A DNA stretch of 64,000 nt, taken from NCBI RefSeq assembly GCF_016743775.1, contig NZ_JAEQMY010000022.1:1-64000 (forward strand). The letters run 5' to 3'. The notes beneath the pieces were generated by a model that was given only the letters and a program-made list of their open reading frames with translations, ran no database searches and was not told the DNA's origin. Below are positions 1 through 64,000 of this stretch, piece after piece. Each line of letters starts with the position of its first letter. Position 1 is the stretch's first letter. This DNA comes from Microvirga aerilata (GTDB taxonomy: Bacteria > Pseudomonadota > Alphaproteobacteria > Rhizobiales > Beijerinckiaceae). Both the position numbers and the translations under genes were made by a program.

Positions 1-248
1 CAAGTGGTTGTAAGTTTGTCCCATCGCGGCAACACCTTAGCAGGTGTTGCACTTCACACGTGAACTCAGCGGATCCACGACCCCGACGCTTCAGGATATG
101 AGGAGGATTGGTGCACCTCCTTGTGGATCGTTAGCGGTGATGGATCCCGGGCTCCGCCGCGAGGCCTCGAAATGATACTGTTTCGCTGGTTTTGCGATCC
201 CGGATCTCCGCTATGCTGCGTCCGGGATGTCGCTAGAGACTGCAGGTT
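1..248. other. Intergenic region at the window edge, no gene seen
   Basis: I see no supportable coding region before the stop of the first gene at 249. The stretch holds a half-preserved dispersed palindromic repeat at about 131-233, described separately. Whatever gene lies to the left is outside the window. Confidence 0.6.
131..233. repeat. Dispersed palindromic repeat, family B, degenerate copy
   Basis: It contains the element core TGGATCCCGGGCTCCGC and a weaker facing half that ends in TCCGGGATGTCG. The same core recurs with its mirror half near 22.5, 36.0, 51.9 and 62.1 kb. The right half here has diverged, so it is probably a decayed copy lying downstream of the first minus-strand gene. 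Confidence 0.6.
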
Positions 249-1091
249 CTAAAACGGCCCACGCCAGAGCGCCCAGATCCGCCGCCATTGCGGCACATCC
301 ACCACTGTCTGGAACGGATCATAGTCCCGTCTCTCCATGGCCTTGAGATAGGGCTCCACCAGCGCGATCGGCTGGAAGGCGGGCTTGGCAGCATTCGGGA
401 CCGTGGCGCGCAGCGCATGCGCCTGCTCAAGATGCCTGCGGGCGACGGCGCGCAGATCGGCGAGTGCTCCTTTAAGACCCGGCCCGCCGCGTCCCGTGAC
501 GATGTCTTCGCGCACGACGCCATGTTTGCTCAGAATATCCGCTGGCACATAGACCTGCCCCTGACGGGCATGGATCGGGAAAGCCCGCAGCAAGCCTGTG
601 ATGGCATAGGCCACACCGGCATGTCCGGCCGCATCGGCCGTGCCGGGATTCGAGCCGTTCGAGAGAATGAGACTTGAGAGCTGAATCAGGCTGGATGACG
701 TCTCGCCGCAGTAACCCTCGAGATCGTTCAGGCTCGGCATGGGATCTTCGTAGAGATCAAAGATCCGGGCATCGATCAGGTCGACCAGAGACTGGCGGGG
801 AAGCCGGAACTGGACGATGGTGTCGTCGAGCGCTGCGGCCACCGGGTTGGCGCGCACGTCGCCCCGGGCCTCCCCCTGCAGGGCATCGCGCCACCATTGG
901 AGGCGGATTTCGCCGACAAGCGCCTCGCGCACCGCCTCACGAACACGGGCGATCTCGAAATTGAAGGCATGAAGCGCGTGAAGATGCGGCCGCTTGTCGA
1001 GGGGTGCGAAGAGGCTCGCCCAGTAGCGGTCGGGGTCGGCTTCACGCACGAGCGCTTCGCAATGGGCGAAATTGGAAATGGCTTGAGCCAT
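249..1091 (-). CDS. Squalene/phytoene synthase-like protein, NDUFAF6-type, probably non-catalytic
   Basis: This 280-residue protein has the all-helical squalene/phytoene synthase fold signature (QWWRDAL near residue 66, GVAYAITGLLRAFPIH near 160). The two aspartate-rich DxxxD motifs that bind prenyl diphosphate are not visible: the first region reads FNFEIARV and the second has no paired aspartates. The same pattern is known in NDUFAF6 (C8orf38), a mitochondrial complex I assembly factor. It is the last gene of a minus-strand run, starting one base after the stop of the Mth938-like gene, itself downstream of secD-secF. A role in respiratory complex assembly is inference from family and context. 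A true carotenoid or hopanoid synthase seems less likely because the catalytic acids are missing. Confidence 0.75.
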   Translation of the reverse strand: MAQAISNFAHCEALVREADPDRYWASLFAPLDKRPHLHALHAFNFEIARVREAVREALVGEIRLQWWRDALQGEARGDVRANPVAAALDDTIVQFRLPRQSLVDLIDARIFDLYEDPMPSLNDLEGYCGETSSSLIQLSSLILSNGSNPGTADAAGHAGVAYAITGLLRAFPIHARQGQVYVPADILSKHGVVREDIVTGRGGPGLKGALADLRAVARRHLEQAHALRATVPNAAKPAFQPIALVEPYLKAMERRDYDPFQTVVDVPQWRRIWALWRGPF

Positions 1092-1092
1092 G

Positions 1093-1479
1093 TCAGGGCA
1101 CGGCGATCAGGGCCGCACCGACCTTGCGGTTTTCGGCAAGCAGGACGTTGTAGGTACGGGCGGCAGCTCCCGTCTGCATCACGTCGAGGCCGATCCCCGC
1201 CTCGCGAAAGCGCGTCCGGAAGGCTCCCGGAATGGCCGCGATATCGGCACCCGTTCCCAGGAGCAGCAGGTCGAGCGCATCGCCCTCGGCGAAGACTGGA
1301 TCGAGCGCCTCGTCCGTCAGCTCGGCGACGGAATTGACTGTCCAGGCTTTGATGCCCGACGGCAGCGCCAGCACCGATCCCCGGTGGGACATGTCCGCGA
1401 AGCGAAAGCCGCCATTGCCATAGGCGTCGAACAGATAGCGCCCCGGCAGGAACCCGTCATAGAGGCGACCAGAGCTCAT
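1093..1479 (-). CDS. Mth938-like domain protein (DUF498), NDUFAF3-type
   Basis: This soluble 128-residue protein spans essentially the whole Mth938-like fold. Recognisable blocks are FDAYGNGGFRFADMSHRGS near residue 17, LLLLGTGAD near 71 and a C-terminal block TYNVLLAENRKVGAALI. The layout matches NDUFAF3, which helps assemble mitochondrial respiratory complex I. The gene starts four bases after secF stops and is followed after one base by the NDUFAF6-like gene, so all are probably co-transcribed. The sequence shows no cofactor-binding or catalytic motif, and the family has no established enzymatic activity. The molecular role is inferred from homology and the paired arrangement. Confidence 0.8.
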   Translation of the reverse strand: MSSGRLYDGFLPGRYLFDAYGNGGFRFADMSHRGSVLALPSGIKAWTVNSVAELTDEALDPVFAEGDALDLLLLGTGADIAAIPGAFRTRFREAGIGLDVMQTGAAARTYNVLLAENRKVGAALIAVP

Positions 1480-1483
1480 CGGC

Positions 1484-2431
1484 TTACTCCGCTGCTGCGG
1501 CCCTGCCCTCCGGCACCTTCACGGTCTCGGAGCTGCGGAGACCGATATAGATCAACATGGGAGACGAAATGCAGATGGCCGAATACGTACAGATGACAAC
1601 GCCATAAAGCATGACCTGCGCGAAGCCTTGGATCGCTTGCCCGCCGAAGAGGACCAGCGCCAGGAGCGACAGCGCGGTGGTTGCCGCCGTCATCACGGTA
1701 CGGGACATGGTGTGGTTGATCGACAGGTTCAACAGCTCTTCGGCCGGCATCGTCTTGTAGCGGCGCATCAGCTCGCGGGTGCGGTCGAACACCACCACCG
1801 TCTCATTGAGCGAATAGCCCACGATGGTCAGGATCGCCGCGATCGAGGTCATGTTGAACTCGTGGCCGGTGATCACGAAGAACCCGATGGTGAGCACGAT
1901 GTCGTGAAGCGTCCCGATGATGGAGGCAATCGCCAGTTCCCGCTCGAAGCGGAACCAGAGGTAGAACAGCACCGCGATGACCGAGAGCACGACGCCGATG
2001 GTGCCGGACTGGACGAGTTCGCCCGAGACGCGGGGGCCTACCGTCTCCACGCGGCGGAACTCGTATTCGGCGCCGAACGTATCGCGCGCCTTTTGCACCA
2101 CGCTGGCCTGAGCGGCCTCGCCTCCCTCCTGGATCGGGAAGCGCAGCGACACCTCGCCGGCGGTGCCGAACTCCTGCACCTCGACATCGCCGAAGCCGAA
2201 GCCCTCGGCGGTCTGCCGGATCTGGCCCACATTGGCCTGACCCGATTTCGCTTGAATCTCCATGAGCGTGCCGCCCCGGAAATCGATGCCGAAGTTGAGG
2301 CCGCCGGTCAGGAGCATCAGCGCGGTCAGAACCGAGATGACGGCCGACAGCGGAAACGAGAAGCGCCGGAAACGCATGAAGTCGAAGTGGGAGTTTTCGG
2401 GCCAGAGCCGTACGAGGCGCACGATACTCAC
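1484..2431 (-). CDS. secF: Protein translocase subunit SecF
   Basis: SecF is an inner-membrane subunit of the SecDF-YajC complex, which uses the proton gradient to help pull proteins out of the SecYEG channel. The 315-residue product has the expected plan: an N-terminal membrane helix near residues 27-45, the GIDFRGG signature near 48, a periplasmic domain to about 135 and five further helices. The conserved GYSLNETVVVFDRTRE block lies near residue 205. It starts three bases after the secD stop and precedes the NDUFAF3-like gene by four, so it is tightly operonic. Length and motifs are normal for a separate (not fused) SecF. Confidence 0.97.
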   Translation of the reverse strand: MSIVRLVRLWPENSHFDFMRFRRFSFPLSAVISVLTALMLLTGGLNFGIDFRGGTLMEIQAKSGQANVGQIRQTAEGFGFGDVEVQEFGTAGEVSLRFPIQEGGEAAQASVVQKARDTFGAEYEFRRVETVGPRVSGELVQSGTIGVVLSVIAVLFYLWFRFERELAIASIIGTLHDIVLTIGFFVITGHEFNMTSIAAILTIVGYSLNETVVVFDRTRELMRRYKTMPAEELLNLSINHTMSRTVMTAATTALSLLALVLFGGQAIQGFAQVMLYGVVICTYSAICISSPMLIYIGLRSSETVKVPEGRAAAAE

Positions 2432-2434
2432 TCC

Positions 2435-4042
2435 TTAGAACGGAAGAACTTTGGGACGCATCCAGTGATACCAAAGCGCGATCATCATGCGCGTCAGGGT
2501 GACGGCTGTGATCACGGTCGTCAGGATGCCGAGAATGAACACGACGGCGAAGCCGCGCACGGGACCGGAGCCGAGGAAGAACAGGATCACCGCCGCAATG
2601 GCCATGGTGCTGTTGGAATCGACGATGGTGGCGAATGCCCGGTCGAAGCCCGCCTGAATGGCCGAGACGATCGACCGGCCGGCATGCACCTCTTCGCGGA
2701 TGCGCTCGTAGATCAGCACGTTGGAGTCGACCGCCGTGCCGATGGTCAGAACGATGCCGGCGATGCCCGGCAGCGTGAGCGTTGCCTCGAGCACCGACAT
2801 GAGACCGAAGATGAGGCCCACATGGACGATGAGCGCGATGTTCGCGAACAGACCGAAGAGGCCGTAGGTGGCGAACATGAAAACGATCACGAAGATCGCC
2901 GCCACATAGGTGGCCAACTTGCCGGCCTCGATGGAATCGCGTCCAAGGCCGGGGCCGACGGTGCGCTCCTCGACGATGGTGAGCTTGGCCGGCAGGGCGC
3001 CGGAGCGGAGAAGGACCGCGAGATTGTTCACCTGCTCGACCGTGAAGCTGCCGGAGATCTGGCCCGAGCCGCCGGTGATCGGCGACTGGATGGTCGGGGC
3101 TGAAATCACCTCGTTGTCGAGGACGATGGCCAGCTGCCGCCCGAGATTTTCCGTCGTCGCCTGTCCGAAACGCTGAGCGCCGCGGATGTTGAAGCGGAAG
3201 TTTACGATGGGCTGGCTGGTTTGGGTGTCGAAGGCCGGCTGGGCATCGGTGAGATCGCCGCCTTCTGCGATGATCCGGCGCTCGACCGGCACCCGCTGGC
3301 CGCCCGCATCGCTCATGGGGAGCATGTCGACGTCTGTTGCGCCCGGCTGGGCCAGCAGGCGGAATTCCAGGTTGCCGGTCTCGCCCAGAAGCGCCTTCAG
3401 CTGCTGCGGGTCCTGCAGGCCCGGAACCTGGACGAGAACGCGGTCCGCGCCTTGGCGCTGGATGCTGGGCTCCGTGGTGCCGGTGGCGTCCACGCGGCGG
3501 CGGATAACCTCGATGGATTGATCGACGGCCCGGCGAATGCGCTCGTTGACGCCCGCTTCCGTGTAGGTGAGCGTGATCTGGCCTTCCGGCGTGGTGACGA
3601 TTTCGATGGCATTGTTGCCGGTCTGGCCGAGAACGGCATTGCCGACCGGCTGCGCCAGCTCGCGCAGGCGCGGCAGCAGGCGGTCGCGGTCGGCCGCATC
3701 CGGCACGCGGATCTGCACGCCGCGCTGGATCGTCTGGATGCCGTTCTGGGACGAGACGCGGGTGTCGCGCAGGATCCGGCGGACGTCGTCACGCAGCGAC
3801 GTGATCTGCGTGCGCATCAGATCCTGTGCGTCCACCTCGAGGAGAACGTGGGAGCCGCCCTGCAGGTCGAGGCCCAGCACGATGGCGCGGGACGGAACGA
3901 GCCAGGACGGAACCCAGCCCGGGATGGCGCTCAGGAAGGCCTGGCGCTGCTCGCGATCCATCGTGCTCGGAACCGCAAGCAGCAGGCCGATCACGATGAT
4001 CGCCACCGTGGCGATGATCTTCGACTTCGAGAAGCGCAGCAT
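2435..4042 (-). CDS. secD: Protein translocase subunit SecD
   Basis: SecD is the larger SecDF subunit, acting with SecF and YajC at the SecYEG translocon. The product begins with a membrane helix, then shows GLDLQGGSH (near residue 58), a long periplasmic region, and a cluster of membrane helices carrying the signature GTAVDSNVLIYERIREE near residue 435. I start at the ATG at 4042 (MLRFSKSK), preceded by a GAGAAAGG-like ribosome-binding site. An in-frame GTG seven codons upstream is possible but less likely. About 100 bases separate it from yajC upstream, and secF follows after three bases. At 535 residues it is normal length. Confidence 0.96.
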   Translation of the reverse strand: MLRFSKSKIIATVAIIVIGLLLAVPSTMDREQRQAFLSAIPGWVPSWLVPSRAIVLGLDLQGGSHVLLEVDAQDLMRTQITSLRDDVRRILRDTRVSSQNGIQTIQRGVQIRVPDAADRDRLLPRLRELAQPVGNAVLGQTGNNAIEIVTTPEGQITLTYTEAGVNERIRRAVDQSIEVIRRRVDATGTTEPSIQRQGADRVLVQVPGLQDPQQLKALLGETGNLEFRLLAQPGATDVDMLPMSDAGGQRVPVERRIIAEGGDLTDAQPAFDTQTSQPIVNFRFNIRGAQRFGQATTENLGRQLAIVLDNEVISAPTIQSPITGGSGQISGSFTVEQVNNLAVLLRSGALPAKLTIVEERTVGPGLGRDSIEAGKLATYVAAIFVIVFMFATYGLFGLFANIALIVHVGLIFGLMSVLEATLTLPGIAGIVLTIGTAVDSNVLIYERIREEVHAGRSIVSAIQAGFDRAFATIVDSNSTMAIAAVILFFLGSGPVRGFAVVFILGILTTVITAVTLTRMMIALWYHWMRPKVLPF

Positions 4043-4139
4043 CGTCAGCTCAACCTTTCTCACTCACCCTGCCGCAGGAGCCTGCGGCGAACCGGCCCTC
4101 CCCGTGCCTCGAAGGCCTGGAGGACCGGCTTTGTCTCAA

Positions 4140-4484
4140 TCAGGCCTTGACCGGCTCGCTCTTGGAGCGGACCTCGGAGATCATGGCCCTGGCCACCTTC
4201 ACCCTGACGCCTTCGGCGATCTCGACCTCGACATCGGCCGCGTCCTCGACGACCTTGGTCACCTTGCCGATGATGCCGCCCGACGTGACGACCGTGTCCC
4301 CGCGACGCACGTTCTTGATCATCTCCTGGTGCGCCCGCACCCGGCGCTGCTGAGGCCGGATGATGAGAAACCACATGATGACGAAAATGAGGATGAACGG
4401 AACGAATTGGAGGATCATCTCCATTCCGCCCCCGGCGGGGGCCCCTTGTGCGAAGGCAGGTGAAATGAACAAGCGGCTCTCCAT
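4140..4484 (-). CDS. yajC: Preprotein translocase subunit YajC
   Basis: YajC is a small inner-membrane protein that associates with SecDF and SecYEG. The 114-residue protein has a short N-terminal segment ending around AFAQGAP, one strong membrane helix (FVPFILIFVIMWFLIIRP, about residues 28-45) and a cytoplasmic domain with the family block GDTVVTSGGIIGKV. It is the first gene of the yajC-secD-secF run on the minus strand. The intergenic stretch upstream carries a dispersed repeat, so the promoter probably lies between 4485 and about 4560. Nothing is unusual about the protein. Confidence 0.95.
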   Translation of the reverse strand: MESRLFISPAFAQGAPAGGGMEMILQFVPFILIFVIMWFLIIRPQQRRVRAHQEMIKNVRRGDTVVTSGGIIGKVTKVVEDAADVEVEIAEGVRVKVARAMISEVRSKSEPVKA

Positions 4485-4590
4485 GGATAAAGGCGCGAGG
4501 CGGGCATTTCGAGGCCCACCCGCGCCAGACGGGATCTAAAGCGTGGCGGACTATACTCATCGACCCGACGAAATCAATGAAGTTACAGAG

Positions 4591-4710
4591 GCATCGTGCG
4601 GAAAAGTGGTCCCGGTTTTCCGCATCCAGCGATGCCCCTTTCCAAGAAGGGAGCTTCGGATCGATCCCAAAAGTGGTGGCCACTTTTGGGTCCAAGGCTC
4701 AACCTTTCCA
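4591..4710. repeat. Dispersed palindromic repeat, family A
   Basis: Two hairpin units lie side by side. The left has GCGGAAAA and TTTTCCGC-type arms inside an outer GCATCG/CGATGC pair. The right has CCAAAAGTGG facing CCACTTTTGG. Related copies sit at 9825-9908, 34132-34179 and 35759-35859. It lies in the divergent spacer between yajC and the DUF815 ATPase gene. Confidence 0.75.
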
Positions 4711-4772
4711 TGGCCCCTTGCATGGACCGTTCGAGGCTTCCTGCGCTAAGCAGTTCCCCCAACCTCGTTCGA

Positions 4773-5663
4773 ATGGCCATGTCACAGATGCCCACAGACC
4801 CTCTTTCTCCCGAGTCGCTGGCGCTTTTGACGCGCATTGCCGATGCCCTGGAGCGCCTTGCCCCGGCAGGAACCCCTCACGCGGATGTTACGGTGGCGGA
4901 CGCCTTCGTCTGGCATGCCGCAGGACGCAGGCTTTCCCCTGTTCCCAGGGTGAACCGGGTCGAGATGAGCCTGCTGCGCGGCATCGACCGGGTGCGGGAC
5001 CAGCTTGCGGAGAACACCGGGCGCTTCGCCAGGGGGCTTCCCGCCAACAATGCCCTGCTCTGGGGCGCCCGGGGCATGGGCAAGTCGTCGCTGGTCAAGG
5101 CGGTTCATGCGGAGATCAACCACACGAGGGCTGCCGATGCCCGCCCGCTGAAGCTCATCGAGATCCACCGGGAGGATATCGAGACCCTGCCCGATCTCAT
5201 GACTCTTCTGCGGGCCGATCCGCATCGCTTCATCGTCTTTTGCGACGATCTCTCCTTTGATGCCGACGATACCTCCTACAAGTCGCTGAAAGCCGTGCTG
5301 GAGGGCGGGATCGAGGGGCGGCCGGACAACGTGATCTTCTATGCCACGTCCAACCGGCGTCATCTCCTGCCCCGAGACATGATGGAGAACGAGCGCTCCA
5401 CCGCCATCAATCCGGGGGAAGCCATCGAGGAAAAGGTCTCGCTCTCCGACCGCTTCGGCCTCTGGCTCGGCTTCCACAAATGCAGCCAGGACGAGTATCT
5501 CGACATGGTTTTCGCCTATGTGGACCATCTTGGCCTGCAGGCGGACCGGGATGCGGTCCGTGCGGACGCTCTCGAATGGGCGACCACCCGCGGCGCACGC
5601 TCCGGCCGCACGGCCTGGCAGTTCATCCAGGATCTCGCCGGGCGGCTTGGCAAGGCAATCTAG
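4773..5663 (+). CDS. DUF815-family P-loop ATPase
   Basis: This 296-residue cytoplasmic ATPase belongs to the DUF815 group of AAA-type proteins. A Walker A motif reads GARGMGKSS (about residue 93) and a Walker B-like segment reads FIVFCDDLSF (about 152), followed by YATSNRRHL, the sensor-1-like position. The C-terminal part contains the lid-like helices usual in the family. The substrate and role are not established. The start is uncertain: in-frame ATGs at 4773, 4779 and 4788 all lack a clear ribosome-binding site, while earlier in-frame ATGs fall inside the family A repeat and are unlikely. It is divergent from yajC and convergent with the NlpD-like gene, sharing the terminator just after its stop. 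Confidence 0.9.
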   Translation: MAMSQMPTDPLSPESLALLTRIADALERLAPAGTPHADVTVADAFVWHAAGRRLSPVPRVNRVEMSLLRGIDRVRDQLAENTGRFARGLPANNALLWGARGMGKSSLVKAVHAEINHTRAADARPLKLIEIHREDIETLPDLMTLLRADPHRFIVFCDDLSFDADDTSYKSLKAVLEGGIEGRPDNVIFYATSNRRHLLPRDMMENERSTAINPGEAIEEKVSLSDRFGLWLGFHKCSQDEYLDMVFAYVDHLGLQADRDAVRADALEWATTRGARSGRTAWQFIQDLAGRLGKAI

Positions 5664-5699
5664 AAAAGCAAAGGGACGGTGGCTGAGCTCCACCGTCCC
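5661..5699 (-). terminator. Factor-independent terminator of the NlpD-like gene
   Basis: A perfect ten-base stem GGGACGGTGG/CCACCGTCCC with a seven-base loop is followed, reading the minus strand, by TTTGCTTTT. It therefore ends the minus-strand transcript that stops coding at 5750. Its T-rich tail overlaps the stop codon of the DUF815 gene. The same stem may also serve the plus strand, though no T run follows there. Confidence 0.85.
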
Positions 5700-5749
5700 C
5701 TCATTCGACCGGCCCCGAATATCGAGGCCGACCTAAACTCTCTGCCTCG

Positions 5750-6847
5750 TCAGCCGCCGAGATGCTTCATCGGGTCGACCGGGGTCGCGCCTTTGCGGAT
5801 CTCGAAGTGCAGCTGCGGCGAGGTGACGTTGCCGGTCTGGCCCGAGGTCGCGATCACCTGACCACGCTTCACCTGCTCGCCGCGCTTCACGTTAAGCGAA
5901 CCGTTGTGGGCATAGGCCGAGACGAAGCCGTTCTCGTGGCGGATGAGCACGAGGTTGCCGTAGCCCTTCACCTCGCTGCCGGCGTAGGTGACGGTGCCGG
6001 CCTCGGCCGCTTTGACCGGGGTGCCCTCAGGCACGGCGATGTTGATGCCCTCGTTGCCGCCATTGGCGCCGAACCCGGCGATGACGCGGCCGCGGGCCGG
6101 CCAGCGGAAGTCGCCCGATACGCTGGCGGTCTGTTCCGGCTCCGGGACCGGAGCCTTCGCGGCCTCAGGCTGGGGAGCCGGCGCGGGAGCCGCAGGCTGC
6201 ACGGCAACGGAAGCGGGCTTGACCAGCTCCGGCTGCGTCAGGGCGGCCACTTTGGGCTGCTCGACGACGGGCTTGGGAGCGGAGACCAGGGGCTTCGGCG
6301 CGGAAACCAGCGGCTCGTCCGTGGCCGATGCAACCTGCATCGGAGCGGACTTTGCCGGGGCGGCCGGAGCCGGAGCCGGGGCCTGGGCACTTGAGGTCAT
6401 TCCGGGACGGACGCGCTTGGCCGGTTCGGCCGAGGCGACCGGGGTGGTTGCCGCCGGCGTCTTGGAGGTGTCGACGAGGCGGAACTTCGGCTGAGCGGCA
6501 GGCTGGGCCGGGGCCGCCTGAGCAACCGGCACGGGGCGCGGCTGGATCGGAGCGGGAGCGGCGGCGATGCGGGAGGGCTGCGACAGGGGCTGCGACTGCA
6601 CGGGAGGCAGCGCCTGGGCCTGAACCGGCGCGGTCGGCATCGGAGCGGCAGCATAGGACGGGGAAGGCTGAGGAGCGGCAGGGGCGCTGGCGTCGACCCG
6701 CTCGCTGGCCGCGAAGGGGTTCGAGAACGGGTTCTCCCCGAACCGCGCGCTGTCGGTACTACAGGCTGCCGCAGCACTGCCGATCATACTCACCAGAGCG
6801 ATCCGCGACACGACATTCCAATGCCCAGAAGACACACGCAACCGCAT
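5750..6847 (-). CDS. nlpD: NlpD-like murein-hydrolase activator lipoprotein with degenerate M23 domain
   Basis: The 365-residue product begins with a lipoprotein-type signal peptide whose candidate lipid-attached cysteine is residue 29 (AAAAC). A long Pro/Ala/Gln-rich linker follows to about residue 250, then an M23/LytM domain to the end. The zinc-ligand motifs are broken: the usual HxGxD reads NEGINIA, and the HLHFE block reads QLHFE, although AYAH and the last histidine remain. This matches NlpD and EnvC, which activate amidases rather than cut peptidoglycan. Unlike typical NlpD, I see no LysM repeat. It lies 113 bases downstream of pcm in the serS-surE-pcm-nlpD order. It probably acts at the envelope in cell separation. 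Confidence 0.85.
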   Translation of the reverse strand: MRLRVSSGHWNVVSRIALVSMIGSAAAACSTDSARFGENPFSNPFAASERVDASAPAAPQPSPSYAAAPMPTAPVQAQALPPVQSQPLSQPSRIAAAPAPIQPRPVPVAQAAPAQPAAQPKFRLVDTSKTPAATTPVASAEPAKRVRPGMTSSAQAPAPAPAAPAKSAPMQVASATDEPLVSAPKPLVSAPKPVVEQPKVAALTQPELVKPASVAVQPAAPAPAPQPEAAKAPVPEPEQTASVSGDFRWPARGRVIAGFGANGGNEGINIAVPEGTPVKAAEAGTVTYAGSEVKGYGNLVLIRHENGFVSAYAHNGSLNVKRGEQVKRGQVIATSGQTGNVTSPQLHFEIRKGATPVDPMKHLGG

Positions 6848-6960
6848 AACTCAACCCCAACCGAACGCAACTCGATGGAGCCATTAAAAGCCTGTTCAGG
6901 TTAAGCAACGGTTGACGTGCAGCAATTTGTCGTAACCTTGTCTGAAATTGTTCGATTCCG

Positions 6961-7644
6961 TCAGAGTGTCGCCGCAATGCCTGTGACGAGCGGCGAAATC
7001 CGCAGCAGACCGCCGAGGCTGCGCTTCAGTTCGCCATCGGCCAGGCAATCGATCTGCACCAAGTGAGGCGCACCCTCCACCGTGAGCGCGCCGACAAGGC
7101 GACCGCCCGGTCCCAGGAGCGATGTCACCGCCTCCGGAATCTCAGCGCGAGCCCCGTTCAGCAGGATGCGATCGAAGCGGTCGCGCACCCGGATGGCGAG
7201 GCCGTCGCCCACCTCCATGCGGACCTTGCCCGCCTCCACGATCTTGAGGTGCTGGGCCGCGCTTTCCGCCAAGGTATTGAAGCGCTCGACCGTGGTCACC
7301 TCGGCGCCGAGCTTCGTCAGAAGCGCGGTCACATAGCCCGTGCCGGTGCCTACTTCCAGGATGCGCTGCCCAGGCGCCACCCCGAGGGCCAGCAGCATGG
7401 CGGCAACGGTCCTGGGTCCGGTCATGGTCTGGCCGCAGGCGAGCGGCAGGGCAACGTCGGTCTTGGCAAGATCCGTGAAGCGGCGGGGCGCAAACACCTC
7501 GCGCGGCACGAGCTCCATCGCCCGCAAAAGCGTGGTGTCCCGGATGCCTTTGGCCCGCAGGGACAGGATGAAGGATGCAACGCCGATCGCCTCTTGCTCG
7601 TCACGCGCTTCCGCATCGGACAGGAAGGGCATGTCCCGGCTCAT
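6961..7644 (-). CDS. pcm: Protein-L-isoaspartate O-methyltransferase
   Basis: This enzyme uses S-adenosylmethionine to methylate isoaspartyl residues and so starts repair of aged proteins. The 227-residue sequence has the family layout: LLRAMELVPREVFAP near residue 39, LPLACGQTMTGP near 67 and the methyltransferase glycine loop ILEVGTGTGYVTALL near 94, with the following acidic residue in VERF. It starts 16 bases after the surE stop, so the two are likely co-transcribed, and nlpD follows. Surface-exposed SurE and Pcm genes are a widely conserved pair. Nothing unusual is seen. Confidence 0.95.
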   Translation of the reverse strand: MSRDMPFLSDAEARDEQEAIGVASFILSLRAKGIRDTTLLRAMELVPREVFAPRRFTDLAKTDVALPLACGQTMTGPRTVAAMLLALGVAPGQRILEVGTGTGYVTALLTKLGAEVTTVERFNTLAESAAQHLKIVEAGKVRMEVGDGLAIRVRDRFDRILLNGARAEIPEAVTSLLGPGGRLVGALTVEGAPHLVQIDCLADGELKRSLGGLLRISPLVTGIAATL

Positions 7645-7660
7645 GGGGCCCCTGCTCCCA

Positions 7661-8422
7661 TCAGCCGAAGGCCTGGGCGTAGCGGGTGAGCGTCGGCTCG
7701 TCGGTCATGTCGATGCGCAGCGGCGTGACGGCGATGCGCCGGTTGGCGATGGCCCAAAGATCGGTGCCGTTGCCGGGCGTAAAGGGGCGGCGCTCGAAGG
7801 CGATCCAGAAATAGGGATTGCCGCGCCCGTCCCTGCGCTCGTCGAGCCGCAGCAGCTCCTGCGTGCGCTGGCCCTGGTTGACGAGAGCCGTCCCCTCGAC
7901 CTCGTCCGGCTCGCAATCCGGGAAGTTCACGTTGACCAGGATGCCCTTGTCGATGCCGGCCTCGAGAATTTTGCGGACAATTTTCGGACCGTGATGCTCG
8001 GCGCATTGCCAGCGCGGGGTCTCGCGGGTTGTCGGCCCGTAGGCCTGGGAGAGCGCGATGGACGGCACCCCCAGGATCGTGCCCTCGATGGCTCCTGCCA
8101 CCGTGCCCGAATAGGTTACGTCCTCGGCCACGTTCTGCCCCCGGTTGACGCCGGAGAGCACGAGGTCGGGCTTGTGATCGCGCATGATCTGGCGAACGCC
8201 CATGATGACGCAATCGGTGGGCGTGCCCTTCACGGCAAAGTGCCGCTCGGAGATCTCGCGCAGGCGCAAGGGATCGTTGAGAGAGAGCGAATGGGCGACG
8301 CCGCTCTGGTCCGTCTCAGGCGCCACAACCCACACATCGTCCGACAGGGCGCGGGCGATAGTCTCCAGGGCTTTCAGCCCCGGAGCATGGATACCGTCGT
8401 CGTTGGTGCAGAGGATGCGCAT
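7661..8422 (-). CDS. surE: 5'/3'-nucleotidase SurE
   Basis: SurE is a metal-dependent nucleotidase linked to stationary-phase survival. The 253-residue protein opens with the active-site segment [15 protein letters not shown], where the paired aspartates bind metal, and carries the second signature [19 protein letters not shown] near residue 93. Both are intact. The gene begins three bases after the serS stop and is followed closely by pcm, so it sits in the serS-surE-pcm-nlpD run. Length is normal. Confidence 0.96.
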
Positions 8423-8425
8423 GAT

Positions 8426-9787
8426 CTAAGCCTGACGCTCGATGCGGGTGAGGCCGCCCATGTAAGGCTGCAGCACGGCTGGCACCATGACGCTGCCGTC
8501 CTCGTTCTGGTAGTTCTCCAGAACGGCCACAAGGGTGCGGCCGACAGCGAGGCCGGAGCCGTTCAGCGTGTGCACGAAGCGCGGCTGCTTTTCGCCGGCG
8601 GCCCGATAGCGGGCATTCATGCGCCGGGCCTGGAAGTCGGAGCAGACCGAGCAGCTCGAAATCTCGCGATAAGCCCCCTGCCCCGGCAGCCAGACCTCGA
8701 TGTCGTAGGTCTTGGTCGAGGAGAAGCCCATGTCGCCGGTGCAAAGCGTCATGGTGCGGAACGGAAGGTCCAGCTTCTTGAGCACGTTCTCGGCGCTGGC
8801 GAGCATGCGCTCATGCTCGTCGGCCGAGGTCTCTGGCGTGGTGATCGACACGAGCTCGCATTTCACGAACTGGTGCTGGCGGATCATGCCGCGGGTGTCG
8901 CGGCCGGCGGAGCCCGCCTCGGCGCGGAAGCTGGGGGTGAGCGCCGTGAAGCGCAGCGGCAGCTCCTCCTCGGAGAGGATCTGCTCGCGCACGAGGTTGG
9001 TGAGCGTGACCTCCGCCGTCGGGATCATGCCGTAGCGGATGTCCTTGATCATCTTGGCAACCGCATCGCGCGGCTGGCCCTCGAGGGCTGCGGCCACGAC
9101 CTGCTCGAGCGAGTTGCCCGGAAAGGCCCAGAACTGGTCGTCCTCGAACTTGGGCAGCTGCGCCGTGCCGAACATCGCCTCGTCGCGCACCAACAGCGGC
9201 GGGTTCACTTCCGTGTAGCCGTGCTCGGTGGTGTGCAGGTCGATCATGAACTGGCCGAGCGCGCGCTCCAGGCGGGCGAGCCCCCCTTTCAACACCACGA
9301 AGCGCGAGCCGGAGAGCTTCGCGGCCGTCTCGAAATCCATCAGCCCGAGCGCTTCGCCGATTTCGAAATGCTGCTTGGGGCTTTCGAAATTCTTCGGATT
9401 GCCGAACCGGTGGCGCTCCACGTTGCCGTGCTCGTCGGCCCCGACAGGCACGCCTTCCTTGGGAATGTTGGGGATCGCGGCGAGAACGTCGAGCAGTGCC
9501 TTGTCGGCTGCACGCTCGGCCTGCTCCAGCTCCGGCATCGCCTCCTTGATGCGGGCCACCTCGGCCATCAGTTCCTGCGCCAGGGCCTCGTCCTTCTTGG
9601 CCTTCGCCTGCCCGATCTCCTTGGACAAGGCGTTGCGGCGCTCGGTGGCGGCCTGCAGGGCGGAGACGGCGCCCTTGCGCCCGTCGTCGAGGGCGATCAG
9701 GCGCTCGGACAGGGGCTCCATCCCCCGGTTCCGGAGGCCTTGATCGAAAGCCGCGGGGTTTTCGCGGATGGAACGGATGTCGTGCAT
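8426..9787 (-). CDS. serS: Seryl-tRNA synthetase
   Basis: This class II synthetase charges tRNA-Ser. I start at the ATG at 9787 ([16 protein letters not shown]), which is the usual family start and gives 453 residues. The longer in-frame extension upstream runs into the family A repeat and is rejected. An N-terminal coiled-coil arm (about residues 30-105) precedes the catalytic core. Motif 2 is visible as [21 protein letters not shown], written here in part, and motif 3 as [14 protein letters not shown] near the C-terminus. surE follows after three bases. The 3' side of the tat operon lies upstream. Confidence 0.97.
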
Positions 9788-9824
9788 GGAATGAGGACCT
9801 GTTTCGTCGAGCGGCCCTGCCTTA

Positions 9825-9908
9825 GCGCATCGTGCGGAAAAGTGGAATTCGGTTTTCCGCATCGGACGATGCGCTTGCCCGGGAGGCATCGGATTTTGGA
9901 TCCGATGC
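9825..9908. repeat. Dispersed palindromic repeat, family A
   Basis: Left unit: GCGGAAAA facing TTTTCCGC, enclosed by GCGCATCGT and ACGATGCGC. Right unit: GCATCGGA facing TCCGATGC around a seven-base loop; its inner stem is shorter than in the copy at 35.8 kb. It fills most of the tatC-serS spacer. Confidence 0.8.
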
Positions 9909-9972
9909 CGAGCACGGGACCGCCCTTATCGGGCCAAGGAGGTGGCGGACATCGGTAGAGGCTTTTTGAGCC

Positions 9973-10776
9973 CTAGCCTTCCGCCGCGCGCGCGGCCTCG
10001 GCTTCCGCACGCCTCTTCTCCACCATGATGACGGACAAGATGGACGCCTCGTAGAGAAGCAAGGTGGGGACCGCAAGGGCGAACTGGCTGATCACGTCGG
10101 GCGGGGTGAGAACGGCCGCGATCACGAAGACGATGACCACCGCGTAGCGGCGCTTGTCCTTCAGGAACTGCGAATCGATGATCCCGGCCCGGGCCAGCAG
10201 GGTCAGGATGACGGGCAGCTGGAAGCAGATGCCGAAGGCGAAGATCAGCGTCATGATCAGCGACAGGTACTCGCTGACCTTGGGCAGGAACTCGATGGTG
10301 GGACCGGACTCGCTCGCCAGCTGCTGCATGCCCACGGAGAAGCGCATGAGAAGCGGCATGGCGACGAAATAAACGCAGGCCGCCCCGACGGCGAACAGAA
10401 CCGGCGTCGCGACCAGGTAGGGCACGAAAGCCCGGCGCTCGTTCTTGTAGAGACCCGGCGCCACGAACTTGTACACCTGCATGGCGATGATCGGAAAAGC
10501 CAGGAACCCTGCGCCGAAAGCCGCGACCTGGATCTGCGTGAACAGATACTCGAGGCCGTGGGTATAAACGAGGTGGGCCTTGTCCGGCGAGCCGACGGCC
10601 AGGACATAGGGCCATACCAGAGCGTTATAGATGTACTTCGCCGCGGCAAAGCACGCGAAGAACATCAGCACGAAAGCGACAAGCGCCTTGATCAGGCGCG
10701 TGCGCAGCTCGGTGAGATGTTCGATCAGGGGCGCGCGCGATGCCTCGACCTCATCCTGTTCAACGGCGGTGGTCAT
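9973..10776 (-). CDS. tatC: Sec-independent translocase subunit TatC
   Basis: TatC is the polytopic receptor of the twin-arginine translocase and recognises RR signal peptides with TatB. The 267-residue protein has the N-terminal family block [17 protein letters not shown], six predicted membrane helices and the conserved region [19 protein letters not shown] near residue 175. The start codon overlaps the tatB stop by four bases (ATGA), indicating translational coupling. It is the last gene of tatA-tatB-tatC on the minus strand. A likely Tat substrate in this window is the cupin gene at 45.9 kb. Confidence 0.97.
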
Positions 10777-11354
10777 CCGACTTTCGCGTCCGGTTTCTCT
10801 GAGAGTTGTTGAGCGATGGCGGCCTGCTGGGCCTCATACTCGGCTTCGCGCCGCAGGGATTCGGCGATCTCCGTTGCCGGATCGACCGTCGGCGGAAGCG
10901 GCAGGTCGATGAGCGGGTCGGCGGGAGGCGGCACTCGGCCCTCCACCACGTCCTGAACCGAGGCATCGGAGCCCACCGGCGAAGTCGTCCCTTGTAGAGC
11001 CGTCCCTTGAACGGTTTCTTCCACGCTGCCTGTTTGAGGCGCCTTCTCCGAGGCACCTGCGGGCGCTTCGATGGAGGTCTTCAGCTCGTCCCGAAAGGTC
11101 TGGATCGGGTTGAAGCTGGTGCTGGTGGCCGACGACACGGAGTCGTTCACGCTCTGCAGCTGCTTCTTGACGTCGTCGAGCTCGGCCTCGCGCATGGCCT
11201 CGTTGAACTGGCCCTGGAACTCAGCCGCCATGCGGCGAACCTTGCCGGTCACCTGCCCGACAGTCCGCAGCGCCCTCGGCAGATCCTTTGGGCCGATCAC
11301 GATCAGCGCAACGGCGCCGATCACCATGATCTCACCCCAGCTCATGTCCAACAT
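10773..11354 (-). CDS. tatB: Sec-independent translocase subunit TatB
   Basis: TatB pairs with TatC to bind twin-arginine signals. The 193-residue protein starts with the short membrane helix and hinge typical of the family ([17 protein letters not shown] then [12 protein letters not shown]), followed by an amphipathic helix and a long, charged, low-complexity C-terminal tail rich in Pro, Ala and Gln, which varies among species. It begins 73 bases after tatA ends and overlaps the tatC start. The length is at the upper part of the usual range because of the tail. Confidence 0.95.
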
Positions 11355-11427
11355 GACGTGGCCTCGAACCTGCCCTTTAGGTACTCACGCGTACTGTCGA
11401 GCCACGATGGTGGCTCCCGACGAAAGC

Positions 11428-11673
11428 TCAACCGACCTTGTGATCCGACGTCACGGTTGTGGTGGTGGTCGTGCCGTTCTGATGATCGATGGTCCGAACG
11501 GTTTCGGACGGCTGCACGGGCTTTGCCGGGGCGTCGTCCTCGGACATGCCCTTCTTGAAGGCTTTGATGCCCTTCGCCACATCGCCCATCATGTCGGAGA
11601 TCTTGCCGCGTCCAAACAGCAGGACGACGATCAGACCCACAACGATCCAGTGCCAAATACTCGTGCCACCCAT
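11428..11673 (-). CDS. tatA: Sec-independent translocase subunit TatA
   Basis: TatA oligomers form the twin-arginine protein-conducting assembly. The 81-residue protein has the classic short membrane helix ([15 protein letters not shown]), the [20 protein letters not shown] hinge and amphipathic helix, and an acidic tail. An AGGAGG ribosome-binding site lies six bases before the ATG. It is the first tat gene, followed by tatB and tatC, and lies 56 bases after the stop of an orphan ABC ATPase gene. It is smaller than TatB, as expected. Confidence 0.96.
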
Positions 11674-11729
11674 GGCAATCCTCCTGCGCCCCGGAAGGCG
11701 CGGCTTTTGAATTCGAACTCGCCGCCAAC

Positions 11730-12854
11730 CTATGCGTCGGACGCGGCGAAAACAAGGACATCCTTAGTATCGACTTCGATGCCCACATCCTGCCCCTCCT
11801 TCACGCCAACGGGATCGTGAACGCGGGCCTGCAGGGGACGGTCCACCCCCTGCACGTCGATATGGACGAGATCGACCTCGCCTAAGAACCTGCGCGACGC
11901 CACCCGCCCCGGCAGGCAGAAGCCCGCCGGCTTGAGCTTCAGCCCCTGGGGACGCACGCAGACGACGGCCGGGCCGTCCTCCAGATGCGGGGCCGGGAAG
12001 ATGCCCACGGGGCAGCTGACCTGATGGTTGCGGACGACGCCGGGGATCTCGTTGAAATCGCAGAAGAAACGGGCTGCGAACAGGTTGGCGGGCCGCCGGT
12101 AGATCTCCTCCGATTCCCCCTGCTGGATGATGGCTCCCGAGCGCATCAGCACGATCCGGTCGGCGATTCGCATCGCCTCCTCGGGGTCGTGCGTCACCAC
12201 GATGGTGGTGGCTCCGTTCTCCCGCAGGATCGCCACGGTCTCGTCGCGGATGGCGTCGCGCATGCGCCGGTCGAGATTCGAGAAGGGCTCGTCCATCAGC
12301 AGCACGCCCGGTCGCGGCGCGATGGAGCGCGCCAGCGCCACCCGCTGCTGTTCGCCGCCCGACAGGGTATGGGGATACTCGTTCGCATAATGCTCTAGCC
12401 CGACGCGAGACAAGGCGCGGCGCGCGGCGATGCCGGCCTCGGAGACGGAGAGATCCTTCAGGCCGAACATGACGTTCTGCTGGATCGTCATGTGCGGAAA
12501 CAGGGCATAGTCCTGGAACATCAGGCCGATGCCCCTCTTTTCCGGCTCCACGAAGGCTTTGGGGCCGCTGACCTCCAGGCCGTCCATGAGCACCCGCCCG
12601 GCCGTGGGAGCCTCGACCCCTGCGGCCACGCGCAGCAGCGTGGTCTTTCCGCAGCCGGAATGGCCCAGAAGGCAGACGATCTCCCCCGGCTCGACGGTGA
12701 GCGACACCCCATCGACTGCGCGCTGGCTGCCATAGGCCTGTACGATGTTCTCGAAGGTCAGCTGCGCCGGGATGGACGCGCCCGCCGTTCCGCGCTGGCC
12801 CCATCGCGGCAGCCGGAACAGGTCGCGGGCAGAGCCGGCAGGCTTTGCGGTCAT
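11730..12854 (-). CDS. ABC transporter ATP-binding protein, FbpC/PotA-like, orphan
   Basis: The 374-residue protein is a full-length importer-type ATPase with Walker [10 protein letters not shown] (near residue 65), signature [13 protein letters not shown] (near 167), Walker [13 protein letters not shown] (near 187), switch histidine [10 protein letters not shown] and a C-terminal TOBE-like regulatory region. Closest family types are iron(III), polyamine or sugar ATPases. No permease or binding-protein gene is adjacent, so the partner must be encoded elsewhere. Its ATG overlaps the scpB stop codon (ATGA), indicating translational coupling. The reading frame stays open upstream through scpB, but MTAKPAGS at 12854 is the sensible start. 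Confidence 0.88.
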
Positions 12855-13561
12855 TCCTCGCCCGCCTCGGTCCGGTGCATGTCGAGGGGCTGGAGGAAAT
12901 CGTCCTGGTCGAGAGGGTCCTCGTCCTCGCGCAGGGCATCCGCGTCGGAGGGCACGGGCACCGAGAAGTCGGACGGCACCCGCCCTTCGATGAAGCCGGC
13001 GCCTTTCAGCTCCTCCAGCCCCGGCAGGTCCTCGATGGCATCGAGGCCGAAATGCTCCAGGAAACCGGGCGTGGTGCCGTAGGTGACCGGGCGGCCCGGT
13101 GCCTTCCGGCGGCCTCGGAGGCGAATCCAGCCTGTTTCCAGAAGGGTATCGACCGTGCCCTTCGAGGTGGCGACGCCGCGGATCTCCTCGATCTCGGCGC
13201 GGGTCACCGGCTGGTGGTAGGCGATGATCGCCAGGGTTTCCATGGCGGCGCGGGACAGCCTGCGCTGCTCGACCACATTGCGGGCCAGCACGAAGGACAG
13301 GTCGCTTGCCGTGCGGAAGGCCCACTTTCCGGCAACCCGGACGAGGTTCACGCCCCGAAGCGCATAAAGGCTCTCCAGATCCTGCAGGATCTTCTCCACA
13401 TCGGCGCCCTCCGGCAGGCGGCCGGCCAGCTCCGCGGCGCCCAGCGGGCTGGCGGATGCGAACAGGAGCGCCTCGGCGATCCGCATGGCCTCGCCATGAT
13501 CGGGCACGTGGCTGATCTCGTCCTCCGGGGCGTCCGGCATCTCGGCTGTTTCTTCCTGCAT
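12851..13561 (-). CDS. scpB: Segregation and condensation protein B
   Basis: ScpB is a winged-helix kleisin partner of the SMC condensin complex that organises and separates chromosomes. The 236-residue protein shows the family core RIAEALLFASASPLGAAELA near residue 27 and the block ETLAIIAYHQPVTRAEIEEIRG near 106, followed by a winged-helix region with GRRKAPGRPVTYGTT. The C-terminal tail is acidic. It starts one base after scpA ends. The downstream ABC ATPase gene overlaps its stop codon. No smc gene is in the window. Confidence 0.94.
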   Translation of the reverse strand: MQEETAEMPDAPEDEISHVPDHGEAMRIAEALLFASASPLGAAELAGRLPEGADVEKILQDLESLYALRGVNLVRVAGKWAFRTASDLSFVLARNVVEQRRLSRAAMETLAIIAYHQPVTRAEIEEIRGVATSKGTVDTLLETGWIRLRGRRKAPGRPVTYGTTPGFLEHFGLDAIEDLPGLEELKGAGFIEGRVPSDFSVPVPSDADALREDEDPLDQDDFLQPLDMHRTEAGEE

Positions 13562-13562
13562 G

Positions 13563-14360
13563 TCACACTCCCGCGGCGGCAGGGTCGGCGGGCTTGACCC
13601 AGACCGGAGCGAAGGCCTCGTCCTGGCGAACCGTGAGCTTGCCCTCCCGCACCATCTCCAGGGTGGCCGACAGGGCTGAGGCCATGACCGTGGAGCGCAT
13701 GGCGGGCTCGACCATGTACTCGACGAGATAGGTGTCGAGGGTCACCCAATCGCTCAGGTGGCCGACCAGTCGCTCCAGGGCCTCCCGCGCATCCACAAGG
13801 GACCAGACGTTGCGTTTGTGGAGGGAGACGCGGGCGTTGAACTGAATCTGCCGCTGCTGGGCATAGGCCTTGAGCAGATCGTAGAGGCTGGCCTCATAGC
13901 GGGAGTCCCGATTGACGATCACGGGCTCCGGCGCTCCGCGCGCAAAGACGTCCCGGCCGAGCCAGGCCCGCTCGCCCATCTTCTTGGCCGCCTCGCGGAT
14001 AGCCTCCAGGCGGCGCAGGCGCAGGGCCAGGGCCGTGGCCAGCTCCTCGGCGCTCGGCTCCTCCCCTTTGGGAGGCTCGGGCAGCAGCAGGCGCGATTTT
14101 AGATAGGCGAGCCACGCCGCCATCACGAGGTAATCCGCCGCAAGCTCCAGGCGCATGCGGCGCGCCTCCTCGATGAAGGTGATGTACTGCTCGGCCAGCG
14201 CCAGAATCGAGATGCGGTGGAGGTCCACCTTCTGGCGCCGCGCCAGCTCCAGCAGGAGATCGAGCGGCCCCTCGAACCCGTCCACGTCGACGAGGAGAGC
14301 GGGCTCGCTCTCGGACCGTTCGGTGCGCTCGACATCCTCGAAGGGTAAGGGCTTGGCCAT
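13563..14360 (-). CDS. scpA: Segregation and condensation protein A
   Basis: ScpA is the kleisin subunit bridging the SMC dimer. The 265-residue protein has the N-terminal SMC-binding segment FEGPLDLLLELARRQKVDL near residue 29 and the helical block EYLVMAAWLAYLKSRLLLP-like near 80 (here DYLVMAAWLAYLKSRLLLP), ending in a small winged-helix region near TVMASALSATLEMVREG. It lies 36 bases downstream of nagZ and one base before scpB, so nagZ-scpA-scpB are probably one transcript. Length and layout are normal. Confidence 0.94.
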   Translation of the reverse strand: MAKPLPFEDVERTERSESEPALLVDVDGFEGPLDLLLELARRQKVDLHRISILALAEQYITFIEEARRMRLELAADYLVMAAWLAYLKSRLLLPEPPKGEEPSAEELATALALRLRRLEAIREAAKKMGERAWLGRDVFARGAPEPVIVNRDSRYEASLYDLLKAYAQQRQIQFNARVSLHKRNVWSLVDAREALERLVGHLSDWVTLDTYLVEYMVEPAMRSTVMASALSATLEMVREGKLTVRQDEAFAPVWVKPADPAAAGV

Positions 14361-14396
14361 GGACGCTACTCAACTCGACGCATTCGGAGCCGCATC

Positions 14397-15416
14397 TTAG
14401 GCGATCATCGCAAGAGCAGCGTCAAGTCTCGAGCGGGCATCCACAGGATCCAGGGGCTCCGGCTCATGGGTGATGCGCGCCAAGGCCGCGTTGGCCCGGC
14501 GCAAGGCCTCCCCGGCCAGAACGGGCGCTGCCTCGGCGACGGCGGTCATCTCCTCCATATTGCCGTTGCAGTGGAGGGCCATGTCGCAGCCCGCCGCGAA
14601 CGCAGCCTCGGCGCGATCCCGGAACGCTCCCGAAAGGGCGTGCATGGATAGATCGTCCGTCATCACCAGCCCGTCATAGCCGATATGGCCCCGGATGATC
14701 TCCTCGATCACGATGCGGGAGGTCGTCGCGGGCCGGTCCGGATCGAGCGCCGTGTAGACCACGTGGGCCGTCATCGCCAGCGGCATGTCGGTCAGCATGC
14801 GGAAGGGGGCGAAATCGTGCCGCTCCAGCTCCTCGCGGGTGGCGTCGACCACGGGAAGCGACAGGTGGCTGTCGGAGGCGGCCCGGCCATGGCCCGGCAT
14901 GTGCTTGACCACCGGCAGCACGCCGCCGGCCATCAGCCCCTCGGCGGCGGCTCGCCCGAGCACGGCAACCTGGCTCGGAGTCTTGCCGTAGGCCCGGTCG
15001 CCGATGATGTCGTGAGAGCCCGGAGACGGCACGTCCAGCACCGGCAGGCAATCCACCGTGATCCCGACCTGCCGCAGATCGTGCGCGATCAGCCGCGCTC
15101 CAAGGCGGGTTATCTCGCGCTGGACGAGGGGATCATTGGCGTGAACGCGGCCATAGGCACCGCCCGCCGGGTATTTCGGCCAGTGCGGCGGCCCCATGCG
15201 TTGAACCCGCCCGCCCTCCTGGTCGATCAGGATCGGGGCGTCGGCCCGTCCGACCGCGTCTCTGATCGAGGCGCAAAGCGCCCTCACCTGCTCCGGATCC
15301 GCCACGTTGCGGCGGAAGAGGATGAAGCCCCAAGGGTCGGCCTCCTTGAAGAAGGCAACCTCGTCGGGGGTGAGCTCGAGGCCGGCACAGCCAGCAATAA
15401 AGGCGCGGGTTTTCAT
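14397..15416 (-). CDS. nagZ: Beta-N-acetylhexosaminidase NagZ
   Basis: NagZ is a cytoplasmic family 3 glycoside hydrolase that removes N-acetylglucosamine from anhydro-muropeptides during wall recycling. In the 339-residue protein the flexible catalytic loop motif KHMPGHGRAASDSH is intact near residue 174, supplying the acid/base histidine, and the nucleophile segment VMTDDLSMHAL lies near 254. There is no signal peptide, fitting the cytoplasm. It is flanked by the SPOR-domain protein gene upstream (93 bases) and scpA downstream (36 bases), a common arrangement in the order. Confidence 0.95.
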   Translation of the reverse strand: MKTRAFIAGCAGLELTPDEVAFFKEADPWGFILFRRNVADPEQVRALCASIRDAVGRADAPILIDQEGGRVQRMGPPHWPKYPAGGAYGRVHANDPLVQREITRLGARLIAHDLRQVGITVDCLPVLDVPSPGSHDIIGDRAYGKTPSQVAVLGRAAAEGLMAGGVLPVVKHMPGHGRAASDSHLSLPVVDATREELERHDFAPFRMLTDMPLAMTAHVVYTALDPDRPATTSRIVIEEIIRGHIGYDGLVMTDDLSMHALSGAFRDRAEAAFAAGCDMALHCNGNMEEMTAVAEAAPVLAGEALRRANAALARITHEPEPLDPVDARSRLDAALAMIA

Positions 15417-15508
15417 ACCCGCGCCTTACGTCCCCTGCTCGGCAGGGTCAAGAAATCTCACCTGACAAGCTTTACGCCGGTGAGCCTCAGGCCAGTTCAG
15501 GCCTCAGG

Positions 15509-16939
15509 TCAGTTCTTGGCCACGAAGCACTGGCCGCCCTGTCCCTGGAGCTTGGAGCACAGGGAGGAGGCTTCTTCCTTCGACAGCGGTCCGACCCGGA
15601 CGCGGAAGACGGTGCTGCCGTTCACCTCGGCCTTGCGGATCAGCGAAGGCATTCCGCCAAGGTCGGGATATTTCCTTTGGAACGCCGCGAAGACCGATTG
15701 GGCCGACGTCTCGGAATTGGCGACACCGAGCTGCACGGCGAAGCCGCCAGTCGGGGTCGTCTCGGCTGCCGCGACAGGCGCAACCGCCGCAGGCTGCACC
15801 GCCGCCACCCGCTGAGGCGAGGATGTGCTGGTGGGCGTGGCGGCCGCCGGAACCGGCTTGGGAGTTGCCGCCGGGGTTGCCGGAGCGGCGACGGGGGTGC
15901 TGGCCACGGGCTTGGGCTGAGCGGACGCCACTTGGACCGGCGCAGGCTGGGCTTGTGCTGGCATGGTCATGGCCGGAGCATGGGCGGCTGCCTGAGGAGC
16001 CGCGGCTTCGGAACCGGCCACGGTGCCGTCGGGACGGATCGTGACCGTGCGGACCTTGCGCGGCTCGCCCAGGTTGAGGCTTGCGGTCTGCTGGTGCTTG
16101 ACCGCGCCTCCCGGCACGGTGCCTCCCGTTGCGTCCGCGACAGCATTGCCGTTCATGCGAACGGTCTGCTGCACGTCGACCGGCTGCTCCTCGCGGTTGA
16201 CCACCTTGGTTTCCGTGCTCTGGGCAGCGCGCTCGTAGATCTGCTTGTTCTGGTTCGGGATCTCGACCCCGCCCGGATTCTGCGGCTGCACCTTGGTCGG
16301 CTCGTTGTTGGCCTTGATCAGGGGCGGCTCGCCGCCCGTGATCGCCGCCGAACCCGAAGCCATGTAGGCTCCGCCGCCGCCGATCACGACAGCGCCGATA
16401 ACCGCCGCGACGGCTAGCATGCCCTTGCGCGAGCGGCTCTTCTCGGCGGGAGCATAGTGCGTGCGTTCGGACTGGGCGTAGTCCTGATCCGCATAGGCCC
16501 CGTTCTGATCGTCGTAGTAGTCCGGGGCATAGGCCTCGTTGCCATAGGCGTCCTGGCCCTGGGAGGCGGCGGCCGGCTTATGGGGATAGGCCTGTCCGCC
16601 GCGGGGGTCGTGCTGCGGGTAGTCGCCGGCGTCGTAGGCCGGTGCGGGGTACCCGGCCTGAGCGGCCCGGTCCGGCACTCCGTGGCCGGACGGCGGCATT
16701 GTGTCGCGGACGGCAAAAAGATCGTCGATGGAAGAGTTTTGCTGGCGCGGACGGGCGGAGCCGTCATTGGCCAAAATGGATTGAAAAGGATCGTCTTGCC
16801 CGACAATCCGCGCCAATTCCGCCAGCGGATCGTTCCGCACGGCGGAAGTTGGCTGGGCCTGCGGGTTGCCTGCCTGGGCGAGTTGCCGCTCGATCTCGGT
16901 GAGGTCGATGGCAAAACGGGGCTTTACTGATTCGCTCAT
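15509..16939 (-). CDS. SPOR-domain membrane protein
   Basis: This 476-residue single-pass protein has a cytoplasmic N-terminal half rich in Gln, Tyr, Pro and Asp, one membrane helix (MLAVAAVIGAVVIGGGGAYM, about residues 172-191), a long Ala/Pro-rich periplasmic linker and a C-terminal SPOR domain (about 398-474) beginning GGFAVQLGVANSE. SPOR domains bind glycan strands lacking stem peptides and gather at division sites. The Ala/Pro linker is low-complexity and should not be used for homology. It sits between argS and nagZ, as in related genomes, suggesting a link to septal wall remodelling. The specific function is not known. Confidence 0.88.
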   Translation of the reverse strand: MSESVKPRFAIDLTEIERQLAQAGNPQAQPTSAVRNDPLAELARIVGQDDPFQSILANDGSARPRQQNSSIDDLFAVRDTMPPSGHGVPDRAAQAGYPAPAYDAGDYPQHDPRGGQAYPHKPAAASQGQDAYGNEAYAPDYYDDQNGAYADQDYAQSERTHYAPAEKSRSRKGMLAVAAVIGAVVIGGGGAYMASGSAAITGGEPPLIKANNEPTKVQPQNPGGVEIPNQNKQIYERAAQSTETKVVNREEQPVDVQQTVRMNGNAVADATGGTVPGGAVKHQQTASLNLGEPRKVRTVTIRPDGTVAGSEAAAPQAAAHAPAMTMPAQAQPAPVQVASAQPKPVASTPVAAPATPAATPKPVPAAATPTSTSSPQRVAAVQPAAVAPVAAAETTPTGGFAVQLGVANSETSAQSVFAAFQRKYPDLGGMPSLIRKAEVNGSTVFRVRVGPLSKEEASSLCSKLQGQGGQCFVAKN

Positions 16940-17046
16940 GCGCCGGATCTCCAGTTACGCGACAAGAGCACCTGCTGCTCCGCCGGCACGACGTGACAGG
17001 ACCCGACGCGAAGCGACCCTAAGCGGTTGATCCGCCTTGGGAAACA

Positions 17047-18810
17047 CTATCGCATTTCGTCAGGTGCCGTGACGCCCAGGATTGCGAGACCAGATGCGAG
17101 CACACCCTTCAGGGCATGCACGAGAGCGAGCCTCGCTTGTGTTGACTCTTTATCAGTTAGATTAACAAAGCGTAATTGCGGCAAGTCTTTGCCCTTATTC
17201 CATAAACTATGGAAGGCGCTGGCCAGGTCGTACAGGTAGAACGCGACCCTGTGAGGCTCGTGAGCTTCCGCCGCCGCCTCGATCATTCTCGGGAACTGGG
17301 CGATGCGGTGGATGATGTCCATTTCCGCTTCGTCACCCAGGATCGACAGATCGGCGCCTTCAAGCTGCGCGCTCGAGAAATCCGCTCCCGGGAACGCCTC
17401 GGCGGCCTGCCGGAAGATGGAGGCGCAGCGGGCATGGGCATACTGGACATAGAAGACCGGGTTGTCCTTGGACTGCTCCACGACCTTGGCGAGGTCGAAG
17501 TCCAGAGGCGCGTCGTTCTTGCGGAAGATCATCATGAAGCGGGTGGAGTCCCGGCCCACCTCGTCCACCACCTCGCGCAGGGTCACGAAGTCGCCCGAGC
17601 GCTTCGACATCTTCACCGGCTCGCCGCCGCGCAGGAGCTTCACGAGCTGGCAGAGCTTCACGTCGAGCTCGGCCCTGTTGTCGGACACGGCCCGCACGGC
17701 TGCCTGCATGCGCTTGACGTAGCCGCCGTGATCGGCGCCCAGCACGTCGATCATGGAGAGGAAGCCGCGCTCGTACTTGGAGCGGTGATAGGCGATGTCG
17801 GAGGCGAAATAGGTGTAGGAGCCGTCAGACTTCATCAGCGGGCGGTCCACCTCGTCCCCGTAGGCCGTGGCGCGGAACAGGAGCTGCTCCCGGTCCTCCC
17901 AGTCCTCGTCCTTCTGACCCTTGGGCGGCGGCAGGCGGCCCATGTAGATCAGGTCACGGCCTTTCAGCTCCTCGATCATCTTGGCTACCTGATCGCCCTC
18001 GGGGCCCTGCTGAAGGGAGCGCTCCGAGAAGAAGATGTCGTGGTGGATGTTGAGCGCGGCGAGATCGCCCCGGATCATGTCCAACATGGCCACGATGGAC
18101 GCCTCCTTGACGAAGGGCAGCCACTCGGTCTCGGGCTTGTCGAGCAGGCTGGAGCCGTGCTCCTGCGCCAGGCGCTCGCCCACGGGCTTCAGGTAGTCGC
18201 CGGGATAGAGCCCCTCCGGGATGGCGCCGATCTCCTGGCCGAGAGCCTCCCGGTAGCGCAGGTAGGCCGAGCGGGCGAGCACATCCACCTGCGCGCCCGC
18301 ATCGTTGATGTAGTACTCGCGGGAGACCTTGTAGCCGGCGAAATCGAGAAGCCCGGCCAGGGCGTCGCCGAACACCGCGCCGCGGCAGTGACCCACATGC
18401 ATGGGGCCCGTGGGGTTGGCCGACACGTACTCGACGTTGACGGCTTTGCCCGCCCCCTGCCCGCTCCGGCCGAAGCCGCTGCTGTCGGCGACCACGGCGC
18501 GCAGAACCTCGTGCAGAACATGGGGCTGGAGCCGGATGTTGATGAAGCCGGGGCCTGCGGCCTCGACCTTCGTGACGCGCGGATCGTCCCCGAGATCGGA
18601 GATGAGAAGCTCGGCCAGGGCGCGGGGGTTCATCCGCGCTTCCTTGGCCAGCACCATGGCGGCGTTGGTGGCGAGATCGCCATGGGAGGGATCGCGCGGC
18701 GGCTCGACCACGACGCGGCTTATGTCCAGCCCCGCCGGGATCTTCCCCGCCTCGGCCAACCGGCCGAGCGCATCCGCAACCCGCTTCTCAAACAGCCCGA
18801 AAATGTTCAT
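17047..18810 (-). CDS. argS: Arginyl-tRNA synthetase
   Basis: This class I synthetase charges tRNA-Arg. The 587-residue protein has the N-terminal Add1 domain (about residues 1-90), the ATP-binding HIGH-type motif [12 protein letters not shown] near 130, the KMSKRSGDF loop near 400 and the C-terminal anticodon-binding DALR domain ending in [13 protein letters not shown]. It starts 48 bases after the dgt stop and lies upstream of the SPOR gene. Its final codons run into an AT-richer stretch (about 17140-17220), which still codes normally. Nothing else is unusual. Confidence 0.97.
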
Positions 18811-18858
18811 GGTACTTTGTCTCTGAAGGGCCCAGGGCCCTGGATGTTGTGGTGCCGC

Positions 18859-20073
18859 CTAACGCAGGTCCGGCGTTACGTCAAACAGGCGGCGGTGTTC
18901 GAGGATCGCATAGCGGTCCGTCATGCCGGCGATGTAATCCGCCACGCGGCGGGCGAGGCGCGGCTCGTCGTCCCTCGGCAGATCCGCCTGCCACTCTTCC
19001 GGCATCAGCTCCGGCTCGGCCTTGAAGCGCCGGAAAAGGTCCCGCAGCACGTCGTCGGCCTGGGCGCGCACCCTCATCACGTCGGGGTGACGGTACATGT
19101 GGGCGTACAGGAAGCGCTTGATGGAGGCGTCCGCCTCCTTCATGGGCTTCGAGAAGCACACCACGGTGTCGCCCGCCTGCCGGATGTCCTCGGCTTTTCC
19201 TGGGGACAGGGCGGCGATCCTGCGCTCCCCCTCCGCCACCACGTCCTCCACGAAGCGGGTGATGACCCGCCGGGTCAGCTCGTGGATGCGACGGGAAAGA
19301 TCGAGGCCGGGATAGCGCGCATCGATCTCGGCGAGGAGCCCGGCGAGAAACGGCACCTCGCGTAGTTCCTCGATCCTGAACAATCCGGCCCTGAGGCCGT
19401 CGTCGATGTCATGTGCGTCATAGGCGATGTCGTCGGCAATCGCCGCCGCCTGGGCTTCGCCGCCCGCATGGGTCGCAAGTTCCAGGTCCTGCTGCGCGTT
19501 GTATTCCAGGATCGCCAGCGGAACGCCCCGGGCCGCATAGCGCAGGGTCGGCCTGCCCTCGGCATCGAGGAGGGGCCCGTTGTGCTTGACCAGCCCTTCA
19601 AGGGTCTCCCAGGTGAGGTTGAGACCGTCGTATTCGGCATACCGGCGCTCCAGCCGGGCCACGACCCGCAGGGCCTGGGCGTTGTGGTCGAAGCCCCCGA
19701 ACCCCTCCATGCACTCGTCCAGCGTATCCTCGCCCGTGTGGCCGAACGGAGTGTGGCCAAGATCGTGGGAGAGCGCCAGTGCCTCGGCCAGGTCCTCGTC
19801 GAGACCCAAGGAGCGGGCCAGCGCCCGGGCGATCTGGCTCACCTCGATGGTGTGGGTCAGGCGGGTGCGGAAATGGTCGCCTTCGTGATAAACGAACACT
19901 TGGGTCTTGTGCTTGAGCCGCCGGAAGGCGGAGGAGTGGATGATCCGGTCCCGGTCGCGCTGGAACTCGCTGCGCGTCGGGGACACCGCCTCCGGGAAAA
20001 GCCGGCCGCGGCTTGCGCCCGGATCGCAGGCGTAAGGGGCTCGCCATCTCTCGCCAAAGGGCCGCACACTCAT
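18859..20073 (-). CDS. dgt: dGTP triphosphohydrolase-like HD-domain protein
   Basis: Dgt-family enzymes hydrolyse deoxynucleoside triphosphates to the nucleoside and tripolyphosphate. The 404-residue protein carries the HD metal site in order: [14 protein letters not shown] near residue 73 and [15 protein letters not shown] near 103, then a [14 protein letters not shown] block near 217, and a C-terminal helical domain. It belongs to the deoxyguanosinetriphosphate triphosphohydrolase-like group common in alphaproteobacteria. It is divergent from erpA with an 86-base spacer and upstream of argS. The exact dNTP preference cannot be read from the sequence. Confidence 0.93.
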
Positions 20074-20159
20074 CCCCGGGTTGAAGCCTTGTCAGCGCGC
20101 ACTTACCTTGCTCTTAACTGCTTGTGCAAGATCAACGTCCTCGCGAGGGACTGGAAACC

Positions 20160-20486
20160 ATGACCGCCATTACCCTGACCGAACGCGCCGCCCGCCGCAT
20201 CAACGAGATCATGGCCACGGAGCCGGCAGGATCGCTGCTCCGAATCAGCGTCAACGGAGGGGGCTGCTCCGGGTTCCAGTACGCCTTCGACGTGGACCGC
20301 ACCCGTCAGTCGGACGATCTCGTCATCGAGCGGGACGGGGCGACCGTGGTGGTGGACGAGGTATCCATCCAGTACATGGACGGCTCCGTCATCGACTTCG
20401 TGGACGACCTGATCGGCCAGTCCTTCAAGATCGAGAACCCTCACGCCACCGCCTCCTGCGGCTGCGGCACCTCGTTCTCGTTGTAA
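20160..20486 (+). CDS. erpA: A-type iron-sulfur carrier protein
   Basis: A-type carriers deliver iron-sulfur clusters to apoproteins. The 108-residue protein has the three conserved cysteines in the usual frame: one in NGGGCSGFQYAF near residue 36 and two in the C-terminal ASCGCGTSFSL. I start at the ATG at 20160 (MTAITLTERAA), preceded by GGGACTGGAAA; an earlier in-frame ATG twelve codons upstream does not fit the family. The assignment to ErpA rather than IscA rests on the isolated location beside dgt and is moderately sure. It transcribes away from dgt. Confidence 0.88.
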   Translation: MTAITLTERAARRINEIMATEPAGSLLRISVNGGGCSGFQYAFDVDRTRQSDDLVIERDGATVVVDEVSIQYMDGSVIDFVDDLIGQSFKIENPHATASCGCGTSFSL

Positions 20487-20576
20487 AATCCCTCTTCCGA
20501 AGCCTATTCTCCCCCCGAACATTGATCGTCCATGGCATGCCGGCTCGGAACCTGAGGCTGGCTTCGGGGGAAATTC

Positions 20577-22460
20577 ATGGGACTTCGTTACCGCGCGGGC
20601 GTCTGCGCGCTCGCCCTCATGGTAGGCTCGGCGGCCCTGCAGCTCGAGCCGGCCGTGGTCCGCGACCTGGTCTCCGACGCCGGGGGCCAACGCTTTTCCG
20701 TCGGGACCATCCGGGTCCCGTTGTGGAGCGCGGCCTTCGCGCAATCCGCCGACAGCTTCAGCCTGGACAATGTCCGCTTCACCTGGGGCGACTTCACCTA
20801 CGAGGCGAAGCGGGTCGACTTCTCAGGCGTGACGGTCTCCCGCGCTGACGTGGAGGCGCTTTTCTCCGCAGCCCCCGAGCCCCTGGCCGACCGGCTCATG
20901 CGGATCGGCGCCAAGCAGGTCACCTCGCCCGAGATCAAGGTGACCCAGAAGCTCGGCAAGGAGACGCAGACGATCTTCTACAGGAACGTGTCCCTGAACG
21001 ATGTCGTCCAGGGACAGATCGCCTCGGCCCTCATCGGGGCCATGGCCATGGAGAAGACGGGACCGAAGGGCAACACCCTGTTCAGCTACGGCCAAATCAC
21101 CGTCAGCGACCTGAATACTCCGGCTTTCGTGAGGCTCTACGAGACGAAGGATGCCTCCGCCGCGGCGCCCATGACCAGGATCTACGGCGCCATCACCATG
21201 GACAACCTCGACATGGTCGATACCGGCGAGAACATCTCCCTGCAGATCGCCCGGGTGAACGGCCGGAACGTCATGGCCCGGCCAACCAAGGATTCATGGA
21301 GCGGCACCATGGCGTTCCTCTCGGAGATGGGAACCAAGGACGATCCCTCCTCCGAGGAACAGACCCGCCTCACGGCGACGGTGGTCGACCTCCTGGGCGC
21401 ATTCGACGTCGGCTTCATGGAAGCGACCGGCTTTCAGTTCAAAGCCACCCCGAAGCAGGATCCGACGGCAAAAGACGACAAGTCTCCCTCCTCAGGACGG
21501 ATCGAGCGCATCGCTTACACCGGCGGCACCGGCTCCCAGCCGGCGGACATGCGGCTGGAGGGGCTCGAGGCCGGCGACCGGGACAGCCGGGTGAAGGTCG
21601 GCGCCGTCAGCCTGACCGGGTTTTCCATTGCGCCGACGCTCGCCGGCCTCACGGCTCTGCAAGGCAAGCCCATCGCCGATCTCGACCAGGCGGCGATCCG
21701 AACGCTCATTCCGACCTTGGGAACTCTGCGGTTCTCGGGCGTCGACATCGACGCTGTGAGCAAGGAGGACGGAGGAAAACCGGAGCGTACGCACGTGACC
21801 ATGGACGACTTCGAGATCACGGCGGACAAGCCGCTCAACGGTCTTCCCACCAATGTCAGGATCGAGCAGCGCAACCTCGTCGTCACGCTGCCCTCGAACA
21901 GCACGGACGATCTCGTCAAGGAACTCGCGGCCTTGGGCTACAAGACCCTTAATTCGTCCTTTCTGGTCGCGGCCGCCTGGAACGAAAGCGCCAACGAAAT
22001 CGCCCTCAAAGAGGTTTCCGTGCAGGGACAGGACATGGGCAGCCTGTCGGTGACGGGCACCATCGGCAACGCCACCCGGGATCTCTTCAGCCCGGACGAG
22101 GCCACGGCTGCGGCGGCCCTGATCGGCGCCAAGGCGAAGTCGGCCGACGTGGTGGTCGAGGACAGGGGACTGCTCGGGCGCTACTTGGCCCAGGCTGCCA
22201 AGGAGCAGAAGACCACGCCCGAGGCGCTGCGGACGATCTACGCGAGCGCGGCGCCCTTCGTCGTGTCGTCCATGATGGGCAATTCGGAACAGGCCAAGAC
22301 CTTGGGCCAAGCCATCGGCCGCTTCATCGCCAAGCCCGGCAAGCTCGTCGTCCACGCGCAGCCGAAAAACCCGTCCGGCTTCGGCGTGATGGACGCAGTG
22401 CTGGCCTCCGACCCGAAGGAAGCGCTGGCGAAGCTGAACATCACCGCCAAGGTGGAGTAG
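20577..22460 (+). CDS. Large exported protein of unknown function
   Basis: I do not recognise this 627-residue protein. It has a hydrophobic N-terminal stretch (about residues 7-24) and a second candidate export cleavage site, AAFAQS, near residue 60. The rest is predicted soluble, with many alternating strand-like segments such as YGQITVSDLNTPAFVRLYE near 162, MDDFEITADKPLNGLPTNV near 400 and a C-terminal helical part with AAPFVVSSMMGN. The pattern of beta-rich repeats recalls envelope proteins, but no family motif is clear. It stands alone after erpA, 90 bases downstream, and is followed by a dispersed repeat. Periplasmic location is inferred. Confidence 0.75.
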   Translation: MGLRYRAGVCALALMVGSAALQLEPAVVRDLVSDAGGQRFSVGTIRVPLWSAAFAQSADSFSLDNVRFTWGDFTYEAKRVDFSGVTVSRADVEALFSAAPEPLADRLMRIGAKQVTSPEIKVTQKLGKETQTIFYRNVSLNDVVQGQIASALIGAMAMEKTGPKGNTLFSYGQITVSDLNTPAFVRLYETKDASAAAPMTRIYGAITMDNLDMVDTGENISLQIARVNGRNVMARPTKDSWSGTMAFLSEMGTKDDPSSEEQTRLTATVVDLLGAFDVGFMEATGFQFKATPKQDPTAKDDKSPSSGRIERIAYTGGTGSQPADMRLEGLEAGDRDSRVKVGAVSLTGFSIAPTLAGLTALQGKPIADLDQAAIRTLIPTLGTLRFSGVDIDAVSKEDGGKPERTHVTMDDFEITADKPLNGLPTNVRIEQRNLVVTLPSNSTDDLVKELAALGYKTLNSSFLVAAAWNESANEIALKEVSVQGQDMGSLSVTGTIGNATRDLFSPDEATAAAALIGAKAKSADVVVEDRGLLGRYLAQAAKEQKTTPEALRTIYASAAPFVVSSMMGNSEQAKTLGQAIGRFIAKPGKLVVHAQPKNPSGFGVMDAVLASDPKEALAKLNITAKVE

Positions 22461-22464
22461 CTCC

Positions 22465-22610
22465 ACTGTCATTCCGGGGCGGCCATAAGGCCGAGCCCGG
22501 AATCCATAAGCACGACGTTTCAAGAGGGAACGCTCAGCGTATCGCCTCTTCCTGCACCGTTAGCGGTTATGGATTCCGGGCTCCGCTTGCGCGGCCCCGG
22601 AATGACAGCG
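22465..22610. repeat. Dispersed palindromic repeat, family B, complete pair
   Basis: Two facing halves, TGTCATTCCGGGGCGGCC near the left end and GCGGCCCCGGAATGACAG at the right end, flank a central stretch with CCGGAATCCATAA and TTATGGATTCCGG. It occupies the convergent spacer between the exported protein gene and the malic enzyme gene. Confidence 0.85.
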
Positions 22611-22626
22611 GCGTGTCCTCAACGCC

Positions 22627-24930
22627 TCAGATCAGCATCGGCTGGTCCTGCTCGGCTGCCTGCGCCTCCACGACCGCGATGGCCGTGAGGTTGACGATGC
22701 CGCGGGCCGTGACCGACGGCGTCAGGATGTGCGCGGGCTTGGCCGGGCCGATCAGGATCGGACCCACCGGCAGCGAATCCGCCAGGATCTTGGTGAACTG
22801 GAACGCGATGTTGGCGGCGTCCAGGTTCGGCATGATCAGCACGTTCGCCTCGCCGGTCAGGCGCGAATGGGGGTTCACCCGCTCGCGGAGCATCTCGGAC
22901 AGGGCCGAATCCGCCTGCATCTCGCCGTCGACCTCGAGATCCGGCGCGCGCTCGTTGATGCAGGCCAGCGCCTCTCGCATCTTCAGGGCCGAGCGGCTGT
23001 CGGCCGCGCCGAAATCCGAATGCGACAGGAGCGCGATCTTGGGCTCCATGCCGAAGCGGCGCACGTGGCTGGCGCAGGCGATCGTCATGTCGGCGATCTG
23101 CTCGGCGGTCGGGTCGAACTGCACATGCGTGTCGGCCAGGAAGTAGGCGCCCTTGGAAGTGATGACGAGCGACAGGGCCGCCATTTCGTTCACGCCGGGG
23201 GCCAACCCGATAATGTCCTTGATGTGCTTGACGCGGGACTGGAAGCGCCCTTCCAGGCCGCAGATCAGGGCATCCGCGTCCCCTCGCCTCACCGCAAGCG
23301 CGCCGATGACCGTGGAGTTGGTGCGCACCAGGGTTCGGGCCGCGTCCGGCGTGATGCCCTTGCGGCCGGCCGACTCCACGTAAGTGGCGACATAATCGCG
23401 ATAGCGCGGATCGTCCTCCGGGTTCACCAGCTCGAAATGCCGGCCGATCTCCATGGAGAGGCCGAAGCGCTTCATGCGCGCCTCCACCACGTTCGGGCGC
23501 CCGATCAGGATCGGCTTGGCGATGCCCTCCTCGACGATCACCTGCACGGCGCGCAGGACCCGCTCGTCCTCGCCTTCGGCATAGATCACGCGCTTGGGAT
23601 TGGCCTTCGCCTGCGAGAACAGCGGCTTCATGATGAAGCCGGACCGGAACACGAAGCGTCCCAGCGACTCCGCGTAAGCCTCAAGGTCCGCCAGCGGCCG
23701 CGTGGCGACGCCGGAATCCATGGCCGCCTGGGCCACGGCCGGCGCGATGCGCAGGATGAGGCGCGGATCGAACGGGCTCGGGATCAGGGACTTGCGGCCG
23801 AAAGGATGGGCCTCGCCGCCATAGGCGCGGGCCACCACTTCGGACGGCGCCTCGCGGGCAAGGCCCGCGATGGCCTTCACGGCGGCGGCCTTCATCTCCT
23901 CGTTGATGGTGGTCGCGCCCACGTCCAGCGCGCCGCGGAAGATGTAGGGAAAGCACAGGACGTTGTTGACCTGGTTCGGGTAGTCCGAGCGCCCGGTGCA
24001 GATCATCGCGTCGGGACGGGCGGCCTCCGCCTCCTCGGGCATGATCTCAGGGTATGGATTGGCGAGCGCCATGATCAGCGGGCGCGGGGCCATCTGGGCA
24101 AGCAGTTCCGGCTTCAGGACGCCGCCTGCGGAAAGGCCGAGGAACACGTCCGCATCCGGGATCACGTCGGCGAGCGTGCGCGCATCGGTATTCTGCGCGT
24201 AGACCGACTTCCAGCGATCCATGAGCTCGTTGCGGCCCTCGTGGACGACGCCCTTGATGTCCGTCACCCAGATGTTCTCGCGCTTGGCGCCGAGCGACAC
24301 CAGGAGGTTGAGGCAGGCGAGCGCCGCCGCGCCCGCGCCGGAGGTGACGATCTTCACGTCCTCGATGCGCTTGCCCGCCAACTCCAGGGCGTTCATCACG
24401 GCCGCGCCGACGATGATCGCGGTGCCGTGCTGGTCGTCGTGGAAGACCGGGATGCCCATGCGGGCCTTCAGGCGCTCCTCGACCTCGAAGCATTCAGGCG
24501 CCTTGATGTCCTCCAGGTTGATGCCCCCGAAGGTGGGCTCGAGCGCTGCGATCACCTCGACGAGCTTGTCGACGTTGTTCTCGGCCACCTCGATGTCGAA
24601 CACGTCGATGCCGGAGAATTTCTTGAACAGGACCGCCTTGCCCTCCATCACGGGCTTGGAGGCGAGCGGACCGATGTCGCCGAGGCCGAGCACGGCCGTG
24701 CCGTTGGAGATCACGGCCACCAGATTTTGGCGCGAGGTGAGATTGGCGGCTTCCGCCGGATCGGCTGCAATCGCCTCGCAGGGCGCGGCCACGCCGGGCG
24801 AATAGGCGAGCGCCAGGTCGCGCTGGTTGCCGAGGGGCTTGGTCGGCTGGATCTCGAGCTTACCGGGTCGCGGATACTGATGGTAGAACATCGCCCCCGA
24901 TTTCAGATCCTGCGAGATGTTGTCTCCCAT
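22627..24930 (-). CDS. maeB: NADP-dependent malic enzyme with phosphotransacetylase-like domain
   Basis: The enzyme oxidatively decarboxylates malate to pyruvate. The 767-residue protein is the long, two-domain form. The malic enzyme part (about residues 1-430) shows [32 protein letters not shown] and [17 protein letters not shown], and the NAD(P)-binding segment [16 protein letters not shown]. The C-terminal part (about 440-760) resembles phosphate acetyltransferase and is usually regulatory rather than active. I start at the ATG at 24930 (MGDNISQDL) in line with the family. It stands alone, upstream of a repeat and downstream of the aspS terminator. Confidence 0.95.
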
Positions 24931-25026
24931 CCCCGACGCTCCTTGCACTGACCATTGCACACGGGAGACTTGTGCGCGCCCCGCCCCCCGCCGTCAATGT
25001 TCTTGTCCGCCCGGCGCGGGGCGGCC

Positions 25027-25060
25027 ATAAAACTTCGGCGGCGCATGGGCGCCGCCGAAG
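25027..25060 (-). terminator. Factor-independent terminator of aspS
   Basis: A perfect twelve-base stem, CTTCGGCGGCGC and its complement, with a four-base loop (25033-25060) is followed on the minus strand by TTTTAT. It lies 30 bases past the aspS stop and before maeB, so it should separate the two minus-strand genes. Confidence 0.9.
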
Positions 25061-25089
25061 GTGGAAACAGGGGTTTGGCCTGCCTGGGC

Positions 25090-26898
25090 TTACTTCTCCG
25101 GCAGGTTCAGCCGGATGTGCAGCTCGCGCAGCTGCTTGGGCGTCACCTCGGAGGGTGCGCCGAGCAGCAGATCTTCCGCCTTCTGGTTCATGGGGAAGAT
25201 GGTGATCTCGCGCAGGTTCTGCGCGCCGCAGAGCAGCATCACGATGCGGTCCACGCCCGCCGCCATGCCGCCGTGGGGCGGTGCCCCGTACTGGAACGCG
25301 CGGTACATGCCGCCGAACCGCTCCATGACCTCCTTCTCGCCGTAGCCGGCGATCTCGAAGGCCTTCACCATCCGGTCGGGACGGTGGTTGCGGATCGAGC
25401 CCGAGGCCATCTCGTAGCCGTTGCAGACCATGTCGTACTGGAAGGCCGTGATCTTGAGGATCCGCTCCTTGTCCGAGGGGTCGAGCGCCATGAAGGCGTC
25501 GTGATCCATGTCGGCCATGGAGAACGGGTTATGAGAGAAGTCGATCTTCTTCTCGTCCTCGTTCCACTCGTATTGCGGGAAGTCGACGATCCAGCAGAAC
25601 TCGAAGCGGTCCTTGTCGGTGAGCCCCAGCTCGTCGCCGATGCGGATGCGCGCCTTGCCGGCAAGGGACGCCGCCTTGTCCTCGGTGCCCGCCGAGAAGA
25701 ACACCGCGTCTCCGGCCTTGATGCCGGCCTTCTCGCGGATGGCGGCCTGGGCGGCCTCCGGGATGAACTTGGCGATCGGTCCTTTTCCGGTGATCTGGCC
25801 GCCCTCTTCCTCGAACACGATGTAGCCGAGGCCGGGCGCGCCTTCCGTGCGGGCCCAGTCGTTGAGCTTGTCGAAGAAGGAGCGCGGCTGCGAGGCAGCA
25901 CCCGTGGCCGGGATCGCGCGCACCACGCCGCCGGACTTGATCACGTTCTTGAAGGCGTTGAAGGTCACGTCCTCGCGGGTGAACACCTCCGACACGTCGG
26001 CGATGACCAGCGGGTTACGCAGGTCCGGCTTGTCGGAGCCGTATTTCAGCATGGACTCGAAATACGGGATGCGCGGGAACGTCTCGGTCACGGGCTTGCC
26101 GTCCGCGAATTCCTTGAAGGTGTCGCGGATCACGGGCTCCATGGTCTGGAAGATGTCTTCCTGGGTGACGAAGCTCATCTCCACGTCGAGCTGGTAGAAC
26201 TCGCCCGGCAGGCGGTCGGCGCGCGGGTCCTCGTCGCGGAAGCAGGGGGCGAGCTGGAAGTACCGGTCGAAGCCGGAGATCATGATCAGCTGCTTGAACT
26301 GCTGCGGCGCCTGCGGCAGCGCGTAGAACTTGCCGGGATGGATGCGCGACGGCACCAGGAAGTCGCGCGCGCCCTCCGGCGAGGAGGCCGTCAGAATCGG
26401 CGTCGTGAACTCGAAGAAGCCGCTCTGCTGCATGCGCGAGCGCAAGCTGTTGATGATCGCGCCGCGCTTCATGATGTTGTTGTGCAGCTTCTCGCGGCGC
26501 AGATCGAGATACCGGTAGGTGAGACGGGTCTCCTCCGGGTATTCCTGGTCGCCGAACACCGGCATCGGCAGCTCGGCCGCCGGCCCCAGCACCTCCATGT
26601 CGGTGATGTAGACCTCGACCATGCCGGTGGGCAGCTCCGCGTTCTCCGTGCCGGCCGGGCGCTTGCGCACCTTGCCGTCGACCCGGATCACCCATTCCGA
26701 CCGCGCGGCCTCGGCCTGCTTGAAGGCGGGCGAATCCGGGTCGATCACGCATTGCGTCATGCCGTAGTGGTCGCGCAGGTCGATGAACAGCACGCCGCCA
26801 TGGTCGCGGATGCGGTGGCACCAGCCCGACAGGCGGGTAACCCCGCCGACATCGGATTCGCGGAGCGCGCCGCAGGTGTGGGAACGGTAACGGTGCAT
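25090..26898 (-). CDS. aspS: Aspartyl-tRNA synthetase, bacterial type
   Basis: This class II synthetase charges tRNA-Asp. The product has an N-terminal OB-fold anticodon domain ([19 protein letters not shown], then [21 protein letters not shown], given in part), motif 2 in [10 protein letters not shown] near residue 220 and the inserted GAD domain around 310-410, with motif 3 in [19 protein letters not shown] near 540. I use the ATG at 26898; the ATG at 26910 (MSAS) is an alternative, and neither has a strong ribosome-binding site. With gatA, gatB and gatC also in this window, a non-discriminating enzyme that also makes Asp-tRNA-Asn is likely, as in most alphaproteobacteria; that part is inference. 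Confidence 0.96.
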
Positions 26899-26910
26899 GG
26901 AGGCGGACAT

Positions 26911-27696
26911 GGACAAAAGCCTGCTGTTTCGATTTACGCGCAACATCCATGGGAGGCGGGGGAAGTCAAGGCGGAAGGCTGAAATCGAGCCTGCGCGAAG
27001 GTGCTCCCTCCCCTGTGCGGGGTGGCGGCTGTGGGCTTGGTCCTGGCTTGTCTCGTGGGGCGAGGGAAGCGCGGGAGGCAAGGCTGCTTCGCTTCACTCC
27101 GGTGGAGCGGGCGAAGATCGGGTCGGGACGGGAGTTCCGCCCGGACGGGAAGCACCCTGCCTCCCGCGCACGGCTTTTCGGCCCTGAGCCTCGCGCTTCA
27201 GCCCATCAGGGACAAACCCTCAGAGAGCTTTGCGGCGCGTCATGTCGCGCAGCCCCGGGTGCGCCGGTGCCGGCGAGGCTTGGGAGATCGACGACGCCAG
27301 CCTGCCCGAACAGGCCTGCCGTCTCGTGCCTCCACTCAGAGCCCTGGCATGCGGAACCAGCGTCTTGTCCCACAGCGGCCAGAACCGCATCCCGCCCCCA
27401 CAACCAACGCCTCGGGCGCGTCCCTCGTGAGGCAGGACGATAAAGATATGGCTCAGCTTAGGAGAATTGTCAAGAACAAATAGAGAACTAAACTTTATGG
27501 CTCTCCCGAGTTCAAGCGCCGAATTTCTGCAGGCCCTCTGCTCTAAGTTCGGCGGCGTGCTCTCTGCCGTGCTTTGTGGGATAGGCGGTTGAGCATCCCT
27601 GTGGACAGCGGTGGGACTGGGGGATGCTTTCGAAAGCGATAGACAGCGAATGTAACAACCTTCAATCTTCGGATGTGCAGTAACCCAGGAGGACAC
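26911..27696. other. Long intergenic region after aspS with a structured segment
   Basis: No convincing gene is seen in nearly 800 bases. The first third holds a twelve-base perfect inverted repeat, GCGCGGGAGGCA at 27069-27080 facing TGCCTCCCGCGC at 27158-27169, around a smaller internal hairpin. From about 27430 the base composition turns clearly more AT-rich, marking the left edge of an accessory block. Open frames on both strands here have unnatural composition and no family resemblance. Confidence 0.6.
27687..27693 (+). promoter_or_regulatory. Strong ribosome-binding site deciding the start of the DUF1508 gene
   Basis: AGGAGGA lies three bases before the ATG at 27697 and fixes that codon as the start, ruling out the in-frame ATG at 27673. 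Confidence 0.85.
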
Positions 27697-27918
27697 ATGC
27701 ACTTCGAGATTGATAAGAACTCACAGGGCCAGTACATCTGGAGGCTCAAGTCAAATAACGGCCGGACCTTTGCCGTTTCTGGGGAGTCCTATCACAACAA
27801 GGCCGACTGTGAACACGCTATCGGCCTCGTGAAGAGCGCTGTCCCTGACACGCTCGTGAAAGACCTCACGACTGGGGCTGGCATCCTGGGCGGCCTCTAT
27901 GGCTTGAAAAAGATGTAA
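27697..27918 (+). CDS. Small DUF1508 (YegP-like) domain protein
   Basis: The 73-residue protein matches a single DUF1508 unit: MHFEIDKNSQGQYIWRLKS followed by NGRTFAVSGESYHNKADCEHAI, which resembles the YegP repeat that begins with a tyrosine-rich strand and has the KxxCxxxI pattern. YegP proteins commonly carry two such units; this has one plus a short hydrophobic tail (GAGILGGLYGLKK). Function of the family is unknown. It is the first gene of the AT-richer block after aspS and has a near-perfect ribosome-binding site. A short direct repeat starts just after its stop. Confidence 0.8.
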   Translation: MHFEIDKNSQGQYIWRLKSNNGRTFAVSGESYHNKADCEHAIGLVKSAVPDTLVKDLTTGAGILGGLYGLKKM

Positions 27919-27921
27919 CCT

Positions 27922-27951
27922 ATCTCAACAGCCTCAGCCTCTCAGCGATGC
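27922..27951 (+). repeat. Left copy of a 30-base direct repeat flanking the Tudor-like gene
   Basis: This copy and the one at 28575-28604 share 27 of 30 positions on the same strand, including the block CAGCCTCTCAGC. They enclose about 620 bases that contain only the Tudor-like gene. Confidence 0.65.
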
Positions 27952-28030
27952 TCTCTTCTATGTACAGGTTGGGGCGCCAATCTGGTAGGCGATCCTGGCG
28001 AGAGCGATGTACCCTCGCCAAGCCATTCGA

Positions 28031-28405
28031 TCACTGCGAGCGGCAGCGACCGGTCTTGGTTGTCTCGCGGTCGCCGTCATCATAGTTGATGCCGATCGTC
28101 TCGCCGCCCAGTGACGCGATCTTCCCAGGATACCACTTTCCAGCGCCCTTGAAGTTGCACTCCACTCGACCGCCGATAGCCCAATTGTACGGCCTTACGG
28201 CACTGACGGAGAGGGTCTCCCGATCACCGTCGTCGTAAGCCACGGTGATGTTCTCACCGGATACTGCTTGGATGACGCCAGGATACCAGTAACCACCGCC
28301 CTTGTACTTGGCGAGAACCCAGTCGCCCTTGGATTGAGCGTGAGCCGAGCCCATGCCGGCGATCAGGCCCATCATGATGAGCCCGAGCTTATAAGAATTC
28401 TTCAT
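28031..28405 (-). CDS. Exported protein with two Tudor/Agenet-like repeats
   Basis: The 124-residue product starts with a signal peptide (MKNSYKLGLIMMGLIAGM, cleavage likely after SAHA near residue 23). The mature part is two similar units of about 45 residues. Unit 1 holds KGGGYWYPGVIQAVSG and ITVAYDDGDRETL; unit 2 holds KGAGKWYPGKIASLGG and IGINYDDGDRET. The W-Y-P-G-x-I and Y-D-D-G-D-R-E blocks resemble the small barrel of Tudor or Agenet domains, known as binding modules. A tail GRCRSQ closes the protein. I start at 28405 because the upstream in-frame ATG would bury the signal peptide. The ligand is unknown. Direct repeats lie on both sides. Confidence 0.8.
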   Translation of the reverse strand: MKNSYKLGLIMMGLIAGMGSAHAQSKGDWVLAKYKGGGYWYPGVIQAVSGENITVAYDDGDRETLSVSAVRPYNWAIGGRVECNFKGAGKWYPGKIASLGGETIGINYDDGDRETTKTGRCRSQ

Positions 28406-28574
28406 ACTATACTGCCCCCAGCAAGGCCGCAGGAGCGCGGCCAAGTTACCGGGTATAGAAACCTAACGTGAAGTTCAATGACGTTTGGGAATGCGAGCGC
28501 CTTATTGTGGCTGATACTTAACACTTCAAGTACAGCCGGGCGTTGGCCTCACTCTGATCTAACGCTCATTTGCG

Positions 28575-28604
28575 ATCTCAACAGCCCCAGCCTCTCAGCA
28601 GTGC
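28575..28604 (+). repeat. Right copy of the direct repeat flanking the Tudor-like gene
   Basis: It matches the copy at 27922-27951 at 27 of 30 positions in the same orientation. It lies about 170 bases upstream of the Tudor-like start codon. Confidence 0.65.
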
Positions 28605-28645
28605 CAGCATGGTTGGCTAGGGACCTGTTACATTTCGAATGCTTG

Positions 28646-28936
28646 CTACTTGCAGCCACCAAAGAACTCCGCGCAGATCCCAAGGGTGAAACCAAGTGTC
28701 CAGAGGTACATCAGCGGAATGTAAAACAGGGCCATTGGGACCGTTAAAAAACGGGGCCTCAAATACGCGATAGCCGCTGCACCCAAAAGCAAAACTGGCA
28801 GCATGTAAAATCCATACCAGTTGAGCGGGAGCATCCACTTTGGCAGATTTCGAGAGACCGGGATCAAAAGAATAGACCACGCTAAAGGCAGCAGACCAAG
28901 GACCAAGGCCATGGCCACTCTGTACCTCGTGCTCAT
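28646..28936 (-). CDS. Small membrane protein of unknown function
   Basis: I do not recognise this protein. From the ATG at 28936 (MSTRYRVAMALVLG) it has 96 residues and three likely membrane helices: about residues 6-24, 37-54 and 61-82, ending in a short tail with two cysteines (GICAEFFGGCK). An upstream in-frame ATG at 28996 would add 20 residues; neither start has a clear ribosome-binding site. It lies alone on the minus strand between the Tudor-like gene and a GNAT gene, inside the lower-GC block. It could be a chance open frame, but the regular helix pattern argues for a real protein. Confidence 0.5.
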   Translation of the reverse strand: MSTRYRVAMALVLGLLPLAWSILLIPVSRNLPKWMLPLNWYGFYMLPVLLLGAAAIAYLRPRFLTVPMALFYIPLMYLWTLGFTLGICAEFFGGCK

Positions 28937-29020
28937 GAACTGGACCCACAGTTGCTCCTGGTTGTACTGGCAAGATAAATTCCAGCCAACCATCACGCAA
29001 CTATGTTTCTTTTGAGGACC

Positions 29021-29437
29021 TCACCCCCACCTTTTGGCCATCCAGATGCGATCATGCCCTGGTGGCCGATCCTTCAGGCGGCCGATCTCGGCATAGCCCT
29101 GCTTCCGGTAGAATCCCTCCGCCTGGAACGTCGATGTGGTCAGCTGCGCGCCGATGGCCCCGTGTATCCGGGCGGCCTCCTCGGCCATGTCGAGAAGGCG
29201 GGAGCCGTAGCCTTGCCCGCGCAGGGCCTCATCGACCCAGAAATGGTCCACTTGCAGCCAGCACAGGGCGATAGCGCCCCTGATGCCGCCGCGCACCCGG
29301 TTGTCATTGTCCCGCAGGAGCAGGGTCAGAGGGATCCAGGGCAAGGCGCCGGTCCTCTCGAACAGATGAGCCCGCAAACCCGCCGTCACGTCCTCCGCGC
29401 CGGGCGGGCTGGGCTCCTCAAGAATCTCGTTCTGCAA
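29021..29437 (-). CDS. GNAT-family N-acetyltransferase
   Basis: The 138-residue protein has the GNAT core: the strand DHFWVDEALRGQGYGSRLLD (acetyl-CoA binding loop RGQGYGS near residue 74) followed by a helix, and the late block TFQAEGFYRKQGYAEIG near 104 with the usual aromatic pair. The substrate is not predictable; small proteins of this kind acetylate amines, antibiotics or protein N-termini. It sits between two small membrane-protein genes in the accessory block, with 84 bases to its downstream neighbour on the same strand. Composition is closer to the genome average than its neighbours. Confidence 0.85.
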   Translation of the reverse strand: MQNEILEEPSPPGAEDVTAGLRAHLFERTGALPWIPLTLLLRDNDNRVRGGIRGAIALCWLQVDHFWVDEALRGQGYGSRLLDMAEEAARIHGAIGAQLTTSTFQAEGFYRKQGYAEIGRLKDRPPGHDRIWMAKRWG

Positions 29438-29486
29438 GCGGTTGCCTTATGGTGCTGATGCCGGCCCTCGTACTGTTTTCTCGGAA

Positions 29487-29933
29487 TTACTCCGATGGTT
29501 TAGGCCGCACCACCTTCCACCAGAACAGCCATGCACCACTGATCCCATACATGGCACACGAGGGAACGACCCACATGATGATCTCGACCAGTGAGCGCTG
29601 ATCCGAAGCCTCGTGCGGCAGAAACAAGATGGGCACACTGAGGAGGGCTCCTGTCAGCGCACCGCAGGTGATGAAATAGACCAAACTTCTGGTATCCAAA
29701 GCTCTAGCCAAGGATATCGTCAGGAGGAAAAAGGGCGATACGGTCACGAAAGCAATGATCCAGCTGTACGCGCCGAAAAGAACCGACACGAGAGCGACCC
29801 CAGCAATTTCAGATAAGAATCCGATGCCGCTATGTGTTGCCCAAACATCAACGCCGAAATCGAGAGCGACAACGGCGGCGAAGGCTCCTGCCGCACCTGT
29901 GATGACCCAGTGGTATCCTGCCATTCTACCCAT
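29487..29933 (-). CDS. Four-helix membrane protein of unknown function
   Basis: I do not recognise this protein. From the ATG at 29933 it has 148 residues with about four membrane helices: VITGAAGAFAAVVALDFGV, VALVSVLFGAYSWIIAFVTV with the next segment FFLLTISLA, LVYFITCGALTGALLSVPIL, and a last helix near MYGISGAWLFWW. The frame extends upstream to a TTG at 30020, but that adds a hydrophilic stretch with no ribosome-binding site. It lies in the lower-GC block, upstream of the GNAT gene on the same strand. There are no catalytic motifs. Confidence 0.5.
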   Translation of the reverse strand: MGRMAGYHWVITGAAGAFAAVVALDFGVDVWATHSGIGFLSEIAGVALVSVLFGAYSWIIAFVTVSPFFLLTISLARALDTRSLVYFITCGALTGALLSVPILFLPHEASDQRSLVEIIMWVVPSCAMYGISGAWLFWWKVVRPKPSE

Positions 29934-30160
29934 GCCAGACGACCTGTAGTCCTTAGATCCCGACGTGGGATTGAATTCATAACGTTTATGGGGCTCCGGG
30001 TGATCAAGCGCCAGTTGCAAAGGATATTATCGCTGTCGCTTCCAGCGGCATCCAGAGAGAATGAAAGCCCTCAGTTCCTCCTACTTTTCCAGTGCTTTTT
30101 TCCCTCTCTAATAGCCTCGAGATCCTTGCAGAACAAAGGGTGAAACCCCATATTCTTCCT

Positions 30161-30541
30161 ATGGTTACCACCCTTGCAACATCCCTGTTGAAGCCGGCCC
30201 GGAACGCCCCTGTCGAGGAGCGGATCGAGGGCAATTGGCACGTCTATCCGCTGGAGGCGGCGCTGGAGCTCGACTATGTGGACCAGGCCGGCAACGCGAC
30301 CCGGCGCTGGGTGCTGGCGCGCGAGCTGAAGGTGGGCCCCGGCAAGATGCTGCTGGGCGGCATCGACATCCTGCTGGACGACGGCTATCGCGGCTTCCGG
30401 GTCGACCGCATCCAGCGCCTTGAGGATGCGGAGACCGGGTTCGTGGTCGAGCACAACATCCTCGATTGGCTCATGAAGCTCGCCGAGCGGCAGGCCAAGG
30501 CCCGGAAGAAGCACATCGCCCGCACCCAAGCCAGCGCCTAA
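30161..30541 (+). CDS. WYL-like domain protein without a helix-turn-helix
   Basis: The 126-residue protein reads like a lone WYL-type barrel: residues 34-51 (LELDYVDQAGNATRRWVL) match the first strands, and RGFRVDRIQRLEDAETG near 85 matches the conserved R-x-F-R-x-D-R-I segment of WYL domains, which bind nucleic acids or nucleotides in many defence and stress regulators. No DNA-binding helix-turn-helix is present before it, unlike typical WYL regulators. A basic helix (about residues 105-122) ends the protein. I choose the ATG at 30161 for its fit to the family. It precedes the peptide-exporter genes by 126 bases on the same strand, so a link is possible but unproven. Confidence 0.6.
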   Translation: MVTTLATSLLKPARNAPVEERIEGNWHVYPLEAALELDYVDQAGNATRRWVLARELKVGPGKMLLGGIDILLDDGYRGFRVDRIQRLEDAETGFVVEHNILDWLMKLAERQAKARKKHIARTQASA

Positions 30542-30626
30542 ACCACGCCGGTCGACCCACGGCTGCGGCGGAACCGCCGGTTCGGCTCCGTCGCCCTCCC
30601 TTGCTCTTGTCCCGGCCCGGTCTTTC

Positions 30627-30654
30627 TGCAACATAGTGACATATTCATGTTGCA
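30627..30654. promoter_or_regulatory. Inverted repeat upstream of the exporter operon, candidate operator
   Basis: TGCAACAT at 30627-30634 and its exact complement ATGTTGCA at 30647-30654 are separated by 12 bases, so the half-site centres lie 20 bases (two helical turns) apart. The repeat ends 13 bases before the TTG start of the membrane-fusion gene. Spacing suits a dimeric regulator, but a transcript hairpin near the ribosome-binding site would also fit. Confidence 0.5.
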
Positions 30655-30667
30655 TTGAGGCGATGGG

Positions 30668-31918
30668 TTGACCCAGCAATCCTTGTTCCGGCCGCAGGCC
30701 GTCATGGCGGCCACGGGCGAGCATTCGTCCGTGTCGCTGCCGATTGCGCCCATCTCCTGGCAGCTGCTCGGCGGTTTCATCGTCTCCTGCATTCTTGTCA
30801 TCGTCGGCTTCCTCGGAACCGCCGAATATGCCCGCAAGGAAACCGCGAGCGGATCCCTCGTGGCAGCCGGCGGGGCGGTTCGCATCGGCCCGATGCGCGA
30901 GGGCGTGGTTACCCGGCTGATGGTCAAGGAAGGGGACCGGGTGGCGGCGGGACAGGCGCTTTTCACCGTCGCCTCACGCCAGGGGCTGGAGGCCGGCGGC
31001 ACCCTCGACGGGGCGGTTCTCGCCGCGCTGGAGACCCAAGCCACGGTGCTCCAGGAACAGATCGCCGCAGATCCGGCCCGCATGGCCAACGAGATCCTGC
31101 GCCTGGATGCCACGATGGCCGCGGTGGCCGCGGAGCGGGACGCGCTCTCCGCCCAGCGCCGGCTCATGGTGGAGCGTGTGCAGGTGACGGAGGAGCGGCG
31201 CAACACCATCGCCCGCCTGAACCAGCAGGGGCACACCACCCGCGCTGCCCTTCAGGAGCAGGACGAGGCGGTGCTCACCCGCCGGCAGGAACTCGCCGAG
31301 ATCGACCGGCAGATCGCGGCGACCGAGAAGGAGCTGGGCCAAGCCGAGCTCCAGCGCGAGCAGCTGCCGGTGCAGCAGGCCGAACGCCTGGCCCAGCTGC
31401 GCCTCAGCCTCGCGGACAAGGAGCGGCAGCGGGCCGAGGCGCAGGCGCAGCGAGCCCAGGTGATCGCGGCTCCCTTGGCGGGTCGCGTCACGGCGCTCCA
31501 GGCCGCTCCCGGCCAGATCGTCGATCCCCATAAGCCCCTTCTCACCCTTCTTCCCGACGGCGCGAGCCTTCTGGCGGAGCTGTTCGTGCCGAGCCGGGCC
31601 ATCGGCTTCGTCGAGCCCGGCCAGCCCGTGCGGCTGATGGTCGACGCCTTTCCCTATCAGCGCTTCGGCACCCAGAAGGGCACGGTCGAGACCGTGTCGC
31701 AGGCGGTGCTCTCGCCCAACGAGGTGATCGGCAAGGTGGCGCTGTCCGAGCCGGCCTATCGGGTCACCGTGCGCCTCGACCGGCAGGATATCGACGCCTT
31801 CGGGCGGCGGGTCGCCCTCCAGCCCGACATGACCCTCAAGGCCGACATCGTCCTGGAGGGCCGCTCCCTCGTCGCTTGGCTCTTCGAGCCGCTCATCGGC
31901 GTCAGGGGGCGGATGTGA
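30668..31918 (+). CDS. HlyD-family membrane-fusion protein of a peptide exporter
   Basis: This 416-residue periplasmic adaptor links an inner-membrane ABC exporter to an outer-membrane channel. It has a short cytoplasmic start, one membrane helix (about residues 34-54), a lipoyl-like half (GAVRIGPMREGVVTRLMVKE), a long coiled-coil hairpin (about 130-265), the second lipoyl half (PLAGRVTALQAAPGQIV) and a beta-barrel domain. It resembles the CvaA/RaxA type. The start is a TTG: GAGG at 30657-30660 sits seven bases before it, and the nearby ATG at 30663 is out of frame. It overlaps the ABC gene by four bases (GTGA). No TolC gene is in the window. Confidence 0.92.
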   Translation: MTQQSLFRPQAVMAATGEHSSVSLPIAPISWQLLGGFIVSCILVIVGFLGTAEYARKETASGSLVAAGGAVRIGPMREGVVTRLMVKEGDRVAAGQALFTVASRQGLEAGGTLDGAVLAALETQATVLQEQIAADPARMANEILRLDATMAAVAAERDALSAQRRLMVERVQVTEERRNTIARLNQQGHTTRAALQEQDEAVLTRRQELAEIDRQIAATEKELGQAELQREQLPVQQAERLAQLRLSLADKERQRAEAQAQRAQVIAAPLAGRVTALQAAPGQIVDPHKPLLTLLPDGASLLAELFVPSRAIGFVEPGQPVRLMVDAFPYQRFGTQKGTVETVSQAVLSPNEVIGKVALSEPAYRVTVRLDRQDIDAFGRRVALQPDMTLKADIVLEGRSLVAWLFEPLIGVRGRM

Positions 31919-34080
31919 GGCTCTCCGCACAGCTCGATTTCTTCGGCGGGCCGCGCCTGCCGGCGATGATCCAGTCGGAAGCCGCCGAGTGCGGCCTCGC
32001 GTGCCTGGCCATGGTCGCGACCTTTCACGGGCGAGAGGTCGATCTCACAGCGCTGCGGCGCCTGTTCTCCGTCTCGCTCAAGGGCGTCACCCTCAAGGAC
32101 GTGCTGGCCATGGGCCAGCGCCTGGGCATGACGGGTCGGGGCCTGCGGCTCGAGCCGGAGCAGCTGGGCGAGATCAAGCTGCCCTGCATCCTGCACTGGG
32201 ACATGAACCACTTCGTGGTGCTGAAGACGGTGAGCGCCCGGACGGTGACGATCCACGACCCCGCCGTGGGCGTGCGTACCCTCACCCTGGACGAGGTTGG
32301 GCGCCACTTCACCGGGATCGCTCTGGAGCTGACCCCCACGGGCAGCTTCGAGCGCAGGAAGGAAACCTCGCGCCTGAGCCTCACGGCACTCTGGGGACGC
32401 ATGCCTGGCATTAAGCGGGCGCTCGCTCAGGCGCTTGTGCTCTCGGCCGTGCTGCAACTGGTGGTGCTCGCCGCCCCCTTCTACATGCAGCTTGCGGTGG
32501 ACGAGGCGGTGATGAAGGGCGATGGGGGCCTGCTCACCGCGCTGGCCCTGGGCTTCGGGCTCTTGACGCTCGTCCATATCGGGGCGGACTGGCTGCGCTC
32601 CCATGTGCTGCTGTTCTTGAGCGGCGCGCTTAATTTCCAGATGGGAGCGAACCTCTTCCACCATCTCGTGCGCCTGCCCCTGGCCTGGTTCGAGAAGCGG
32701 CATATCGGCGATCTCGTGTCGCGCTTCCGCTCGGCGGAGCCGATTCAGCGGCTGATCTCCGAAGGCCTGGTGGCGGCCCTTGTCGACGGCGTGATGGCGA
32801 TCCTCACCCTGGTGATGATCCTGATCTACAGCCCCAAGCTGTCGGGCATCGTGCTTGCGGCGCTGGTGCTCTATGGGCTCCTGCGCTTTGCCCTCTACCG
32901 GGCCCTGCGCCAGCGTCAGGAGGAGATGATCGAGGCCGCCGCCAAGGAGCAGACCACCTTCATCGAGACCGCGCGGGCCATCCAGAGCATCAAGATCTTC
33001 GGACGCGAGGCCGACCGGGAGGCGCTCTGGCAGAACCGCTATGCGGACGAGATCAGCCGGGGCATCCGGCATGGCCGTTTCACCATCGGGTTCAAAACCG
33101 CCAACGACCTGATCTACGGGATCGAGAACGTGCTCGTGGTCTATCTCGGCGCCAGGGCCATCATGGCGGGCGAGCTTTCCATCGGCATGCTCTATGCCTT
33201 CATGGCCTACAAGGAGCAGTTCCTTTCCAAAGCCACCAACCTGATCGAGACCGGCATCCAGTATCGGATGCTCGACCTGCATCTCGACCGGCTCTCCGAC
33301 ATCGCGCTCGCCGAGCGGGAGCAGGACCGGCATGGGGAGAGCCTCGTGCCCCGCGAGGTCAGGGGCGCGGTGGAGCTCGAAGGGGTGAGCTTCCGCTATG
33401 CCGACACGGAGCCGGAGGTTCTGTCCGGCGCGAACCTCAAGGTCGAGGCCGGCGAGTTCGTGGCCGTCACCGGCCCCTCGGGCGGCGGCAAGACCACGCT
33501 CCTCAAGATCATGCTGGGCCTGTTCAAGCCCATGGAAGGCACCGTGCTCATCGACGGCACGCCCCTCGAGCATTTCGGCACCCGGGCCTTCCGCTCGCAG
33601 GTGGGCGTGGTGATGCAGGACGACCAGCTCCTGTCGGGATCCATCGCCGAGAACATCGGCTTCTTCGACGCGACCCTTGATCTCGACTGGATGCGCGCCT
33701 GCGCCGAAGCAGCCGGGATCGACGACGAGATCATGGCCATGCCCATGAACTACAACACGCTCATCGGCGACATGGGCACCACCCTGTCGGGCGGCCAGCG
33801 CCAGCGGGTGCTGCTCGCCCGCGCGCTCTACCGCCGCCCGCGCATCCTGTTCATGGACGAGGGCACCTCGAACCTCGACCTCGACAAGGAGCGGGAGGTG
33901 AACCGGGCGCTGGCGGAGCTGAAGATCACCCGCATCGTCATCGCCCATCGCCCGGAGACGATCCGCGCCGCCGACCGGATCGTGGTGCTGCGCGAAGGCC
34001 GGGTTTCCCCGCCCATGGACGGCGACGCGCTGGCCTTCACCGAGGCGGCCCGGCATACGACGGGCCTGAGCCGCGCATGA
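31915..34080 (+). CDS. Peptidase-containing ABC exporter for double-glycine peptides
   Basis: This 721-residue protein both cleaves and exports peptides with double-glycine leaders. The N-terminal C39 domain (about residues 1-135) has QSEAAECGLACLAM with the catalytic Cys26, then NHFVVL and HDPAVG supplying histidine and aspartate, so the peptidase looks active. A six-helix membrane domain spans about 165-440. The ATPase has Walker A GPSGGGKTT near 520, signature LSGGQRQR near 624 and Walker B RILFMDEGTSNLD near 643. The GTG start at 31915 overlaps the hlyD stop. It resembles CvaB/RaxB. A 39-residue leader peptide gene lies convergent, 215 bases beyond its stop. Confidence 0.95.
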   Translation: MRLSAQLDFFGGPRLPAMIQSEAAECGLACLAMVATFHGREVDLTALRRLFSVSLKGVTLKDVLAMGQRLGMTGRGLRLEPEQLGEIKLPCILHWDMNHFVVLKTVSARTVTIHDPAVGVRTLTLDEVGRHFTGIALELTPTGSFERRKETSRLSLTALWGRMPGIKRALAQALVLSAVLQLVVLAAPFYMQLAVDEAVMKGDGGLLTALALGFGLLTLVHIGADWLRSHVLLFLSGALNFQMGANLFHHLVRLPLAWFEKRHIGDLVSRFRSAEPIQRLISEGLVAALVDGVMAILTLVMILIYSPKLSGIVLAALVLYGLLRFALYRALRQRQEEMIEAAAKEQTTFIETARAIQSIKIFGREADREALWQNRYADEISRGIRHGRFTIGFKTANDLIYGIENVLVVYLGARAIMAGELSIGMLYAFMAYKEQFLSKATNLIETGIQYRMLDLHLDRLSDIALAEREQDRHGESLVPREVRGAVELEGVSFRYADTEPEVLSGANLKVEAGEFVAVTGPSGGGKTTLLKIMLGLFKPMEGTVLIDGTPLEHFGTRAFRSQVGVVMQDDQLLSGSIAENIGFFDATLDLDWMRACAEAAGIDDEIMAMPMNYNTLIGDMGTTLSGGQRQRVLLARALYRRPRILFMDEGTSNLDLDKEREVNRALAELKITRIVIAHRPETIRAADRIVVLREGRVSPPMDGDALAFTEAARHTTGLSRA

Positions 34081-34131
34081 GCGGGTCGCGTGGAGCCAAG
34101 GGGCCACAGGATGCGCCGTTTGAACAAGGGA

Positions 34132-34179
34132 GCATCGGATGGACCCCAAAAAGTGCAAACCCACTTCCGGGTCCGATGC
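34132..34179. repeat. Dispersed palindromic repeat, family A, right half only
   Basis: GCATCGGA at 34132 faces TCCGATGC ending at 34179, with a GACCC/GGGTC inner stem interrupted by mismatches. Only the right unit of the two-hairpin element seen at 35759 is present. It lies between the convergent exporter and peptide genes. Confidence 0.65.
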
Positions 34180-34185
34180 ACGAGA

Positions 34186-34216
34186 CGAAAAAGGCGCGGC
34201 CTTGAAAAGCCGCGCC
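34186..34216 (-). terminator. Factor-independent terminator of the leader-peptide gene
   Basis: GGCGCGGC and its complement GCCGCGCC form an eight-base stem with an eight-base loop, followed on the minus strand by TTTTTCGTC. It lies 80 bases past the peptide stop codon, so the small gene forms its own transcription unit. Confidence 0.85.
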
Positions 34217-34295
34217 CCTGTTGCCGGCGATCCGGTTCAACGCGGGAGGCGCTCAAGGCCGAGACCTTCGCGCCTCCGTCGCGCCACCGGAGCGA

Positions 34296-34415
34296 TCAGC
34301 AGCCTGAGTAAACGATGATCCGGCGACCGCCTGCAACCGCAGCGAGATCCTTCTCGCTGAGCTCGACGATCACCTTCTTGTCTTTCTTCTCAGTCTTGGT
34401 CTGCGTCTTCTTCAT
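34296..34415 (-). CDS. Double-glycine leader peptide, probable exporter substrate
   Basis: This 39-codon gene encodes a lysine-rich start, then [14 protein letters not shown] (residues 17-30), a classic double-glycine leader with the conserved leucine, acidic and valine spacing before GG. The remaining core is only nine residues, RRIIVYSGC, ending in cysteine. GGAGG five bases before the ATG fixes the start at 34415; a longer in-frame version from 34481 has no ribosome-binding site and would spoil leader length. The C39-type exporter and fusion protein next door are the expected processing machinery. Whether the mature product is a signal, a bacteriocin, a disulfide dimer or a modified peptide cannot be told. 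I see no modifying enzyme or immunity gene nearby. Confidence 0.85.
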
Positions 34416-34425
34416 GAAGACCTCC
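34416..34425 (-). promoter_or_regulatory. Strong ribosome-binding site of the leader-peptide gene
   Basis: GGAGG at 34425-34421 (minus strand) with a five-base spacer to the ATG decides the 39-residue start over the 61-residue alternative. Confidence 0.85.
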
Positions 34426-34479
34426 CCACCCTTCGGGTGTTGTTGAAGTACCAATCCCTGGCCCTCCGGCCAGTGATAC

Positions 34480-34510
34480 ATAATAACAATATATCGGGTC
34501 AGGGAGTCAA
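34480..34510 (-). promoter_or_regulatory. Candidate promoter of the leader-peptide gene
   Basis: On the minus strand TTGACT (34510-34505) is followed after 19 bases by TATTAT (34485-34480). Shifting by a base or two gives weaker -10 boxes with shorter spacing. The AT-rich run is unusual for this genome. The resulting leader to the start codon would be about 60 bases. The same spacer also serves the divergent rnd gene. Confidence 0.45.
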
Positions 34511-34598
34511 CAGGCGGCGTTTTACCTTACCTCGAGCAATCGGGGGATCCCTCGACGACGGACTCGCGGGCCTCTTCGGGATGGGTTATGTACGCTTC

Positions 34599-35759
34599 AT
34601 GGACCTGATCACCTCCACCGAAGCCCTGGCAGCCGCCTGCGCCCGCCTCAGCCAGCATCCGTTCGTCACAGTCGATACGGAGTTCCTGCGCGAGACCACC
34701 TATTATCCCAAGCTCTGCCTGATCCAGATGGCAGGGCCGGACCCTTCGGACGCCTGCCTCATCGACCCGCTGGCCGAGGGCCTGAGCCTGGAGCCGTTCA
34801 TGGCGCTGATGGGCGACAGGAACGTGGTCAAGGTCTTCCACTCCGCCCGGCAGGACCTGGAGATCGTCTGGAACTTAGGGGGCATCGTGCCCGAGCCCCT
34901 GTTCGACACCCAGGTCGCCGCCATGGTCTGCGGCTATGGGGACTCCGTGTCCTACGAGCAGCTCTCCAACGACCTCGCCAAGGCGAAGATCGACAAGTCC
35001 TCCCGCTTCACCGACTGGTCGCGCCGCCCCTTGAGCGATGCGCAGCTCACCTATGCGCTCTCCGACGTCACCCATCTGGTGAAGGTCTACGAGGCCCTGG
35101 TGGCCCAGCTCCAGGAGAACGGCAGGCTCGACTGGCTGAACGAGGAGATGGCGATCCTCAGCTCGCCCGAAACCTACCAGGCCGATCCTGCCAATGCGTG
35201 GCGCCGCCTCGCCGGGCGCTTGCGAAAGCCGAAGGAGATCGCGGTTCTCATGGAAGTCGCCGCCTGGCGCGAGCGCGAGGCCCAGAACCGCGACGTGCCC
35301 CGCGGCCGCATTCTCAAGGACGACGCGGTCATCGACATCGCCACCTCGGCGCCGCGCAGCGTGGAGGCCCTGGGACGCCTGCGCTCGATCCCCAACGGCT
35401 TCGAGCGCTCCCGCACCGGCGGCGACATCCTGGAAGCCGTCGAGCGCGCTCTCGCCCGCGATCCTGCCACGATCCCGACCCCTGAGCGCAGCCGGGGCCG
35501 CAACAACACCGGCTCGGTGGTGGACCTCCTGAAGGTCCTGCTCAAGGCGGTGGCCGAGCAGGAGGGCGTGGCGCCCAAGATCATCGCCACCGTCGAGGAG
35601 CTGGAGGCCATCGCCGAGAGCGACGATGCCGACGTGCCGTCGCTTCACGGCTGGCGGCGCAAGCTGTTCGGCGATAAGGCCATCGCTCTCAAGAACGGAC
35701 AGCTCGGGCTGGTTCTGGAGCGCGGGAGGGTGAGGTTGCGGGAGATTGCGGCGACCTAG
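34599..35759 (+). CDS. rnd: Ribonuclease D
   Basis: RNase D is a 3'-5' exoribonuclease in stable RNA maturation. The 386-residue protein has the DEDD exonuclease motifs: [11 protein letters not shown] near residue 22, [14 protein letters not shown] near 80 and, with a tyrosine, [19 protein letters not shown] near 150, then HRDC helical domains. I start at 34599 ([10 protein letters not shown]), matching family length; in-frame ATGs further upstream lie in the peptide-gene promoter region. It is divergent from the leader-peptide gene. In related genomes rnd and aspS are often neighbours, so the intervening 7.5 kb may be an insertion. Confidence 0.93.
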
Positions 35760-35859
35760 CGCATCGTGCGGAAAAGTGGCTCCGGTTTTCCGCTCGAACG
35801 ATGCGCCAGCCAAGAGAAGCATCGGACCCAAAAGTGGAATCCACTTTTGGGTCCGATGC
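35759..35859. repeat. Dispersed palindromic repeat, family A, best-preserved copy
   Basis: Left unit: GCGCATCGT, GCGGAAAA, TTTTCCGC and ACGATGCGC nest as outer and inner stems. Right unit: GCATCGGACCCAAAAGTGG faces its exact complement around a short loop. It begins at the last base of the rnd stop codon and may act as its transcript end. Confidence 0.85.
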
Positions 35860-36161
35860 TCTAAGGTTTATCCCGAAGTACTCCTGCTCACCGTCATGGC
35901 CGGGCTCGTCCCGGCCATCCACGTCTTCGCTATCGGAGCGAATAATGCATCCGCACCTCCACCGTCATCCCGGGGCCACTTCAGTGGAGCCCGGGATCCA
36001 TATCCGCTGACGCTGCCGGAAGAGGCGCGACGCTGCTCGCCGTTCTGGAGATGTCGCGGTTATGGATCCCCGCCTGCGTGGGGATGACAGTGGAGGATGT
36101 GGCGCTGGAAGACGTGGATCGCCGGAACAAGTCCGGGCATGAAGGGAGGGAAATACCGCCG
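35860..36161. other. Gene-free spacer between rnd and the NUDIX gene filled by nested repeats
   Basis: No gene is seen. The stretch is made of a family D element split in two (35891-35930 and 36108-36145) with a complete family B element (35960-36093) between the halves, after the family A element that starts the spacer. Confidence 0.7.
35891..36145. repeat. Family D palindromic repeat interrupted by a family B repeat
   Basis: The left D half reads CATGGCCGGGCTCGTCCCGG then CCATCCACGTCTTC; the right D half reads GAAGACGTGGAT then CCGGGCATGA, its imperfect mirror. Between them, 35960-36093 is a family B pair with CCGTCATCCCGGGG at one end and GGGGATGACAG at the other. The order implies that B entered an older D element. 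Confidence 0.65.
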
Positions 36162-36704
36162 TTAAAGCAGCCCTTTGAGCCGCAGCAGCCCCAGAGCCGC
36201 CACCGTCGCCGCATCCTTGATCGTGCCGTTCAGGACCATCGCCAACACCTCCTCCAAGGAAAAAGCCCGGCTCACCATGTCCTGCTCCGACTGCTCGCGA
36301 TCAGCCTCTCCAAGCCTCAGTCCCTGGGCGAGGTAGATGTGGAAGCCCTGCGTCGAGTAGCCGTAGCACTCGAATAAATAACCTGCATGCAGCATGGTCT
36401 CGGCCGCAAGCCCCGTTTCCTCCCGCAGCTCGGCTCTTGCCAGCGCCAGCGGATCGGTGCCGGGAGCCTCCTCCCATGAGCCCTGCGGCAGCTCCCAATA
36501 GCGGCCCTGCACCGGATACCGGTATTGCTCCACCAGATGGATCATGCCGTTGTCGACCGGCGCGATCACCGCGAAATCGGCCTTCTCGACGACGCCATAG
36601 ATGCCGGGCGCCCCGTCACGACGCTCGATGGCGTCCTCGCGCACGCGCATCCAGCGGTTCTCATAGACGATCCGGCTCGAAAGCGTCTTGATGTCCGGCG
36701 GCAT
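36162..36704 (-). CDS. NUDIX hydrolase, ADP-ribose pyrophosphatase type
   Basis: NUDIX enzymes hydrolyse nucleoside diphosphates linked to another group. In the 180-residue protein the NUDIX box is intact, running from GSWEEAPGTDPLALARAELR to EETGL (near residues 85-110), with WELPQG just before it, as in ADP-ribose and nucleoside-sugar pyrophosphatases. I start at the ATG at 36704 (MPPDIKTLS) because GAGGAG lies a few bases upstream; the ATG at 36716 would place that site inside the gene. It lies 73 bases downstream of the oxygenase gene on the same strand, with a strong palindrome between them. Confidence 0.88.
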   Translation of the reverse strand: MPPDIKTLSSRIVYENRWMRVREDAIERRDGAPGIYGVVEKADFAVIAPVDNGMIHLVEQYRYPVQGRYWELPQGSWEEAPGTDPLALARAELREETGLAAETMLHAGYLFECYGYSTQGFHIYLAQGLRLGEADREQSEQDMVSRAFSLEEVLAMVLNGTIKDAATVAALGLLRLKGLL

Positions 36705-36720
36705 GGGGCTCCTCATGAGT

Positions 36721-36744
36721 ATGGCCGGGCGTGAGCCCGGCCAT
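36721..36744. other. Perfect palindrome between the oxygenase and NUDIX genes
   Basis: ATGGCCGGGC and its exact complement flank a four-base loop. There is no T run on the minus strand, so it is not a classical terminator; it could pause, attenuate or be a single repeat unit. It ends about 16 bases before the NUDIX ribosome-binding site. Confidence 0.6.
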
Positions 36745-36777
36745 TGCGATGGAAAACGGTTCTGGACGGAAACAGCG

Positions 36778-37401
36778 TTACCGCCCGAAGATGCCCTTGA
36801 AGAACTGGGCCATCTTGTTGTGCTTCTTCTTGCGGTCCACGTCGGCCTGGCTCTTCACCCAGGCGATCTGCACCACGCGGCGCTCGCCGGCGAAGGGCAG
36901 ATGGCCGTGCCAGGAATTGTCCGAACGCAGGAAGGCGAACATGGTGCCCATGGTGGGGGGCACTTCGAGCTTGTAGCGGTCGTAGTTCTTCTCGTCATAG
37001 AGAACCCGCAGGCGGCCGCCCTCGTCCTGCTGCCACTCGTCGTTCATGTAGACCAGCATGGTCATGACCTTGGACGGGCCGTCCGTATGGATGGCGCCGT
37101 ATTTGGGCTGCGACTTCTTCATGATGGTAGTCAGGCGCGGATACTGGTGGAGGTTGAGCCCGAACTTCTGGGACAGCTCCTCGGTCAGCTCGGGGCCTTC
37201 CAGCTCGTCGATGAGCTGCTTGAAGCGTCCATGGAGCTTGACTTCGTCCACCGTCAGGTAGCCGGGCTTGTCGATGGCCGGGAAATCGCGCCGCAGCTCG
37301 TCGATCTTGTCCTGCTTCAGAAGCTTCGACGCGAGAACGTAATTGTAAGGTTCGCTGGAGCGCTCGGCATTGCGAACGGCTGTCAGGTCGATCAATTCCA
37401 T
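36778..37401 (-). CDS. 2-oxoglutarate and Fe(II)-dependent oxygenase, prolyl hydroxylase-like
   Basis: The 207-residue protein has the facial triad of the superfamily: IHTDGPSK (His and Asp near residue 105), the distal histidine in NSWHGHLPF near 165 and the 2-oxoglutarate-binding arginine in GERRVVQIAW. A GGRLRVLYDE strand precedes the distal histidine. The closest types are prolyl hydroxylase-like enzymes with protein or sugar-polymer substrates; none can be named here. The C-terminal tail is strongly basic. I start at 37401 (MELIDLTA). It is downstream of ppx on the same strand with a spacer of about 130 bases. Confidence 0.8.
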   Translation of the reverse strand: MELIDLTAVRNAERSSEPYNYVLASKLLKQDKIDELRRDFPAIDKPGYLTVDEVKLHGRFKQLIDELEGPELTEELSQKFGLNLHQYPRLTTIMKKSQPKYGAIHTDGPSKVMTMLVYMNDEWQQDEGGRLRVLYDEKNYDRYKLEVPPTMGTMFAFLRSDNSWHGHLPFAGERRVVQIAWVKSQADVDRKKKHNKMAQFFKGIFGR

Positions 37402-37529
37402 AACTATCCCCAAAGGCTAAGTTGCCCGCCTCGTGACGGCCAAAGTACCGAAGTCCTTTGTCGTGTAAACCCTGACGGCGCAAAGGGACAGGGCCGATGG
37501 CGCCCTCCTGCCTCGACCCACGCCGTTCG

Positions 37530-39050
37530 TCAGATGAATTCGATCACCGGCGCCATGTTGAGGAGCTTGCCGAGGGACCGGAGGCGACCGGTGAGGCGTT
37601 CGTTGGCGAGCGGCTCCATATGGGCCGGCAATTGCAGGACGACCTGATTGCCCCGGGCCAGCAGCGGCGCCTGCGGCAGGACGCCCTCCATGGCAACAGA
37701 GACCGGGTAGGCGATCCGCATCAGGGCTGCGAGCAGACGGGCGCGCTCCAGGAGCTTCGTGCCCGCGAGCGTCTTGATGCGCGAGCTGACCTTGTCGGGG
37801 GAGAGCCCCTCGTGCCGGAAGAAGATCGAGAGCGCCAGATAGGCCCGGCCCGGGTGGTCGAGCCCCGCGAAGGCCCCGTAGGCGATGAGGTTGAGGCTCT
37901 GCTCGCCCCGGTAATCGGGATGCGCGCGCCAGCCGATATCGGCGAGCAGGCAGGCCGCCCGGCGCAGGCGCGTGTCGCTCTGCGTTTCGGGCAGGTTCAG
38001 GCTGCGGATAAACGCTTCCGTCCACCCGCACAGCTCTTCCCCATGGCGGGGAGAGCGGGAGCGCAAGAGGTTGAGATCGCTGGCAGCCGCGAGGAGCGGA
38101 TCGCGCTCGCGCGTCTGCAGGTCGAGCTTGTCGAAGAGAACGCCCTCGCGCACGCCGAAAGCGGAGATCGCGACCTCTTTCGGCTCCCCGAGGCGGATAA
38201 TCTCCTCCAGCAGGATCGCCCCATAGGCGAGCAGGGGCCGGCGGGCCTCGGACACGCTCTCGATGTCCTTCAGGGTCTTGGAGTCGGCCTCTTCCACGAG
38301 ATGCAGGAAGTCGAGACCGTCCTCCGGATCGATGATGTAGCCGTGCATCACGTGCAGCGGATAATCCCGCGCCGCCTGGTGCAGCCGCGCCAGGGCGCGC
38401 CATGTGCCGCCAACGGCGTAGAAGGTGCGCCCATGCAGGTTTTCGAGGTATTCGGGGGCACGCTGCAGGGCGTCGCGCACGATCCGCTGCGCCTTCTTCA
38501 GGGAGCCGCCGCTCACGTCCTGGAGGGCCAGGCCGCCGAGCGGCATGGTGATCCCCTGCCCCACCCGCGAGCCCTTCACGTCCACCAGCTCCAGGCTGCC
38601 GCCGCCCATGTCGCCCACGATGCCGTCCGGCTCATAGAATCCGGCGATGACGCCGAGCGCCGAGGACCGCGCCTCCTCCGCGCCCGAGAGCAGGCTGATC
38701 GGCCGGCCGCAGGCGCGCGCCGCGGCCTCCAGGAAGGCGGGCCCGTTGGAGGCGTCGCGCGCCGCGGCCGTGGCCAGCACGAACACCTCGGATACGTTCA
38801 TCGTGTCGCACAGCACCCGGAACCGGGCGAGCGCCCGCAGGGCCCGGTCGACCGCCTCGTCGTCCAGGCGGCCGGTGGTGGCCACATGGCGTCCGAGGCC
38901 GCAGAGAACCTTCTCGTTGTAGATGGGGGTCACGGCCCTGGTCAGGCCCTCATAGGCCACGAGGCGGACCGAGTTCGATCCGATGTCGATGATGGCGACG
39001 GGGCGGCCGATCTTGAGCCGGCCTTGGGCCTCGCGGTTGATATGCTGCAT
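37530..39050 (-). CDS. ppx: Exopolyphosphatase / pppGpp phosphatase family protein
   Basis: This ASKHA-fold phosphatase degrades polyphosphate or pppGpp. The 506-residue product has AIIDIGSNSVRLVAYEG near residue 20, the second phosphate loop VGDMGGGSLELVDVKG near 140 and a C-terminal HD-like helical domain with LLADIGWRAHPDYRGEQ near 370. I start at 39050, one base past the ppk stop codon region; an in-frame ATG at 39110 would overlap ppk by 59 bases. Following ppk directly, it forms the common kinase and phosphatase pair that sets polyphosphate levels. Confidence 0.92.
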   Translation of the reverse strand: MQHINREAQGRLKIGRPVAIIDIGSNSVRLVAYEGLTRAVTPIYNEKVLCGLGRHVATTGRLDDEAVDRALRALARFRVLCDTMNVSEVFVLATAAARDASNGPAFLEAAARACGRPISLLSGAEEARSSALGVIAGFYEPDGIVGDMGGGSLELVDVKGSRVGQGITMPLGGLALQDVSGGSLKKAQRIVRDALQRAPEYLENLHGRTFYAVGGTWRALARLHQAARDYPLHVMHGYIIDPEDGLDFLHLVEEADSKTLKDIESVSEARRPLLAYGAILLEEIIRLGEPKEVAISAFGVREGVLFDKLDLQTRERDPLLAAASDLNLLRSRSPRHGEELCGWTEAFIRSLNLPETQSDTRLRRAACLLADIGWRAHPDYRGEQSLNLIAYGAFAGLDHPGRAYLALSIFFRHEGLSPDKVSSRIKTLAGTKLLERARLLAALMRIAYPVSVAMEGVLPQAPLLARGNQVVLQLPAHMEPLANERLTGRLRSLGKLLNMAPVIEFI

Positions 39051-39051
39051 G

Positions 39052-41370
39052 TCAGCGCTGCCCGCGTTTTGCGAGCGCCTTGGGGCTGGAGGTTTTGAGG
39101 GATTTGCCACGGCCCGACAGACTCGGATTTGTCATGAAATACTTGTGAGCATTGAATGGTTCCTCGCCCTTGGCCGGCACCACCCGCTGACTCGTGCCGT
39201 CGGGTAATACCGTCCAGCTCTGCTCGTTGTCGAGAAGGTTGGCGAGCATGATCTGGTCCAGCACCTGCTGGTGAACGGTCGGGTTGACGATGGGCATGAG
39301 CGCCTCGACGCGCCGGTCGAGATTGCGCGACATGAGATCGGCGGACGAGATGTACACATGGGCCTTCGGATTGGGAAAGCCATGCCCGTTGCCGAAGGCA
39401 TAGATCCGGGTGTGCTCCAGGAAGCGCCCGACGATGGACTTGACCCGAATGTTCTCCGACAGGCCCTTGATGCCGGGCCTGAGGCAGCAGATGCCGCGCA
39501 CGATGAGGTCGATCTGCACGCCGGCCGCGGACGCATCGTAGAGCGCATCGATGATGTCGGGATCGACGAGCGAGTTGCACTTGCCCCAGATCGCGCCCGG
39601 CCGCCCCGCCTTGGCGTGCGCCACCTCCTCGTCGATGTGCTGGAGCAGGCGCTTCCGCAAGGTCAGCGGCGACACGGCCATGCGCTCCAGCTCCGCCGGC
39701 TCCGCGTATCCCGTCACGTAGTTGAAGATGCGCGACACGTCCCGCCCGATCACCGGATCGGCCGTGAAGTAGGACAGGTCCGTATAGATGCGGGCCGTGA
39801 TCGGGTGGTAGTTGCCCGTGCCCACATGGCAGTAGGTGATGAGCTGGCTGCCTTCGCGGCGCACCACCATGGACAGCTTGGCATGGGTCTTCAGCTCGAT
39901 GAAGCCGAACACAACCTGCGCGCCGGCCCGCTCCAGGTCGCGCGCCCAGCGGATGTTGGCCTCCTCGTCGAAGCGGGCCTTCAGCTCCACCAGGGCCGTG
40001 ACGGATTTGCCCGCCTCCGCCGCCTCGGCCAGCGCCGCCACGATGGGCGAGTCGGACGAGGTGCGGTAGAGCGTCTGCTTGATCGCCACCACGTTCGGGT
40101 CCCCGGCGGCCTGGCGCAGGAACTGCACCACCGCGTCGAAGGACTCGTAAGGATGGTGGACGATGATGTCCTTCTCGCGGATCGCCGCGAAGCAATCGCC
40201 GCTGTGCTCGCGGATGCGCTCGGGGAAGCGCGGGTTGTAGGGCTTGAACTTGAGGTCGGGCCGCTCGAGCGCCACGAGCTGGGACAGATCCCGCAGGCCC
40301 ATCATGCCCTCGACCACGAAGACCTCGTCCTCGGAAACCTCCGATTCCTCAGCCACGAAGAGGCGCAGGTCCTCCGGCATGGCGGCTTCGACCTCCAGGC
40401 GGATCACGCTGCCGCGGCGGCGCTGCTTCAGGGCCGTCTCGAACAGGCGCACCAAATCCTCGGCTTCCTCCTCCACCTCGATGTCGGAGTCGCGGATTAC
40501 CCGGAAGGCGCCCTGCCCCTGCACGTCGTAGCCCGGGAACAGGCGGCTCGTGTAGAGCACGATCATCTGCTCGAGCGCGATGAAGCGGATCGAGCCGGTC
40601 TCGGCGAAATCCGGCAGGCGGATGAAGCGCTCGGCCCTGACCGGCAGGCGGATGAGGGCGTTGAGCACCTTGCCGTCGCTCTGGCGAACCAGTTTCAGGG
40701 CGATCGAGGATCCGAGATTGGGAATGAACGGGAATGGATGCGCCGGGTCGATGGCAAGCGGCGTCAGCACCGGGAAGACATGGTTGAGAAAGTAGTCCTC
40801 GAGCCAGGACGCCTCGGACTTCGTCAGCCCTGCTCCCTCGATAAGGACGATGCCCTCCCCCTGGATCGTCTCGCGCAGCTCGCGCCAGCGCCGCTGCTGA
40901 TCGGAGGCAAGGTTGGAGACCGCGACCGAGATCCTCGCAAGCTGCTCCTGCGGCGAGAGCCCGTCCTGCGAGGTGGTGGCCACGCCGGAACGCACCTGGC
41001 CCCGCAGGCCCGCAACGCGCACCATGAAGAACTCGTCGAGGTTCTCGGCCGAGATCGACAGGAAGCGCAGCTGCTCCAGCAGGGGATGATTGCGGTTCGA
41101 CGCCTCTTCCAGCACGCGCCGGTTGAACTGGAGCCAGGACAGCTCCCGGTTGATGAAGCGCTGAGGGAACTGCCGCAGCACCGCCCCGTCCAGATCGATA
41201 TCGGGCGGAGCCTTCGGCAGGGGCGCCTCGCTGACGGTCTCAAGCTCCTTCAAAGCGTTCGCGCTACGCACCTCGATCTCCGCCGTTTCCTTCTTCGGCG
41301 TCCGTTTTGCTTTGAGCTTCGTGACAGCTTCACGACGGCTCAGGGCTGGGGCGTTGGTATCGGGCTTCAC
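39052..41370 (-). CDS. ppk1: Polyphosphate kinase 1
   Basis: PPK1 reversibly makes polyphosphate from ATP at the membrane face. The 772-residue protein has the N-terminal block [19 protein letters not shown] near residue 73, [20 protein letters not shown] near 107 and the catalytic half with [16 protein letters not shown], which carries the phosphorylated histidine, then HVGTGNYHP. The first 60 residues are a variable charged extension. Its start overlaps the hdaA stop by four bases and ppx follows at once. Length is slightly above the usual 690-730 because of the extension. Confidence 0.96.
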
Positions 41371-42059
41371 TCGTTTTCATCCGTTTCCTGCGCGGCGCCA
41401 AGGATCTCCGCCGCAATCGCCCGCGACACGCGCCGGCCCCGGCTCAGGGCCTCCCTGTCGAGGAGACCCACAAACTCGGATGCCTTTGCCAGCGATCGTT
41501 CGATCCTCAGGGCAATATAGTCGACAACGGAGGTATCGACCACGAGTTGCCTGTCCACGAACAGCTTCACCAGAACGGCCTTGAGCAGGGCGTCGTCCGG
41601 AGCCTCCAGGGATACGCTCGGCGCGAGCCGCAGGCGCGACAGGAGATCGGGGGTCCGCAAGCCCCAGCGGTCGGGCGGGATTTCGCAGGTGATGAGGAGC
41701 GAGGCCTTCTTCTCCCGCGCGAGGTTCAGGAGATGGAACAGGGCCGCCTCGTCCCTCTCTCCCCGGTCCATGTCCTCGATGGCGAGCGCCCCGTTCGAGA
41801 CCAGGTGGGGAACCTTGTCGTGGGTGATCCCGGAGGCATCGACCGTCCAGGCGCGGGCGTTCGTGGCCCAGATCGAGGCCAGATGGCTCTTGCCGCTGCC
41901 GCGCGGGCCCACGAGCAGCAGGATGGTATCGGGCCAGTCCGGCCAGTTCTCGATGAGGCCGTAGGCCTGCTCGTTGGACGGGCTGACGAGAAAATCCTCC
42001 GCGCCGAACCGGGGATCGAGGGGGAGGTCGAAGGCGAGCTGCTTGGGGGTCTCACGCAT
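41367..42059 (-). CDS. hdaA: DnaA-like regulator of replication initiation, HdaA
   Basis: HdaA promotes hydrolysis of DnaA-bound ATP with the sliding clamp, preventing over-initiation. The 230-residue protein begins with the clamp-binding-type segment [11 protein letters not shown], then Walker [15 protein letters not shown] near residue 50, Walker [17 protein letters not shown] near 88 and sensor-type residues, but it ends before any DnaA-box-binding domain, which fits Hda rather than DnaA. It overlaps perM upstream by eight bases and ppk downstream by four. It may link replication control and polyphosphate transcriptionally. Confidence 0.92.
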
Positions 42060-43170
42060 TGATATCGGCCTTCTGCTCGGCCTCGACCCGGGGTTTGAGG
42101 ATCACCGGGTCGGCGCCGCGATAGAGCGGGCTTGCCAGATACTGGCGCAGGGCAAAGCGCGCGATGACCCCGATGGCGGCGGCGAGCGGCACCGCCAGGA
42201 GCAGGCCGACGAAGCCGAACAGGGCCCCGAATGCCACGAGGGCGAACATGAGCCAGACCGGGTGCAGGCCCACGGATTCGCCCACGAGCTTCGGCGACAG
42301 GATGTTGCCCTCGACGAACTGGCCGAAGATGAAGATGCCCAGCGTCGCGGCGATCATGGTCCAGTCCGGCCAGAACTGCACGATGGCGACGCCCACGGAG
42401 AGGATGAGGCCGGTGAGCGAGCCCACATAGGGAATGAAGCTCAAGATGCCGGCCGTCATGCCGATCAGCCCGCCGAAGTTGAGCCCGATCAGGGCGAGGC
42501 TCACCGCATAGAAGGTGCCGAGGATGAGGCAGACCAGCGCCTGTCCGCGGACGAATCCCGCGATCGCCCGGTCGATGTCGCGGGCGATGTTGCGGATCGT
42601 GTCCCGGTGGCGCATGGGCATCCAGGAATCGACCGTGCGCACCATGCGGTCCCAGTCGACGAGCATGTAGAAGGCCACCACAGGCGTCACCACCAGCAGG
42701 GAGAAGATGCCGATCAGGGCCTGCCCGCCGGACCACAGCCCCTGCAGGAAGGTGGTCATCCAGGCGATGCCCTGGCTGATGAGGTTGCCGACGGAAGGGG
42801 GCGCTGCCGGCAGCACCTCCTCGATGCCGAGCCTTCGGATCAACGGGCCCAGCTGCTCGGCGCCCAGCTCCTGAAGCCTCGTGACGTAGCCCGGCAGCCT
42901 TTCGACGAAGGCCCCCACCTGCTGCGCCGCGAAAGGCACCAGGACCACCAGGGCGAGAATGAAAACCAGGACGAACAGAACCAGGATCAGAAGGCTGGCG
43001 CCGAGGCGCCCGATGCCCACCTTCTGCAGCCGGTCGGCCAGGGGGTCGAGGAGATATGCCAGCGCGAAGCCCGCCACGAAGGGCAGGAGGATGCCCCGCA
43101 GCACGAACAGCAGCAGCACCGCGACGACCAGCGCCGCAATCCAGAACCCGATCTGCCGTTGGACCGTCAT
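42052..43170 (-). CDS. AI-2E family transporter (PerM-like)
   Basis: The 372-residue protein has about eight membrane helices with an early periplasmic domain (about residues 65-140), the standard layout of the AI-2E/PerM permease family. The first helix pair lies at residues 8-45, and late helices carry IGMTAGILSFIPYVGSLTGL near 235 and FGFVGLLLAVPLAAAIGV near 325. Substrates differ between members and are mostly unknown. It is the second gene of the pgsA-perM-hdaA-ppk-ppx run, 25 bases after pgsA, overlapping hdaA by eight. The conserved coupling to hdaA across alphaproteobacteria does not reveal a job. Confidence 0.88.
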   Translation of the reverse strand: MTVQRQIGFWIAALVVAVLLLFVLRGILLPFVAGFALAYLLDPLADRLQKVGIGRLGASLLILVLFVLVFILALVVLVPFAAQQVGAFVERLPGYVTRLQELGAEQLGPLIRRLGIEEVLPAAPPSVGNLISQGIAWMTTFLQGLWSGGQALIGIFSLLVVTPVVAFYMLVDWDRMVRTVDSWMPMRHRDTIRNIARDIDRAIAGFVRGQALVCLILGTFYAVSLALIGLNFGGLIGMTAGILSFIPYVGSLTGLILSVGVAIVQFWPDWTMIAATLGIFIFGQFVEGNILSPKLVGESVGLHPVWLMFALVAFGALFGFVGLLLAVPLAAAIGVIARFALRQYLASPLYRGADPVILKPRVEAEQKADINA

Positions 43171-43195
43171 CGGCTCTCCTATCAGCTTTCGGCCT

Positions 43196-43726
43196 TCAGC
43201 CCGTCATATGCCGCAGCCAGCCTCCGAGATAGGCACCGGCAGAGGCTACGGTCAAGGCAGCCACCAGCGCCATGGCGATATCCTCCAGCCCCGCAAGCTC
43301 CGCCCCGAAGGCATTGGCGGCGAGCGCGAAGGCCGCGAAGGCGATCTGGGCTCCCGTATTGAGCTTGCTCACGAGGAGCGGCTTGATCTCGACCGGCCGG
43401 CTCATGACCCAGGACAGGAGCACGGCGGCCACGATCATCACGTCCCGGGACACCACGACGATGGCGAGCCAGCCTGGGATCGCGCCAGAGACGGCGAGCG
43501 TCACATAGATCGACACCAGGAGCGCCTTGTCGGCGATGGGATCGATATAGGCTCCGAATTCGCTCCTCATGTCGAACCGGCGGGCGATGAACCCGTCGAC
43601 GGCATCCGAGATCCCGGCCACCACGAACAGCACGAACGCCGCCGCCCACCGCTGCTGCATGATCGTGACGATCACGATGGGAACGATGATGAGGCGCCCG
43701 ATGGTGATGATGTTCGGAATGGTCAT
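43196..43726 (-). CDS. pgsA: CDP-alcohol phosphatidyltransferase, PgsA-like
   Basis: This inner-membrane enzyme moves a phosphatidyl group from CDP-diacylglycerol to an alcohol, most likely glycerol 3-phosphate. The family signature is complete: DAVDG followed by FIARR, then GAYIDPIADK (near residues 41-67), containing all the conserved aspartates. About five membrane helices surround it. I start at 43726 (MTIPNIITIGR), giving 176 residues; the longer open frame upstream runs through a dispersed repeat. It leads the operon continuing into perM. A cardiolipin-type acceptor cannot be excluded. Confidence 0.88.
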   Translation of the reverse strand: MTIPNIITIGRLIIVPIVIVTIMQQRWAAAFVLFVVAGISDAVDGFIARRFDMRSEFGAYIDPIADKALLVSIYVTLAVSGAIPGWLAIVVVSRDVMIVAAVLLSWVMSRPVEIKPLLVSKLNTGAQIAFAAFALAANAFGAELAGLEDIAMALVAALTVASAGAYLGGWLRHMTG

Positions 43727-43802
43727 CGGGGTGATGATGGTCGCTTGAGGGGCGGAGTTCAATCGGATGGGTGGGGATAACGGCCGACGATGACGTGGGA
43801 GG

Positions 43803-43903
43803 GTGTCATTCCCGGCCGGAGCGCAGCGGAGGGGAAGGGAATCCATCGTGCTGAGACTGAGAGTGGGATCCCCTTCCCTCACTTCGTTCGCCGGGGATGA
43901 CAC
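43803..43903. repeat. Dispersed palindromic repeat, family B variant
   Basis: Ends GTGTCATTCCCGGC and GCCGGGGATGACACC are mirror images; the centre has GGGAAGGGAATCC facing GGATCCCCTTCCC. The same variant recurs at 43932 and 49317. Confidence 0.85.
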
Positions 43904-43931
43904 CACGGATACGATCTCGGGACTTTGCTCT

Positions 43932-44045
43932 CAGTGTCATTCCCGGCCGGAAGCGGCAGAGCCGCTGGAGGGGAAGGGAATCCATACCACTGCGCATGTG
44001 GGTGGATCCCCTTCCCGGTCCTGCGGACCGCCGGGGATGACACCG
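43932..44045. repeat. Dispersed palindromic repeat, family B variant, second tandem copy
   Basis: It has the same ends and centre as the copy at 43803, plus an extra small palindrome AGCGGCAGAGCCGCT in the left half. The two copies sit 28 bases apart. Confidence 0.85.
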
Positions 44046-44125
44046 CTGGAATCCTCCTCCGTCGCTCAAATCCCCTTGCCTCCCGCCCCCTCTCGCCTTA
44101 CTGCCCCCTCAACACGGGGTGAGCC

Positions 44126-45196
44126 ATGACGACCGAGAAGCAGACGAACGGCCTGACCTATGCCCAAGCGGGCGTCGACATCGACGCGGGCAACGCCATG
44201 GTCGACCAGATCAAGCCCCTGGTGCGCTCGACGCGCCGGCCCGGGGCCGATGCTGAGATCGGCGGCTTCGGCGGGCTCTTCGACCTCAAGGCCGCAGGCT
44301 TCAAGGACCCGATCCTGGTGGCGGCCAATGACGGGGTCGGCACCAAGGTGAAGATCGCCATCGACACCGGCATCCACGACACCATCGGCATCGACCTCGT
44401 GGCCATGTGCGTGAACGACATCATCGTGCAGGGCGCCGAGCCCCTGTTCTTCCTCGACTATTTCGCCACCGGAAAGCTCTCGCCGGAGGTCGGCGTGCAT
44501 ATCGTCAAGGGCATCGCCGAGGGCTGCGTCCAGGCGGGCTGCGCGCTGATCGGCGGCGAGACCGCCGAGATGCCGGGGCTCTACGCCAAGGGCGACTATG
44601 ATCTCGCGGGCTTCGCCGTGGGGGCGGCCGAGCGCGGCACCCTGCTGCCGAAGGATGTGAAGGTGGGAGACGTGCTCATCGGCCTGCCCTCCTCGGGCGT
44701 CCATTCCAACGGCTTCTCCCTGGTGCGTCGGATCGTCGAGCATTCGGGCCTCGCCTGGGATGCGCCCGCCCCCTTTGCAGAAGGACAAACCCTCGCACAA
44801 GCCCTGCTGGAGCCGACCCGGATCTACGTGAAGGCGCTCCTGGAGGCGCTGAAAGGCGGCGACGGCATCAACGCGCTCTGCCACATCACCGGCGGCGGCT
44901 TCCCGGACAATATCCCGCGCGTTCTGCCGGACGGCATCGGCGTGCGCCTCGACCTCGATGCCATTGCCGCTCCGCCCGTGTTCGGCTGGCTGGCCAAGAC
45001 CGGCGGCGTGGCCGGGGCCGAGATGCTGCGCACCTTCAACTGCGGCATCGGCATGATCGTGGTGGCAGGCGCCGATCAGGCGGACGCCGTGATGGAGCGC
45101 CTGCGCCAAGCGGGCGAGCGCCCGGTGCGGATCGGCGAGACCGTCGCCCATGCGGGCGGCGAGCGCGTGCAGACCGCAGGGTCCTTGAAGCTCTGA
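44126..45196 (+). CDS. purM: Phosphoribosylformylglycinamidine cyclo-ligase
   Basis: PurM (AIR synthetase) closes the imidazole ring in purine synthesis, using ATP. The 356-residue protein opens with [20 protein letters not shown], has the ATP-binding N-terminal segment [16 protein letters not shown] near residue 71, then [20 protein letters not shown] near 99, and the C-terminal domain with [18 protein letters not shown] near 253. All are intact. Its stop overlaps the purN start (TGATG), so the two are translationally coupled. It is divergent from pgsA. Confidence 0.97.
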
Positions 45197-45867
45197 TGTC
45201 GCGCCGCCGCGTCGCCATCCTGATCTCGGGCCGCGGCTCAAACATGCTGTGGCTGATCGAGGCGGCGAACGCGCCGGGTTTCCCGGCCGAAATCGCGCTC
45301 GTGCTCTCCAACCGCCCCGATGCGGAAGGCCTCACGCGGGCGAAGGACGCCGGGATCGCGACGCTTGCCGTCGACCACAAGAACTATCCCACCCGCGAGA
45401 GCTTCGAGCAGGCCCTCGACGCGGCTCTGGTCGCGCACGACATCGCCTTCATCTGCCTTGCGGGCTTCATGCGCGTGCTCACGGACTGGTTCGTGGAACG
45501 CTGGGCCGGCCGGATGATCAACATCCACCCGTCCCTCCTGCCCCTGTTCCGGGGCACGCACACCCATCGAAGGGCCCTGGAAGAAGGCGTTCTGGTTCAT
45601 GGCTGCACGGTGCATTTCGTGGTGCCGGAGCTGGATGCGGGCCCGATCATCGCCCAGGCCGTGGTGCCGGTGGTGCCGGGCGACACGCAGGAGAGCCTCG
45701 CCGCCCGCGTGATCGTGCAGGAGCACCGGCTTTATCCGCAGGCGCTGAGAATGATCTGCGACGGGACGGCTCGCCTGGAGAATGGGCGGGTGGTGTTTGC
45801 GCAGGGCTGGGATGCGGGCGGGGCGCTGCACGTACCGGCTCATGCGGAGCGTGCCGTATCGGAATGA
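45196..45867 (+). CDS. purN: Phosphoribosylglycinamide formyltransferase
   Basis: PurN transfers a formyl group from 10-formyltetrahydrofolate to GAR in purine synthesis. The 223-residue protein has the substrate loop VAILISGRGSNMLWLIE near residue 6, the catalytic-site block NIHPSLLPLFRGTHTHRRAL (Asn and His, near 110) and VHFVVPELDAGPIIAQA with the third conserved residue, Asp. The C-terminal tail is about 20 residues longer than the E. coli protein. It is coupled to purM by a one-base overlap of stop and start. Confidence 0.96.
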   Translation: MSRRRVAILISGRGSNMLWLIEAANAPGFPAEIALVLSNRPDAEGLTRAKDAGIATLAVDHKNYPTRESFEQALDAALVAHDIAFICLAGFMRVLTDWFVERWAGRMINIHPSLLPLFRGTHTHRRALEEGVLVHGCTVHFVVPELDAGPIIAQAVVPVVPGDTQESLAARVIVQEHRLYPQALRMICDGTARLENGRVVFAQGWDAGGALHVPAHAERAVSE

Positions 45868-45938
45868 CCGATTGACATATGCCCGGAACGGGCGTGGAAT
45901 CCGACGTGCTGGGGTGGCCTCTTTGACGGGAGGAAGCC

Positions 45939-46349
45939 ATGCAATCGCTTAACCGTCGCCAGACCTTGCTCAATCTTGCCGCAGGGTCCGTTGTTCTTCC
46001 AGCCCTGCCTGCCGCCGCTCAAACCTCCGGTTCGCCCGAAGGCAGGGAAATCGCGCCGGGCGTCCGCCGTGTGGACTATTCGAAGCGCGAGACCATGATC
46101 CCGAACTACAAAACGGTCTCGATGCGCGACAACATCTATCAACCGGGCGCGAGCACCAGCGGTGCGAGCATGGGCAATGACATGGTCTGCCACATGCTCG
46201 AGGGTGAGCTGACGGTGGACACGGGATCCGGCGACACCCTCTACAAAAAGGGTGACGTATGGTCGTGCGCCAAAAATATGCCGGAGCGCAGCAAGAACAA
46301 CGGCACCACGGTGGCCATCATGCGCGTGATCGACCTTCTGCCTGGATAG
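45939..46349 (+). CDS. Cupin-fold protein with a twin-arginine-type signal
   Basis: The 136-residue protein starts with NRRQTLLNLAAGSVVLPALP, a likely Tat signal (RR followed by a hydrophobic run), cleaved around AAAQ near residue 28. The mature part resembles a small cupin barrel: GNDMVCHMLEGELTVDTGSGD then YKKGDVWSCAKNMPERSKN. Only part of the usual metal-binding histidine set is evident (His in VCHMLEGE), so metal binding is unsure. A strong terminator follows. It stands apart from purN by 71 bases. A Tat substrate would suit a protein folded with a cofactor in the cytoplasm; that is inference. Confidence 0.75.
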   Translation: MQSLNRRQTLLNLAAGSVVLPALPAAAQTSGSPEGREIAPGVRRVDYSKRETMIPNYKTVSMRDNIYQPGASTSGASMGNDMVCHMLEGELTVDTGSGDTLYKKGDVWSCAKNMPERSKNNGTTVAIMRVIDLLPG

Positions 46350-46387
46350 GCTCTGGCGCGCCATTCCTGAAAGGCTGAAACGAAGAA

Positions 46388-46410
46388 GGCCGGGCGAGCC
46401 CGGCCTTTTT
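46388..46410 (+). terminator. Factor-independent terminator of the cupin gene
   Basis: GGCCGGG, a four-base loop and CCCGGCC are followed by TTTTT. It lies 38 bases past the cupin stop and 22 before the convergent gene stop. Upstream GAAGAA gives a weaker T-rich tail on the other strand, so it may work both ways. Confidence 0.9.
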
Positions 46411-46431
46411 GCATCGCTTCACCGATCAGGA

Positions 46432-46797
46432 TCAGATCTGCGGACGCGGCAGGCGGCAGGCGTCGAGGGCCGCCAGAGCCTTGCCGCGGGCCGTGTCGTT
46501 GAACACGCCGGTGTCGCGATAGGCCTGAACCTCCTCGGCGCTGAGCGAGCGCATGGTGCGGCCCGCGTAGCAATCGCAGGCCCGGTTGAGGGAGGACTCG
46601 CTCGCCTCGCTCTGGAGCTTGGCCTGCGTGACGGCGCAGGCCTGGCTCACCCGGGCGCGCAGCTGGGGGACGCTTTCGGTCTTCAGCGCGGGATCGGGCT
46701 GATACTGCGTCGGCATGTTGGAGGCGGCGGCAAAAGCGGCGGTCGCGCTCAGGGTGACGGCGGCGGCAACCAGCAGCGCGCGGACGGTCGAGGTCAT
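46432..46797 (-). CDS. Small exported cysteine-containing protein of unknown function
   Basis: The 121-residue protein has a clear signal peptide (hydrophobic run at residues 6-22, cleavage after AFA near 23). The mature part has four cysteines: QACAVTQAKL near 54, two in ACDCYAGRTM near 74, and one near the C-terminus in LDACRLP, suggesting two disulfides in the periplasm. The helical segment LSAEEVQAYRDTGVF recalls small secreted proteins annotated only as hypothetical. I do not recognise a family. It is convergent with the cupin gene. Confidence 0.75.
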   Translation of the reverse strand: MTSTVRALLVAAAVTLSATAAFAAASNMPTQYQPDPALKTESVPQLRARVSQACAVTQAKLQSEASESSLNRACDCYAGRTMRSLSAEEVQAYRDTGVFNDTARGKALAALDACRLPRPQI

Positions 46798-47096
46798 GAA
46801 TAGCTCCCCAGAGATGAAATCACGTTCAGGCCTTAGAATAGGCTTGGCCGTTCAGGATCAAGGAAGAGCTGCGGATAGGCTTAAGAAGGTCTGACCATGG
46901 CGCTTCCGTTACGGGCGCTGTCCCCCTCCTTGTGCGGAGAGCGCTAGCTCAGGGAACGCTCCAGGCTGGGGTGCCATTTCCCTCCCCCTCGTGGGGAGAA
47001 GGGCTGGTTGTGCACGGCTGCTCGGCTTGCGCAGAAGGAAGATACCCTCGAGCTCCCCTGAGAGGAGCGGGAAGGAGGTTTCTGTGGCGCTTCGAC
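46798..47096. other. Intergenic region with decayed repeat sequence
   Basis: No gene is seen. The stretch from about 46915 to 47090 has CCCTCCCCCTCGTGGGGAG and GAGAGGAGCGGGA blocks that resemble the GC-rich element near 27000 and the inner element near 50500, but the match is loose. Confidence 0.4.
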
Positions 47097-49250
47097 TTAG
47101 CCAACAACGGCCTCGGCCCTGTGATGCTTGCGGGCCACCGGGGGCTCCAGGGCCGGGTCGAGATCCGCCTTTTCCAGCGCCACCCGATTGTCGTGGAAGG
47201 CGGCACCGCCATAGGGCGCAACCTGATCGCCGCCGGTGAGCGTGTTGATGCCGCGCCCGAAGGGGTGCGCCGCATTGGGCCAGATGCCCTCGGCGATCAG
47301 CACGCCGCGCCTGACCCCGTCGAAGAGCTTGGCGCGCAGATAGACCTCGCCGCGATGGTTCTTCAGCTTCACCCAATCGCCCTCGGCGATGCTCTGTTTC
47401 TCGGCATCGACCGGGTGGATCATCACCTCGGGCCGCCGCTCCTTGTCGAGGGAGGTCGGGGTCTCGGTGAAGCTGGAATTGAGGAAGTTGCGGGCGGGAC
47501 TCGTGGCGAGGCGGAACGGATGCTCCTCCGTGGCCGCCTCGATCACCCCCCAATGGTCCGGCAGCGAGGGCATGCTGGCCCAGGGACCCATGGGGCCGTT
47601 GTTGTAGGACGGCACCTTCGTCCAGTCGGGCTTGAAGCGGAACTTGCCGTCCGGGTAGCCGAAGCCGTTGAGGAAATGCGCCTCCTCGAAGGGGGGTTGC
47701 GCGTCGAAGTGAACCTGGGCCTCCAGGCTTTCGAGGCTGCCCCAGCCGGAATTCTGCAGGGTCCAGTCGATGATCTCCCGCGGCTCCATGCTGAACCCGC
47801 GATGCCGGGCCCCGAGGCGTTCGGCGAGCCCGCGAAACACCTCATGGTTCGACCGGCATTCGCCCGGCGGATCGATGAGCTTGGGGCCGACCTGGAAGTG
47901 CTGGTGGCCGCCGCCCGAATAAAGATCGTCATGCTCCATGAACATGGTCGCGGGCAGCACGATGTCGGCCATGAGCGCCGTCTCAGTCATGAACTGCTCG
48001 TGCACGCAGACGAACAGGTCCTCGCGGGCAAAGCCCCGCTTCACCAGTTCCTGCTCCGGCGCCACGGAGACCGGGTTCGTGTTCTGGATCAGCATCGCCT
48101 TGACGGGCGGGCCGTCATAGAGCGCCACGGGGTCGCCGGTGAGCACCCGGCCGATCTGCGACTGGTCGAGAACGCGGATGCTTTTGTCGATGGCGTCATG
48201 GCCTTCGATCAAAGCCTTGTTCCAGTGGAAAATGCCGCTGTTGGAATGGAAGGCGCCGCCGCCCTCGACCTGCCACGCGCCGGTCACGGCCGGGATGGAC
48301 AGCGCCGCATGCATGTTGACCACGCCGTTGCGCTGGCGGCCGAAGCCGAAGCCCAGGCGGAAGTAAGTGCGCTTGGTCTCGCCCACGAGCTTGGCGAAGG
48401 CCTCGATCTCCTCCACCGGCAGGCCCGTGATGGCGGACGCCCAGGCCGGATCGCGGGTGCGCAAGTGCTCTTCCAGCTCGCGCGGATGATCCGTGTAGCG
48501 CTCCAGGTAATCCCAATCGGCATAACCGTCGCGGAAGAGCACGTGCATCACCGCGCAGGCGAGCGCCCCATCGGTGCCGGGGCGCACCAGCAGCGCCATG
48601 TCGGCCTGCTTCATGGTGGCGTTCTGATAGATGTCGATGGCCACGATCTTGGCGCCGCGTTCCTTGCGGGCCTTCATCGCGTGGGTCATCACGTTGACCT
48701 GGGTGTGAACCGGGTTGGTGCCCCAGATCACGATGCAGTCGGACGCCGCCATCTCGCGCGGATCGGCGCCCCGCAGATGGCCGGTGCCGGCCACGTACCC
48801 CGTCCAGCTCATGGCGGTGCAGATGGTGGAATACTGGCCGGAATACTTTTTGACATGGCGCAGGCGGTTGATGCCGTCGCGCATCACATAGCCCATGGTT
48901 CCGGCATAGTAGTAGGGCCACACGGCCTCGGAGCCGAACTCGCGCTCGGCCTCCAAGAACTTTTGAGCCACGATATCGAGAGCCTCGTCCCAGGAGATGC
49001 GCTCGAAGGATCCTGAGCCCTTCGGGCCGGTGCGCCGCAGGGGGTAGAGCAGCCGGTCCGGGTTGTGGATGCGCTCGGCGTAGCGGGCCACCTTGGCGCA
49101 GATCACGCCCGCCGTGTAGGTGTTCGACTTCGCCCCATGGACGCGGCCGATGGTGCGGCCGTCGATCACCTCCACCTCGAGGGAGCAGACGGAGGGGCAA
49201 TCGTGCGGGCAGACGGACGAGCGGCGCTCGATGCGGGGAGCTTGGTTCAT
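47097..49250 (-). CDS. Molybdopterin-dependent oxidoreductase, DMSO reductase family
   Basis: The 717-residue protein belongs to the large catalytic-subunit family that includes formate dehydrogenases and DMSO reductases. An N-terminal iron-sulfur motif has Cys14, Cys18 and Cys22, with Cys51 as the fourth ligand. The pterin-binding domains follow, with GTMGYVMRDGINRLRH near 115, CIVIWGTNPVHTQVNVMTHA near 182 and the C-terminal beta-barrel around 590-705 containing GDWVKLKNHRGEVYLRAKL. No signal peptide is present, so it is cytoplasmic. The molybdenum ligand and the substrate cannot be settled by eye. No partner subunit gene is next to it. Confidence 0.88.
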   Translation of the reverse strand: MNQAPRIERRSSVCPHDCPSVCSLEVEVIDGRTIGRVHGAKSNTYTAGVICAKVARYAERIHNPDRLLYPLRRTGPKGSGSFERISWDEALDIVAQKFLEAEREFGSEAVWPYYYAGTMGYVMRDGINRLRHVKKYSGQYSTICTAMSWTGYVAGTGHLRGADPREMAASDCIVIWGTNPVHTQVNVMTHAMKARKERGAKIVAIDIYQNATMKQADMALLVRPGTDGALACAVMHVLFRDGYADWDYLERYTDHPRELEEHLRTRDPAWASAITGLPVEEIEAFAKLVGETKRTYFRLGFGFGRQRNGVVNMHAALSIPAVTGAWQVEGGGAFHSNSGIFHWNKALIEGHDAIDKSIRVLDQSQIGRVLTGDPVALYDGPPVKAMLIQNTNPVSVAPEQELVKRGFAREDLFVCVHEQFMTETALMADIVLPATMFMEHDDLYSGGGHQHFQVGPKLIDPPGECRSNHEVFRGLAERLGARHRGFSMEPREIIDWTLQNSGWGSLESLEAQVHFDAQPPFEEAHFLNGFGYPDGKFRFKPDWTKVPSYNNGPMGPWASMPSLPDHWGVIEAATEEHPFRLATSPARNFLNSSFTETPTSLDKERRPEVMIHPVDAEKQSIAEGDWVKLKNHRGEVYLRAKLFDGVRRGVLIAEGIWPNAAHPFGRGINTLTGGDQVAPYGGAAFHDNRVALEKADLDPALEPPVARKHHRAEAVVG

Positions 49251-49284
49251 GGCGGGCGCATGATGGGGGAAAGGGCCTGAAATG

Positions 49285-49307
49285 AAAAGGCCGCCCGGGG
49301 GCGGCCT
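49285..49307 (-). terminator. Factor-independent terminator of ndk
   Basis: On the minus strand AGGCCGCC and GGCGGCCT form an eight-base stem with a four-base loop, followed by TTTTCATT. It lies after the family B repeat that follows ndk and just upstream of the oxidoreductase start, separating the two genes. Confidence 0.8.
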
Positions 49308-49316
49308 ATGATCTCG

Positions 49317-49418
49317 GTGTCAGTCCCGGCCGGAGCGCAGCGGAGGGGAAGGGAATCCGTTCAACAGCGCTCGATCGCGGGTCCCCTTCCCGGCCTGCGG
49401 CGGCCGGGGATGACAGGG
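49317..49418. repeat. Dispersed palindromic repeat, family B variant
   Basis: Ends GTGTCAGTCCCGGCCGG and CCGGCCGGGGATGACAG are near mirror images, with GGGAAGGGAATCC facing GGGTCCCCTTCCC inside. It lies between the ndk stop and the ndk terminator, so it would be part of the ndk transcript. Confidence 0.8.
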
Positions 49419-49422
49419 CTGG

Positions 49423-49845
49423 TTAGCCGACGATCTCGTTGCCCGAGAAGAACTGGGCGATCTCGATCTTGGCGTTGTCCTGGCTGTCGGAGCCGTGGAC
49501 GGAGTTCTCGCCGATGGACCGGGCGTAGAGCTTGCGGATCGTGCCCTCGGCGGCGCTCTCCGGGTTGGTGGCGCCCATGATCTCACGGTAGCGCAGAACG
49601 GCGTTCTCACCTTCGAGAACCTGCACGACCACGGGGGCGGAGATCATGAAGTCCACGAGCTCGCCGAAGAAGGGGCGCTCCTTGTGGACGGCGTAGAACG
49701 TCTCGGCCTCGCGGCGGCTCATGAGGATGCGCTTCTGCGCCACGATGCGCAGGCCCGCCTTCTCGATGACGGCGTTGACGGCGCCGGTGAGGTTCCGCTC
49801 GGTCGCGTCGGGCTTGATGATGGAGAAAGTGCGCTCGATGGCCAT
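49423..49845 (-). CDS. ndk: Nucleoside diphosphate kinase
   Basis: Ndk transfers the gamma-phosphate between nucleoside triphosphates through a phosphohistidine. The 140-residue protein is full length: [18 protein letters not shown] near residue 3, the [11 protein letters not shown] block near 50 and the active-site segment NSVHGSDS with the catalytic histidine near 117. Nothing unusual is seen. It is a single gene followed by a repeat and terminator. Confidence 0.97.
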
Positions 49846-49976
49846 GATGGTTCGCTTCTATTCAAGAGAAAAACGGTGAAGTGGGGCGCTTATAGCGGCG
49901 AGCCCCTTGTGCCTCAAGCGCCTTTTGGCCCCTCCTCACTTGGAAAGCTTGACCGCCTCCCCTAGTCTTCCCCCCA

Positions 49977-49997
49977 ACCGGTCCGGTGAAGACCGGT
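49977..49997. other. Small palindrome before the DUF2147 gene
   Basis: ACCGGTC (49977-49983) and its complement GACCGGT (49991-49997) flank a seven-base loop, 16 bases before the start codon. It may be an operator or a leader hairpin; there is no T run. Confidence 0.4.
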
Positions 49998-50013
49998 CTT
50001 ATGGGAGTTCCCA

Positions 50014-50421
50014 ATGAACAAAACCATCCTCGCCGCCTTCGGCCTTCTCCTGCTGACCCTTCCGGCACAGGCCCAACCCGCCGACCCGAGCGGCACATAC
50101 TTGAGCGAGACCGGCGAGACCCGGGTCCGCATCGCCCGCTGCGGAGGCGCCTATTGCGGCACCATCATCTCCGTGCAGGGCGAGGCCAAGGACGTGAACA
50201 ACCCGGACGCCAAGCTGAAGGGCCGCAATCTGGTGGGCGTTCAGATGCTCTCCAACATCCAGCCGGCCCCCGACGGCTTCACGGGCCAGCTCTACAACTA
50301 CAAGGACGGCAAAACCTATAACGGCAAGATGAGCTTTGCCGGCGGCAAATCCATGCAGCTCTCCGGCTGCGTGCTGGGCGGGCTGATCTGCCGCTCGCAG
50401 ACCTGGGCGAAGGTGAACTGA
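50014..50421 (+). CDS. Exported DUF2147 domain protein
   Basis: The 135-residue protein has a signal peptide (MNKTILAAFGLLLLTLPAQA, cleavage after residue 20) and one DUF2147 domain: GTYLSETGETRVRIARCGGA, CGTIISVQ, then KGRNLVGVQMLSNIQ and YNGKMSF. Two cysteines around CGGAYCG and two near CVLGGLIC could pair. Family members are periplasmic or lipid-associated barrel proteins of unknown role. GGGAG before the ATG supports the start. It is convergent with the GST gene. Confidence 0.85.
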   Translation: MNKTILAAFGLLLLTLPAQAQPADPSGTYLSETGETRVRIARCGGAYCGTIISVQGEAKDVNNPDAKLKGRNLVGVQMLSNIQPAPDGFTGQLYNYKDGKTYNGKMSFAGGKSMQLSGCVLGGLICRSQTWAKVN

Positions 50422-50433
50422 GGACGAGAGAAG

Positions 50434-50657
50434 AGCGTCATCCCGGGGCTGCGAAGCGGAACCCGGGATCGCCGGACGAGAATGGCGCAAGTAATCCTCT
50501 CCCCTTCGACAGGAGAGGGTGGCCTGCGCAGCAGGTCGGGAGAGGGGCCGTGCTCAGGCGAGGTCCGCCCCCTCTCCCGGCTCACTTCGTTCGCCACCCT
50601 CCCCCGCAAGGGAGTGATGGACATAGCGCACCATCCTTCACGGTCCGGGATGACGCT
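50434..50657. repeat. Composite repeat: family B ends around a different GC-rich element
   Basis: The outer arms AGCGTCATCCCGG (50434-50446) and CCGGGATGACGCT (50645-50657) are exact mirror images. Between them lies another palindromic element (about 50499-50625) with GGAGAGGGTGGC facing GCCACCCTCCCC. It fills the spacer between two convergent genes and is a second example of one repeat family inside another. Confidence 0.7.
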
Positions 50658-50668
50658 TTCTCGGAACG

Positions 50669-51376
50669 CTACCGCGCCTTCTGGCCGAACAGCACGGCTT
50701 GCACCGCCGGGTCCGTGAGATCGGTCTTGTTGCGGTCCTCGGAACTCACCGCAATGCCCCGCTGGACCGCCGGACGCTCCAGCACCGCCGCAAGCCATCG
50801 CTTGACGTTCGGGAAATCCTCGATGTTCTGGCCCTGGCGCTCCCAGAGCTTCGCCCATGGGGCAATGGCCATGTCGGCAATGGAATACTCGCCTGCCACG
50901 AATTCCCGGTCGGCCAGCTGCTTGTTCAACACGCCATAAAGGCGGTTGGTCTCGTTGGTGTAGCGGTCGATGGCATAAGGCACCTTCTCGGGCGCATAGA
51001 TGCGGAAATGGTGGGTCTGGCCGAGCATGGGGCCGAAGCCGCCCATCTGCCAGAACAGCCATTGGTCGACCTCGACCCCCTTGCGTTCGTCCTGCGGATA
51101 GAAGCGGCCTGTCTTGCGGCCGAGATATTGCAGGATCGCGCCGGATTCGAACACGGAGATCGGCTGGCCGTCCGGACCGTCGTAGTCGACGATGGCAGGC
51201 ATCTTGTTGTTGGGCGAGATGCTCAAGAACTCCGGCTTGAACTGGTCGCCCTTGCCGATGTTCACCGGGTGGATCGCATAAGGCAGCCCGCATTCCTCGA
51301 GCATGATGGTGATCTTCCATCCGTTCGGAGTCGGCCAGTAATAAAGATCGATCGGGTGCTGCGTGGAAGCCGCCAT
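50669..51376 (-). CDS. Glutathione S-transferase family protein, YghU/YfcG-like
   Basis: The 235-residue protein has a thioredoxin-like N-terminal domain (LYYWPTPNGWKITIMLEECG, then NNKMPAIVD with the conserved cis-proline near residue 60) and an all-helical C-terminal domain containing VAGEYSIADMAIAPW near 160. The TPNGWK start resembles the disulfide-bond oxidoreductase group YghU/YfcG, which use glutathione without the classical catalytic serine or tyrosine. Substrate is unknown. It is a single minus-strand gene next to the composite repeat. Confidence 0.87.
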   Translation of the reverse strand: MAASTQHPIDLYYWPTPNGWKITIMLEECGLPYAIHPVNIGKGDQFKPEFLSISPNNKMPAIVDYDGPDGQPISVFESGAILQYLGRKTGRFYPQDERKGVEVDQWLFWQMGGFGPMLGQTHHFRIYAPEKVPYAIDRYTNETNRLYGVLNKQLADREFVAGEYSIADMAIAPWAKLWERQGQNIEDFPNVKRWLAAVLERPAVQRGIAVSSEDRNKTDLTDPAVQAVLFGQKAR

Positions 51377-51578
51377 GGCATGCCTCTCCTTGGGTGACGA
51401 TACGGTCGGGGCCGGACGTTAAGACATAAGATTGGGCGTGGCACCATCGCGTGCAATGAAATTCCGTGGAAAGAGCGCATGGCAGCCCTCCGGTGCCTGC
51501 ATGCTCCCTTGCATGTTTTAACGTTTCGTCTGAGATGCCCTGCGGCGCCTCGTGAAGCGCCTATGGGGGGATCCGACG

Positions 51579-51830
51579 ATGAACCGACTTGCCAGCTCCG
51601 CTCTCGCTGCCGCCGTGGCCTTGTTCCTGGCCGGCTCCGCTCAGGCCGCCGCCGAGGCGAAGCCGAAGAGGGAGCCGACCGCGGCCCAGCTCGCCGCCCG
51701 CGAGCGCATGAGCAAGTGCAGCGTCGAGTGGAAGGAAGCCAAGGCCGGCGGATCGCTCGCGAAGGACGCCAAGTGGCCGAAGTTCTGGAGCGAATGCAAC
51801 AAGCGCCTGAAGGGCGGCACGAAGGCCTGA
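51579..51830 (+). CDS. Small exported PsiF-like protein
   Basis: The 83-residue protein has a signal peptide (hydrophobic run at residues 6-17, cleavage after AQA near 21) and a short mature part with two cysteines in the pattern MSKCSVEWKEAK and WSECNKRLKGG, resembling one PsiF repeat, a phosphate-starvation-related domain of unknown function. The segment between is rich in Lys and Ala. A GGGGGGA stretch nine bases upstream supports the ATG at 51579. The PsiF assignment is tentative. Confidence 0.65.
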   Translation: MNRLASSALAAAVALFLAGSAQAAAEAKPKREPTAAQLAARERMSKCSVEWKEAKAGGSLAKDAKWPKFWSECNKRLKGGTKA

Positions 51831-51866
51831 GACGTCCGGTAGGCACGACGGCCCGCGGGTCTTCCC

Positions 51867-52002
51867 TGCTATCCCGGGGCCGCTTTGGCGGAGCCCGGGA
51901 TCCGCAACCGCTAACGGTTCAGAACGAGCGAAATGGCTGCCGCCGCGCTTGACGCTCAAAGATCGTGTTTATGGATCCCCGCCTGCGCGGGATGACAGTG
52001 GT
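51867..52002. repeat. Dispersed palindromic repeat, family B
   Basis: CTATCCCGGGGCCGC at the left and CGCGGGATGACAG at the right are imperfect mirrors, with GAGCCCGGGATCC facing TATGGATCCCCGCC inside. It fills the spacer between the PsiF-like gene and a convergent GNAT gene. Confidence 0.75.
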
Positions 52003-52023
52003 GTGTCTGCACCACCGATTGCC

Positions 52024-52482
52024 TCAAAGCTTCTTCTTGAAACCCTCGTGACTGCGCGAGAAGCCCAGGCGCTCATAGAAGCGGTGGGCGTCCGCGCGGG
52101 TCTTGTTGGAGGTCAGCTCCAGCATTGCCGCTCCATGGGTGCGGGCGTGGTCTTCGGCAAACGCCATCATCCGCGCGCCGATGCCGGCCGAGCGCCGTGC
52201 GGCCCTCACCTTCACGCTCTCCACCTTCACGCGCAGGGCCCCGCGTCCGGTGAGGTTGGGAATGAAGGTCAGCTGGAACGTGCCGACGACCTGATCTCCT
52301 TCGACCGCCACGAACAACCTGTTCTCGGAACTGCGCTCGATGGCGGCGAAAGCCGCCTCATAGGCAGGCTGGGTCTCGGGTGACCAAGCATCCCCGTGGG
52401 AGCCGAGAGCGTCCTCCTCGTGCAGGCGGATGATCGCTTCGAGGTCGCCGGCCTGCGCTTCGCGGATCGAGAGATCGCTCAT
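52024..52482 (-). CDS. GNAT-family N-acetyltransferase
   Basis: The 152-residue protein has the GNAT acetyl-CoA loop in VRAARRSAGIGARMMAFAED near residue 95 and the late block TRADAHRFYERLGFSRSHEG. I start at 52482 (MSDLSIREAQAGDLEAI), which overlaps the stop of the upstream GST gene by four bases; a longer open frame would run deep into that gene. It is the second gene of a two-gene GST-GNAT unit. The substrate is unknown. Confidence 0.87.
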   Translation of the reverse strand: MSDLSIREAQAGDLEAIIRLHEEDALGSHGDAWSPETQPAYEAAFAAIERSSENRLFVAVEGDQVVGTFQLTFIPNLTGRGALRVKVESVKVRAARRSAGIGARMMAFAEDHARTHGAAMLELTSNKTRADAHRFYERLGFSRSHEGFKKKL

Positions 52483-53120
52483 GCGGCCTCGCGCGATGCA
52501 GCTGGAAGCAGACCCTTCGGGCTCTCGAATCCCGGCAGGGCCTCCACCCGCTTCAGCCATGCGGCGACGTTGAGATAAGGGGCAAGATCGACCGCCGCCT
52601 CGCCTGCATAGACCAGGACTCCATAGATATCGATATCGGCGATGGTCGTGCCTTCTCCGACAATCCAGTCCTTGCCGGCCAAATGCCGGTCCAGGGTCCT
52701 GAGCGCGGAGGCCGCGTTCGCGGCACAGAATTCAAGGCTTTCCTCGCCGCCCTTCATGAAGCCGAGACGGATGCCGCGCGAGCGATAAATGGCCGGAGCC
52801 AGACGGTCGAAATCCCAGTAGAGCCACTCGCGCACCTGAAGGCGCTCGTCGAGGGTTGCTCCACCGAACCTGCCCAAGGCATCGGCCAGATATTCCAGGA
52901 TTGCCGCCGATTGGCAGAGATGGCGGCCGTTGTTCCGGTCGACCAGCAGCGGCACCTGACCGTAGCGCTGCTTGGACAGGTAAGGCGGCTGCTTGTGCTC
53001 GCCCTCCATGAGGTTCACGTGCAGGTAATCGAAGGGCTCACCGGCCAGGGCCAGCATCAGGCCGACCTTGTAGGTCGGTCCCGAAAGGAAGACGCCATTC
53101 AGTTCGAAACGTGCCGGCAT
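52479..53120 (-). CDS. Glutathione S-transferase family protein
   Basis: The 213-residue protein shows a thioredoxin-like N-terminal domain (LSGPTYKVGLMLALAGEPF, then YGQVPLLVDRNNGRHLCQSAAI with the conserved proline and the QSxAI glutathione-binding turn near residue 67) and a helical C-terminal domain with EGTTIADIDIYGVLVY near 158. It resembles the Gst group without a specific substrate assignment. Its stop overlaps the start of the following GNAT gene (ATGA), so the pair is co-translated. Confidence 0.88.
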   Translation of the reverse strand: MPARFELNGVFLSGPTYKVGLMLALAGEPFDYLHVNLMEGEHKQPPYLSKQRYGQVPLLVDRNNGRHLCQSAAILEYLADALGRFGGATLDERLQVREWLYWDFDRLAPAIYRSRGIRLGFMKGGEESLEFCAANAASALRTLDRHLAGKDWIVGEGTTIADIDIYGVLVYAGEAAVDLAPYLNVAAWLKRVEALPGFESPKGLLPAASREAA

Positions 53121-53289
53121 GAGAAAGCCCCTGGAAGAGAATTCTGTCGCCGCAGACCCTAGTCGATTGCCTCCCGCTGGAAAAGGACCAGAATCTCAGG
53201 CTTGACGACCGGCTCGCCAATATTCCCACCTCATCAGGATGAGGACCTGAGCGAATGCCCCATATAGGCCCCGTCCCTGAGGAGATGTC

Positions 53290-53709
53290 ATGCCCACCAT
53301 GGAACGCGAACGGAAGCTTCTGCAGCAGAGCGTGGCCATCGTCGCCACCATTCCGGTTGCCACCGGGCTCTACGGTGTCCTGTTCGGGCAGGCGCTTACG
53401 GGCGATGCGGTGAGCATCTCGGCGGAGAGCCATTTCCGCTTCATGTCCGGCCTTCTGCTCGGCATCGGCCTGGGCTTCTGGAGCACCTTGCCGGGTATCG
53501 AAACCCACACGGGCCGGTTTCGGCTGCTGACGTTGCTGATCGTGATCGGCGGCCTGGGCCGCCTGATCGGCCTTGGGCTGACCGGCCTGCCCTCGCTCTT
53601 CATGGTCGGCGGATTGGCGGTCGAGCTCGTCGTCGCGCCGATCCTATGCCTGTGGCAGACCCGGGTCGCCAATCTCTACGCCGACGAGCATGGGGTGGCC
53701 GAGCCGTGA
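53290..53709 (+). CDS. DUF4345 four-helix membrane protein
   Basis: The 139-residue protein has four membrane helices (about residues 14-34, 50-66, 78-96 and 103-123) and the DUF4345 hallmark SHFRFMSGLLLGIGLGF near 47, followed by VIGGLGRLIGLGL. Function of the family is unknown. GAGGAG four to nine bases before the ATG supports the start. It is divergent from the GST gene. Confidence 0.82.
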   Translation: MPTMERERKLLQQSVAIVATIPVATGLYGVLFGQALTGDAVSISAESHFRFMSGLLLGIGLGFWSTLPGIETHTGRFRLLTLLIVIGGLGRLIGLGLTGLPSLFMVGGLAVELVVAPILCLWQTRVANLYADEHGVAEP

Positions 53710-53750
53710 GCGGCTCGCGTCGCATACCCACTGGGCTGTTTCCCGCGGCA

Positions 53751-53936
53751 TCAATCCCGTCCGCTCACGTCTTCGCCGATATCCTTGAGCAAGCGCGGGC
53801 CGAGCCGCGCCCGCAGTGAAGCGGGCAACTCGGACGGGGGAAGTGATTTCAGCGGCTTCTGTCCGCGCTCCCGCACGGCGGGAATGAGATCAATGCGGAC
53901 GGTCAGCCAGACGAGGGGGAGCGTGATCTGTTTCAT
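53751..53936 (-). CDS. Possible small basic protein, unknown function
   Basis: This 61-residue open frame starts with MKQITLPLVWLTVRIDLIP and continues with a basic, proline-containing tail (GQKPLKSLPPSELPASLRARLGP). A weak AGG lies about six bases upstream. No family is recognised. It could be real because the N-terminal half alternates hydrophobic residues in a strand-like way, but chance cannot be excluded. Confidence 0.35.
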   Translation of the reverse strand: MKQITLPLVWLTVRIDLIPAVRERGQKPLKSLPPSELPASLRARLGPRLLKDIGEDVSGRD

Positions 53937-54095
53937 CGGAACCTGCAGCGAGAAGGGAGGGAAGCAATGCGGCGAATGCGCATGGTGCAAACATCATGGC
54001 CATGTGACGCCTCCCTCGGCTGCAGGTGATAGCAATGCGGCTGAACCGATCAGCCACGGAAACAGATTAACATATCCTCGATGACTTTGCCAACC

Positions 54096-54728
54096 TCAGG
54101 CTTTCAGCTCGCGGACGCCGTCGAGGAAAAGCTTTGCGCCGATGGCGCCGAAGATGGTCCCGAAACCTGCCTCGATCCCCCGGAAGAAGCGCGCATAGAC
54201 GCGCATGGCGAGCCCGGTCGAGAAGATCAGGGCGTAGGCGCCATAGATCAGCATGGCCGACACGGAAGCGACCACGTCGATGAACAGGAGGTGCGGCGCC
54301 GATAGGCCGGAGGATGCGAGATACATGGAGATCGCCACCCACACCAGGGCAGCCTTCGGGTTCGTGATCGCAACGAAGAACCCACGACCGTAAGCCGCCG
54401 CGGCACGTGCTTCCGCGCGTTTCGCAACAGCCCCCTCGCCGGAGGACATGAAGGCGGCCCGCAGGGCTTTCAGGCCCAGATACAGGAGATAGCCGCCGCC
54501 GACGAGGCGCATGGCCGTGGTCGTTTGCGGAAAGGCGTTGAGGACGGCACCGATCCCCAAAGTGGCGAGACTGGCCCAGATGAAGACGCCCGTGGCGATC
54601 CCGGCCGCGGTGACGATGCCGAGCCGACGGCCGCTGCCGAGAGAGATCGACAACACAGCCATCATGTTCGGGCCAGGCGACGCCTGGGCTAAAAAGATGC
54701 CGACGAGGATGCTCGCTACTTCAAGCAT
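54096..54728 (-). CDS. LysE/RhtB family amino-acid exporter
   Basis: The 210-residue protein has about six membrane helices in the LysE pattern: helix 1 with the family start GIFLAQASPGPNMMAVLSIS near residue 9, then IATGVFIWASLATLGIGAV near 44, GYLLYLGLKALRAAF near 78 and FFVAITNPKAALVWVAI near 115. Substrates of this family are amino acids or derivatives such as homoserine; the preference is not visible. It stands alone on the minus strand and is divergent from the following dehydrogenase. Confidence 0.88.
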   Translation of the reverse strand: MLEVASILVGIFLAQASPGPNMMAVLSISLGSGRRLGIVTAAGIATGVFIWASLATLGIGAVLNAFPQTTTAMRLVGGGYLLYLGLKALRAAFMSSGEGAVAKRAEARAAAAYGRGFFVAITNPKAALVWVAISMYLASSGLSAPHLLFIDVVASVSAMLIYGAYALIFSTGLAMRVYARFFRGIEAGFGTIFGAIGAKLFLDGVRELKA

Positions 54729-54888
54729 GGGGCTTCCAGTCCGGACAGTGTCCCTGTGAGATGAAGATCGACTGCAGCCTGAACGTTCAAGGCCGATTGT
54801 TCAAATCGGAATTCCACCCGCAGGGAAATATGTGTGAACTCGCGCTGGCCGCTTGCGGGAGCGCTCATGTTCGGCAAAAGCTCCGCCC

Positions 54889-55830
54889 ATGCTGCGCCTC
54901 GTTGCTCACCGTCTCGGCCCTCCCGGGGAGGTTCTGTCCGTCGAGCCTGCCGACCTGCCTCAGCCGGAACCATCCGGCGTGGTGGTCCGCATGCTGTCGA
55001 GCGCCATCAACCCGTCCGACAGGCTGACCATCAGCGGAGCCTATCCTCACCGAACCGCACTGCCCTTCATCCCCGGATACGAAGGTGTCGGCATCGTTGA
55101 GGCAACAGGCCGCGAGGTGCATGGCCTTCATGCCGGACAGAGGGTTCTTCCCCTCGGCTCCGCCGGAGGATGGCAGACGTTCAAGGGGTCGCCCGGCCGG
55201 TGGTGCGTGCCCGTGCCTGACGATCTCACCGATGATCAAGCGGCAACCGCTTACATCAACCCGTTGACGGCGCGCCTCATGCTGCGCGCCATAGCGCCTG
55301 CGCCCGGAGCATCGATCGGGATCAACGCGGCCGCATCCGCCATCGGGCGCATGCTGGTTCGCATGGTTCATGCGGCGGGCGCCCGCCCCGTGGCCATCGT
55401 GCGCTCCTCCCGCGCAAGAGCCTTGCTGGAGGACGAGCCGGTCGCGGAGGTTGTTTTCGACGGCACGGCCTTGCCCTTGCTGGATGCGGGGCTCGATGCC
55501 GTGGGCGGCGCGAGCGGGACCGCCCTGGCCGCAGCCGTGAAGCCGGGCGGCCCTTTCCTTCACTACGGCCTTCTGTCAGGCGAGCCGCTGCCACCTGGCC
55601 TTCAGCGTCAAAGCAGTGCGGCGGTGCAGCTGTTCTGGTTGCGCGCCTGGGTGCATGCGGCAAGCCGCGAACAGCTCTGCGAGGCCATGGCGGAGGTGTT
55701 CGGCGATATCCGATCGGGTCTCGTCAGGACAACCGTGGAAGCCCGTTACCCGCTCGAGGAATTCCGCCGGGCTCTGGCGCATGACGCGAGCCCTCACCGC
55801 AGCGGCAAGGTGCTCCTCACCCTGGTTTGA
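54889..55830 (+). CDS. Medium-chain dehydrogenase/reductase, enoyl reductase (MECR)-like
   Basis: The 313-residue protein has a GroES-like N-terminal domain (SSAINPSDRLTISGAYP, LPFIPGYEGVGIVEATG) and a Rossmann domain. NADPH-binding residues are suggested by GASIGINAAASAIGRMLVRM near residue 145. No zinc-binding cysteines or histidines are evident, fitting the zinc-free quinone or enoyl-thioester reductase branch. The INPSD start resembles mitochondrial trans-2-enoyl reductase. I start at 54889 (MLRLVAHRLG). Substrate is inferred only by type. Confidence 0.83.
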   Translation: MLRLVAHRLGPPGEVLSVEPADLPQPEPSGVVVRMLSSAINPSDRLTISGAYPHRTALPFIPGYEGVGIVEATGREVHGLHAGQRVLPLGSAGGWQTFKGSPGRWCVPVPDDLTDDQAATAYINPLTARLMLRAIAPAPGASIGINAAASAIGRMLVRMVHAAGARPVAIVRSSRARALLEDEPVAEVVFDGTALPLLDAGLDAVGGASGTALAAAVKPGGPFLHYGLLSGEPLPPGLQRQSSAAVQLFWLRAWVHAASREQLCEAMAEVFGDIRSGLVRTTVEARYPLEEFRRALAHDASPHRSGKVLLTLV

Positions 55831-55847
55831 GGCCGGGGCCGCGTGCC

Positions 55848-56354
55848 TCAAAGGCTCTTCTCGAACCGGTACTCCACCGACCTGGAAATATCGGCAAGCT
55901 CGCGCTGCCCCGGCAGCCGCACGTATCCCAGCCGCTCGTAGAGCCGATGCGCCGTGATGAAGCGTGTGTCGGACCACAGGATCATGCGCCTCGCGCCGGC
56001 CGCACGGGCATGGCCTTCGGCTTGGCGCACAAGGGCGGAGCCCAAGCCCCGTCCGCGCTGATCCGGGCGCACGTAGAGCCTGTGCAGCTCCGCCGTCCCC
56101 TCCTCGGGAAAGTCCACGGCAACGCAGGCGCAGACGCGCCCACGCCCGTCCTCGACGGCCCAGAAGCCGCCGCTTTTCTCAGAATAGGACGAGCCGGGTG
56201 CGCGTAGGTCCGGCAGGTCGTCATGAGGGTCGACGAAGCAACCGGCATAATCCGCATAGCAAAGAGCGATGAGCCCAAAGAGCTCCTGTCCATCGCTGTC
56301 GACAACGGGGCGAATGGCAGGATGGCCGTCAGCTCTTCTCAACGCGATCGTCAT
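55848..56354 (-). CDS. GNAT-family N-acetyltransferase
   Basis: The 168-residue protein has the acetyl-CoA loop RPDQRGRGLGSALVRQAEGH near residue 97 and the late block TRFITAHRLYERLGYVRLPG near 130. A middle acidic stretch precedes the core. It overlaps the start of the downstream-facing esterase gene's stop by 26 bases on the same strand (esterase stop at 56329), so the two are likely co-transcribed. The substrate is unknown. Confidence 0.86.
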   Translation of the reverse strand: MTIALRRADGHPAIRPVVDSDGQELFGLIALCYADYAGCFVDPHDDLPDLRAPGSSYSEKSGGFWAVEDGRGRVCACVAVDFPEEGTAELHRLYVRPDQRGRGLGSALVRQAEGHARAAGARRMILWSDTRFITAHRLYERLGYVRLPGQRELADISRSVEYRFEKSL

Positions 56355-57003
56355 GGCCCCTCCCCGCGCTCACCGCGGCAATTGTCGTTTCAAGCATGTT
56401 CCGCATCTGGCGATAGCCCTGCGCCGACAGATGAATTCCATCCGCCGTCATTCCGGCCTTTGCCGTGCCGTCCCCACCGGCAAAACCCTTCTGCAGGTCG
56501 ACGATGCCGGCGGCGCGCCCATCCGCCATGGCCACCATGCGTCTGCTCAAGGACGCCATCGCCTCCACCGAATAGAAGCCCGTGAGGCGCTTGGCTTTCT
56601 CCACGGGCGGAGGCGTCAGCACCACGAGGGGCACGCCCGCATCGTCGAAATGCGTGAGGATGCGATCGAAGTGTCCAGCCGCGGCGTCCAGCGAGGCCTC
56701 CGTGCAATCCTTCTTGGCATCGTTGGTGCCGACGAGGAGCACGGCGAGGCTGGGCTCAGCCGATTTCAGGAGCAGCGGCACCCTGGGCTCGAGCGCCTCG
56801 GTCCAGATGCCGGAATAGCCGGCATTCAGCACCGGGACCGATCCGATGCGGTTCCAGTAAAACCCTTCGACCAGGGAATCCCCCACGAAGAGCAGGCCGC
56901 CTTGCCCCACCGCGGCGCGATGCGAGCCGATGACAATATCGCGGATCAGCCAGTGCGGCGCGAAGGGATTGGGTTGCGAGGTCACGGAATGAGGCGCCTG
57001 CAA
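56329..57003 (-). CDS. SGNH-type GDSL lipase/esterase
   Basis: The 224-residue protein carries the SGNH hydrolase blocks in order: VGDSLVEGFYW (catalytic serine, near residue 40), NAGYSGIW for block II, VGTNDAKKD for block III and DGIHLSAQGY with the catalytic Asp and His near 185. There is no signal peptide, so it is probably cytoplasmic. It may deacylate sugars or lipids. It is the first of the pair with the GNAT gene and lies 48 bases downstream of the gatB stop on the same strand, past a terminator. Confidence 0.88.
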   Translation of the reverse strand: MQAPHSVTSQPNPFAPHWLIRDIVIGSHRAAVGQGGLLFVGDSLVEGFYWNRIGSVPVLNAGYSGIWTEALEPRVPLLLKSAEPSLAVLLVGTNDAKKDCTEASLDAAAGHFDRILTHFDDAGVPLVVLTPPPVEKAKRLTGFYSVEAMASLSRRMVAMADGRAAGIVDLQKGFAGGDGTAKAGMTADGIHLSAQGYRQMRNMLETTIAAVSAGRGHDDRVEKS

Positions 57004-57035
57004 AAGCCCCGGCGGAACGGAATATCCATTCCGCC
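57003..57035 (-). terminator. Probable terminator of gatB
   Basis: On the minus strand GGCGGAA and TTCCGCC (57029-57035 and 57011-57017) flank an 11-base loop that can also pair internally; the tail reads GGGGCTTTTG. It lies 17 bases past the gatB stop. The T run is short, so it may be weak. Confidence 0.6.
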
Positions 57036-57051
57036 AGGATGGCCCATGGCC

Positions 57052-58527
57052 TTACTCGATCCCGAGCTTGGCTTTGAGGATCTCGTTGACCGATTGCGGG
57101 TTGGCCTTGCCGCCGGTCTGCTTCATCACCTGGCCGACGAACCAGCCGAGCAGAGTCGGCTTGGCTTTCGCCTGCTCCACCTTGTCGGGATTGGCGGCGA
57201 TGACCTCGTCGATGGCCTTCTCGATGGCGCCCGTGTCGGTCACCTGCTTCATGCCGCGCTTTTCCACGATCTCGCGCGGGTCGCCGCCTTCGGTGAAGAC
57301 GATCTCGAACAGGTCCTTGGCGATCTTGCCGGAGATCACGTTCTCGCCGATGAGCTCGATGATCGCGCCGAGCTGCGCCGCCGAAACGGGCGAGGCCGAG
57401 ATGTCCTTGCCCTCCTTGTTCAGGCGGCCGAACAGCTCGTTGATGATCCAGTTCGCGGCGGCCTTGCCGTCGCGGCCCTTCGCCACCTCTTCGAAGAAGT
57501 CGGCGGAGGCGCGCTCGGCCACCAGCACGCTGGCGTCATAGGGCGAGAGGCCGTAATCGGCCATGAAGCGGGCCTTCTTGGCGTCCGGCAGCTCCGGCAG
57601 GCCTTTCGCGAGATCGTCCACATAGGCCTGATCGAACTCGAGCGGCAGCAGGTCCGGATCGGGGAAGTAGCGGTAATCGTGCGCCTCTTCCTTGGAGCGC
57701 ATGGAGCGGGTCTCGCCCTTGCCCGGATCGTAGAGGCGCGTCTCCTGGTCGATCTTGCCGCCATCCTCCAGGATCGCGATCTGGCGCCGCGCCTCGTGTT
57801 CGATCGCCTGGCCGATGAAGCGGATCGAGTTGACGTTCTTGATTTCGCAGCGGGTGCCGAGCTCGTCGCCGGGGCGGCGCACGGACACGTTCACGTCGGC
57901 GCGCAGGTTGCCCTTGTCCATGTCGCCGTCGCAGGTGCCGAGATAGCGCAGGATCGTGCGCAGCTTGGTCACGTAGGCGCGTGCTTCGTCCGCCGAGCGC
58001 AGGTCCGGCTTCGACACGATCTCCATGAGCGCCACGCCGGAGCGGTTGAGGTCCACGAAGCTCATGGTGGGGTGCAGGTCGTGGATCGACTTGCCGGCGT
58101 CCTGCTCAAGGTGCAGGCGCTCGATGCGCACGGTGATCGTCTCGCCCGTTTCCGGCACGTCGACGATGACCTCGCCCTCGCCCACGATGGGGCTCTTGTA
58201 CTGGCTGATCTGATAGCCCTGCGGCAGGTCCGGATAGAAGTAGTTCTTGCGGTCGAAGGTGCTGCGCAGGTTGATCTCGGCCTTCAGCCCCAAGCCCGTG
58301 CGGATCGCTTGGCGCACGCACTCCTCGTTGATGACGGGCAGCATCCCGGGCATGGCCGCGTCCACGAGGGACACATGGCTGTTGGGGTCGCCGCCGAAGG
58401 CCGTGGAAGCGCCGGAGAACAGCTTCGCCTGGCTCGTCACCTGGGCATGGATCTCCATGCCGATGACGATTTCCCAATCGCCTGTCGCGCCTTTGATGAG
58501 CTTCTTGGGGTTGACCGGAGCGTTCAT
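57052..58527 (-). CDS. gatB: Asp/Glu-tRNA amidotransferase subunit B
   Basis: GatB is the kinase-like subunit that phosphorylates the glutamate or aspartate of mischarged tRNA before amidation by GatA. The 491-residue protein has [20 protein letters not shown] near residue 16, the conserved [14 protein letters not shown] near 92, ATP-site block [17 protein letters not shown] and the C-terminal YqeY-like tail ([19 protein letters not shown]). It is separate from gatCA but only 1.5 kb from them. With aspS present, the complex likely serves Asn-tRNA and Gln-tRNA formation. Confidence 0.97.
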
Positions 58528-58747
58528 GAGCGTCGCGCCTTTATTTCTCGCATTTCCCGCCCGGAGTACGAGCGACGCCGGAGCGGGTCAACCCCCTTCA
58601 GGATGAACGGACATTCAGACTGGTTAAGCGATTGCTAAGATGATCCGCAATTTATGCACAGGTTTCGAAAATAATTGCCACGCTCGAATGAAACCCCATC
58701 GCACATTCGGCGTTGAACGGGAGGTAAAACGGTCAAGGAGTTTTAAA

Positions 58748-59056
58748 ATGGCTATGGATCCCATGGATCGCGAACCCAACGTCTACAATCGTGAGACCAA
58801 CATCTCCACGACCGATGGACGTGGTTCCAACACTCTTGCTTACGTGATCGGCGGTCTTGTTATCGCTCTCGGTCTGCTGGCCTTCCTCTTCTATGATGGC
58901 GGCAGCAACGAGCCGAGCACGACCGGCAGCACCGCCGGCCAGACGCAGAGCTCTTCACCGAGCACCGGCACGACGGGTTCGGGCGCCGCTGGCGGCTCGA
59001 CCACGGCTCCGGCAGCCCCGACCACCCCGGCTCCGGCCGCCCCGGCTCAGCAGTAA
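58748..59056 (+). CDS. Small single-pass membrane protein with a low-complexity tail
   Basis: The 102-residue protein has a short cytoplasmic start (MAMDPMDREPNVYNRETNIS), one membrane helix (about residues 29-47, YVIGGLVIALGLLAFLF) and a Ser/Thr/Ala/Pro/Gly-rich periplasmic tail. AAGGAG seven bases before the ATG at 58748 fixes the start. I do not recognise a family; the tail is low-complexity. An unusually AT-rich leader precedes it, and a strong terminator follows. Confidence 0.75.
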   Translation: MAMDPMDREPNVYNRETNISTTDGRGSNTLAYVIGGLVIALGLLAFLFYDGGSNEPSTTGSTAGQTQSSSPSTGTTGSGAAGGSTTAPAAPTTPAPAAPAQQ

Positions 59057-59082
59057 TCTCACGTCTCGCGTAAGACTGCATG

Positions 59083-59116
59083 ATGGGCCTGACCTCGTGT
59101 CAGGCCCATTCATTTT
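59083..59116 (+). terminator. Factor-independent terminator of the small membrane-protein gene
   Basis: ATGGGCCTGAC and GTCAGGCCCAT form a perfect 11-base stem with a five-base loop, then TCATTTT. It lies 27 bases past the stop codon. Confidence 0.88.
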
Positions 59117-59225
59117 GGCGTCAGCCCGGAGCCGCAGGGGAGGAACCAACCCGAACCGTGGCGGTTAGGCGTGATGCAATCTGTCCCAAGTCACCTGTCC
59201 CAAGCCACGCAACAGGAGCGCCGAG

Positions 59226-59762
59226 ATGGTCAATAAGGCAAGCTTTACCCCGGAGGAGTGGTCCCGCCTCGTCGCAAGCCCGGTGGTGGCCAGCATGGCG
59301 ATCACGGCCGCGGATCCCGGCGGGCTCTGGAGCCTGCTGCAGGAATCCATGTCCAGCGGCTGGGCCCTCGTGGAGGCCAAGCAGAGCGCCCAAACGGCCC
59401 CCCTCGTGAAGGCGGTCGTCGAGGACATTACGAATTCGGAAACGCGGGACGCCGTCCGCAGCTCGTTTCAGGCACAGTTCAAGGGAAGCCAGTTCGCCGA
59501 CGTGAAGCGCAAGGCCATCGACGAGTTGCGCGCCGTGTCCGGCCTTCTCGACACGAAGGCGCCCGAAGAGGCTGCGGCCTTCAAGGCATGGTTGTTGAGC
59601 GTCGCCCAGAAATCGGCCGAGGCCGGCAAGGAAGGCGGCTTCCTGGGATTCGGAGGCGTCGCGGTCAGCGAGGCCGAGCAGGCGACCCTGGCGGAGATCT
59701 CGTCGGCGCTGGGTGCTTCAGCGGCCCCTGGCGCAGGGACTGCACAAAGCCCTAGCGTCTAA
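59226..59762 (+). CDS. Protein of unknown function
   Basis: I do not recognise this 178-residue protein. It is predicted cytoplasmic and mostly helical, starting VNKASFTPEEWSRLVASPVV, with a central helical stretch and a glycine-rich turn FLGFGGVAVSEAEQ near 145. A tail rich in Ala, Gly and Ser closes it. No catalytic motif is clear. Its stop overlaps the convergent membrane-protein gene by about 11 bases. The codon pattern and absence of a competing frame argue for a real gene. Confidence 0.7.
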   Translation: MVNKASFTPEEWSRLVASPVVASMAITAADPGGLWSLLQESMSSGWALVEAKQSAQTAPLVKAVVEDITNSETRDAVRSSFQAQFKGSQFADVKRKAIDELRAVSGLLDTKAPEEAAAFKAWLLSVAQKSAEAGKEGGFLGFGGVAVSEAEQATLAEISSALGASAAPGAGTAQSPSV

Positions 59763-60051
59763 GGACCCGCCGCGCCGTGTAGGCGCCGATGGCCCACAGC
59801 ATGGCGGCGATCCAGCGAACGGGGAAGAGCGTGAGCGCGTCGGACCTGACCGGCGCGATCCAGGGCAGGCCTAGGCTGCTGATCGCCCAGGAGACCAGCA
59901 CCGAGACGCCGAAGGCCATCAGGCCGATGATCAGCACCTTGCCGAACTGGTCGGCTCTCCAGCCGAGCCAGACGGCGATGAAGATCAGAACCGGATCGAA
60001 AGCCGCAGGCAGCCAGTCCCACAGGGTGACGACGGGAACGGTCGGACCCAC
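59752..60051 (-). CDS. Small membrane protein coupled to gatA, unknown function
   Basis: The open frame continues far upstream into gatA, but the real start is probably a GTG at 60051 or a TTG at 60060 that overlaps the gatA stop. GAGGGA four bases before the GTG favours it. The product has about 99 residues and three membrane helices: around LIFIAVWLGWRA, then VLIIGLMAFGVSVLVSWAI and IAAMLWAIGAYTA at the C-terminus. No family is recognised. It is the last gene of the gatC-gatA run and converges with the neighbouring plus-strand gene. Confidence 0.55.
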   Translation of the reverse strand: MGPTVPVVTLWDWLPAAFDPVLIFIAVWLGWRADQFGKVLIIGLMAFGVSVLVSWAISSLGLPWIAPVRSDALTLFPVRWIAAMLWAIGAYTARRVLRR

Positions 60052-60056
60052 GTCCC

Positions 60057-61571
60057 TCAAGCCCACCAAGCCTGAGGCAGCTTGATCCGGCCTGCCGCGT
60101 CCTCGATCACCTGGCCTGCCGCGAAGAGGGTTTCTTCGTCGAAGGCGCGGCCGATGAGCTGGAGGCCGAGCGGCAGCCCCTGGGCATCGAGCCCGGCGGG
60201 CACCGCGATGCCCGGAAGTCCTGCCATGTTCACGGTCACCGTGAAGATGTCGTTGAGATACATCTCCACCGGATCGCCCGAGCCCTTCTCGCCGATTCCG
60301 AAGGCAGCCGTGGGGGTGGCCGGCGTCAGGATGGCCTGGACTCCCTGAGCGTAGACCTCCTCGAAGTCCCGCTTGATCAGGGTGCGCAGCTTCTGGGCCC
60401 GCACGTAATAGGCGTCGTAGTAGCCGGCGGAGAGCACATAGGTGCCGATCATGATGCGGCGCTTGACCTCGCGGCCGAAGCCTGCGGCGCGGGACTTCTC
60501 GTAGAGGTCGGCGATGTCCCGGCCGTTCTCGCGCAGGCCGTAGCGCACGCCGTCGTAGCGGGCGAGGTTCGAGGACGCCTCGGCAGGCGCCACGATGTAG
60601 TAGGCGGGCAGCGCGTACTTGGTGTGCGGCAGCGAGACCTCGACGATCTCGGCGCCGGCCGCGCGCAGCCATTCCGTGCCCTGGTGCCAGAGCCCTTCGA
60701 TCTCAGGCGACATGCCGTCGATCCGGTATTCCTTCGGAATGCCGATCTTGAGGCCTTTCACGCCGCGGGAGACCGCCGCCTCGAAATCCGGGACCGGCAG
60801 GTCTACGCAGGTGGTGTCCTTCGGGTCGGGGCTCGCCATGGAGCGCAGCATGATGGCCGAGTCGCGCACCGTGCGGGTGATCGGGCCGGCCTGATCCAGC
60901 GACGAGGCGAAGGCCACCGTGCCCCAGCGCGAGACGCGTCCATAGGTGGGCTTGATGCCGACTGTGCCGGTGAAGGCCGCCGGCTGGCGGATTGAGCCGC
61001 CGGTGTCGGTGGCGGTGGCGCCGAGGCACAGATGGGCCGCGACAGCCGCCGCAGAGCCGCCGGACGAGCCTCCGGGAACCAGATGGGTGCCCTCGATGGC
61101 GCCGGAGGCGCCGGCGCTCACATTCGAGCCCTCGCGCCGCCAGGGCGACACCACCGGCCCGAAGGCGCTGGTTTCGTTGGACGAGCCCATGGCAAACTCG
61201 TCCATGTTGAGCTTGCCGAGCATCACGGCGCCGTCGTTCCACAGATTGCGGGTGACGGTGGATTCGTAAGGAGGGGTGAAGTTGCCGAGGATCTTGGAGC
61301 CCGCGGTCGAGACCACGCCTTCCGTGCAGAACAGGTCCTTGATGCCGAGCGGGATGCCCTCGAGCGCACGGCCCTCGCCCTTGGCGAGCTTCTCGTCCGA
61401 GGCCTCCGCCATGGCGAGCGCCTTTTCCGGCGTCTCCAGCACATAGGCGTTGAGCGCCCTCGCCTTCTCGATGGCGTCCACATGGGCCTGCGCGAGTTCC
61501 TTCGCGGAGAAGGTCTTGGCCTTCAGGCCGTCGCGGGCCTCGGCAATCGTGAGATGGGTCAGTTCGGTCAC
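60057..61571 (-). CDS. gatA: Asp/Glu-tRNA amidotransferase subunit A
   Basis: GatA is the glutaminase subunit of the GatCAB amidase. The 504-residue protein has the amidase signature with the catalytic Ser-Ser-Lys triad: IKDLFCTEG near residue 82 for the lysine, and [13 protein letters not shown] near 167 with the nucleophile serine, followed by [15 protein letters not shown]. All are intact. gatC lies 112 bases upstream, a spacer that is almost entirely a dispersed repeat, so cotranscription with gatC is plausible but not assured. Confidence 0.97.
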
Positions 61572-61582
61572 GGGAGCATCCT

Positions 61583-61680
61583 GGTCATCCCGGCTGCCCT
61601 GCAGCTGACCGGGATCGTCTGGAAATTGAAACTGGTTCTGGCGATCCCGGCTCCGCTGGCGCGTCCTGCCGGGATGACGG
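61583..61680. repeat. Dispersed palindromic repeat inside the gatC-gatA spacer
   Basis: GTCATCCCGGC at the left faces GCCGGGATGAC at the right, with CCGGGATCG and CGATCCCGG inside. It is family B-like but shortened and fills the 112-base spacer between gatC and gatA. Confidence 0.75.
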
Positions 61681-61683
61681 CCT

Positions 61684-61971
61684 TTACTCGACCACCTTGG
61701 GCACGAGGAAGAAGTTGTCTTCCGTAGCGGGGGCGTTCTGGACGATCTTGTCCGCGTAGCCGCCGTCGGTGATGCCGTCCTGGCGCTTCTTCATGGTCAT
61801 GGGGGTGACGGAGGTCATGGGCTCCACGCCGTCCACGTTCACCTCGTTGAGTTGCTCGACGAAGGAGAGAATGGCGTTGAGCTCGCCCTGGAGATGGGGC
61901 ACCTCCGCATCCGTCACGGCAATGCGCGCCAGATGGGCGATGCGGCGGACCGTTTTCTCATCGACCGACAT
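61684..61971 (-). CDS. gatC: Asp/Glu-tRNA amidotransferase subunit C
   Basis: GatC is a small subunit that stabilises GatA. The 95-residue protein has the family start [17 protein letters not shown], then [22 protein letters not shown] near 31 and the closing block [10 protein letters not shown]. All expected helices and the C-terminal extended segment are present. It starts the gatC-gatA run on the minus strand. A repeat follows its stop at once. Confidence 0.95.
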
Positions 61972-62054
61972 GAATGGTCATTTCCCTTGGATATCTGCTT
62001 CCGCGGGCTATAGCACCCGGTCACGCCGGGGAGCAACGGCGGATGTGGGGATCC

Positions 62055-62200
62055 TCTGTCATTCCGGGGCGGCCATGGGCCGAGCCCGGGATCCATAGAC
62101 GCTGACGATGCAGAAGGAGGCGCGACGCCAATGCTCCTGCTTGGGACGTGGTGGCTATGGATTCCGGGCTCCGCTGCGCGGCCCCGGAATGACAGTGGTG
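62055..62200. repeat. Dispersed palindromic repeat, family B, complete pair
   Basis: CTGTCATTCCGGGGCGGCC and GCGGCCCCGGAATGACAG at the two ends match, respectively, the ends of the copy at 22465-22610, and both have GAGCCCGG and CCGGGCTC next in. The central 40 bases differ between copies. Confidence 0.85.
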
Positions 62201-62210
62201 CGCTGGGCGA

Positions 62211-62912
62211 TCACACAGTCACGCCCACGGTCTTGTGCGGCACCACCACCTGGATCCCCTTGCCGTCCATGGCGGCGACGAAGCGGTCCGCGTCGGGCAC
62301 CAGCGGGGGAAACGAGCCGTAGTGGCAGGGAATGACCGCCTTCGCCCGGCTGAAGTAGCGCTGGATCGCGAGCGCGGCGACCTCCGGGCCCATGGTGTAC
62401 CGGTCGCCGATGGGCACGATCACCACGTCCGGCTGGTGGATCTCGGCGATGAGAGCCATGTCGCCGAAAATGTCCGTGTCCCCCATGTGGTAGACCGTCG
62501 GCTCGCCCGGCGCCTTGACGACGATGCCGTTGGCGCTGCCCATGGGAAAGTTGACATCCATTTCGACGAGACCCGACGAATGGTCCGCCCGCACCAGGGT
62601 CACGCTGAAGCCGCCCTGGTCCGTCGTGCCGCCCGTGCCCATGGAATCGAAGTTTTCGACACCCTGCTTGGCCAGGTACATGCAGAGTTCGAAATTCGTC
62701 ACGACCTTGGCGCCCACGGCCTTCGCGATATCCATCGTGTCCCCCACGTGATCGCTATGACCATGGGTGAGAAGGATATGGGACACGCCCTCCATGACCT
62801 TCGCCCTGTCGCCCTCGAAGGCGGGGTTGCCCGTGAAGAAGGGGTCGATGAGCACGGCCTTGCCGGCGAAGTCGAGCCGGAAGGCGGAATGGCCGAACCA
62901 GGTGATTTTCAT
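62211..62912 (-). CDS. UPF0173 metal-dependent hydrolase
   Basis: The 233-residue protein is a metallo-beta-lactamase-fold enzyme. It opens with [17 protein letters not shown] and carries the metal-binding motif [12 protein letters not shown] near residue 50, then [10 protein letters not shown] with further ligands near 141 and the late CHYGSFPPL block. These match the UPF0173 (UlaG-like) group of unknown substrate. The full length of the family is present. It is divergent from the sugar-binding protein gene. Confidence 0.9.
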
Positions 62913-63043
62913 GAGAGGACCCTTAGATTTCAGCAGGTGAAATGTAGCGAAGCCCGCCGTCGGCTATGTTTCAATGGAACAAAACGCTGGCTCAAGGCTT
63001 TGTGAAGCTAAGCAATAAAGATCAAACATGCTGGAGGAAAGCC

Positions 63044-64000
63044 ATGTCCCGCTCGCTCGCCAGTCTCGGTTTCGCCGCAGGTCTCCTGGTCTCGACAGGT
63101 GCCTGGGCCGTTGAATTGTCCATCTCGTGCAGCGCCCTCGGCAAGGAGTACGAGATCTGCAAGCAGGGGGTGGATGCCTGGGCGCAGCGGACCGGCAACA
63201 CCGTCAAGATCGTTTCGACTCCCAATTCCGCCACCGAACGGCTTGCGCTCTTCCAGCAGCTTCTCGCCGCCGGCGCCGGCGACATCGACGTGTTCCAGAT
63301 CGACGTGGTCTCGACCGGCACCCTGGCGCAGCACCTCCTGGACCTCTCCTCCAAGGCTCAAGGCAGCATCGGCGATCACCTGCCTGCCATGGCGGAGACC
63401 AGCCGCGTCGGCGGCAAGCTGGTGGCCGTTCCGTGGTTCGCCGATGCGGGCCTGCTCTATTACCGCCAGGACCTCCTCGACAAATACAAGCGGCCCGTGC
63501 CCCAGACCTGGGCTGACCTGACGGAAACCGCCCGCCTCATCCAGGAGGGCGAGCGCAAGGAGGGCCGGGGCGACTTCTGGGGCTATGTCTGGCAGGGCCG
63601 CGCCTATGAGGGACTTGCGACCAATGCGCTCGAATGGGTGGCCTCCTACAACGGCGGCACCATCGTGGACGACAAGGGCGAGGTCACCATCGAGAACCCC
63701 AAAGCCGCCGAGGCCCTGAAGCTTGCCGCCGGCTGGGTCGGCACCATCACGCCGGAAGGCGTGCTCAACTACACGGAAGAGGAGTCGCGCGGCGTCTTCC
63801 AGGCCGGGAATGCCGTCTTCATGCGCAACTGGCCCTATGCCTGGGCGCTGGCGCAGGGCGCCGACAGCACCATCAAGGGCAAGGTCGGCATCGCGCCTTT
63901 GCCCAAGGGTGGTCCTGACGGCCACCATGCGGGCACGCTCGGCGGGCAGCTTCTCGCGGTGTCCAAGTATTCCAAGAACGCCGATGCCGCGACGGATCTC
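63044..64000 (+). CDS. Extracellular sugar-binding protein of an ABC importer, partial
   Basis: The gene runs off the right edge, so only 319 residues are visible. A signal peptide (hydrophobic run near residues 5-16, cleavage after AWA near 23) leads to a family 1 solute-binding protein: VDAWAQRTGNTVKIVSTPNS, then FQQLLAAGAGDIDVFQIDVV, AVPWFADAGLLYYRQDLLDK and FQAGNAVFMRNWPYAWALA. The pattern resembles trehalose or maltose binding proteins such as ThuE. A GGAGGA five bases upstream supports the ATG at 63044. Permease and ATPase genes may follow beyond the window; the orphan ATPase at 12 kb is of a compatible class but its partnership is only a guess. Confidence 0.88.
   Translation, partial: MSRSLASLGFAAGLLVSTGAWAVELSISCSALGKEYEICKQGVDAWAQRTGNTVKIVSTPNSATERLALFQQLLAAGAGDIDVFQIDVVSTGTLAQHLLDLSSKAQGSIGDHLPAMAETSRVGGKLVAVPWFADAGLLYYRQDLLDKYKRPVPQTWADLTETARLIQEGERKEGRGDFWGYVWQGRAYEGLATNALEWVASYNGGTIVDDKGEVTIENPKAAEALKLAAGWVGTITPEGVLNYTEEESRGVFQAGNAVFMRNWPYAWALAQGADSTIKGKVGIAPLPKGGPDGHHAGTLGGQLLAVSKYSKNADAATDL

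Follow-up and report, generated by a model that had tools for sequence, protein, structure and literature searches.

Peptide signalling through peptidase-containing (C39) ABC exporters is well documented in Gram-positive bacteria. The RaxX-RaxSTAB system of Xanthomonas includes RaxB, which carries a C39 domain, and the membrane-fusion protein (MFP) RaxA. The secretion genes of this system serve a tyrosine-containing peptide, RaxX, which has a precursor of 60 residues and a sulfated tyrosine (PMC6637879). The pneumococcal ComAB/CSP and BlpAB/BIP systems combine a double-glycine (GG) leader, its hydrophobic spacing and a C39 exporter, and some of their products are pheromones (PMC7595303, PMC7018657). 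Class II microcins are made from a GG precursor and leave through a C39 ABC exporter, an MFP and a TolC-type channel; their precursor genes typically have a neighbouring immunity gene, 51 codons long or longer, the smallest known immunity protein having 51 amino acids (PMC10233263). Roles of Gram-negative C39 exporters beyond toxin export are regarded as probable, although evidence is lacking (PMC10986499). HetC of Nostoc PCC 7120 has been proposed to export a regulatory peptide, and its surroundings are reported to hold no GG gene (PMC10986499). One case of a role beyond toxin export is PteB of Synechococcus elongatus, a C39 exporter outside the Gram-positives with small, non-bacteriocin substrates, EbfG1-4, four GG proteins encoded on one four-gene transcript and acting in biofilm formation (PMC4997328). 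RtgS was ruled out as a model for short C39 cargoes, since its export is reported to depend on PptAB.

The window, a stretch of 64,000 nucleotides from Microvirga aerilata, contains a short precursor gene convergent with an MFP/C39 ABC exporter pair (30668-34080; Table 1). The leader carries V, L, L and I at positions -4, -7, -12 and -15 and ends in GG, as double-glycine leaders recognised by C39 exporters do (PMC7018657). Across the 15 precursors found in Microvirga genomes, Leu is invariant at -12 and -7, position -4 is Val in 12 and Ala in three, and -15 is Ile or Val in nine and Pro in six. The exporter gene probably starts at GTG 31915, overlapping the MFP stop codon; the MFP gene itself starts with TTG here, where inspection by eye shows GTG in most close relatives. 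Alignments of the C39 domain cover 11-145 with the solved protease 6mpz and 20-151 with the PCAT 4ry2; its Cys, His and Asp blocks, which we take to be the catalytic positions, match. The exporter is the sole C39 match in the genome. Thus the original prediction of a real 39-codon GG gene with a strong ribosome-binding site, beside an MFP gene and a catalytically equipped exporter, is borne out. It had also recognised no channel gene; a TolC-type channel protein is encoded in this genome, on another contig.

Table 1. Features of the precursor and exporter locus in the window.
Feature	Position	Strand	Basis or remark
Inverted repeat TGCAACAT-N12-ATGTTGCA	30627..30654	.	5' of MFP gene
Membrane-fusion (HlyD-type) protein gene, MFP	30668..31918	+	HlyD_3, 9.6e-22
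Peptidase-containing (C39) ABC exporter gene	31915..34080	+	Peptidase_C39 3.1e-33, ABC_membrane, ABC_tran
Hairpin GGCGCGGC...GCCGCGCC	34193..34216	.	Between convergent genes; from sequence
Precursor gene, ATG start, 39 codons + stop	34296..34415	-	ORF read from sequence; kept in 15/48 Microvirga genomes
Cargo RRIIVYSGC, codons 31-39	34299-34325	-	
Hexapeptide RRIIVY within cargo, conserved	34308..34325	-	RR[IV]I[VIL]Y in 15/15
Leader, codons 1-30	34326-34415	-	
Ribosome-binding site GGGGAGG	34421..34427	-	Sequence; GGAGG in 15/15 aligned genomes
Inverted repeat CTGGCC-GGAG-GGCCAG	34458..34473	-	Just downstream of promoter-like boxes
Promoter-like boxes	34483..34510	-	TTGACT 34505-34510, 16 bp, TGTTAT 34483-34488

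The precursor gene lies beside the same exporter in all 15 of the 48 Microvirga genomes that hold it. These 15 belong to the 18 genomes with an exporter at least 83% identical to that of the window, while none of the other 30 has the gene (Fisher 7e-10 over 48 genomes, phylogeny not corrected for); its occurrence is tied to the exporter. Loss of the small frame where the exporter is kept would have spoken against the prediction; with the frame present in 15 of 18, this check went the prediction's way. Changes in the core are mostly silent (pN/pS 0.152 over six core codons and 0.254 over the last 13 leader codons in the 15 holders), so that the core is conserved no less than the leader. Because it is retained beside the exporter and its core codons change mostly silently, the frame is not a chance ORF; it is a genuine, evolutionarily conserved gene. 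In the drafts of three of the 15 holders, G026, G024 and G004, the exporter frame is broken and the peptide gene intact.

The conserved unit is the six residues RR[IV]I[VIL]Y and not the nine-residue core with a terminal Cys that had been predicted. A very short cargo was indeed found, but its length of nine residues and its SGC tail are peculiar to the window genome among the 15 holders. Seven of the cores stop at the Tyr of the hexapeptide, and the tail beyond it ranges from zero to six residues. In two precursors three to four additional residues separate GG from RR, which makes the predicted N-terminus variable. In the cyclic thiolactone autoinducers of the AgrD type, a conserved Cys forms the ring. 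Here a tail Cys is present in four of the 15 and terminal in only two; with seven cores ending at Tyr, a thiolactone or Cys dimer is unsupported and was rejected, and the role envisaged for the C-terminal Cys (dimer, thiolactone or other modification) finds no support. The core is basic plus hydrophobic, and the computed cargo mass is 0.8-1.1 kDa (RRIIVYSGC 1.07 kDa, RRIIVY and RRIILY 0.82-0.83 kDa), with [M+H]+ of the unmodified peptides at 1066.583 for RRIIVYSGC, 819.520 for RRIIVY and 833.536 for RRIILY. To our knowledge, this cargo would be shorter than any characterised C39 cargo; the EbfG proteins are reportedly larger. One genome, G006, carries a second, divergent precursor besides its RRIILY gene. 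This second precursor, whose cargo RRIIMHDPCCIKCMSK does not keep the Tyr, was included in alignment A1 and excluded from the 15 and from pN/pS.

Judged by its sequence, the precursor gene has a conserved promoter-like region of its own. The TTGAC box occurs in 15/15 genomes and TGTTAT in 12/15, and this region occupies the gap of 169-184 bp between the peptide gene and rnd in 14/15. The CTGGCC-GGAG-GGCCAG repeat may be a 5' UTR hairpin or an operator. Among the 11 of the 15 sequences whose spacing is equal (G024, G005, G047 and G019 left out), 90.9% of the cells were paired, against 90.3% after shuffling and no more than 59.1% in slid versions; since covariation was no higher than in the shuffled control, no RNA structure is claimed upstream of the gene. 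The hairpin between the convergent genes is perhaps a terminator shared by the exporter and precursor genes. Upstream of the MFP gene, 12 genomes out of the closest 18 have both the GCAAC and GTTGC arms of the repeat (by eye).

Outside Microvirga no counterpart was found. The family search (397 genomes, 43 genera, E<=0.01) matched six genomes of other genera and no GG precursor with an RR core, and the order search (397 genomes, 142 genera, E<=0.001) matched three genomes besides its own, all with other cargoes; at most 18 first-look candidates were scored per genome in both, so misses are possible. GGRRIIVYQ in G209 (L152), one of the six genomes matched in the family search, was judged a chance match, as its 42-residue frame runs antisense to a long ORF and lacks the leader pattern. 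No plasmid match was obtained at E<=1 among 72,556 records. In the literature searched, nothing joined Microvirga with double-glycine peptides, the string RRIIVY did not occur, and the best ten of 641 papers matched on bacteriocins, RiPPs and genome mining did not mention Microvirga.

In some Microvirga that have the same exporter, another short core, KVNEYEGQHR, is found instead of RRIIVY. It occurs in seven of the 26 genomes with an exporter in this slot and never together with RRIIVY, present in 15 (hypergeometric 5e-4, phylogeny not corrected for). The search behind the count of seven matched 21 of 48 genomes, namely seven with VNEYEGQH, 13 RRIIVY holders mostly through the leader, and one more, G038. 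In the exporter tree, which omits G024 and G004, a subclade of G045, G025 and G033 (support 100/98) is devoid of RRIIVY, and two of its three members have KVNEYEGQHR. The KVNEYEGQHR gene often does not adjoin the exporter, which it presumably shares with RRIIVY. Of the prediction of a complete cassette, the pairing of a GG precursor with an exporter holds; that the cassette is dedicated is doubtful: a broader leader model found another GG precursor (G000:C233), with a cargo of about 60 residues, elsewhere in the window genome. The exporter may therefore have another substrate, and the idea of the RRIIVY precursor as its exclusive substrate was dropped.

In comparison with the pneumococcal systems, Microvirga is Gram-negative and has an MFP, the cargo motif is six residues long, and no two-component system was recognised beside the precursor gene. 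Unlike the case of HetC, a GG gene is adjacent to the exporter and conserved. All four parts of a class II microcin system are present, the channel on another contig. The cargo, however, is 0.82-1.07 kDa and not about 5-10 kDa, it is not glycine-rich, and its core is conserved across species. As predicted, no immunity, kinase or modification gene was recognised among the nine window ORFs scanned.

An antibacterial product, a cationic hydrophobic mini-microcin against related bacteria, resistance being either unnecessary or encoded at another place, would suit the basic and hydrophobic core. Outside Microvirga, the nearest exporters (65-67% identity; L074, L076, L077, L078) have longer GG peptides next to them, some (L074, L076, L078) hydrophobic and bacteriocin-like, and the 215-bp gap between exporter and peptide genes in the window could hold a small gene. 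In 12 of the 15 genomes, however, this gap is 59-124 bp, too small for a known immunity protein because the smallest has 51 amino acids (PMC10233263). Together with the small mass and a core conserved at least as much as the leader, this makes an antibacterial unlikely. The earlier view put signalling level with killing, and signalling comes out at least as likely. If, like RaxX, the peptide instead acted on plant receptors or, like EbfG, on biofilm, and were not a bacterial pheromone, the presence among the holders of M. lupini AT3.9 and M. zambiensis, presumably legume-nodule species, would be in line with it; M. flocculans, M. arvi, M. terrestris and M. arsenatis, which we take not to be nodule bacteria, are holders as well. 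Efficient secretion of the biofilm GG proteins of Synechococcus needs a C39 exporter (PMC4997328), but neither a sulfotransferase nor another modification gene was seen in the nine window ORFs scanned, and we consider a host- or surface-directed peptide quite unlikely.

Alteration of RRIIVY, for example at Tyr or Arg, by an enzyme encoded elsewhere would make the mature molecule a small RiPP. The kept motif with free flanks, insertions before and a variable tail after, could resemble an enzyme recognition site; the nine ORFs scanned, however, include no modification enzyme, and the flanking order aspS, rnd, nudix, ppx and ppk (names partly from the domain scan) is ordinary, so that such a product appears very improbable. 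Still more doubtful is that a longer GG peptide is the main substrate and the short ORF a minor or relic one. G000:C233 and the longer GG peptides that some relatives (L022, L026, L031) have 5' of the MFP gene point that way, but the short peptide is kept beside the exporter in 15/18 genomes with selection on its core, and the leader-pattern scan within 5 kb of the window exporter gave the RRIIVY precursor and one overlapping out-of-frame match, judged spurious.

The best reading, to which we give about an even chance, is a double-glycine signal peptide whose cargo is unusually short and has two alternative cores. The adjacent exporter would recognise the precursor by its leader and cut it after GG, and the peptide would leave via the MFP and the TolC-type channel as a basic, hydrophobic oligopeptide with RRII(V/L)Y as its six-residue working part, the SGC tail of the window genome being dispensable. 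It would then serve as a signal for a receptor encoded elsewhere, either extracellularly or once taken up again. This signalling role is a guess that could fall either way; a chemical message is more likely than a toxin. Against the signal reading, no receptor, import system or regulated gene was identified, the nine window ORFs scanned including nothing receptor-like, and the core is all but invariant across 15 species. Pheromones often differ from one species to the next. Also counted on that side are the broken exporter frames, the variable N-terminus, the RRIIMHDPCCIKCMSK cargo, the second GG precursor and the frequent distance of the KVNEYEGQHR gene from the exporter. More tentatively, and with the odds somewhat against it, an exporter inherited in one chromosomal slot, sending out RRII(V/L)Y in one set of species and the mutually exclusive KVNEYEGQHR in others, could be a pherotype-like switch in Gram-negatives.

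The locus shows that clear selection can act on a very short cargo. In Microvirga both the exporter and its presumed substrate are conserved and lie side by side, the peptide can be synthesised cheaply and the species with the KVNEYEGQHR core are a natural control, which makes the role directly testable in soil bacteria that are not known to do harm. If the pherotype-like switch is real, Microvirga would have a peptide language made up of unusually short exported oligopeptides.

The small open reading frame of the original prediction is a real gene and not a chance frame: it is kept beside the exporter in 15 of 48 Microvirga genomes and its core variation is mostly silent. In the precursor search, 17 of these genomes gave a match at E<=0.1, and in 15 of them a double-glycine (GG) leader followed by RR[IV]I[VIL]Y (the RRIIVY core) adjoins the exporter, so that the leader motif sought beside C39 exporters recurred with its core conserved. 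Of the remaining two matches, that in G007 was a precursor with the alternative core KVNEYEGQHR and that in G044 a GG peptide, longer and repetitive. The latter, APIIVYAAPITFDLRETYAMPVVRARPIVLDLR..., has repeated PI-V-DLR-like units and an IIVY stretch, and lies distant from the slot exporter. Across the 105 pairs among the 15 holders, pN/pS amounted to 0.152 in the core (six codons) and 0.254 in the leader (its last 13 codons). A promoter-like TTGAC and GGAGG are kept in all 15, and covariation in the inverted repeat before the peptide gene did not exceed the control.

The length and terminal cysteine of the window cargo, RRIIVYSGC, are not general, because the tails vary. The nine-residue core with C-terminal Cys had been predicted; Tyr is the final residue in 7 of the 15 cargoes, the others continuing with SGC, SDR, STTS (twice), QTTF, QTDC, QCR or QTTSCI (Cys in four tails, last in two). 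AKKD or KCD is inserted between GG and RR in two holders. Where GGG precedes RRIILY or RRVILY, it takes a cut behind the final G to bring Val to -4 and Leu to -7 and -12, and the product would then be a hexapeptide. Beside the RRIILY gene of G006 there is a divergent second precursor with three cysteines in its cargo (RRIIMHDPCCIKCMSK), which was excluded from the 15.

Positions of the features (L, loci cut from the compared genomes)
Feature	Sequence	Position	Strand	Remark
Precursor gene	window	34296-34415	-	39 codons; GGGGAGG precedes ATG
MFP gene	window	30668-31918	+	convergent to precursor
C39 ABC exporter gene	window	start 31876 in ORF list; GTG 31915 likelier	+	GTG overlaps MFP stop; convergent to precursor
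Inverted repeat	window	30627-30654		upstream of MFP gene
Tudor/Agenet-like protein	window	28031-28444
Small conserved protein	window	30164-30541		no Pfam match
R[KQ]VNEYEGQH(R) precursors	L044	12707-12961		7/48 Microvirga genomes, with the next two rows
	L048	13346-13534
	L165-L171
Second precursor, G006	L010 / L028	4089-4286
Longer repetitive GG peptide, G044	L151	1111-1707
Short GG precursors, KVS..DF	L159	1465-1578
	L020	1468-1611
GG precursor, other genus	L150	1354-1590		G330
Second GG precursor, G000	C233 (L203, L217)	near 39485

The exporter is the sole Peptidase_C39 match in the window's genome (G000, 6.83 Mb), and the Cys, His and Asp blocks of its C39 domain align with those of the solved proteases 6mpz and 4ry2. 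On another contig, a single open frame that PF02321 matches twice encodes a TolC-type protein. Exporters of at least 83% identity occur in 18 of the 48 genomes (in pieces in G024 and G004) and those of 66-72% in eight further ones; among 80 named loci, all exporters of at least 71% identity belong to Microvirga, on which basis the window is assigned to that genus. Where contig and locus ends permit the test, the loci examined have one common slot, with aspS on one side and rnd/ppx/ppk on the other. Of the 18 genomes with the closer exporter, 15 have the RRIIVY precursor between it and rnd, and no such precursor was found in the remaining 30 of the 48; the three closer exporters without the precursor are those of G045 (M. 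tunisiensis), G025 (M. sesbaniae) and G033 (Microvirga sp. 3-52). The gap between exporter and peptide stops is 59-85 bp in nine holders, 117-124 bp in three, and 215 (window), 394 and 416 bp in the rest. From the peptide start to rnd the distance is 169-184 bp in 14 holders, the fifteenth having 289 bp.

Several other features of the window and of related loci may be mentioned. The inverted repeat TGCAACAT-N12-ATGTTGCA has both arms discernible by eye in 12 of the 18 closest genomes. The small conserved protein adjoins the exporter in many Microvirga loci, its G022 homologue lying on the opposite side, and another window protein combines a signal-like N-terminus with two Tudor/Agenet-like stretches, a domain unusual for a bacterium. 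In L022 and L023 the MFP is 68-69% identical and the ABC protein 92%, which suggests that the MFP gene may have been replaced.

The leader has the hydrophobic spacing of C39-exporter substrates, by which such exporters bind them according to PMC7018657. By analogy with the family, the exporter would cut after GG and the cargo would leave via MFP and TolC. Counting against this pairing, the exporter frame is broken in three holder drafts with an intact peptide gene (L027, L029, L051): G026 has an internal stop, and G024 and G004 have two frames each, in G004 also at contig ends. These are possibly draft errors. G000 also has a second GG precursor, whose Gly-rich cargo is about 60 residues long, so that the exporter may not be dedicated to the RRIIVY precursor; no exporter was seen in the 13 kb around this second precursor.

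A profile of three other precursors, searched against the 48 genomes (E<=0.1), matched 21. Seven of them (G022, G007, G003, G025, G045, G014 and G041) hold a GG precursor whose end reads R[KQ]VNEYEGQH(R), its R following GG directly or after MT or LLT; the rest comprise 13 RRIIVY holders, matched mostly via the leader, and G038, placed in neither group. The slot exporter is present in all seven and RRIIVY in none; the hypergeometric probability of such non-overlap of 15 and seven among 26 is 5e-4, with kinship ignored. The position of the gene differs: ahead of the MFP gene (G003, G022), about 13-16 kb off (G014, G041, G045) or on a different contig (G025, G007). Among its neighbours in G014 are genes for a molybdopterin oxidoreductase and a lytic transglycosylase and one gene without Pfam match; no receptor was recognised. 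We infer that the same slot exporter serves this family. The 29-row tree of exporters largely separates RRIIVY holders from KVNEYEGQHR holders. The subclade G045/G025/G033 (100/98), two of whose three members have KVNEYEGQHR, is nested in the RRIIVY part (fork 96/89), which looks like a replacement of RRIIVY; retention followed by loss elsewhere is possible. A core switch is probable.

Among 397 genomes of the family (43 genera) the RR-core GG precursor was detected in Microvirga alone, and among 397 of the order (142 genera) none was found but that of G000 itself, at most 18 candidates per genome being scored in both, so that a few may be missed. No plasmid matched the precursor, and in the literature searched no paper combined Microvirga with double-glycine or contained the string RRIIVY. 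Two further short GG precursors carry the cargoes KVSMTDFHFIIG and RGLGVGKVSLQDFN with a common KVS..DF stretch, and one from another genus of the family carries the six-residue VRKSIR.

Signalling is the function we favour for the RRIIVY-type cargo, at about an even chance, because the cargo is far smaller than the class II microcins, given as about 5-10 kDa in PMC10233263, because 12 of the 15 exporter-side gaps could not hold the gene for even the smallest known immunity protein (51 aa according to the same paper), because the core is conserved at least as well as the leader, and because the two cores are mutually exclusive. The 215-bp gap of the window could accommodate a small gene. The lack of a known receptor and the remarkable constancy of the core across species count against signalling; a constant target, non-bacterial or on a surface, would also fit that constancy. 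The RRIIVY precursor is of the double-glycine/C39 kind, and what sets it apart is its unusually short cargo.
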